Origin: Ferrovibrio sp.
GTDB lineage: Bacteria; Pseudomonadota; Alphaproteobacteria; Ferrovibrionales; Ferrovibrionaceae
Reading direction: 5' to 3'
Length of the DNA: 32,028 nucleotides
Assembly (NCBI RefSeq): GCF_029255545.1
Contig: NZ_JANLJJ010000022.1
Coordinates: 1-32,028 of the forward strand
A program made the translations under genes and the position numbers. Of the stretch, positions 1-32,028 are shown piece by piece. Numbering within the stretch: the stretch's first letter is position 1; the number at the start of each line of letters is the position of its first letter. The notes below the pieces were generated by a model. That model ran no database searches and was not told the origin of the DNA. It saw only the letters and a program-made list of their open reading frames with translations.

Positions 1-44
1 GCCGCACCGTCGGTGCCGGCGTCGTCGCCAAGATCATCGCGTAA
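1..44 (+). CDS. tuf: Elongation factor Tu, C-terminal end (partial)
   Basis: Only the last 13 codons and the TAA stop are in the window. The readable tail RTVGAGVVAKIIA matches the conserved EF-Tu C-terminus. EF-Tu delivers aminoacyl-tRNA to the ribosomal A site as a GTP complex. Its position directly before rpsJ, with a gap of 29 bases, is the usual junction of the str and S10 clusters, which supports the call despite the short length. Confidence 0.9.
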   Translation, partial: RTVGAGVVAKIIA

Positions 45-73
45 GCGACGCCGTCTAGCTGGGACATAGGACC

Positions 74-382
<309 letters not shown>

Positions 383-395
383 GGGAAGCGAACCC

Positions 396-1079
396 ATGCG
401 GACCGGATTGGTTGCACGCAAGCTGGGGATGACCCGGCTGTTCACGGAGGATGGCACGCATGTGCCCGTCACCGTGCTGAAGGTGGACAACTGCCAGGTG
501 GTGGCGCAGCGCACCGAGGAGAAGGACGGCTATACCGCTCTTCAGCTCGGCGTCGAGGCGGCTAAGCCGAAGAATGTCACGAAGGCGCTGCGCGGGCATT
601 TCGCCAAGGCCAATGTCGAGCCGAAGCGCAAGCTCGTTGAGTTTCGCGTTCCGGCTGAGGCCCTGGTCGATGTCGGTGCCGAGCTGTCGGTCGAGCATTT
701 CGTCGTTGGCCAGTTTGTCGATGTGTCGGGTTCGACCATCGGTAAGGGTTTTGCCGGCGTCATGAAGCGCCATAACTTCCGCGGCCTGGAAGCGACGCAC
801 GGCGTTTCGATCAGCCACCGCAGCCACGGTTCGACTGGCCAGCGCCAGGATCCGGGCAAGGTGTTCAAGGGCAAGAAAATGGCCGGCCACATGGGCGACC
901 GGAACCGTACCCAGCAGAACCTGCAGGTGGTGCGTACGGATGCCGCTCGTGGCCTGATCATGCTCAAGGGCAGCGTTCCGGGCTCCGAGGGTCAGTATGT
1001 GGTCGTTCGCGACGCGGTGAAGAAACCGCGGGCGAAGGACCTCCCGATGCCGGCCGCCCTCAAGGCAGCCGAGAAGTAA
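396..1079 (+). CDS. rplC: 50S ribosomal protein L3
   Basis: L3 is an early-assembling large-subunit protein whose loop reaches toward the peptidyl transferase centre. The product is 227 residues. The start at [16 protein letters not shown] is chosen because it is the conserved N-terminus and follows a purine-rich AAGGGAAG element at 381-388. An in-frame ATG 33 bases upstream lies inside rpsJ and would add 11 non-conserved residues. The conserved motif [18 protein letters not shown], which surrounds the peptidyl transferase-facing loop, is visible. The C-terminus after [11 protein letters not shown] is a short Ala/Lys tail. Confidence 0.97.
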
Positions 1080-1091
1080 GGGTATAGGATC

Positions 1092-1724
1092 ATGGCCGAT
1101 ACCATTGAAATCGCGGTGACCACGCTGGAGAACAAGGCCTCGGGCAAGCTTACGCTGTCCAAGGATGTGTTCGGCCTGCCGCCGCGCGCCGACCTGCTGC
1201 AGCGTTACGTGATCTGGCAGCTTGCCAAGCGCCAGCAGGGCACCCACAAGACCAAAACCTATGGCGAGGTTGCCGGCTCGACCCGCAAGATCGTCAACCA
1301 GAAGGGCAGCGGCGGCGCCCGCCATGGTGGCATCCGCGCTCCGCAGTTCCGCGGTGGCGGTAAAGCGTTCGGCCCGGTGCCGCACAGCCATGCCATCGAT
1401 CTGCCGAAGAAGGTCCGCAAGCTCGCGCTGAAGACCGCGCTGTCGACCAAGCTGGCCGAGGGCAAGCTGAAGGTTGTCGACAATGCCGTTCTGCAGGTCG
1501 GCAAGACCAAGGAACTGGCCGGTAAGCTGAAGGGCCTGGGCCTGGAAAGCGCGCTGGTGATCGACGGCAAGACGCTGGACGAGAATTTCGCCCGCGCCGT
1601 CCGTTCGCTCCGTCATGTCGACGTGCTGCCGGAGCAGGGCGCCAACGTGTACGACATCCTGCGCCGCGACACCCTGGTTCTGACCAAAGCCGCGGTTGAG
1701 GCTCTGGAGGCTCGCCTGAAATGA
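1092..1724 (+). CDS. rplD: 50S ribosomal protein L4
   Basis: L4 lines the nascent-peptide exit tunnel and in gammaproteobacteria also represses the S10 operon. The product is 210 residues. The extended loop is recognisable from [20 protein letters not shown] (about residues 66-85), which reaches the tunnel constriction together with L22. It lies 12 bases after rplC, and its stop overlaps the start of rplW by 4 bases (ATGA), indicating translational coupling. No S10-type leader with an L4 target is visible in the window because rpsJ follows tuf closely. Confidence 0.97.
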
Positions 1725-2014
1725 CCAACGTCAACCACTACGATGTGATCCTCGCGCCGGTGATCACCGAAAAGGCGACCCGTACTTCCGAGTACAACCA
1801 GGTCACCTTCAAGGTGCCGCTGACCGCCACCAAGCCGCAGATCAAGGCCGCCGTCGAGGCGCTGTTCAAGGTCAAGGTTAAGGCGGTCAATACCCTCCGC
1901 GCGAAGGGCAAGACCAAGATGTTTCGTGGCGAACCGGGCCAGCGCTCGGATTGGAAGAAGGCGATGATCACCCTCGCCGACGGCCACAAGATCGACGTGA
2001 CGACGGGGATCTAA
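1721..2014 (+). CDS. rplW: 50S ribosomal protein L23
   Basis: L23 sits at the tunnel exit and docks trigger factor and the signal recognition particle. The product is 97 residues, close to the usual 95-100. Family signatures are [20 protein letters not shown] near the N-terminus and [20 protein letters not shown] in the middle. The start codon overlaps the rplD stop by 4 bases, so ribosomes finishing rplD probably restart here. rplB follows after 4 bases. Confidence 0.97.
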
Positions 2015-2018
2015 AGCC

Positions 2019-2855
2019 ATGGCGTTGAAGACTTACAAGCCGGTTACGCCGTCGACCCGCGGCCTCGTACTGATTGACCGTTCGCAGCTCCACAAGGGCC
2101 GCCCGGTCAAGGAGCTGACCGAGGGCCTGAAAAAGACGGGCGGTCGCAACCATTTCGGTCGCATCACCACCCGCCACATCGGCGGCGGCCACAAGCGCCG
2201 CTACCGCATGGTCGACTTCAAGCGCCGCAAGTTCGATATCGGCGCCACCGTCGAGCGGATCGAGTATGACCCGAACCGCACCGCGTTCATCGCGTTGCTG
2301 AAGTATGATGACGGCGAGCTGGCCTACATCCTGGCTCCGCAGCGCCTGAAGGCTGGTGACCGCGTGGTGGCCGGCGAGAAGGCCGACATCAAGCCGGGCA
2401 ATGCGATGCCGATGAAGTCGATCCCGGTCGGCACCATCATCCACAATGTCGAGCTGAAGCCCGGCAAGGGTGGCCAGATGGCCCGTTCGGCCGGCAGCTT
2501 CGTGCAACTGGTCGGCAAGGATCAGGGCATGGCCCTGGTGCGCCTGGCTTCGGGCGAGCAGCGTCTGGTGCAGGCCGAGTGCATGGCTACCATCGGCGCG
2601 GTGTCGAACCCCGACAACCAGAACACCAAGCTGGGCAAGGCCGGCCGCAAGCGTTGGCTGGGCATCCGCCCGACTGTCCGCGGTGTTGCCATGAACCCGA
2701 TCGACCACCCGCATGGTGGTGGTGAAGGTCGTACCTCGGGTGGTCGCCATCCGGTGACCCCGTGGGGCAAGAACACCAAGGGCAAGCGCACCCGCAACAA
2801 CAAGCGGACGCAGAAGATGATCCTGCGCCGCCGCCCGTCGGGCAAGCATAGCTGA
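2019..2855 (+). CDS. rplB: 50S ribosomal protein L2
   Basis: L2 is among the most conserved large-subunit proteins and is needed for subunit association and peptidyl transferase activity. The 278-residue length is typical. The hallmark [14 protein letters not shown] near residue 225, which includes the conserved histidine region close to the catalytic centre, is intact. The basic C-terminal tail ([16 protein letters not shown] type) contacts rRNA. It lies 4 bases after rplW and 19 bases before rpsS. Confidence 0.98.
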
Positions 2856-2874
2856 TCGGGCTAGGAGGTAGATC

Positions 2875-3150
2875 GTGACACGTTCTGTCTGGAAAGGCCC
2901 GTTCGTTGACGGGTATCTGCTGAAGAAGGCCGACAAGGTTGCGTCGTCGGGCCGCAAGGAGGTCATCAAGACCTGGTCGCGGCGTTCGACGATCATGCCG
3001 CAGTTCGTCGGCCAGACCTTTGGCGTTCATAACGGCAACAAGTTCATCCCGGTTCTGGTGACCGAGGAAATGGTCGGGCACAAGTTTGGCGAATTCTCGC
3101 CGACCCGTACCTTTCATGGTCACACCGCTGACAAGAAGGCGAAGAAGTAA
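2875..3150 (+). CDS. rpsS: 30S ribosomal protein S19
   Basis: S19 pairs with S13 in the small-subunit head and contributes to a bridge to the large subunit. The product is 91 residues and begins [18 protein letters not shown], as expected. The start codon is GTG, preceded by a strong AGGAGGT ribosome binding site at 2863-2869 with a 5-base gap. The conserved [17 protein letters not shown] and the C-terminal [13 protein letters not shown] motifs are present. Confidence 0.97.
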
Positions 3151-3152
3151 CC

Positions 3153-3617
3153 ATGGGCAAACAGGCGCGCGAATCCCGCCTCGGCGAGAACGAGGCCATG
3201 GCCGTGGGGCGTAACATCCGTGTTAGCCCGCGTAAGCTTGGCGTGGTGGCCGGTCTGATCCGCGGCAAGCGGGTCGAGGCTGCTCTTTCCGAGCTGACCT
3301 TCTCCAAGCGTCGCATCGCGCAGGACGTCCGCAAGGTCCTGCAGTCGGCGATCGCCAATGCCGAAAACAACCACCAGCTCGATGTCGACCGTCTGGTCGT
3401 TGCCGAAGCCAGCGTGGGCAAGGGTCTCGTGATGCGGCGCTTCCACGCCCGTGCGCGCGGCCGCGGCGCCAAGATCCTGAAGCCGTTCAGCCACCTGACC
3501 ATCGTGGTGCGCGAGCGCGAGGAAGAGAAGAAGGCTCCGGCCCAGCCTAAGGCGAAGGAAGCCAAATCGGCTCCGAAGTCGAAAAAGGCTGAAGTGCAGA
3601 GCGGGGAGCAGGCGTAA
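3153..3617 (+). CDS. rplV: 50S ribosomal protein L22
   Basis: L22 extends a beta hairpin into the exit tunnel opposite L4. The core is recognised by [20 protein letters not shown] and [20 protein letters not shown]. The start at [18 protein letters not shown] fits alphaproteobacterial L22 N-termini better than the internal ATG at codon 16. At 154 residues it is longer than the roughly 110 of E. coli. The extra length is a lysine/alanine/glutamate-rich C-terminal tail after about residue 118, probably disordered. The stop TAA shares one base with the rpsC start (TAATG). Confidence 0.96.
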
Positions 3618-4324
3618 TGGGTCAGAAAGTCAATCCGGTCGGGCTCCGTCTCGGCATCAACCGCACCTGGGATTCCCGCTGGTATGCTAGCGACAAGGAA
3701 TATGCCGGCCTGCTGCATGAGGATCTTAAGATCCGCAAGTATCTGGAGCAGCGCCTGGCCCAGGCCGGCGTGGCCCGCATCGTCATCGAGCGGCCGGCCA
3801 AGAAGGCCCGCATCACCATCCACTCGGCCCGTCCGGGCGTGGTGATCGGCAAGAAGGGCGCCGACATCGAGAAGCTGCGCTCCGACCTGGCCAAGATGAC
3901 CAAGTCGGAAGTGCACCTGAACATCGTCGAGATCCGCAAGCCGGAGCTGGACGCCAAGCTGGTGGCCGAGAATATCGCCCAGCAGCTGGAGCGCCGCGTG
4001 GCGTTCCGCCGCGCCATGAAGCGCGCCGTGCAGTCGGCGATGCGTCTGGGCGCCGGTGGCATCCGCATCAACTGCGGCGGCCGTCTCGGCGGCGCTGAAA
4101 TCGCCCGCGTCGAGTGGTATCGCGAAGGTCGCGTGCCGTTGCACACGCTGCGCGCCGATGTCGACTTCGCCCGTGCCACGGCGAAGACCGCCTACGGCTC
4201 CTGCGGTGTGAAGGTGTGGGTATTCAAGGGCGAAATCATGGCCCACGACCCGATGGCGCAGGACAAGCGCATGGCCGAGCAGGTCCAGGGCCACCAGGGC
4301 GGCCATCAGGGCCGCCAGGGCTGA
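3617..4324 (+). CDS. rpsC: 30S ribosomal protein S3
   Basis: S3 forms part of the mRNA entry channel and has mRNA helicase activity. The product is 235 residues. The N-terminal KH domain carries its GXXG loop in [14 protein letters not shown] (about residues 75-88). The C-terminal domain includes [20 protein letters not shown]. The last dozen residues are a His/Gln/Gly-rich tail ([12 protein letters not shown]) that looks like a small repeat expansion. The start overlaps the rplV stop by one base, suggesting coupled translation. Confidence 0.97.
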
Positions 4325-4341
4325 GCCGGGAGTAACGAGAG

Positions 4342-4761
4342 ATGTTGCAACCGAAGCGTACCAAGTTCCGCAAGGCCTTTAAGGGCCGTATCAAGGGCGT
4401 CGCCAAGGGCGGTACCGATCTCAATTTCGGTGCTTTCGGCCTGAAGGCGATGGAGCCGGCGCGTGTCACCGCTCGCCAGATCGAGGCCTGCCGCCGCGCG
4501 ATCACCCGCCACATCAAGCGTCAGGGCCGCATGTGGATCCGCGTGTTCCCGGATGTGCCGGTGTCGAAGAAGCCGGCCGAAGTCCGCATGGGTTCGGGCA
4601 AGGGGTCGCCTGAATTGTGGGTCTGCCGGATCAAGCCGGGCCGCGTGATGTTCGAACTCGATGGCATTCCGGCCGCTCTGGCCAAGGAGGCCTTCCAGCT
4701 CGGCGCCGCCAAGCTGCCGATCCGCACCAAAGTCATCACCCGCCTGGGTGAGGGAGCGTAA
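4342..4761 (+). CDS. rplP: 50S ribosomal protein L16
   Basis: L16 binds near the A-site tRNA on the large subunit. The 139-residue length is slightly above the usual 136-138. The N-terminus [19 protein letters not shown] and the central [20 protein letters not shown] plus [12 protein letters not shown] are classic family signatures. A TAACGAGAG-type purine-rich element precedes the ATG. rpmC starts 3 bases after the stop, so the two are probably translated together. Confidence 0.97.
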
Positions 4762-4764
4762 GTC

Positions 4765-4965
4765 ATGAAGGCCAAGGACATGGTCGGCAAGACCAAGGAT
4801 GAGCTGACCACCAAGCTCGTCGATCTGAAGAAGGAGCAGTTCAACCTGCGCTTCCAGAAGGCGACCGGTCAGTTGGAGAACACCGCGCGCGTCACTCAGG
4901 TGCGTCGCGACATCGCCCGTGTGCGCACCGCCCTGCACAAGCAGGTCGGCGGCAAGCAGGCGTAA
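4765..4965 (+). CDS. rpmC: 50S ribosomal protein L29
   Basis: L29 is a small two-helix protein next to L23 at the tunnel exit. The 66 residues match the family. The segment [26 protein letters not shown] is the diagnostic helical hairpin. It lies 3 bases after rplP and 10 bases before the chosen rpsQ start. Nothing unusual is seen. Confidence 0.96.
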
Positions 4966-4975
4966 GGAGAGAAAG

Positions 4976-5212
4976 ATGCCGAAGCGCGTATTGCAGGGCG
5001 TCGTGGTGAGCAACAAGGGCAACAAGACCGTCGTCGTCAAGGTCGAGCGGCGGATCATGGATCCCGTTTACAAGAAGTTCATCCGTCGTTCGAAGAATTA
5101 CCACGCCCACGACGAGAACAATTCCCGTAAGGAGGGTGAGGTTGTGTGGATTCAGGAGTCGAAACCCATCTCCAAGCTGAAGCGGTGGGTTGTCGTCGAG
5201 AACGCCTCCTGA
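4976..5212 (+). CDS. rpsQ: 30S ribosomal protein S17
   Basis: S17 binds 16S rRNA in the body of the small subunit. The start at [20 protein letters not shown] gives 78 residues, the family length, and follows AAGGAGAG at 4964-4971. A longer open frame begins inside rpmC, but its first 19 residues are not S17-like. The conserved [20 protein letters not shown] and [20 protein letters not shown] segments are intact. rplN follows after 35 bases, one of the longer gaps in this cluster. Confidence 0.96.
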
Positions 5213-5247
5213 AGCCGCACCAAGATAGTTAGCGAGGTACAGGTCCA

Positions 5248-5616
5248 ATGATCCAGGTGGAAACCAATCTCGACGTCGCCGATAATTCAGGCGCGCGCCG
5301 AGTCCAGTGCATCAAGGTGCTGGGCGGTTCGAAGCGCAAGACCGCACAGGTCGGCGACATCATCGTCGTGTCCGTCAAGGACGCCATTCCGCGCGGTCGC
5401 GTGAAGAAGGGTGACGTGCATCGCGCCGTCATCGTTCGCACCGCCAAGGAGATCCGTCGCCCCGATGGCAGCGCGATCCGTTTCGACCGCAATGCCGCGG
5501 TCCTCATCAACAAGCAGCAGGAACCGATCGGCACCCGCATTTTCGGCCCGGTGACCCGTGAGCTGCGTGGCAAAGGCCACATGAAGATCATTTCGCTGGC
5601 GCCGGAGGTGCTCTGA
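5248..5616 (+). CDS. rplN: 50S ribosomal protein L14
   Basis: L14 contributes to intersubunit bridges with 16S rRNA. The 122-residue length is exactly the family norm. [20 protein letters not shown] at the start and the C-terminal [24 protein letters not shown] are diagnostic. It begins the classical spc half of the cluster, but the 35-base gap after rpsQ shows no promoter that I can support. rplX follows after 3 bases. Confidence 0.98.
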
Positions 5617-5619
5617 GCC

Positions 5620-5943
5620 ATGGCCGAGAAGCTGAAAATCAAGAAGGGCGACAAGGTCGTTGTCGTCACCGGCCGCTCCAAGGGCGTGACCGGTGAGGTG
5701 ATGAGCGTCAATCGCGTCACTGACCGTGTCGTCGTCGCCGGCGCCAACAAGGTGACCAAGCATGTCAAGCCGAGCCGCACCGCGGCTGGTGGCATCGAGG
5801 AACGCGAAGCCGGCCTGCATATTTCCAACGTGATGCATGCCGACCCGAAGGATGGCAAGCCGACCCGCGTTGGCGTGAAAACCCTCGATGACGGCCGCCG
5901 CGTGCGCTTTGCCAAGCGCTCTGGCGAAGTCATCGATCGCTGA
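5620..5943 (+). CDS. rplX: 50S ribosomal protein L24
   Basis: L24 is one of the two assembly-initiating large-subunit proteins. The product is 107 residues. An N-terminal KOW motif is visible as [20 protein letters not shown] (residues 4-23), followed by [22 protein letters not shown]. The stop codon TGA shares a base with a downstream ATG (TGATG), but the more likely rplE start is 12 bases further on. Confidence 0.97.
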
Positions 5944-5944
5944 T

Positions 5945-5949
5945 GGAGG
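5945..5949 (+). promoter_or_regulatory. Ribosome binding site deciding the rplE start
   Basis: GGAGG lies 5 bases before the ATG at 5955. The alternative ATG at 5943 overlaps the rplX stop and has no such element at a workable distance. This favours the 5955 start. Confidence 0.6.
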
Positions 5950-5954
5950 CTGAG

Positions 5955-6500
5955 ATGGCCAATCCGCGCATGAAAGACATGTACGAGAACCAGGTTCGCA
6001 AGCAGCTGATCGAGAAGTTCGGCTACAAGAACCCGATGGAAGTGCCGAAGATCGACAAGATCGTCGTCAACATGGGCGTCGGCGAAGCCGCCCAGGACTC
6101 CAAGAAGGTGCAGGCCGCCGCCACCGAGCTGGCCGCCATCACCGGCCAGAAGCCGGTGCTGACCAAGGCCCGCAAGGCGATCGCCAACTTCAAGCTGCGC
6201 GAAGGCCAGGCGGTTGGCTGCAAGGTCACCCTGCGCCGCGAGCACATGTACGAGTTCCTGGATCGCCTGATCAACATCGCGCTGCCACGCGTCCGCGACT
6301 TCCGCGGCGTGAACGGCAAGAGCTTTGACGGTCGCGGCAACTACGCGCTCGGCCTGAAAGAACAGCTGATCTTCCCGGAGATCAATTACGACAAGGTCGA
6401 TGCCACGCGCGGCATGGACATCATCATCTGCACCACGGCGAAGACGGACGAGGAAGCCAAGGCCCTGCTGGCCGGTTTCCGCATGCCGTTCACGAACTGA
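5955..6500 (+). CDS. rplE: 50S ribosomal protein L5
   Basis: L5 binds 5S rRNA and contacts the P-site tRNA. From the ATG at 5955 it is 181 residues. An ATG at 5943 would add only four residues (MEAE) and lacks a Shine-Dalgarno. Family motifs are [20 protein letters not shown] near the N-terminus, [15 protein letters not shown] in the middle and [19 protein letters not shown]. The C-terminal [15 protein letters not shown] is typical. rpsN follows after 20 bases. Confidence 0.96.
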
Positions 6501-6520
6501 GCCGAGAAGGGACTGCTGAT

Positions 6521-6826
6521 ATGGCAAAGACGAGTTCCGTCGAGAAAAACGAGCGCCGCCGCAGGATGTCGGCGCAGTACGCGGCCAAGCGCGCCAAGCT
6601 CAAGGCCACGATCAAAAACAAGAACGTCACCCCGGAAGAGCGTTTCGAGGCGGCCCTCAAGCTGGCCGAACTGCCGCGCAACTCCGCGAAGATCCGCGTG
6701 CGTAACCGCTGCGAACTGACCGGCCGCCCGCGCGGCACCTATCGCAAGCTGAAACTGTCGCGCAACATGCTGCGTGAACTGGCCTCGAGCGGCCAGATCC
6801 CCGGCATGGTCAAGTCGAGCTGGTAA
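6521..6826 (+). CDS. rpsN: 30S ribosomal protein S14 (zinc-free form)
   Basis: S14 is a late-assembling protein of the 30S head. The product is 101 residues, the long form. [20 protein letters not shown] identifies the family. Only one cysteine is present, so this is the zinc-independent C-minus type rather than the short four-cysteine form. It sits between rplE and rpsH as in most spc clusters, 13 bases before rpsH. Confidence 0.97.
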
Positions 6827-6839
6827 GGAGAGCAGACAC

Positions 6840-7235
6840 ATGGCTCTGACCGATCCCCTGGGCGATCTGCTGGCCCGTATCCGTAACGGCCAGCAGGCGG
6901 GCAAGGCGTCCATCGCTTCCCCGGCCTCGAAGCTGCGTATGAACGTGCTCGAGGTGCTGAAGAAAGAAGGCTATATCCGCGGCTACGAGCTGCAGGAGGA
7001 TGGCAACAAGCGCAACCTGCGCATCGAACTGAAGTATTACGAGGGCGAGCCGGTGATCAAGGCGATCGACCGCGTCTCGAAGCCTGGCCGCCGTGTCTAT
7101 TCGGCGATCAAGGACCTCGGCAAGGTTCGTGGCGGTCTCGGGATCTCGATCCTGTCGACCCCGCGCGGTGTGATGTCCGATGTCGAGGCCCGCGCTGCCA
7201 ATGTTGGCGGCGAAGTCCTCTGCCGCGTGTTCTAA
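6840..7235 (+). CDS. rpsH: 30S ribosomal protein S8
   Basis: S8 is a primary 16S rRNA-binding protein and in E. coli feeds back on spc operon translation. The start at [19 protein letters not shown] gives 131 residues, the usual length, with a TAAGGAGAG element at 6825-6833. A longer frame opens inside rpsN and is rejected. The C-terminal [13 protein letters not shown] motif is diagnostic. I did not identify an S8-binding mRNA mimic in the flanking sequence. Confidence 0.97.
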
Positions 7236-7246
7236 GGAGTCTGACC

Positions 7247-7780
7247 ATGTCGCGTATCGGCAAGCATCCGGTTCCGGTGCCGCAGGGCGTGCAGGTCCAG
7301 TTGGCCGGCCAGACCCTGACCGCCAAGGGCCCGAAGGGCGAGCTCAAGCTCACCGTCGTCGAAGACCTCGATGTCACGCTGGCGGACGGCAAGATCACCG
7401 TCAAGCCGCGTCAGCCCACTCGTCGCGCCCGCTCCATGTGGGGCATGCAGCGCACGCTGGTGAGCAACCTGGTGAAGGGCGTCAAGGACGGCTACACCCG
7501 TGAGCTCGACATCAATGGCGTCGGCCTTCGTGCGGCGATGCAGGGCAAGAACCTGCAGCTGAACATGGGCTTCAGCCATGAAGTGATCTACCCGATCCCT
7601 GCGGGCATCGAGATCAAGGTGGAAAAGCCCACCTCGATCAAGATCTCGGGCGCGGATAAGCATCTCGTCGGCCAGGTCGCAGCGGAAATCCGCGCGGTCA
7701 AGCCGCCTGAGCCTTACAAGGGCAAGGGCATCAAGTATTCAGACGAGACCATCCTGCGCAAGGAAGGCAAGAAGAAGTAA
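7247..7780 (+). CDS. rplF: 50S ribosomal protein L6
   Basis: L6 lies near the sarcin-ricin loop and supports factor binding. The 177 residues match the family. [17 protein letters not shown] starts the protein. The C-terminal signature [15 protein letters not shown] is intact and is followed by a lysine tail. It follows rpsH by 11 bases with a TAAGGAGTCTG ribosome binding site. Confidence 0.98.
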
Positions 7781-7791
7781 GGAATGCCGCT

Positions 7792-8163
7792 ATGAGCATG
7801 AAGACTCGCCTGAACGCTCTCAACGAGCGCCGCAAGCAGCGGAACCGCACCAAGATCGTCGCCGCGGCCCATGGCCGCCCGCGTCTGAGCGTGCATCGTT
7901 CCTCGCGCTACATCTACGCGCAGGTCATCGACGATCTGAAGGGCGTGACGGTTGTTGCGGCCTCGTCGCTGGAACCTGGCCTGCGCGGCTCGCTGAAGAC
8001 CGGTGCCGACAGCAAGGCGGCCTCGGAGGTTGGCAAGCTGATCGCCGAACGCGCCAAGGCGGCCGGCATCACTGATGTCACTTTCGACCGCGGTGCCTAT
8101 CTCTATCACGGGCGCGTCAAGGCGCTCGCCGAGGCGGCTCGCGAAGCTGGCCTGAATTTCTAA
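7792..8163 (+). CDS. rplR: 50S ribosomal protein L18
   Basis: L18 binds 5S rRNA with L5 and L25. The product is 123 residues. [20 protein letters not shown] is the family signature, and the C-terminal [20 protein letters not shown] is conserved. Two ATG codons six bases apart could serve as start (7792 or 7798). The first is better placed relative to AAGGA at 7779-7783. Confidence 0.97.
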
Positions 8164-8179
8164 GAAAGGTTTGGGTACT

Positions 8180-8755
8180 ATGGCTGTTACTCAACGGGGT
8201 GAACGGAGCGAGCGGGACCGCGGCGAGCGTGGCGGTGATCGTGAGCGCGGCGACAACGAACTCGTCGACAAGCTGGTCAGCATCAATCGCGTTGCCAAGG
8301 TGGTGAAGGGCGGTCGTCGCTTCGGTTTTGCCGCCCTGGTCGTGATTGGCGATCAGAAGGGCCGCGTCGGCTACGGTTCGGGCAAGGCGCGTGAAGTGCC
8401 GGAAGCGATCCGCAAGGCGACCGAGCATGCCAAGCGCAACATGATCCGCGTCAACCTGCGAGAAGGCCGCACGCTACATCACGACATCGAGGGCCGTCAT
8501 GGCGCCGGCAAGGTCGTGCTGCGCGCGGCACCTCCGGGCACCGGCATCATCGCCGGCGGTCCGATGCGCGCGGTATTCGAGACGCTTGGCGTCGCCGACG
8601 TGGTGACCAAGTCGCTTGGCACCTCGAATCCGCATAACATGGTGAAGGCGACCTTCGAGGCGCTGAAGCAGCTCAACGCGCCCCGCCATATCGCGGCGAA
8701 GCGCGGCAAGAAGGTGGCCGATATTCTCGGTCGCCGCCCCGAGACTGAGGAGTAA
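8180..8755 (+). CDS. rpsE: 30S ribosomal protein S5
   Basis: S5 shapes the mRNA entry tunnel and affects decoding accuracy. The ATG at 8180 gives 191 residues and lies 10 bases after GAAAGG. A TTG three codons upstream is possible but less likely. The N-terminus is a highly charged Arg/Glu/Asp-rich stretch (about residues 6-27) preceding the conserved [20 protein letters not shown]. The central [18 protein letters not shown] and [17 protein letters not shown] motifs are typical. Confidence 0.97.
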
Positions 8756-8760
8756 GGCTT

Positions 8761-8964
8761 ATGGCGAAGGCGAAAGCTGCGGCTGCCGGCAAGACCGTGA
8801 AGGTCACCTGGATCCGGTCGGCCAACAAGCGTACTGCCGATCAGCAGGGCACGCTGGTCGGTCTGGGCCTGCGCAAGCTGCATCAGACCCGCGAACTGGA
8901 GGATACCCCCTCGGTTCGTGGCATGATTGCCAAAGTGCAGCACCTGGTGCAGGTCGAAGGCTAA
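8761..8964 (+). CDS. rpmD: 50S ribosomal protein L30
   Basis: L30 is a small large-subunit protein. The 67 residues include [20 protein letters not shown] and [20 protein letters not shown], which are diagnostic, with a short Ala/Lys extension before residue 12. It lies 5 bases after rpsE. A 51-base gap with a small hairpin separates it from rplO. Confidence 0.96.
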
Positions 8965-8973
8965 GGATTAAGC

Positions 8974-8995
8974 GGCCGGCATTTTTTTACCGGCC
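8974..8995 (+). other. Hairpin with T-rich loop between rpmD and rplO
   Basis: GGCCGG at 8974-8979 pairs with CCGGCC at 8990-8995 around a 10-base loop that contains seven consecutive T. A classical terminator has its T tract after the stem, and here it lies in the loop, so termination is not expected. It could mark a processing site or influence rplO translation, but no function is shown. Confidence 0.4.
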
Positions 8996-9015
8996 CGAGC
9001 GGAAGGGTTAGCAAC

Positions 9016-9531
9016 ATGCGTCTCAATCAGATCGCCGACAATCCGGGCGCCCGCAAGGATCGTATGCGCGTCGGCCGTGGCATCGGCTCCGGCAAGGGCA
9101 AGACCTCGGGCCGTGGCGTCAAGGGCCAGAAGGCGCGCACCGGCGTCAGCATCAACGGTTTCGAAGGCGGCCAGACCCCGATTTACCGCCGGTTGCCGAA
9201 GCGTGGGTTCAATCCGCTGAACCCGGTCTCCTACGAGACCGTCAACATCGGCCGCCTGCAGGCAGCGATCGAGAAGAAGAAGATCGATGCCGCTCAGCCG
9301 ATCGACGAGGCGATGCTGAAGGCTGCGGGCCTGTGCTCGCGCAAGGCTGGCGGCGTTCGCCTGCTTGGTACCGGTGAGCTGAAGGCCAAGGTGACCATCA
9401 CGGTCAGCGGCGCCTCGGCCACGGCGAAGGCGGCGGTCGAGAAGGCCGGCGGCAGCATCACCGTGCTGGTCGCGCCGAAGGCCGAAGCTGAGCCGAAGGC
9501 CGAAAAGAAGGCCAAGGGCAAGAAGAAGTAA
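9016..9531 (+). CDS. rplO: 50S ribosomal protein L15
   Basis: L15 is a late-assembling large-subunit protein. The 171 residues are a little longer than the usual 145-160 because of a Glu/Lys-rich tail after about residue 153. [20 protein letters not shown], the glycine-rich [15 protein letters not shown] and the [17 protein letters not shown] motif are all present. A GGAAGGG element precedes the start. A GC-rich hairpin separates this gene from secY. Confidence 0.97.
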
Positions 9532-9548
9532 GACCCACGGGTCGATTG

Positions 9549-9577
9549 CGACGGGGCGCAAGGCCCCGTCGTTCTTA
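9549..9577 (+). terminator. Possible attenuator or terminator between rplO and secY
   Basis: CGACGGGGC at 9549-9557 pairs perfectly with GCCCCGTCG at 9563-9571 around a GCAAG loop. It is followed by TTCTTA, a broken T tract. The stem is strong but the tail is weak, so partial termination that lowers secY relative to ribosomal proteins is the more likely outcome. It lies 38 bases before the secY start. Confidence 0.55.
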
Positions 9578-9614
9578 TTGTAAGTTCACGCGGTCGGATT
9601 TTTAGGGCTCGGAT

Positions 9615-10961
9615 ATGGCATCGGCAGCGGAACGCATGGCGGGCAGCCTCAATCTCGGGGCGTTTGCCAAAGCGACCGAATTGAAGAAGCGCATCTGGTT
9701 CACGATTGGCGCGCTGATCGTGTACCGTCTTGGCACCTATATTCCGTTGCCTGGCATCGATCCGATGATCATGGCGGATATCTTCCGCCAGCAGGCCGGC
9801 GGCATCCTTGGTATGTTCAACGTGTTTGCCGGTGGTGCGCTTGAGCGCATGACCATCTTTGCGCTGAACATTATGCCATATATCTCGGCCTCCATCATCG
9901 TACAGCTGCTGACGGCGGTTTCGCCGCAGCTCGAAGCGATGAAGAAGGAAGGCGAGGCGGGCCGCAAGAAGCTGAACCAGTATACCCGCTACGGCACGGT
10001 ATTCCTGGCGATTATCCAGGCCTATGGCATTTCGGTTGGTCTGGAAGGCATGAGCGGCAGCCGCGGCGGCGCCGTGATCGATCCCGGCATGTTTTTCCGC
10101 CTGACCACCGTGGTCACACTGACCGGCGGTACGCTGTTCCTGATGTGGCTGGGCGAGCAGATCACCCAGCGCGGCATCGGCCAGGGCACCTCGCTAATTA
10201 TTTTTGCCGGTATCATTGCCGAGCTGCCGCGGGCGATGGCAGCGACCCTGGAACTGGGCCGGACCGGTGCACTGAGCACCTTCTTCATCCTGTTCCTGTT
10301 GGTGCTGATCGTTGCGGTCATCACCTTTATCGTCTTCATGGAGCGCGCCCAGCGCCGCATTCTGGTGCAGTACCCCAAGCGCCAGCAGGGCGCCCGCATG
10401 TTTGGCGGCGAAAGCTCGCATCTGCCGCTCAAGCTCAATACTTCGGGCGTGATTCCGCCGATCTTTGCGTCGTCGCTGCTGCTCATGCCGGCTACCGTCG
10501 CTCAATTCTCCGCCAGCTCGGGCGCCCCCAGCTGGGTCACCACGATCACTACGTTGCTTGGTCATGGTCAGCCGCTCTACATGGCGACCTACGTGGGGCT
10601 GATTGTATTTTTCTGCTTCTTCTATACCTCGGTCGTGTTCAATCCGAACGAAACGGCGGACAATCTGAAGAAATACGGTGGCTTCGTGCCGGGCATCCGC
10701 CCTGGCCAGCGTACGGCCGAGTATTTCGACTATGTCCTGACACGTCTGACGGTGGTTGGTGCGATCTATATCTCGGCAGTTTGCCTGCTGCCTGAATTCC
10801 TGATCTCACAGTATTCGGTGCCATTCTATTTCGGCGGCACCTCATTGCTGATCGTGGTCAGCGTCACCATGGATACCGTGGCGCAGATCCAGTCGCATCT
10901 GCTGGCGCATCAATATGAGGGCCTCATCAAGAAGGCCAAGCTGAGGGGAGCGCGGAAATGA
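9615..10961 (+). CDS. secY: Protein translocase subunit SecY
   Basis: SecY is the channel-forming inner-membrane subunit of the Sec translocon, working with SecE, SecG and SecA. The 448-residue length fits. Residues 20-50 hold the first transmembrane segment ending in [12 protein letters not shown], and [11 protein letters not shown]-like and [17 protein letters not shown] sequences mark the plug and second helix region. [15 protein letters not shown] is the conserved cytoplasmic loop before helix 7. The C-terminus [14 protein letters not shown] is typical. Its stop overlaps adk by 4 bases. Confidence 0.98.
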
Positions 10962-11608
10962 GGCTTATCCTGCTCGGACCGCCGGGAGCCGGTAAAGGCA
11001 CCCAGGCCCAGCGTCTGACCGCCAAGCATGGCCTTGTCCAGCTTTCGACCGGTGACATGCTGCGTGCCGCCGTGAAGGCCGGCACCGCGATCGGCCTGAA
11101 GGCCAAGGCGGTCATGGATAGCGGCGCCCTGGTTTCCGATGAGATCGTGGTTGGCATCATCGCCGAGCGCATCGACCAGCCGGATTGCCGCAAGGGCTTC
11201 ATCCTGGACGGCTTCCCGCGCACCACCAAGCAGGCCGAGGCTCTCGACAAGATGCTGGCCGAGCGCAAGCTCAGGCTGGACGCCGTGATCGAGATGAAGG
11301 TCAACGATAGCGTTCTGGTTGAAAGAATCACAGGTCGATTCACCTGCGCCAAGTGCGGTGCGGGCTATCACGACAAATTCCAGCCGACCAGGCAGCCCGG
11401 CGTCTGCGATCGCTGCGGGTCGAACGAATTCACCCGCCGTGCCGACGACAAGGCAGAGACCGTGGTTCCCCGGCTCAAGGCCTATCACGAGCAGACGGCG
11501 CCGCTTCTCCCGTATTACGAGGGGCGGGGCATCCTGCGTCAGGTCGACGGGATGGCTGATATCGACGACGTTACGGGTCAGATCGAGGCCGTGCTGGCCT
11601 CGCTCTGA
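10958..11608 (+). CDS. adk: Adenylate kinase with zinc-binding LID
   Basis: Adenylate kinase interconverts ATP plus AMP and two ADP in the cytoplasm. The 216-residue protein has the P-loop [10 protein letters not shown] at residues 7-16, the AMP-site STGDMLR at 30-36, and LDGFPRT at 83-89. The long LID domain carries four cysteines (C130, C133, C150, C153) in two CxxC pairs, predicting a structural zinc, as in Gram-positive and some proteobacterial enzymes. The start overlaps the secY stop (ATGA), so translation is probably coupled. Confidence 0.98.
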
Positions 11609-11622
11609 TGGCACTTAAGTAG

Positions 11623-11650
11623 TTGACTGAGTAGAGAGAGTTTCTATAAT
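11623..11650 (+). promoter_or_regulatory. Near-consensus sigma-70 type promoter for the rpsM-rpsK-rpoA-rplQ group
   Basis: TTGACT at 11623-11628 and a perfect TATAAT at 11645-11650 are separated by 16 bases, 15 bases after the adk stop. The predicted start near 11657 leaves a leader of about 140 bases before rpsM. This is the best promoter match in the window. Confidence 0.75.
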
Positions 11651-11674
11651 CGCGCCCCTTGGGCTAAGGGCGCG
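11651..11674 (+). other. Inverted repeat immediately after the alpha-group -10 box
   Basis: CGCGCCCCTT at 11651-11660 pairs with AAGGGCGCG at 11666-11674 with one bulged C and a GGGCT loop. It straddles the predicted transcription start, so it may act as DNA (an operator or a GC-rich discriminator) rather than as a full RNA hairpin. GC-rich discriminators are known to confer stringent control. That role here is inference. Confidence 0.45.
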
Positions 11675-11756
11675 AGCAGGAAAAGAGACAAGGGACCCTG
11701 ACGTAAGTCGTTGACTTCGTTGGGTTTGTCCCATGTCTTTAAGTTGCCCAAGGTGA

Positions 11757-11778
11757 ACGTTCCGGCCGCCCGGGACGT
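11757..11778 (+). promoter_or_regulatory. Leader hairpin just upstream of the rpsM ribosome binding site
   Basis: ACGTTCCGG at 11757-11765 pairs with CCGGGACGT at 11770-11778 through a 9-bp stem with one G-U pair and a CCGC loop. It ends 7 bases before the GAGGAG ribosome binding site of rpsM. The position is suitable for translational feedback by a ribosomal protein, but no such regulator is known for it. Confidence 0.45.
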
Positions 11779-11797
11779 GTGATTCGAGGAGAAAAAC

Positions 11798-12175
11798 GTG
11801 GCGCGTATCGCTGGCGTGAACATTCCGACCAATAAGCGGGTCGTGATCGCACTGACCTACATCTATGGCATCGGCCGGGTGAAGGCGAAAGAAATCTGCG
11901 AGAAGGTGGGTCTGCCGCCGGAACGTCGGGTCAATGAACTGACCGACGCCGAGGTTCTGCAGATCCGCGAGACCATCGATCGCGACTACAAGGTCGAAGG
12001 TGACCTGCGTCGCGAGATCGCCATGGACATCAAGCGCCTGATGGATCTGGGCTGCTATCGCGGCCTGCGCCATCGCAAGGGCCTGCCGGTCCGCGGCCAG
12101 CGCACCCACACCAATGCCCGTACCCGCAAGGGTAAGGCGGTCGCCATCGCCGGCAAGAAAAAGGCGACGCGCTAA
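11798..12175 (+). CDS. rpsM: 30S ribosomal protein S13
   Basis: S13 lies at the top of the 30S head and contacts P-site tRNA through its basic tail. The product is 125 residues with a GTG start and the expected N-terminus [14 protein letters not shown]. The C-terminal [20 protein letters not shown] is the family signature. GAGGAG at 11786-11791 is the ribosome binding site. It is the first gene after the strong promoter at 11623, so it heads the alpha transcription unit. Confidence 0.98.
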
Positions 12176-12213
12176 ACCGTTAGACCCCGTTTTCGAAGGA
12201 CTGCAGGATCCCC

Positions 12214-12606
12214 ATGGTCAAGGACAAGGCCGCGCGCCCCCGGCGCAAGGAAAAGAAGAACATCACCTCTGCCGTCGCGCATGTGAATGCATCGTTCAAC
12301 AATACGATGATCACCATCACCGATGCGCAGGGCAATACCATCGCCTGGTCGTCGGCTGGCAGCCAGGGCTTCAAGGGCTCGCGCAAATCGACCCCGTATG
12401 CCGCCCAGGTCGCGGCCGACGTGGCCGGTCGCCGCGCCGCCGAGCATGGCGTGCGCACCCTGGAAGTCGAGGTGAAGGGTCCGGGTTCGGGCCGCGAGTC
12501 GGCCCTGCGCGCGTTGCAGGCTGTCGGCTTCGTCATCACCAGCATCCGCGACGTGACGCCAATCCCGCATAACGGTTGCCGCCCGCCGAAACGCCGACGC
12601 ATCTGA
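12214..12606 (+). CDS. rpsK: 30S ribosomal protein S11
   Basis: S11 forms part of the platform near the E site. The product is 130 residues. [10 protein letters not shown]-like [20 protein letters not shown] and the C-terminal [18 protein letters not shown] are diagnostic. It follows rpsM by 38 bases. Unlike gammaproteobacteria, no rpsD follows. The next gene is rpoA after a 126-base gap holding two hairpins. Confidence 0.98.
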
Positions 12607-12611
12607 TTGAT

Positions 12612-12631
12612 CGCGCCGGCTTTCCGGCGCG
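12612..12631 (+). other. First hairpin between rpsK and rpoA
   Basis: CGCGCCGG at 12612-12619 pairs with CCGGCGCG at 12624-12631 around CTTT. The stem starts 5 bases after the rpsK stop. No T tract follows, so Rho-independent termination is unlikely. An RNA 3'-end stabiliser or processing site is possible. Confidence 0.45.
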
Positions 12632-12649
12632 CAACGAGAACAACGTGGC

Positions 12650-12669
12650 CGGCCGCCGCAAGGCGGCCG
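12650..12669 (+). other. Second hairpin between rpsK and rpoA
   Basis: CGGCCGCC at 12650-12657 pairs with GGCGGCCG at 12662-12669 around a GCAA tetraloop, a stable GNRA-type loop. It lies 63 bases before the rpoA start and has no T tract. Together with the first hairpin it makes this gap unusually structured. Confidence 0.45.
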
Positions 12670-12732
12670 TTGCCGCAACCGAGGTGGTCTAGGCGGAGTG
12701 CCCGCACCCGCCGCAACCGAACGAGGTTACAG

Positions 12733-13749
12733 GTGATCCAGAAGAATTGGACCGATCTGATTAAGCCGAACAAGCTGGTGATCGAGCCGGGCGCCGTGCC
12801 GGGCCGTACCGCTACCATCGTTGCCGAGCCGCTGGAGCGCGGGTTCGGCCTTACCCTGGGCAATGCGCTGCGTCGCGTGCTGTTGTCATCGCTGCAGGGT
12901 GCCGCTGTCACATCGATCAAGATCGATGGCGTGCTGCATGAATTCTCGTCGATTCCCGGCGTACGTGAAGACGTCACCGACATCGTGTTGAACATCAAGT
13001 CGATGGCGCTGAAGATGCACGGCGAAGGCCCGAAGCGCATGCATCTGAATGCCCAGGGTCCGTGCGAAGTCACTGCCAAGATGATCGAGACTGGCCATGA
13101 CATCGAGGTGATGGATCCCAGCCACGTGCTGTGCACGCTGGATGCCGGCGCCACCATCCGCATGGAACTCACGGTCGAGACCGGCAAGGGTTATGTCCCG
13201 GCTTCAGCCAACCGTCCGGAAGATGCGCCGATTGGCCTGATCCCGGTCGATGCGCTCTACAGCCCGGTCCGCAAGGTTTCCTATAAGGTCGAGAATACCC
13301 GCGAGGGCCAGATTCTCGACTACGACAAGCTGACCATGCAGATCGAGACCAACGGCGCGATCAAGCCGGAAGATGCCGTGGCTTATGCCGCTCGCATTCT
13401 GCAGGACCAGCTGCAGCTCTTCATCAACTTCGAAGAGCCGAAGGCCGAGACTCGCGAGAAGACTTCGGCCGAGCCGGAATTCAATCCGAACCTGCTGCGT
13501 CGTGTCGACGAGCTGGAGTTGTCGGTGCGTTCGGCCAACTGCCTCAAGAACGACAACATCGTCTATATCGGTGATCTGATCCAGAAGACCGAAGCCGAGA
13601 TGCTGCGCACGCCGAATTTCGGCCGCAAGTCGCTGAACGAAATCAAGGAAGTTCTGGCTCAGATGGGTCTGCATCTTGGCATGCATGTTCCCAACTGGCC
13701 GCCGGAGAATATCGAGGAACTGGCGAAGAAGCTGCAGGATCAATACTGA
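12733..13749 (+). CDS. rpoA: RNA polymerase alpha subunit
   Basis: The alpha subunit dimerises to nucleate RNA polymerase assembly, and its C-terminal domain contacts UP elements and activators. The GTG at 12733 gives 338 residues and the conserved start [14 protein letters not shown], with GAGGT at 12723-12727. The frame is open for 42 more codons upstream, but that stretch is Arg-rich and not conserved. The N-terminal domain shows [18 protein letters not shown], and the C-terminal domain shows [16 protein letters not shown] and [15 protein letters not shown]. Confidence 0.97.
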
Positions 13750-13784
13750 TCCTGTCCGCCTAAAGAAGATCGAGGAGAGTAGTC

Positions 13785-14204
13785 ATGCGTCACCGCAATG
13801 CCGGCCGCAAACTCAATAAGACCAGTGCCCATCGCCGCGCCATGTTTGGCAACATGGCAGCGTCGCTGATCAAGCATGAGCAGATCACCACCACGCTGCC
13901 CAAGGCCAAGGAGCTGAAGCCGCTGATCGACAAGCTGATCACGCTCGGCAAGCGCGGCGATCTGCATGCCCGTCGCCAGGCGCTGTCTTTCCTGCCGGAG
14001 AAGGCCGCGGTGGACAAGCTGTTCTCGACCCTGAACCAGCGCTATGCCAGCCGCAACGGCGGTTACAGCCGCGTGCTGAAGGCCGGTTTCCGTTATGGCG
14101 ACGCCGCCCCGATGGCCGTGGTCGAGCTGGTTGATCGTGATCCGGCTGCCAAGGGCCTGGATTCAGGTCCGGTCCAGACGGCCGCTGAGGAAGCGGCGGC
14201 CTGA
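13785..14204 (+). CDS. rplQ: 50S ribosomal protein L17
   Basis: L17 lies near the tunnel exit. The product is 139 residues. [20 protein letters not shown] and the central [20 protein letters not shown] are diagnostic. It closes the alpha transcription unit, 35 bases after rpoA, with a GAGGAGAG ribosome binding site at 13772-13779. A strong intrinsic terminator follows. Confidence 0.98.
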
Positions 14205-14229
14205 TCGGCTGACGCATAGCAGTTTAAAG

Positions 14230-14264
14230 CGGCGGTCCGGGTTTCCGGGCCGCCGTTTTCGTTT
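14230..14264 (+). terminator. Intrinsic terminator after rplQ
   Basis: CGGCGGTCCGG at 14230-14240 pairs with CCGGGCCGCCG at 14245-14255 (one G-T pair) around GTTT, followed by TTTTCGTTT. An 11-bp GC-rich stem plus a T tract makes this the clearest terminator in the window. It ends the ribosomal cluster. Confidence 0.9.
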
Positions 14265-14288
14265 CGGGATGGCCGCCTGATCTTCTGG

Positions 14289-14744
14289 TCAGACGGGGTC
14301 TTCGGTCAGGTCAGCTTTGTCGGCAGGCGAGAAGATCACTCCGACCAGGATCATCTCCACCATGTCGCGGCCCAGGGGCAGGATCAGAGATTGATGGTCC
14401 ATCGGCTGGTCGCCGATCAGGCCGCGCCTGCGGATCAGGGCTGGCTCGCTGTTCTCCATCACGCCCTTGTAGACGCCGCGTACTCGGGCGGCGAATTCCG
14501 GCCAGGGATGCTGGTCGTTGTATTTGCCCGTCATGTCAAAGCCCTGCCGGCGGGCGATCTCGCTGCCGAACAGGCGATACCGGAAGCGTAGCGGGGTGGT
14601 TTCGATGTCGATCAGGATCAGGCTGCCAAGGATGAATTTCAGGTCGAGCGGGTCGATATCGTCGCGGGTCGGAAAGCGCCTTTGGCCCCGCCTGTCATCC
14701 CAGTAGGCGTATAGCTGCAGCAGCAGCGGCTGGTTAAGCTCCAT
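14289..14744 (-). CDS. PAS_5 family protein
   Basis: The 151-residue product matches the PAS_5 family, formerly DUF1457, which is common in alphaproteobacteria. Visible signatures are LYAYWDDRRGQRRFPTRDDI at residues 11-30, the following DPLDLKFILGSLILIDIE, and the RFRYRLFGSEIARRQG strand-helix around residue 53. The C-terminal half (LILPLGRDMVEMILVGVIFS) completes the PAS-like sheet. There is no output domain, transmembrane helix or signal peptide, so it is probably a cytoplasmic sensor or partner protein. It is transcribed away from the protease gene across a 113-base gap. Ligand and role are unknown. Confidence 0.8.
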   Translation of the reverse strand: MELNQPLLLQLYAYWDDRRGQRRFPTRDDIDPLDLKFILGSLILIDIETTPLRFRYRLFGSEIARRQGFDMTGKYNDQHPWPEFAARVRGVYKGVMENSEPALIRRRGLIGDQPMDHQSLILPLGRDMVEMILVGVIFSPADKADLTEDPV

Positions 14745-14762
14745 AAGCCCGACAGATCTCCC

Positions 14763-14776
14763 TTGTTCTGTAACAA
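14763..14776. repeat. Short inverted repeat between the divergent PAS_5 and protease genes
   Basis: TTGTT at 14763-14767 and AACAA at 14772-14776 form a dyad with a 4-base centre, 18 bases upstream of the PAS_5 start. It could be an operator for either gene, but a 5-bp dyad may also be chance. Confidence 0.25.
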
Positions 14777-14822
14777 TTAATCCAGCCGGAAGATGAATGG
14801 GGTCTTAAAGCCGCCTTGCCCA

Positions 14823-14852
14823 TTGAAAACCTTTCGGAAACATCCTTATTAA
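14823..14852 (+). promoter_or_regulatory. Candidate promoter of the Do-family protease
   Basis: TTGAAA at 14823-14828 and TATTAA at 14847-14852 are separated by 18 bases. The predicted start would fall at or within a few bases of the ATG at 14858, implying a leaderless or nearly leaderless message. No Shine-Dalgarno is visible before that ATG. Confidence 0.35.
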
Positions 14853-14857
14853 AAAGC

Positions 14858-16276
14858 ATGCTTCGACAGCCGTTTCCCCGTCGTATCTTCCTTGTCCTGG
14901 CTGGCCTGCTGGCTGCGCTGCTGCCCGCCATTGCCCCGGCACAGCCGCGCCTGCCGGCCAGCCGCAGCGAGATCCAACTCAGTTTCGCACCGCTGGTGCA
15001 GCGCGCGGCGCCGGCCGTGGTCAATGTCTATACCCGCCGGGTCGAAAAGGTGCAGCGCCCGCCGTTGTTCGACGACCCGTTCTTCCGCCATTTCTTCGGC
15101 AACCAGATGCCCTTCGGCGAACCACGCGAACGCATTGCCCAGTCGCTTGGTTCCGGTGTGATCGTCGAGGCGGATGGGGTGATCGTCACCAATAACCACG
15201 TGGTAGAGGGCGCTACGGAGATCGTGGTCGCGCTGGCCGATCGCCGCGAATTCGAAGCCCGCGTCATAGCGGCTGATCCGCGCGTTGATCTTGCCGTGTT
15301 GCGTATCGATACGCGCGGCGAAAACCTGCCTTTTCTGGAGTTCCGTGATTCCGACGAACTGCAGGTCGGCGACCTGGTCGTGGCCATCGGCAATCCGTTT
15401 GGTGTCGGTCAGACCGTCACGCAAGGCATCGTATCAGCCTTGGGCCGCACCGGCATCGGCGACGCCGATGCCCAGTCCTTCATCCAGACCGACGCGGCGA
15501 TCAACCCCGGCAATTCCGGTGGCGCCCTGGTGACGATGGATGGCAAGCTGGCCGGCGTGAATACCGCGATCTATTCGCGCTCGGGGGGATCAATCGGCAT
15601 TGGATTTGCCATTCCGGCGAATCTGGTTGCTTCCACCGTGTCCAGTGCGCTGGCGGGCAAGGGGATCAAGCGACCGTGGCTTGGCGCCAATGGCGAACCG
15701 GTGACATCAGATATCGCGGCGGGCCTGGGACTGGCGCGTCCTAACGGCGTTCTGATCGGCGAGATCTATCGTGGTGGTCCGGCCGACCATGCCGGGCTGC
15801 GCACCGGGGATGTGGTGCTGGCCGTCGAAGGGCGTGAGGTGAACGATCCGCAGGGGCTGAAATTCCGCATTTCCACCCGCAAGCTCGGCGAGACGGCGGC
15901 GCTTGATGTGCTGCGTCGTGGCCAGCGCGTGACCCTGCGCATGAACATGGTCGAGGCGCCAGAAGCGCCGCCGCGCGAGATTACCCAGCTTGCCGGAAAT
16001 CAACCGCTGGCCGGTGCGACGGTGGCCAATCTGTCGCCGGCGCTGGCGATTGAACTGGCTATCGATACGCTGGAGCAGGGCGTCATCGTCATGAATGTCG
16101 CCCAGGGTTCGCCGGCTTATCGGCTGCGGGTGCGGCCCGGCGATCTGATCGTCAAGATCAACAACCGCGATGTCGGGGATGTGCGTGGCCTGCAGGGATT
16201 GGTGCGGGGTACCGATCAGTGGACCGTGGTGCTGAAACGCGGCAAGCAGTTGCTGTCCTTCAGTGTGCGCGCATGA
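14858..16276 (+). CDS. Periplasmic Do/HtrA-family serine protease
   Basis: This is a trypsin-like protease of the DegP/DegQ type, which degrades misfolded envelope proteins. From the ATG at 14858 it is 472 residues. A signal peptide is visible (basic MLRQPFPRR, a hydrophobic run to about residue 26, AQ at 28-29). The catalytic triad is intact: H114 in TNNHVVEG, D144 in DPRVDLAVL, S220 in NPGNSGGAL. Two PDZ domains follow, about 270-365 and 385-470. A TTG 14 codons upstream would bury the signal peptide and is less likely. The stop overlaps rarA (ATGA). Confidence 0.93.
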   Translation: MLRQPFPRRIFLVLAGLLAALLPAIAPAQPRLPASRSEIQLSFAPLVQRAAPAVVNVYTRRVEKVQRPPLFDDPFFRHFFGNQMPFGEPRERIAQSLGSGVIVEADGVIVTNNHVVEGATEIVVALADRREFEARVIAADPRVDLAVLRIDTRGENLPFLEFRDSDELQVGDLVVAIGNPFGVGQTVTQGIVSALGRTGIGDADAQSFIQTDAAINPGNSGGALVTMDGKLAGVNTAIYSRSGGSIGIGFAIPANLVASTVSSALAGKGIKRPWLGANGEPVTSDIAAGLGLARPNGVLIGEIYRGGPADHAGLRTGDVVLAVEGREVNDPQGLKFRISTRKLGETAALDVLRRGQRVTLRMNMVEAPEAPPREITQLAGNQPLAGATVANLSPALAIELAIDTLEQGVIVMNVAQGSPAYRLRVRPGDLIVKINNRDVGDVRGLQGLVRGTDQWTVVLKRGKQLLSFSVRA

Positions 16277-17601
16277 GCGGCGGCAGCGATAACCTGTTTG
16301 TCGCGGCTGGGATTGAAGCCGTTCCGGCCGGACCGCTGGCCGACCGGCTGCGCCCGAAAACCCTGGACGAGATCATCGGGCAGGACCATCTGCTGAAAGA
16401 CGGGGGGCCGCTGGCCCGCATGGTGCAGGCGAAGAAACTGGCCAGCCTGATTCTGTGGGGACCACCCGGCACGGGAAAGACGTCGATCGCCCGCCTGCTG
16501 GCCGATGCCACGGGGCTGGTTTTCGCGCCGCTATCGGCGGTGTTCTCCGGTGTAGCGGATCTGCGCAAGGTGTTTGACGAGGCACGCAAACGTCGCGCCA
16601 TGGGGCAGACGACGCTGCTGTTCGTCGACGAGATCCATCGCTTCAATCGCGCCCAGCAGGATGGCTTTCTGCCTTATGTCGAGGATGGCACGGTGGTTCT
16701 GGTTGGCGCCACCACCGAGAATCCAAGCTTTGCGCTGAACTCGGCTCTGCTTTCGCGCGCCGCCGTGGTGGTTCTGCATCGGCTGGATGATGCCGCGCTG
16801 GAGGCGTTGCTGCAGCGCGCGGAAGCCATCGAGGATCGGGACCTGCCGCTGACCGAGGAAGCACGTGCCGCCCTGCGTGCCATGGCGGATGGCGATGGGC
16901 GTTATCTGCTTAACATGGCCGAGCAGATTTACACCCTGCCGGCTGGTACGGCGCGGTTGGATTCCGAGCGGTTGGCCGAAACGCTGCAGAAGCGCGCGCC
17001 GCTCTACGACAAGACCCAGGACGAACACTATAATCTGATCTCGGCCCTGCATAAATCCATGCGCGGCTCCGATGTCGATGCGGCTTTGTACTGGATGGCG
17101 CGCATGCTGGTCGGTGGCGAAGACCCGTTGTACATCTGCCGGCGTCTTGTGCGTTTCGCCGCCGAGGATATCGGCATGGCCGATCCGAATGCTCTGCTGC
17201 AGGCGCTGGCGGCCAAGGAGATGTATGATTTCCTCGGTTCGCCGGAAGGTGAACTCGGCCTGGTGCAGGCTGTGATCTATCTGGCCACGGCGCCGAAATC
17301 GAATGCCGCCTACAAGGCTGAGAGCCGCGCCAAGAGGGCTGCTCGAGAACATGGCTCGCTGATGCCGCCGATGCATATCCTCAATGCGCCGACCAAGATG
17401 ATGAAGGAGCTCGGTTACAGCAGCGGCTATGCCTATGATCACGATGCCGACGACGGTTTCTCGGGACAGAATTATTTCCCCGATGAAATGGCGCGGCAGG
17501 CCTTCTACCGCCCGGTCGAGCGCGGCTTCGAGCGCGAGATTCTCAAGCGGCTGGATTACTGGCAGAAGCTGCGGGCGAAGCGGCAAGTTGAGGGAAAATA
17601 G
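16273..17601 (+). CDS. rarA: Replication-associated recombination protein A, AAA+ ATPase
   Basis: RarA (MgsA, the bacterial relative of WRNIP1) acts at stalled replication forks together with the clamp loader and SSB. The 442-residue product has Walker A GPPGTGKT at 63-70, Walker B LLFVDEIHRF at 115-124 and the sensor segment GATTENPSFALNSALLSR. The C-terminal tetramerisation region shows SDVDAALYWMARML and AAEDIGMADPNAL. The start at MSGGSDNLF is chosen because it overlaps the protease stop by 4 bases. An upstream in-frame ATG lies well inside the protease gene. Confidence 0.96.
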   Translation: MSGGSDNLFVAAGIEAVPAGPLADRLRPKTLDEIIGQDHLLKDGGPLARMVQAKKLASLILWGPPGTGKTSIARLLADATGLVFAPLSAVFSGVADLRKVFDEARKRRAMGQTTLLFVDEIHRFNRAQQDGFLPYVEDGTVVLVGATTENPSFALNSALLSRAAVVVLHRLDDAALEALLQRAEAIEDRDLPLTEEARAALRAMADGDGRYLLNMAEQIYTLPAGTARLDSERLAETLQKRAPLYDKTQDEHYNLISALHKSMRGSDVDAALYWMARMLVGGEDPLYICRRLVRFAAEDIGMADPNALLQALAAKEMYDFLGSPEGELGLVQAVIYLATAPKSNAAYKAESRAKRAAREHGSLMPPMHILNAPTKMMKELGYSSGYAYDHDADDGFSGQNYFPDEMARQAFYRPVERGFEREILKRLDYWQKLRAKRQVEGK

Positions 17602-17611
17602 GCGGAAATCC

Positions 17612-17644
17612 GCGGTTGCGACTCGTTAACCAACTCGCAACCGC
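17612..17644. repeat. 10-bp inverted repeat after rarA
   Basis: GCGGTTGCGA at 17612-17621 is the exact reverse complement of TCGCAACCGC at 17635-17644, with a 13-base centre containing GTTAAC. There is no T tract, so it is not a classical terminator. The right arm ends at the candidate -35 of the next gene, which fits an operator. Confidence 0.6.
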
Positions 17645-17672
17645 TGACCCTGCAGGCTGCCTGGTGTATAGT
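17644..17672 (+). promoter_or_regulatory. Candidate promoter of the small membrane protein gene
   Basis: CTGACC at 17644-17649 and TATAGT at 17667-17672 are 17 bases apart. The -10 is good and the -35 moderate. The inverted repeat at 17612-17644 directly abuts it. Confidence 0.45.
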
Positions 17673-17706
17673 GCGGCCATGATTTTGTGAAAAGCTCAAA
17701 CCTGAC

Positions 17707-17710
17707 GGAG
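17707..17710 (+). promoter_or_regulatory. Ribosome binding site favouring the GTG start at 17720
   Basis: GGAG lies 9 bases before the GTG at 17720. The more upstream GTG at 17687, in the same frame, has no purine-rich element in front of it and would follow the predicted transcription start by only a few bases. Confidence 0.45.
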
Positions 17711-17719
17711 CGTTTCTCT

Positions 17720-18082
17720 GTGCTGCAACGGCTCAGCATTGTCGGTGTACTGGCTCTTATCCTGCTCATTGCGGCGGGCTTCTACGCCTATATGACCGGG
17801 CCGGGTCGGGAGCAGGCTTTCTATACGCCAGGCAACGTGCCGAGCCGGGAGGATTGTTTCTACCGCAAGCTGGCGCAGTTCCAGAATGTTACGCGACAGA
17901 TCATTTTCCAGGCGGCGCAGGAATGTGAACTGGAGGTGCAGTCGCTCGAAGGTCATGAGCAGATGCGCCAGGAATGGATCGACCGGCAGGCCGAGAAGGC
18001 GCGTCAGCGCGCCGCCCAGCCAGTTGCCCCGGCCCCTGAAGAACCCAAGGAACTGGACCGCGTGCGCCGCGTCTGGCGCTGA
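17720..18082 (+). CDS. Small single-pass membrane protein of unknown function
   Basis: From the GTG at 17720 the product is 120 residues; a GTG at 17687 would give 131. One strong membrane segment spans about residues 6-25 (LSIVGVLALILLIAAGFYAY). The rest is probably periplasmic: a region with cysteines at 46 and 69, a predicted helix with many Gln and Glu, then a Pro/Ala-rich stretch and a basic end (DRVRRVWR). I do not recognise a family. The two cysteines could form a disulfide if exported. It stands between rarA and the RluC-type gene, in the same direction. Confidence 0.65.
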   Translation: MLQRLSIVGVLALILLIAAGFYAYMTGPGREQAFYTPGNVPSREDCFYRKLAQFQNVTRQIIFQAAQECELEVQSLEGHEQMRQEWIDRQAEKARQRAAQPVAPAPEEPKELDRVRRVWR

Positions 18083-18126
18083 ACGGCATTTTAGTCTCGT
18101 CATTTTCCTCTTTTCTGAGTCACAGC

Positions 18127-19110
18127 ATGTCCCAAGTTTCTACCCGCACTGTCAGCGACGGCGAAGCCGATCTGCGTCTCGATCGCTGGTTCAAGCGCCA
18201 CTATCCCTGGCTGGGCCATGCCAAGCTGGAAAAGCTGCTGCGCACGGGCCAGGTGCGCGTGGATGGGGGCAGGGCGAAAGCCTCGACGCGGCTGGAGGCC
18301 GGGCAGGCGATCCGGATTCCGCCGCTGGGCGAGCCGCCGAAGGATGATGAAAAGCCGCGTGAGCCCCGGCCTGCCAGGGCCAGCCCGGAACGTATCGCCG
18401 AACTCGAAGCCGCCATCCTGCACAAGGATGCTTCCGTCCTGGTGATCAACAAGCCGCCTGGCTTGGCGACCCAGGGCGGCACCGGGCAGAGCGAGCATCT
18501 CGACGGTCTGCTCGGGCATCTGAAATTCGATGCCGCCGAGCGGCCGCGTCTGGTGCATCGGCTGGATAAGGACACCTCCGGTGTCCTGCTGCTGGCGCGC
18601 ACCGCTTCGGCAGCGGCCAAGCTGGCCAATGCCCTCAAGACCCGCGAGGCGCACAAGCTGTACTGGGCTTTGGTCATGGGGGTGCCTGAGCATCGTCAGG
18701 GCAAGATTCAGCTGGCGTTGTCCAAGCTGCCCGGCGCTGCCGGTGAGCGCATGGTGGCCGACGAGGAAGATGGCAAGAACGCCGTGACCCTATACCGCAC
18801 CGTCGACACCGCTGGTCGCCGCGCGGCCTGGCTGGCCATGGCGCCGCTGACAGGACGCACCCATCAGTTGCGCGTCCATGCCGCCGCGATGGGCACGCCA
18901 ATCGTCGGCGATGGCAAATACGGTGGCACCGAGGCTTATCTGACGGGCGGAGTCAGCCGCAAGCTGCACCTGCATGCGCGTGCGATCCGGCTGCCGCATC
19001 CCGATGGCGGCGTCTTGCAGGTGCGGGCGCCGCTGCCGCCGCATATGCAGGCGACCTGGGATTTCCTGGGACTAGAAATCGACAAAGAGGCGGATGAATG
19101 GCTGGAATAG
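18127..19110 (+). CDS. rluC: RluC-type 23S rRNA pseudouridine synthase
   Basis: The 327-residue enzyme isomerises uridines in 23S rRNA. An S4 RNA-binding domain covers about residues 16-66 (LRLDRWFKRHYPWLGHAKLE). The catalytic motif HRLDKDTSGVLLLAR lies at 144-158 with D147 as the nucleophile. PLTGRTHQLRVH and IVGDGKYGG motifs follow. RluC is the nearest type, but RluD or a related specificity cannot be excluded from sequence. The final 13 bases overlap the start of the DUF3422 gene in another frame. Confidence 0.88.
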   Translation: MSQVSTRTVSDGEADLRLDRWFKRHYPWLGHAKLEKLLRTGQVRVDGGRAKASTRLEAGQAIRIPPLGEPPKDDEKPREPRPARASPERIAELEAAILHKDASVLVINKPPGLATQGGTGQSEHLDGLLGHLKFDAAERPRLVHRLDKDTSGVLLLARTASAAAKLANALKTREAHKLYWALVMGVPEHRQGKIQLALSKLPGAAGERMVADEEDGKNAVTLYRTVDTAGRRAAWLAMAPLTGRTHQLRVHAAAMGTPIVGDGKYGGTEAYLTGGVSRKLHLHARAIRLPHPDGGVLQVRAPLPPHMQATWDFLGLEIDKEADEWLE

Positions 19111-20420
19111 GGCCGATCCTGCCCGCACGCCTGCGTGAGCGTGCCCATCCCTTGCGGCCGGCCCTGGCTGGCGAGGTGCATGCCCGCCCGCCATTGCCGC
19201 TCGCGGCACCGGCGCGTGTGTTGCATATCGGCCTGCTGCTTGATGCCGGCGATGCTCCCGCCGAGCATGCCCATCTTACGGCGCTCAGTCAGCATGCCGG
19301 GCAGGTTGAACCACTGGCCGGCGCGAAGCATGTGGCCATTCCGCTGGCCGATGGCGTGCACCTGATCTGGGAAAAGCGGACCGAATTCTCGACGTATACA
19401 CTTTATCTGCGGCGCGAGACGGGTGCCGCGCTGGATGGCGCGGCCACGGACTTGCCGCTGCCGCCCGGCTGGCTGGACACATTGCCTGGCAAGCTGATGG
19501 TGGCCGCCGATATCACCTTGCTGGCGCCCTCGGAAGCCGAACCGAATGCGGCTTTGCTGCAGCGCCTGTTCGATGGTCCGACCCTGGTGGCGAGCCGGAT
19601 CGCCAGTGGCCATGCGACCGTGTGGACCGATTTTTTCCTTGGCAGCGACGATGCCGTACGTTTCCTGGTGCAGGACCGGGGCTTAAGCGATGCCCAGCGT
19701 GGCCGCGCCGTGATGCGCCTGCTGGAAATCGAGACCTATCGCATGATGGCCTTGCTGGCCCTGCCGCTGGCCCAGCAGGTGGCGCCGCGCATCACCCAGC
19801 TTGAACATGGCCTGGCCGGCCTAGCCGGTCGCATGGTCGATGTCGCCCATGAAAGCGAACAGACCCTGCTGCGCGAAATTGCCGGCCTTGCCGCTGAAGT
19901 TGAAACCCTGGCTGTGGAGACGCCATACCGCTTTGGCGCCGCGCGCGCCTATCACGCGCTGGTCGAACGGCGCATTGCCGAACTGCGCGAGGACCGCATC
20001 GAGGGCCTGCCGACCATTGGCGAGTTCATGGAGCGTCGGTTGTCGCCCGCCATGCGCACCTGCATCACCATGGCCGAGCGCATTGAAGGCCTGTCGCGTC
20101 GCGCCACGCGCATGGCCAATCTGCTGCGCACCCGCGTCGACGTTTCGCTGGAACGTCAGAATGTCGAGCTGCTCGACACGATGAACCGGCGGTCGCATAT
20201 GCAATTGCGCCTGCAGGAAACCGTCGAGGGGCTGTCGGTTGCCGCGATCACCTATTATTTCGTTGGCTTGGTGGGCTACGGCGCCCAGGCCCTGCATGCC
20301 ATGGGCCTGCCGGTCAACAAGGAAATCTCCATCGGCATCGCGATCCCCGTCGTCGCCGGCGTGGTCTGGTGGGGCCTGCGGCGTTTCCGCCGTTCGCTGC
20401 AGAAGGATGGCCTGCACTAA
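19098..20420 (+). CDS. DUF3422 family membrane protein
   Basis: The 440-residue product matches DUF3422, an uncharacterised family frequent in proteobacteria. Recognisable parts are HPLRPALAGEVHARPPLPL near residue 17 and the later AGLAGRMVDVAHESEQTLLR (about 240-260), followed by long helices. Two hydrophobic segments near the C-terminus (about 376-398 and 406-426) should anchor it in the inner membrane, with a basic tail. There is no signal peptide, so the large N-terminal part is probably cytoplasmic. It overlaps the rluC gene by 13 bases and its stop overlaps the convergent LysR stop. Function is unknown. Confidence 0.85.
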   Translation: MAGIGPILPARLRERAHPLRPALAGEVHARPPLPLAAPARVLHIGLLLDAGDAPAEHAHLTALSQHAGQVEPLAGAKHVAIPLADGVHLIWEKRTEFSTYTLYLRRETGAALDGAATDLPLPPGWLDTLPGKLMVAADITLLAPSEAEPNAALLQRLFDGPTLVASRIASGHATVWTDFFLGSDDAVRFLVQDRGLSDAQRGRAVMRLLEIETYRMMALLALPLAQQVAPRITQLEHGLAGLAGRMVDVAHESEQTLLREIAGLAAEVETLAVETPYRFGAARAYHALVERRIAELREDRIEGLPTIGEFMERRLSPAMRTCITMAERIEGLSRRATRMANLLRTRVDVSLERQNVELLDTMNRRSHMQLRLQETVEGLSVAAITYYFVGLVGYGAQALHAMGLPVNKEISIGIAIPVVAGVVWWGLRRFRRSLQKDGLH

Positions 20421-21289
20421 GCGGGTTGACGCAAGAGGGGCCTGATCGCCGTTCCCAGGAAATCCGCCACTGTGCGGACCCTTGGGGTCCTGCGCAGGTC
20501 GCGATGCAGCACCAGCCATAATTCGCGCGTCACCGGTGGTCGGCCAGGTTCGGCAACCAGTCCCGGCAATTGCCGGCCGATGAATTCCGGCAACAGGATG
20601 CCGCAGGCGCCGGCCTGGGCGGCGGCCACCAGCGGCAGCATGCTGTTGCTGCGGATCACCGGATGCAGGGTTTTCTGTTTCGCCAGCCATTGCGTCTCGG
20701 GCAGGTCGGCCAGGCTTTCATCGAAGGCGGCAACGGCCGTTGCGTCCATGGCCAGGGGATTGCGATACAGCCGGTAAGGCACGCTGCCGAGCCGGCTCGC
20801 ATAAAGCTCGCCGCTTTGTGGCCGCGCCCAGCGGATCGCGATATCGGCCTCGCGCCGGGCGAGGCTGAGCGAGCGATGCTCGACGGTGATTTCGATCTGC
20901 AGGCCGGGCCAGCGTTGCCGCAGGGCCGCCAGTTGCGGGGCGACGCAGTGGCTGGCGATGCCTTCGGTACAGGTGACGCGCACATTGCCTTCGATCTGCA
21001 TGCTGCGGCCGGCATCGGCCAGTCGTTCCAGGCGCAGCAGCGGCGCCTCGACCTGCTCGGCGGCCTGCAGCACGGGCTGGGCCTGCGGCGTAGGTCGGTA
21101 GCCGCGCGCCCGCCGCTCGAACAGCAGAATGCCGAGGCCCGCTTCCAGCGCCGCGATGCGCCGGGCAACCGTGGCGTGGTTCACCTTGAGCAGCCGCGCA
21201 GTGGCCGACAGGCTGCCATGGCGCGCCAGCGCCAGCACATAGCGCAGGTCGTTCCAGTCAATGTCATCTGTGCGTTTATAAACAGGCAT
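20417..21289 (-). CDS. LysR family transcriptional regulator
   Basis: The 290-residue protein has an N-terminal winged helix-turn-helix at about residues 15-58 (LALARHGSLSATARLLKVNHATVARRI), a linker helix, and a substrate-binding domain from about residue 95 (EGNVRVTCTEGIASHCVAPQ, then READIAIRW). The layout matches LysR regulators such as those with a single divergent target. It is divergent from the isochorismatase-like gene across 101 bases, so that gene is the likely target. Its stop codon overlaps the convergent DUF3422 stop. The inducer is unknown. Confidence 0.92.
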   Translation of the reverse strand: MPVYKRTDDIDWNDLRYVLALARHGSLSATARLLKVNHATVARRIAALEAGLGILLFERRARGYRPTPQAQPVLQAAEQVEAPLLRLERLADAGRSMQIEGNVRVTCTEGIASHCVAPQLAALRQRWPGLQIEITVEHRSLSLARREADIAIRWARPQSGELYASRLGSVPYRLYRNPLAMDATAVAAFDESLADLPETQWLAKQKTLHPVIRSNSMLPLVAAAQAGACGILLPEFIGRQLPGLVAEPGRPPVTRELWLVLHRDLRRTPRVRTVADFLGTAIRPLLRQPA

Positions 21290-21390
21290 GGCGCGATCTT
21301 ACGGAATTTGCACAGAGGGGGCCAGCCGTTAAATCAGGGCATGGCCCATACAGTCGAGAACACGCGGCCGATAGCATAAGGACCCAAATC
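21290..21390. promoter_or_regulatory. Divergent control region between the LysR and hydrolase genes
   Basis: This 101-base gap must hold both promoters and any LysR operator. A partial dyad centred near 21347 (GGGCATGGCCC, overlapping ATGGCCCAT) is the only candidate binding site seen. I found no convincing -35/-10 pair. AAGGA about 8 bases before 21391 is the hydrolase ribosome binding site. Confidence 0.35.
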
Positions 21391-22011
21391 ATGACCCGCC
21401 CCAAGACATTGCTGGAGATGGCCGGCGTCGCCGGCCAGCCGATCCTGTGGCAGAACGCCACCCTGCTGCTGATCGACCATCAGGTGGAATACACCGCCGC
21501 AGGCGGCCTGCCGCTGACAGGCATCGATGCCGCCGTGGCTGAAATCGGCCGCCTGCTAACGGCTGCCCGGGCTGCCGGCGCACCGGTGGTGCATGTGCGG
21601 CATCACGGCCGCCCGGGCGGGGCGCTGTTCAACCCGGAAAGCCCGAAGGCGGATTTCATTTCCACGATCCGGCCGCAGGAAGGTGAGGCGGTGGTGACCA
21701 AGGCGTTGCCGAATTCCTTCGCCAACACCGATCTGGACAGCGTGCTGCGCGGCCTGGGCCGCAAGGAGCTGATCATTGCCGGTTTCCAGAGCCATATGTG
21801 CGTCAGCGCCACGGTACGCAGCGCGCTGGATCATGGCTATCGCGGCGTGGTGGTGGCCGATGCCTGCGCCACGCGCGACCTGCCCGATCCGACCGGCAGC
21901 GGCATTGTTTCGGCGGCCGAGTTGCATCGCATCAGCATGACCGCGCTGAACGACCGCTTCGCCGTGGTGGTGCGCGACGCCTCAGCTATTTCGGCGCGGG
22001 CAGCGGCGTAG
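21391..22011 (+). CDS. Isochorismatase-like cysteine hydrolase
   Basis: The 206-residue protein belongs to the isochorismatase-like superfamily (YcaC/nicotinamidase fold). The expected Asp-Lys-Cys triad can be placed at D29 (LLLIDHQVEY), K104 (VVTKALPNSF) and C137 (GFQSHMCVSATVRSALDHGY). No signal peptide is seen, so it is cytoplasmic. The substrate cannot be assigned; amide or ester hydrolysis is typical. It is divergent from the LysR gene, and its last 26 bases overlap the 3' end of the convergent lipoprotein gene. Confidence 0.9.
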   Translation: MTRPKTLLEMAGVAGQPILWQNATLLLIDHQVEYTAAGGLPLTGIDAAVAEIGRLLTAARAAGAPVVHVRHHGRPGGALFNPESPKADFISTIRPQEGEAVVTKALPNSFANTDLDSVLRGLGRKELIIAGFQSHMCVSATVRSALDHGYRGVVVADACATRDLPDPTGSGIVSAAELHRISMTALNDRFAVVVRDASAISARAAA

Positions 22012-22798
22012 CATTCACGCCGCTGCGTGGCGCGGCATCGGCGGGTGGCACCGGCTGAATGGGGCCGCCTGTTTCCGAAGGGCGCCGTTGCGTGCGCCGG
22101 TCAGCCGGTAGAGTCTCCCAGAGATTGTTGGCTTCGGCCAGCGTCAGCTTCCGGTCGCCCGGCCGGCAGGCCCGACTGCGATAGAGCAGGTTGCGCGCGG
22201 GGAAGAAACACCAGGAGGCTTCGGCGAGTTGCGCGCGTTGCAACAGCTCGGCTTCCTCCGAATTGATCCAGCGACTGCCGGCAGGGCAGGCGGGCGCTTC
22301 GAAGACATTCCCCGTGCTGTCGTTGTGGCAGAGCGCATAGACGCCTTCGCCGACGCGTGCCGCATTGCTGGAATAGGGCGTGCCGGAATAGGCGCTAGGC
22401 CCTGCGGGCGGAGTGTTGCTCTGCGGTACCGGGGCCGGTCTGGTCGTGGCGGCATTGCGCGACGGCATTGGTGCGATCTCCGGCGCGCCGCGCCCCGCCA
22501 CCGGTGCCCGGGTGGTGGTGAATTGCCGCTCGGCCTGTTCCATGCCGATGGCAATATAGCCCGACGCGCAACGGCCAGTCTGGCTAGTATAGAGCAGGCC
22601 TGTTTCGCTGTTGAAGCAGGGGATGCCGGTTGCCGTCGCCGCGGCTTCTTCCGCCGAGGTGTTGCGGCCCGGACGATTGTCGCTGCCGGCCCAGCTGCGA
22701 TAGAGGCTGCGGTTCAGGTCGCGCACGCTGCTTTCCATGCCGCTGCAGGCCGTCAGGCCGGCCAGCAGCATCAGGATCAGCGCCGCGCGCCGGGGCAT
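21986..22798 (-). CDS. Lipoprotein with three cysteine-pair repeats, function unknown
   Basis: The start at 22798 gives 270 residues with a lipoprotein signal (MPRRAALILMLLAGLTAC, lipobox LTAC, lipidated C18). A GTG 11 codons upstream is possible but would overlap queF. The mature part has three similar units, each with two cysteines: C61-C77, C157-C171 and C197-C211. They share a pattern C, a few residues, G/N-x-L/V-Y/F, then C-x-x-G. A Pro/Ala/Thr-rich linker (about 95-140) separates unit one from two. The C-terminus is Pro-rich. I know no family for this. Its stop is 5 bases after queF's direction of reading and it may be co-transcribed with it. Confidence 0.72.
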   Translation of the reverse strand: MPRRAALILMLLAGLTACSGMESSVRDLNRSLYRSWAGSDNRPGRNTSAEEAAATATGIPCFNSETGLLYTSQTGRCASGYIAIGMEQAERQFTTTRAPVAGRGAPEIAPMPSRNAATTRPAPVPQSNTPPAGPSAYSGTPYSSNAARVGEGVYALCHNDSTGNVFEAPACPAGSRWINSEEAELLQRAQLAEASWCFFPARNLLYRSRACRPGDRKLTLAEANNLWETLPADRRTQRRPSETGGPIQPVPPADAAPRSGVNATPLPAPK

Positions 22799-22802
22799 CT
22801 GA

Positions 22803-23291
22803 TCAGCCGCGACCGCGATAGGATGCGACACCCTGATCCGGCAGCCACAGGCCAGTTGGCGGTTTGCCGGTCTGATAGAACACGTCGATCGGCATGCCGC
22901 CGCGCGGATACCAATAGCCGCCGATCCGCAGCCAGCGCGGCTTCACCGCCTGCACCAGGCGCTTGGCGATGCTCACCGTGCAATCCTCGTGGAAGGCGCC
23001 ATGGTTGCGGAAGCTGTTGAGGAACAGTTTCAGCGATTTGGATTCCACGATGCTCCGGTTTGGCACGTAATCAATCACCAGATGCGCGAAATCGGGCTGA
23101 CCGGTCATCGGGCAGAGGCTGGTGAATTCCGGCTGCACGAAGCGGATCAGGTACAGCGTGCCGGGCTGTGGATTGGGCACTGTTTCCAGCTTCGCCTCGG
23201 CAGGGCTGTCAGGCTGGCTGGCGGCCTGGCCCAACTGAGTCAGGTCCGGGTAGCGGCGGGGGGAAGAGGGGGATATCTTGCGTTTGGCCAT
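22803..23291 (-). CDS. queF: NADPH-dependent 7-cyano-7-deazaguanine reductase
   Basis: QueF reduces preQ0 to preQ1 in queuosine tRNA modification. From the ATG at 23291 it is 162 residues, the short single-domain type. The nucleophile is C60 in [15 protein letters not shown], with D67 in the same motif. The QueF signature ESKSLKLF lies at 83-90, and NHGAFHEDC at 97-104 supplies the conserved His/Glu. An ATG seven codons upstream adds MLWQKKT, which is not needed. The lipoprotein gene follows 4 bases after the stop. I saw no preQ1 riboswitch in its short leader, and no other queuosine genes are in the window. Confidence 0.95.
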
Positions 23292-23364
23292 GGTCTTCTT
23301 TTGCCACAACAATACCTTTATTGCATCCCCGTGTGGCCATGATCCGATCCAAGCTTTGCTCCTG

Positions 23365-23378
23365 TCCGGCCGGCCGGA
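23365..23378. repeat. 14-bp perfect palindrome between queF and the repeat-protein gene
   Basis: TCCGGCCGGCCGGA is its own reverse complement and lies in the divergent gap, 51 bases before the repeat-protein ATG. It may be an operator, but a GC-only palindrome in GC-rich DNA can arise by chance. Confidence 0.35.
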
Positions 23379-23428
23379 TGCCCCACAAGATACCAGCCGG
23401 GCCTATCGATCGCCCCAAGGAGGCAGAC

Positions 23429-23767
23429 ATGATGTTCCGTCTTAGAACTTTCGCCACCGCAGCCGCTTTTGCCGGAGCCCTGACGCTGGGCGCCGCCGGT
23501 ACTATTGCCCAAGCCCAGCAGACCCCGGCCACCCCTGCCACGCCAGCCCAGCCGGGCGTGGCTCCGGCCACGCCTGCCACGCCGGCGGCCCAGGGCCAGG
23601 CCGGCCAGGCCAAGGCTGATGCCAAAAAGGCGGAGAAAAAGGCCACCGAAAAGAAGGCCGACGCCAAAAAGGCGGAAAAGCGGGCTGATGAGAAAAAGGC
23701 CGCAGCCCGGAAGGCAGAGAAAAAAGCTGACCAGAAAACCAGGGATACCAGGAAATCCGCCAACTGA
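23429..23767 (+). CDS. Exported Lys/Ala-rich protein with 14-residue tandem repeats
   Basis: The ATG at 23429 follows a strong AAGGAGG at 23417-23423 and gives 112 residues. A signal peptide (MMFRLRTFATAAAFAGALTLG, likely cleavage after AQA at 27-29) is followed by a Pro/Thr/Ala-rich spacer to about residue 53. The rest is three tandem 14-residue units at 65-78, 79-92 and 93-106, with consensus A-K-K-A-E-K-K-A-D-E-K-K-A-D. The unit equals two heptads, so a charged helix or coiled coil is expected. The frame is open upstream into non-coding DNA, which is ignored. No family is recognised; low-complexity matches to histone H1-like proteins would not show homology. Confidence 0.75.
   Translation: MMFRLRTFATAAAFAGALTLGAAGTIAQAQQTPATPATPAQPGVAPATPATPAAQGQAGQAKADAKKAEKKATEKKADAKKAEKRADEKKAAARKAEKKADQKTRDTRKSAN
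23621..23746 (+). repeat. Three tandem 42-bp coding repeats
   Basis: Units at 23621-23662, 23663-23704 and 23705-23746 encode the 14-residue repeats of the exported Lys/Ala-rich protein. The first two both begin GCCAAAAAGGCGGA exactly; the third has diverged. Unit number could vary between strains. Confidence 0.75.
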
Positions 23768-23788
23768 GGCGCGGCGATTGTTGTTCAG

Positions 23789-23820
23789 AGCCCCCCTGCG
23801 GGAACGGGGGGGGGACTTTT
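23789..23820 (+). terminator. Terminator after the repeat-protein gene
   Basis: CCCCCC at 23791-23796 can pair with the G run at 23806-23814, followed by ACTTTT. The exact register is uncertain because the G run is longer than the C run. It separates this gene from the HAD gene. Confidence 0.65.
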
Positions 23821-23883
23821 AAATTGGTTTTTCAGGTTATGTGTGCTGTTGAGCGAAGCAGTTCCACATGCGATTTTTAAACC

Positions 23884-24591
23884 ATGGAAAACCCGGTCCC
23901 TGATTTCGTGGCGCCCCGTCTGGTGATTTTCGACTGCGATGGCACGCTGGTCGACAGTCAGCACCATATCATTGCCGCCATGCATTCCGCCTTCGCGGCG
24001 AACAGCTTGGCCTTGCCGGAGGCCGACAGGGTCCGGAGGACAGTTGGCCTGCCGCTGGCCACGGCGATTGAAAGCCTGTTGCCGACCGGAGGGCCGGCTC
24101 TGGCGGCGGTGATCGAATCCTACAAGCAGGCGGCCATTGCCCAGCGGCTGATGCCGGATCATTGCGAGCCGCTGTTTCCGGGGCTGGTCGATACGCTGGA
24201 CCGTCTGGAAACGGCCGGTTTCCTGCTGGGGATTGCGACCGGAAAGGCACGCCGCGGGCTCGATTTCACCCTGAACACCCATAATCTAGTTGGACGGTTT
24301 GTCACTCTGCAGACCAATGACGTGGTTGCAGCGGGCAAGCCGGCCCCCGATATGGTATTGCAGGCCATGGCGGAAACCGGCGCCATGCCCACCTCAACAA
24401 TCGTTGTTGGGGATACGACCTATGATATCGAGATGGCCCGCAATGCCGGGGTTCCGGCCATTGGGGTGGCGTGGGGCTACCATGATGAAGACCTGTTATG
24501 GCAGGCCGGAGCTTCTCATATAATCAAAAGCTTCTGGGAACTTCCTGATCTGGTAAACGAATTGATGGGAGGTGCCGCATGCGCGCGCTGA
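23884..24591 (+). CDS. HAD-family phosphatase, phosphoglycolate phosphatase-like
   Basis: The 235-residue protein is a HAD subfamily IA hydrolase. Motif I is FDCDGTLVD with D17 and D19, motif II is T119 in GIATGKARR, motif III is K152 in GKPAPDM, and motif IV is GDTTYDIEMA with D177 and D181. A helical cap lies between about 25 and 95. The substrate is not certain; phosphoglycolate or a sugar phosphate is usual. No clear Shine-Dalgarno precedes the ATG. Its last 13 bases overlap the AsmA-family gene, which has its ribosome binding site GGGAGGT inside this gene. Confidence 0.92.
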   Translation: MENPVPDFVAPRLVIFDCDGTLVDSQHHIIAAMHSAFAANSLALPEADRVRRTVGLPLATAIESLLPTGGPALAAVIESYKQAAIAQRLMPDHCEPLFPGLVDTLDRLETAGFLLGIATGKARRGLDFTLNTHNLVGRFVTLQTNDVVAAGKPAPDMVLQAMAETGAMPTSTIVVGDTTYDIEMARNAGVPAIGVAWGYHDEDLLWQAGASHIIKSFWELPDLVNELMGGAACAR

Positions 24592-26657
24592 AATGGGGAC
24601 TGGGTGTTCTGGCCATCCTGGTGGTGGCTGTCGTGGTGGCGGTGCTGACCATCGATGTGAACCGCTTCAAGCCGCAGATCGTCGCCGCGGTCGAAGAGGC
24701 CACTGGCCGCAAGCTGGACATCGCCCAGGATATGAAGCTCAGCCTGTGGCCGCTGGGCGTCAGCGTGAAGCAGGTCAGTTTCGCCAATGCGGCGTGGGGC
24801 AGCCGTCCGCAGATGGCCACCATTGGCGAGTTCACCGCGCAGGTGGATCTGTTCGCCCTGCTCGGGCAGCAGATCAAGATTGACCGGCTGGTTCTGGCCG
24901 ATGTCGATGTCCTGCTGGAAAAGAACCGTCAGGGCCAGGCCAACTGGGAGTTCCAGGTCGCGAAACCGGCCGAGCAGGTAGCACCTTCGGCACAAGAAAA
25001 GGCTGAGGCAAAAGACGCTAGTTTCAGTGGTTTGCCGGTAGTATCGGATGTTTCACTGAAGAATGTGAAGCTGGCCTACCGGGATGCCCAGAGCGGCGCA
25101 AAGAATGACGTGAATCTCAGCGAATTGTCGGTGAAGCAGGCTGCTGGCGGGCTGCTGGCCACCAAACTGGCTGCCGTAGTCGATGGCAACGAGATCAGGG
25201 CCGAAGGCACGCTGGGCAGCCTGGACGAGCTGATGGCGCCAAGTCGGCCCTGGCCGGTGAAGCTGACCGTGACGGTGCCGGGCGCCAAAGCCAGCCTCGA
25301 CGGCAGCATTGCCCAGCCGCTGCAGGCCAAGGGCCTGGCGCTCAAACTGGGGGCCGATATCCCCGATCTGTCGGCGCTGGCGGGGAAATTCGGCGCCACC
25401 GCCCCGGCCGTGCCGGTCAGCCTGCAGGCCGACGTGAAGGACGTCGCGCCGCAGCGCTATAATTTGAGCGGCATCGCCGTGAAGCTCGGCGACAGCGATC
25501 TCTCGGGCAGCGGTGAAGTCAATCTGGCCGGCGCCAAACCGGCCGTGAAGTTCGATCTGGCTTCGAAAAGCTTTGATGTCACCCGACTGATGCTGAAGGA
25601 CAGCGGTGGCAAAAGCGCGCCAGCCGGTTCCAGCCCGGGCGGTGGCAGCGGGACATCCGCTCCGGCGGCGAAATCCGATGGCCGCCTGTTCAGCAACGAT
25701 CCGCTGCCGCTGGATGGCCTGAACGCGGTGGATGCCGTGCTGGCCTACAAGGCCGAGCAGTTCAAGGCGCCAACCCTGGACGTCCAGGGGCTGGCGCTGG
25801 ATCTGGTGCTGAAGGACGGCGTGCTGCAGCTGAAGCCGGCGATCCAGCAACTGGCCGGCGGCAGCCTTGGCGGTGATGTGACGCTGAACAGCAAATCGAA
25901 AGCCCTGACCGCAAAACTGAATGGCAAGGGCATCGTGCTGAGCGACTACCTGCAGAAAAGCGGGATTACCGACGTGGTGCGACGCGGCGGCGCCACCGAT
26001 CTGGCCCTGGATGTCACCAGCCAGGGCGCCAGCCTGCGCCAGATCATGGCCGGGCTGAACGGCAGGGTTGTCATCAAGGTGGGCGAGGGCGAGCTGAAGG
26101 AAGAGTATGTTCGCGCCACGCTGCCCCGGCTGGCCGATGCCGTGGGGGCTCTTAGCCGCGCCACGGCCAAGACCAAGCTGCATTGTGTCGTCACCGGCCT
26201 CGATATCAAGGCCGGCATCGCGACGCCGAAGGCCCTGCTGGCCGAGACCGGCAGCCTGACGATCACCGGCGACGGTACCGTGAACCTAGGCACCGAGCAG
26301 CTTGATCTGCGCATCATTCCGTCCTCGCGCGATACCAGCCTGGCTGCGGCCCTGCCGCCGGTGCGGGTGCGCGGCATGCTGCTCGATCCGAGTTTCAGCC
26401 CCGACCCGGCCGCCCTGGCTAAAAGCGTGATCGGCACGGCGGCCGGCATTGCTGCGCTGGGGCCGCTGGCTCTGCTGTCGCCGGCGCTGGGGTCGGGCGG
26501 CGACAATGCCGAAACCGCCTGCGCCAAGGCGGTGGCTTTGGCCGAAGGCCGGCCGGTGCCGCAATCCTCGCAGCAGCCAGCCCAGCAGCAACAGCAGGCA
26601 CCGGCCAGTCCGTTGCAGGATCTGCGCAAGGGGCTGGGTGGATTGCTGGGGCGCTGA
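24579..26657 (+). CDS. AsmA family protein
   Basis: The 692-residue protein begins with one membrane segment (about residues 6-25, LKWGLGVLAILVVAVVVAVL) and continues with the AsmA N-terminal motif VNRFKPQIVAAVEEATGRKL. A large periplasmic beta-rich region follows, with KLTVTVPGAKASLDGSIAQP and an AsmA_2 C-terminal part around 470-600 (TSQGASLRQIMAGLNGRVVI). AsmA-like proteins are bridge-type proteins linked to phospholipid transport and outer-membrane assembly. A Ser/Gly-rich linker lies near 345-365 and a Gln-rich one near 660-672. GGGAGGT lies 5 bases before the ATG. Confidence 0.93.
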   Translation: MRALKWGLGVLAILVVAVVVAVLTIDVNRFKPQIVAAVEEATGRKLDIAQDMKLSLWPLGVSVKQVSFANAAWGSRPQMATIGEFTAQVDLFALLGQQIKIDRLVLADVDVLLEKNRQGQANWEFQVAKPAEQVAPSAQEKAEAKDASFSGLPVVSDVSLKNVKLAYRDAQSGAKNDVNLSELSVKQAAGGLLATKLAAVVDGNEIRAEGTLGSLDELMAPSRPWPVKLTVTVPGAKASLDGSIAQPLQAKGLALKLGADIPDLSALAGKFGATAPAVPVSLQADVKDVAPQRYNLSGIAVKLGDSDLSGSGEVNLAGAKPAVKFDLASKSFDVTRLMLKDSGGKSAPAGSSPGGGSGTSAPAAKSDGRLFSNDPLPLDGLNAVDAVLAYKAEQFKAPTLDVQGLALDLVLKDGVLQLKPAIQQLAGGSLGGDVTLNSKSKALTAKLNGKGIVLSDYLQKSGITDVVRRGGATDLALDVTSQGASLRQIMAGLNGRVVIKVGEGELKEEYVRATLPRLADAVGALSRATAKTKLHCVVTGLDIKAGIATPKALLAETGSLTITGDGTVNLGTEQLDLRIIPSSRDTSLAAALPPVRVRGMLLDPSFSPDPAALAKSVIGTAAGIAALGPLALLSPALGSGGDNAETACAKAVALAEGRPVPQSSQQPAQQQQQAPASPLQDLRKGLGGLLGR

Positions 26658-26679
26658 GGCCCGGCTATAAGCCGGCACC

Positions 26680-27384
26680 ATGAAACGCTTCTACAAGTCA
26701 GCGGCTGCCGCGGCGCAGCCGGACGGTTCCGCCACGGTTCTGCTTGACGGCCGCCGACTGAAAACGCCGGCCAAAGCCGATCTGGTGCTGCCTTGTCTGC
26801 CGCTGGCCGAGGCGGTGGCTGCGGAATGGGCGGCTCAGGGCGCTGAAATCCGGCCGCAGGACATGCCGCTGACCCGTCTTGCCGCCACGGCGATCGACCG
26901 GGTGCAGGCTGCCCCCGATTACGCAGCCGGGGAAATCGTGCGTTACGGCGATACCGACCTGCTGTCATACCGCGCGGATGATCCGCCCGAACTGGCGGCC
27001 CGTCAGGCGATCGAATGGCAGCCTTTGCTCGATTGGTTCCATGAGCGCTACGACGTGCAGCTCAATGTCACCAGCGGCATCGTTGCAGTGGAGCAGCCTG
27101 CCACCCTGCGACCCCGGCTGGAACAGGTCTGCGCGGCGCTTGATGCCTACCGGCTTACCGCCTTGCACGCCGTGACCACGGCTACCGGTTCCATCGTGCT
27201 TGGTCTGGCCCTGCTCGATGGCCGTCTTGATGCCGGCCAGGCCCATCGACTCGGTTTGCTGGATGAATTGTTCCAGGCCGAGCGCTGGGGTGAAGACGAC
27301 GAAGCGGCAGCGCGCCGGGCCGCTTTGCTTGCCGAGCTGCAGTCAGTACAGCAGTTTCTCGCATTGCTGCACGCAGAGGGCTGA
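26680..27384 (+). CDS. ATP12 family F1-ATPase assembly chaperone
   Basis: The 234-residue protein matches the ATP12 chaperone family. In mitochondria Atp12 holds the F1 alpha subunit during assembly, and alphaproteobacterial homologues are thought to act likewise. Hallmarks are MKRFYKSA at the start, LDGRRLKTPAKADLVLP (about 22-38), EWAAQGAEIRPQDMPLTRLA and DTDLLSYRADDPPELAARQ-like sequence around residue 92. No signal peptide is present. It lies 22 bases after the AsmA gene in the same direction. No ATP synthase genes are in the window. Confidence 0.93.
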   Translation: MKRFYKSAAAAAQPDGSATVLLDGRRLKTPAKADLVLPCLPLAEAVAAEWAAQGAEIRPQDMPLTRLAATAIDRVQAAPDYAAGEIVRYGDTDLLSYRADDPPELAARQAIEWQPLLDWFHERYDVQLNVTSGIVAVEQPATLRPRLEQVCAALDAYRLTALHAVTTATGSIVLGLALLDGRLDAGQAHRLGLLDELFQAERWGEDDEAAARRAALLAELQSVQQFLALLHAEG

Positions 27385-27457
27385 CTCTACCGCCTGAAGC
27401 TGCAGGTTTTTCGCATTTTGGCTGCAACCTCTCCTACCGCACTTCACGTTGATTCGA

Positions 27458-27463
27458 TATAAT
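27458..27463 (+). promoter_or_regulatory. Candidate -10 box of the pentapeptide-repeat gene
   Basis: A perfect TATAAT lies 40 bases before the GTG start at 27504. No good -35 is found 16-18 bases upstream, so an activator or another sigma factor would be needed if it is used. Confidence 0.35.
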
Positions 27464-27503
27464 TCGGCACACGTGAGGCAATGTCGGGGATCGGGGGTCC
27501 GGC

Positions 27504-28739
27504 GTGGCGGGTTCCGACATATCGCAGCGCCAGCGGCCAAAGGTCGGCTATGGCGAACTGCTGGCGACTATCGCCGACCATGAGAAATACCGCCAGCGCC
27601 TGCCTGGCGGTCGCCGGGCGATCTTTCAGTTCCGTGACCTGTCGCACCTGACCATGGCCGGCGTCGATCTGGCCGGCGCCGACTTCACCGGCTGCAATCT
27701 TCAGTCGGTGAATCTGGCCGATACCAATCTGAGCAATGCCGTGCTGTACGGTGCTGATCTGCGTGGCGCCTCGATGCAGGGTGCCCGGCTCGACCGCGCG
27801 GATCTGCGCGGCGCCTCGCTGCGCGGCGCTGATCTGACCGGGGCGCGGCTGCAGGATGCCGATATGCGTGACGGCGTGATCGCCGAGCGCGATCAGAGCG
27901 GCCGGGTGCAATTGCGCAAACCCGATCACGAGGCAGTCGATCTGGGTGGCGCGCGGTTGGTGGCGGCCGATCTCACCGGCGCCAACCTCACCGGCGTCGC
28001 GGCCGGCCGTACCGACTTCACCGATGCCATCATGGTGAACTGCCAGCTTGCCCGCGCCAACCTCGCCGCCGCCCGGCTGGAAGGCGCCAATCTTTCGGGT
28101 GCCGATCTTTCGGGGGCCAATCTGAAAGACGCCCAGTTGCGCGGCGCCGTGCTGGTTGGTGTCAACCTTGAAAACACGGTGATGGCCGGGGCCGATACCC
28201 GCAACGTGCTTGATGACAAGCCGCAGGGCCGGCCGCTGGCCGAGCTTGGCGTGCCGATCGAGGAGGCCTTCCGGCTGTACCGGCTCTGGGTCGAGACCGG
28301 TGGCAGCAAGGGGCGCCTGTTTGATTTCAGCCGGCTGGACCTGCGCCAGATTGGACCGCGGCCGGGACTGGTGCTGACCGGCGCCACGCTCGATGGGGCG
28401 ATCCTGCAGGGGCTCAATCTTGAACGGGCCTCGATGCAGGGTACCAAACTGCAGGATGCCGATCTGCGCGACTGCAACCTGTCGGGGGCGGATCTGCGCG
28501 GCGCCAACCTTTCCGGCGCGCTGCTGGTGCGCGCCGATCTGCGCGACGCCGATCTGCGGCCATTGATCCTGGGGGGCGACCGGGCTTTTCCGGCCAACCT
28601 GACCCGCAGTCTGTTGCGCGGCGCCGATCTGCGCGGCGCCAGAATGAAGCTGGCCTGGCTCGACGAGGCCGACATGACCCGCGCGATGCTCGATGGCGCC
28701 GACCTGTCAGAGGCCCGCCTGCCGCAGCGGCGGAACTGA
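27504..28739 (+). CDS. Pentapeptide-repeat protein with two repeat modules
   Basis: The 411-residue protein consists mainly of A(D/N)LXX pentapeptide repeats, which fold as a right-handed quadrilateral beta helix. Module one runs about 46-235 with an insertion at about 125-145 (IAERDQSGRVQLRKPDHEAV). Module two runs about 281-405. Each module is preceded by a similar helical leader: DHEKYRQRLPGGRRAIFQFRDL at 25-46 and YRLWVETGGSKGRLFDFSRLDL at 259-280. There is no signal peptide or membrane segment, so it is probably cytoplasmic. The GTG start has only a G-rich stretch as ribosome binding site. Function is unknown; some relatives mimic DNA and bind gyrase, but that is not shown here. Confidence 0.88.
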   Translation: MAGSDISQRQRPKVGYGELLATIADHEKYRQRLPGGRRAIFQFRDLSHLTMAGVDLAGADFTGCNLQSVNLADTNLSNAVLYGADLRGASMQGARLDRADLRGASLRGADLTGARLQDADMRDGVIAERDQSGRVQLRKPDHEAVDLGGARLVAADLTGANLTGVAAGRTDFTDAIMVNCQLARANLAAARLEGANLSGADLSGANLKDAQLRGAVLVGVNLENTVMAGADTRNVLDDKPQGRPLAELGVPIEEAFRLYRLWVETGGSKGRLFDFSRLDLRQIGPRPGLVLTGATLDGAILQGLNLERASMQGTKLQDADLRDCNLSGADLRGANLSGALLVRADLRDADLRPLILGGDRAFPANLTRSLLRGADLRGARMKLAWLDEADMTRAMLDGADLSEARLPQRRN

Positions 28740-28757
28740 TATCAGCTGATATATCAG
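28736..28757. repeat. Two adjacent perfect palindromes upstream of pccB
   Basis: CTGATATCAG at 28736-28745 and CTGATATATCAG at 28746-28757 are each exactly self-complementary and abut. They begin one base before the pentapeptide gene's stop codon and lie about 176 bases before pccB. The shared half site CTGATAT suggests a tandem operator for a dimeric regulator of pccBA. Confidence 0.55.
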
Positions 28758-28932
28758 GCAGGATAACCTCCTCTTATCGCAGGCCCTTTTGCAGTGCAGC
28801 GCCGGCTATTTTGCGTCGCTCGGCGATGTGCTATGCAGCCCGACGCGATTATTACAGCCATGTCACGTGCTGGCCGGGCAGGTTCCGCCCCGAAGAATAT
28901 CTCTTGGGAGGCCCGGTCAACGGGGGAGTTGC

Positions 28933-30465
28933 ATGCAGGACATCATCCGTCAGCTTGAAGAAAAACGTGCCCAGGCCCGCGAGGGCGGTGGGAAGAAGCG
29001 CATCGAGGCGCAGCATGCCAAGGGCAAGCTGACCGCGCGCGAGCGGCTGGAATTACTGCTCGATCCCGGCTCCTTCGAGGAGTGGGACATGTTCGTCGAA
29101 CATGACTGCACCGATTTCGGCATGGCCGAGCAGAAGGTGGCCGGCGATGGCGTGGTGACTGGCTACGGCACCATCAACGGCCGGCCGGTTTTCGTGTTCA
29201 GCCAGGATTTCACCGTATTCGGCGGTTCGTTGTCGGCCAGCCATGCCGGCAAGATCTGCAAGATCATGGATACGGCGATGAAGGCCGGCGCCCCGGTGAT
29301 CGGCCTGAACGATTCCGGCGGCGCCCGCATTCAGGAAGGCGTCGACAGCCTTGCCGGTTATGCCGAGGTGTTTCAGCGCAACGTGCTGGCCTCCGGGGTG
29401 GTGCCGCAGATTTCCGTCATCATGGGGCCCTGCGCCGGTGGCGCGGTCTACAGCCCGGCGATGACCGACTTCATCTTCATGGTGAAGGACAGCAGTTACA
29501 TGTTCGTCACCGGCCCGGACGTGGTGAAGACGGTGACACAGGAAGTGGTGACCCAGGAGCAACTCGGCGGCGCCATCACCCACACGACCAAATCCTCGGT
29601 GGCCGATAACGCCTATGAGAATGACGTCGAGGCGCTGGCGCAGACCCGCCGGCTGTTTGACTTCCTGCCGCTGAACAACCGCGAGAAGTCGCCGGTCCGC
29701 GAGAGCTGGGACCCGATCAACCGCCAGGAAACCTCGCTCGATACCCTGGTGCCGCCCAACCCGAACAAGCCCTACGACATGAAGGAGCTGATCGAAAAGG
29801 TGGTCGACGAGGGCGACTTTTTCGAAATCCAGCCGAACTACGCCAAAAACATCATCACCGGCATGGCCCGCATCGGCGGCCGGACCGTGGGCATCGTCGC
29901 CAACCAGCCGATGGTGCTGGCCGGCTGCCTCGACATCGATTCAAGCCGCAAGGGCGCGCGCTTCGTGCGCTTCTGCGACTGCTACGACATCCCGATCGTC
30001 ACCTTCGTCGACGTGCCCGGTTTCCTGCCCGGCACGGCGCAGGAATATGGCGGCATCATCAAGCATGGCGCCAAGCTGCTGTTCGCCTATGCCGAGGCGA
30101 CCACGCCAAAGGTGACCGTGATCACCCGCAAGGCCTATGGCGGCGCCTATGACGTGATGTCGTCCAAGCATCTGCGCGGCGACGTGAACTATGCCTGGCC
30201 TTCGGCCGAAATCGCGGTGATGGGCCCGAAGGGCGCGGTGGAGATCATCTTCCGCGGCGAGATCGGCGATGCCGAGAAGATCGCCGCGCGCACCGAGGAA
30301 TACCGCCAGAAATTCGCCAATCCCTTCGTCGCCGGCCATCGCGGCTTCATCGACGACGTGATCATGCCGCATAACACGCGCTACCGGATTGCCCGCTCAC
30401 TCGCCATGCTGCGCGACAAGAAGCTGGAAAATCCGTGGAAGAAGCACGACAACATTCCGCTGTAA
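28933..30465 (+). CDS. pccB: Propionyl-CoA carboxylase beta subunit (carboxyltransferase)
   Basis: PccB transfers carboxybiotin-borne CO2 to propionyl-CoA, giving methylmalonyl-CoA. The ATG at 28933 gives 510 residues, the usual length, with a GGGGGAG element at 28922-28928. The frame is open 48 codons upstream, but that part is not conserved. The N-terminal domain shows [17 protein letters not shown] and [16 protein letters not shown]. The C-terminal domain shows [20 protein letters not shown] and [15 protein letters not shown], forming the acyl-CoA and biotin sites. pccA follows after 13 bases. Confidence 0.95.
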
Positions 30466-30478
30466 GGGTGCGCGTATC

Positions 30479-32028
<1,550 letters not shown>

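Follow-up and report, generated by a model that had tools for sequence, protein, structure and literature searches.

What does a small exported protein do when it carries a lipobox, three units of two cysteines each and no domain named by the libraries? The question is raised by a gene in a 32,028-nucleotide stretch of Ferrovibrio DNA, the whole of which is referred to here as the window. We lean toward reading its product as a lipid-anchored protein with three copies of an undescribed, disulfide-stapled recognition module of approximately 40 residues.

The lipoprotein and its genomic setting

The lipoprotein gene occupies positions 21986–22798 of the minus strand and encodes 270 residues, with an ATG at 22798 and the stop codon at 21986–21988. 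The signal peptide ends in the lipobox LTA-C18 (22745–22798, minus strand), the lipid-anchor cysteine being encoded at 22745–22747. LTAC fits the lipobox pattern L-[AST]-[AGS]-C, and a lipobox is present in all 10 orthologs. Judged by these residues, the protein is a lipoprotein and a signal peptidase II substrate, with lipid modification predicted. An earlier note on this DNA had described a lipobox followed by three two-cysteine units, and L-T-A-C18 and all the units are indeed found in this minus-strand frame. The same note had tentatively placed the protein on the outer membrane, which is unsupported by the residue at lipobox position +2: the window protein has Ser there, 4 of 10 orthologs have Asp and 5 of 10 have Gly. 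Asp at +2 is an inner-membrane retention signal in E. coli, the organism for which this rule is known. A LolA gene was found in 8 of the 9 genomes tested.

The remainder of the protein, encoded on the same minus strand, alternates between conserved and variable regions. The orthologue alignment delineates a membrane-proximal conserved motif, RDLNRSLYRS (residues 26–35; 22694–22723), which reads RDLNRSLYRG in 6 of 10 orthologs. Unit 1 (residues 58–96; 22511–22627) contains C61 and C77, was delimited by profiles, and has predicted strands at residues 59–63 and 68–72 and a predicted helix at residues 86–95. It is followed by a proline-rich variable linker (residues 97–153; 22340–22510) with a pLDDT of about 40 over most of its length. 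Unit 2 (residues 154–192; 22223–22339; C157 and C171) is directly abutted by unit 3 (residues 193–232; 22103–22222; C197 and C211), both being delimited by profiles and by a model of units 2 and 3. The C-terminus bears a proline-rich conserved motif, PVPPADAAPRSGVNATPLP (residues 249–267; 21998–22054), with the consensus PVPxxxAAPRGGVxATPLP in the orthologue alignment.

A protein search of 116 genomes matched all 10 genomes of the window genus (G000–G009), with one copy in each. Three weak matches outside the genus in this search (E 5.5e-4 to 4.8e-3), and one further weak match from another search, failed the unit profile. All 10 orthologs have the lipobox and then exactly six cysteines, spaced 16, 14 and 14. 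Values of dN/dS (0.13–0.31 in 6 pairs) show that the gene evolves under purifying selection. Mean identities, computed over 8 of the 10 orthologs with two near-duplicates excluded, are 68–73% in the units, 26% in the linker before unit 1, 36% after unit 1 (residues 96–152) and 56% after unit 3. The membrane-proximal region (63%) and the tail (71%, residues 248–270) are near the units in this respect. Besides the cysteines, the stretches S72–R76, L205–R209 and R212–D215 are invariant in 10 of 10 orthologs.

The upstream neighbor on the minus strand is a queF-like gene (22803–23291), named from its sequence without a library scan and considered here as context only. The lipoprotein ATG lies 4 nt past its stop codon. 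The two genes are probably co-transcribed, because the lipoprotein start trails the queF-like stop by 3–7 nt in 9 of 10 genomes; in the tenth they overlap by 29 nt at the chosen start. On the other side, the lipoprotein gene shares 26 nt with a convergent downstream frame that looks isochorismatase-like by eye, and the gene order, this frame included, is repeated in L016, the only other contig read for order. The lipoprotein gene was probably added within the genus Ferrovibrio, because queF occurs in 8 of 8 sister-genus genomes with a unit protein after it in 0 of 8 (two of these have less than 500 nt there). A role in queuosine synthesis, as the adjacency to queF might suggest, was set aside in view of these 8 genomes, which have queF without the unit protein; QueF is cytosolic.

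Three other frames of the window, all on the plus strand, were recorded. Positions 23168–23767, divergent from the queF-like gene, encode an exported-looking Ala/Lys-rich protein with KKAEKKA-like repeats; by eye, a stretch resembling this protein also lies beside queF in contig L015. By eye as well, positions 14816–16276 encode an HtrA-like serine protease, in which the unit profile finds no unit, and positions 27504–28739 encode a pentapeptide-repeat-like protein of 411 residues.

A repeat unit with two conserved cysteines

Apart from C18, the window protein has six cysteines, C61, C77, C157, C171, C197 and C211, and no others, so the pairs C61–C77, C157–C171 and C197–C211 stand where the earlier note had put them, with spacings of 16, 14 and 14. 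The pattern C-[FYH]-x(6)-[LVI]-[YF]-x(4-6)-C-x-x-G-x(3)-[IL]-x(3)-[EQ]-A fits 3 of 3 window units; when it is relaxed slightly, it covers 30 of 30 units of the 10 orthologs. The unit is longer than the succession of cysteine, turn, aromatic residue and C-x-x-G proposed earlier and runs past the second cysteine. Homologs lacking the cysteines of one or more units, which would have spoken against the earlier proposal, number 0 of 10 orthologs.

The relationship between the units was assessed with leave-one-unit-out profiles from the 10 orthologs, each against 5000 free and 5000 cysteine-pinned shuffles. The profile of units 2 and 3 scores window unit 1 at 11.7 bits and that of units 1 and 2 scores unit 3 at 17.0 bits, and 0 of 5000 free and 0 of 5000 pinned shuffles reach either score; the profile of units 1 and 3 scores unit 2 at 9.4 bits, which is reached by 4 of 5000 free and 0 of 5000 pinned shuffles. 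The similarity of the units exceeds cysteine spacing, because no cysteine-pinned shuffle reaches the real scores. It is well supported by these profiles that the three units are copies of one repeat domain. The suggestion of a repeated small domain without a recognized family thus holds, the leave-one-out profiles beating the shuffles and the libraries naming none.

Within the libraries, Pfam assigns 0 families to the window protein, no hit in the units exceeding the gathering threshold, and returns three weak families for the 10 orthologs (best E 0.021). NCBIfam, PHROGs and PADLOC give nothing above noise for the window protein and orthologs (best PHROGs E 0.029). Among PDB sequences, the whole-protein profile has no match; a match of the unit profile to macrophage-expressed gene 1 (E 0.022, 13 residues) was rejected as a short C-x-x-G match only, and the later unit profile reaches a best E of 0.49. 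The plasmid collection and the phage collection hold no match to the window protein, and one viral-contig scan gave none. No literature on the window protein or the module was found within open-licence PMC papers. We regard the two-cysteine module as small, apparently undescribed and probably disulfide-bonded, and as resembling other exported accessory modules.

The fold of the tandem units was modeled from 12 tandem-unit sequences (86 residues; mean pLDDT 84.5, pTM 0.51). In model numbering, strand 5–9 carries Cys 7, strand 14–18 follows, Cys 21 lies in a turn, and strand 25–28 leads into helix 30–43; the same series of elements recurs in the second unit, with cysteines at 47 and 61. The unit is accordingly predicted to be a β-hairpin, a short strand and a helix, occurring twice in units 2 and 3. 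The whole-protein model has a mean pLDDT of 60.9, with linkers and tail of low confidence. Neither the whole-protein model nor that of units 2 and 3 has a PDB fold match at E ≤ 0.001, VIA-align gives no match with Z ≥ 5, and the best match in the viral structure library has an E of 0.024 and an RMSD of 8.6.

The two cysteines of each module most likely form an intra-unit disulfide. This is the simplest reading because the proteins have exported starts, each of the 9 genomes tested (out of 17 accepted) has a DsbB gene, and the protein of genome G074, described below, has just one unit, which contains two cysteines. The paired cysteines might instead be redox-active or metal-binding, making the protein an envelope redox or metal-handling factor, and the two conserved cysteines per unit and a genus name that suggests iron metabolism fit this; we nevertheless consider it the least probable of the readings weighed here, as the aligned units have no conserved histidine and no C-x-x-C motif, the cysteine spacing ranges from 12 to 21 among relatives, two ligands per unit make an incomplete site, and two relatives are fused to peptidases and none to a nameable oxidoreductase.

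Relatives in other families and fusions to trypsin-like peptidases

With iterated profiles the unit was also recognized outside Ferrovibrio, where exported proteins from four further alphaproteobacterial families carry 1 to 4 copies of it. Relatives were chosen by profile and then by eye, a procedure that favors units with both cysteines and exported starts, and the accepted set comprises 17 genomes of five families and one class: 10 Ferrovibrio genomes, 3 genomes of g245 (one frame-broken), and the genomes G354, G788, G074 and G350. The set includes free-standing lipoproteins, whose units number 2, 3 or 4, two fusions to Trypsin_2, and one protein in which a SHOCT-like tail follows three units. 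The cysteine spacing is 16 in 13 of 21 units of the other families' intact proteins. A lipobox or signal peptide stands at the start of all the intact relatives that were accepted, the starts being picked by eye; these exported starts are non-independent evidence, because an exported start was an acceptance criterion.

When the first Ferrovibrio-unit profile was run against 385 class genomes, the sole match outside the genus that proved real, among the loci read, was in G329, a g245 genome, where one frame with two matches (E 0.0115 and 0.042) proved to be a four-unit lipoprotein beside a three-unit lipoprotein. The two genes are adjacent on the minus strand of contig L029 (1327–1965 and 2037–2645, with four and three units), and the pair likely arose by local duplication with a change in unit number. 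The four-unit gene is also found in two more g245 genomes, one copy being frame-broken: in G405 (L049/L119) it is split in two frames, as a pseudogene or through an assembly error.

These matches go beyond the placement of cysteines, in that no cysteine-pinned shuffle reaches any real score. A profile built from Ferrovibrio only scores the g245 proteins at 25.7, 15.9 and 14.5 bits, compared with shuffle maxima of 11.3, 9.8 and 13.2 bits (0 of 2000 shuffles in each case), the third margin being narrow. In the reverse direction, the g245 profile scores the Ferrovibrio protein at 30.7 bits, and the shuffle maximum is 9.7 bits (0 of 2000). A profile built without G354 and G074 scores these at 46.3 and 24.9 bits, and for G788, a two-unit lipoprotein, and G350 a subsequent profile gives 42.4 and 32.5 bits, respectively; for all four, 0 of 3000 shuffles score as high.

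The iterated profile matched 12 of the 385 class genomes at E ≤ 0.005, of which 7 were accepted; the last iterated search matched 14 of 386 at E ≤ 0.001, of which 8 were accepted, with G788 and G350 added; and the phylum draw matched 6 of 398, with the window genome as the 1 accepted. Few genomes have the module, with 7 of 385 accepted in the class and 1 of 398 in the phylum draw, and the absences in these large draws are weak evidence because only about 18–19 candidates per genome were scored and G354 and G074 had no match in the first Ferrovibrio-unit search of the 385 class genomes. Rows were rejected after the frames were read, for want of an exported start, for a single cysteine, for an Arg-rich or antisense-looking frame, or as a different enzyme. 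They amounted to 25 of the 26 weak loci fetched from the first unit-profile search of 385 genomes, 2 of 5 and 2 of 12 genomes in two intermediate searches, 5 of 6 in the phylum draw, 5 of 12 in the iterated class search and 6 of 14 in the last search; weak extra rows in G004 and G008 (12-genome search) lay outside the frames read. G350, an exported three-unit protein, was accepted for its three units after a signal peptide, at an E of 9.7e-4 that is weaker than those of some rejected rows. In its gene (L148:490–1755, plus strand), units 1 and 2 are exact copies with a cysteine spacing of 12, the third unit has a spacing of 15, and the SHOCT-like tail scores below the cut-off (21.5 versus 27 bits).

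For the relatives, too, the libraries were uninformative about the unit. Pfam and NCBIfam name no family in the g245 proteins and one orthologue. In G354 and G074 no Pfam row above the cut-off extends over the unit parts. Pfam rows below the cut-off are DUF7251 over the G354 units (13.9 versus 27 bits) and DUF6455 touching the G350 units (12.4 versus 23.7 bits). Searched with the unit parts, the plasmid collection gives no match for G354, G788 or G350, nor does the phage collection for G354.

The first two architectures seen besides multi-unit lipoproteins both run into a Trypsin_2 domain, a fusion observed in two proteins only. In the G354 lipoprotein a trypsin-like domain comes after four units; the G074 protein has a signal peptide, one unit and then a domain of that type. 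Pfam Trypsin_2 scores 83.9 and 84.9 bits in G354 and G074, respectively (cut-off 27.6), and the His, Asp and Ser positions are present by eye. NCBIfam gives HtrA-, DegS- and MarP-type rows for both, on the peptidase part only and all below the cut-off. The single unit of G074 holds two cysteines; the other two cysteines of the protein lie in and after the peptidase domain. In the window's genome no peptidase fusion is seen, because the unit profile matches only the three units of the lipoprotein gene.

Searches of the plasmid collection with the full fusion proteins match the peptidase part only, among the matches listed (30 of 155 and 30 of 198), and the unit is absent from 8 of 8 plasmid-borne related peptidases fetched from hand-chosen loci. 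Trypsin_2-type peptidases carry varied accessory parts: among four related alphaproteobacterial Trypsin_2 proteins scanned with Pfam, one bears PAN domains behind its peptidase, and in the other three the N-terminal part spans 190 to 420 residues with no Pfam name at E ≤ 0.01. The two-cysteine unit occupies a position of this sort. Among the plasmid-borne alphaproteobacterial peptidases of this type, PAN follows the peptidase at L166, long unnamed N-terminal parts are found at L164 and L165, and a peptidoglycan-binding-like stretch is discernible by eye at L163, where Pfam leaves it unnamed, and at L167.

Possible role of the module and comparison with known systems

The architecture of these proteins suggests a binding role for the module. 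The module would be built from a hairpin that carries the first cysteine, a turn that holds the second (C-x-x-G), and then a short strand that leads to a helix (x-[EQ]-A), with the disulfide stapling the hairpin to the turn. It recurs, 1 to 4 copies per protein, in exported proteins of at least five alphaproteobacterial families, that of Ferrovibrio included, either lipid-anchored on its own or ahead of a trypsin-like peptidase, and most likely is the recognition part for an envelope ligand. The window protein could then be a multivalent binder fixed to the membrane, in which modules 2 and 3 make up a single tandem arm, a flexible tether bears module 1, and the conserved tail, rich in proline, may contact a partner.

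The strongest competitor, which we still regard as rather unlikely, is that the units are purely structural, binding nothing and acting as rigid disulfide-stapled spacers that part the N-terminal motif from the proline-rich tail. Conservation of the membrane-proximal region and the tail almost matches that of the units, and the unit number varies from 1 to 4 among relatives, as spacers would show. The lone unit of G074 before its peptidase would, however, be a poor spacer, and units 1 and 2 are already parted by a flexible linker; the non-cysteine residues invariant in all 10 orthologs, which may lie at the surface, also argue against it.

The two peptidase fusions bear on a further, improbable possibility: that in Ferrovibrio a separately encoded trypsin-like or HtrA peptidase is regulated or inhibited by the window protein, or is served by it as a substrate adaptor, the same module being joined to the enzyme itself in G354 and G074. 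The window does contain the HtrA-like frame at 14816–16276, recognized by eye, but this lies approximately 6 kb off with several genes intervening, any interaction is putative, and the other relatives stand alone or have a SHOCT-like tail. About equally speculative is a broader scheme in which the module would be a protease-associated recognition domain of alphaproteobacterial envelopes that, when fused to Trypsin_2 peptidases, delivers substrates or senses the envelope state, the stand-alone multi-module lipoproteins of Ferrovibrio would serve a separate peptidase as membrane-anchored adaptors or decoys, and the disulfides would couple the system to envelope redox.

The module ties orphan lipoproteins of several alphaproteobacterial families to trypsin-like envelope peptidases, and its profile would therefore annotate proteins that now have no domain at all. 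Animal secreted proteins are often assembled from small disulfide-held modules, and in bacterial envelopes short modules can slip past domain libraries. The question raised is whether the unit has a binding partner, be it a glycan, another protein or the substrate of a peptidase.

Compared with known systems, the unit resembles PAN/Apple domains (PF14295, PF00024) in being a small exported module on the same kind of peptidase, as in a Rhizobium leguminosarum protein. Disulfides hold PAN domains together, and their ligands are proteins or sugars. By contrast, our unit has two cysteines and precedes the peptidase, whereas PAN follows it; PAN_1, PAN_2 and PAN_4 have no match in the unit proteins scanned, and the same library detects PAN in the R. 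leguminosarum peptidase. The likeness to MbtH-like proteins is one of fold only, a small β-sheet with a helix, and is not evidence of kinship: MbtH rows recur among the weak Foldseek matches of the whole-protein model (best E 0.53), and MbtH PA2412 aligns with the model of units 2 and 3 in VIA-align (Z 2.1, 46 residues, RMSD 4.3), but no MbtH E is better than 0.5 and no Z is 3 or more. MbtH proteins act in the cytosol as partners of adenylation domains and are not known to carry the cysteines.

The multi-unit lipoproteins of g245 (G329 and G404) share with the window protein the lipobox, three or four units, the matching cysteine pattern and reciprocal profile matches. They differ in an identity of 25–29% over the tandem units, in the absence, by eye, of the proline-rich tail and, in G329, in the adjoining of two such genes. 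The window protein differs from the Trypsin_2 peptidases in having no peptidase domain, yet these carry the same module ahead of theirs, as four units in G354 and as one unit in G074.
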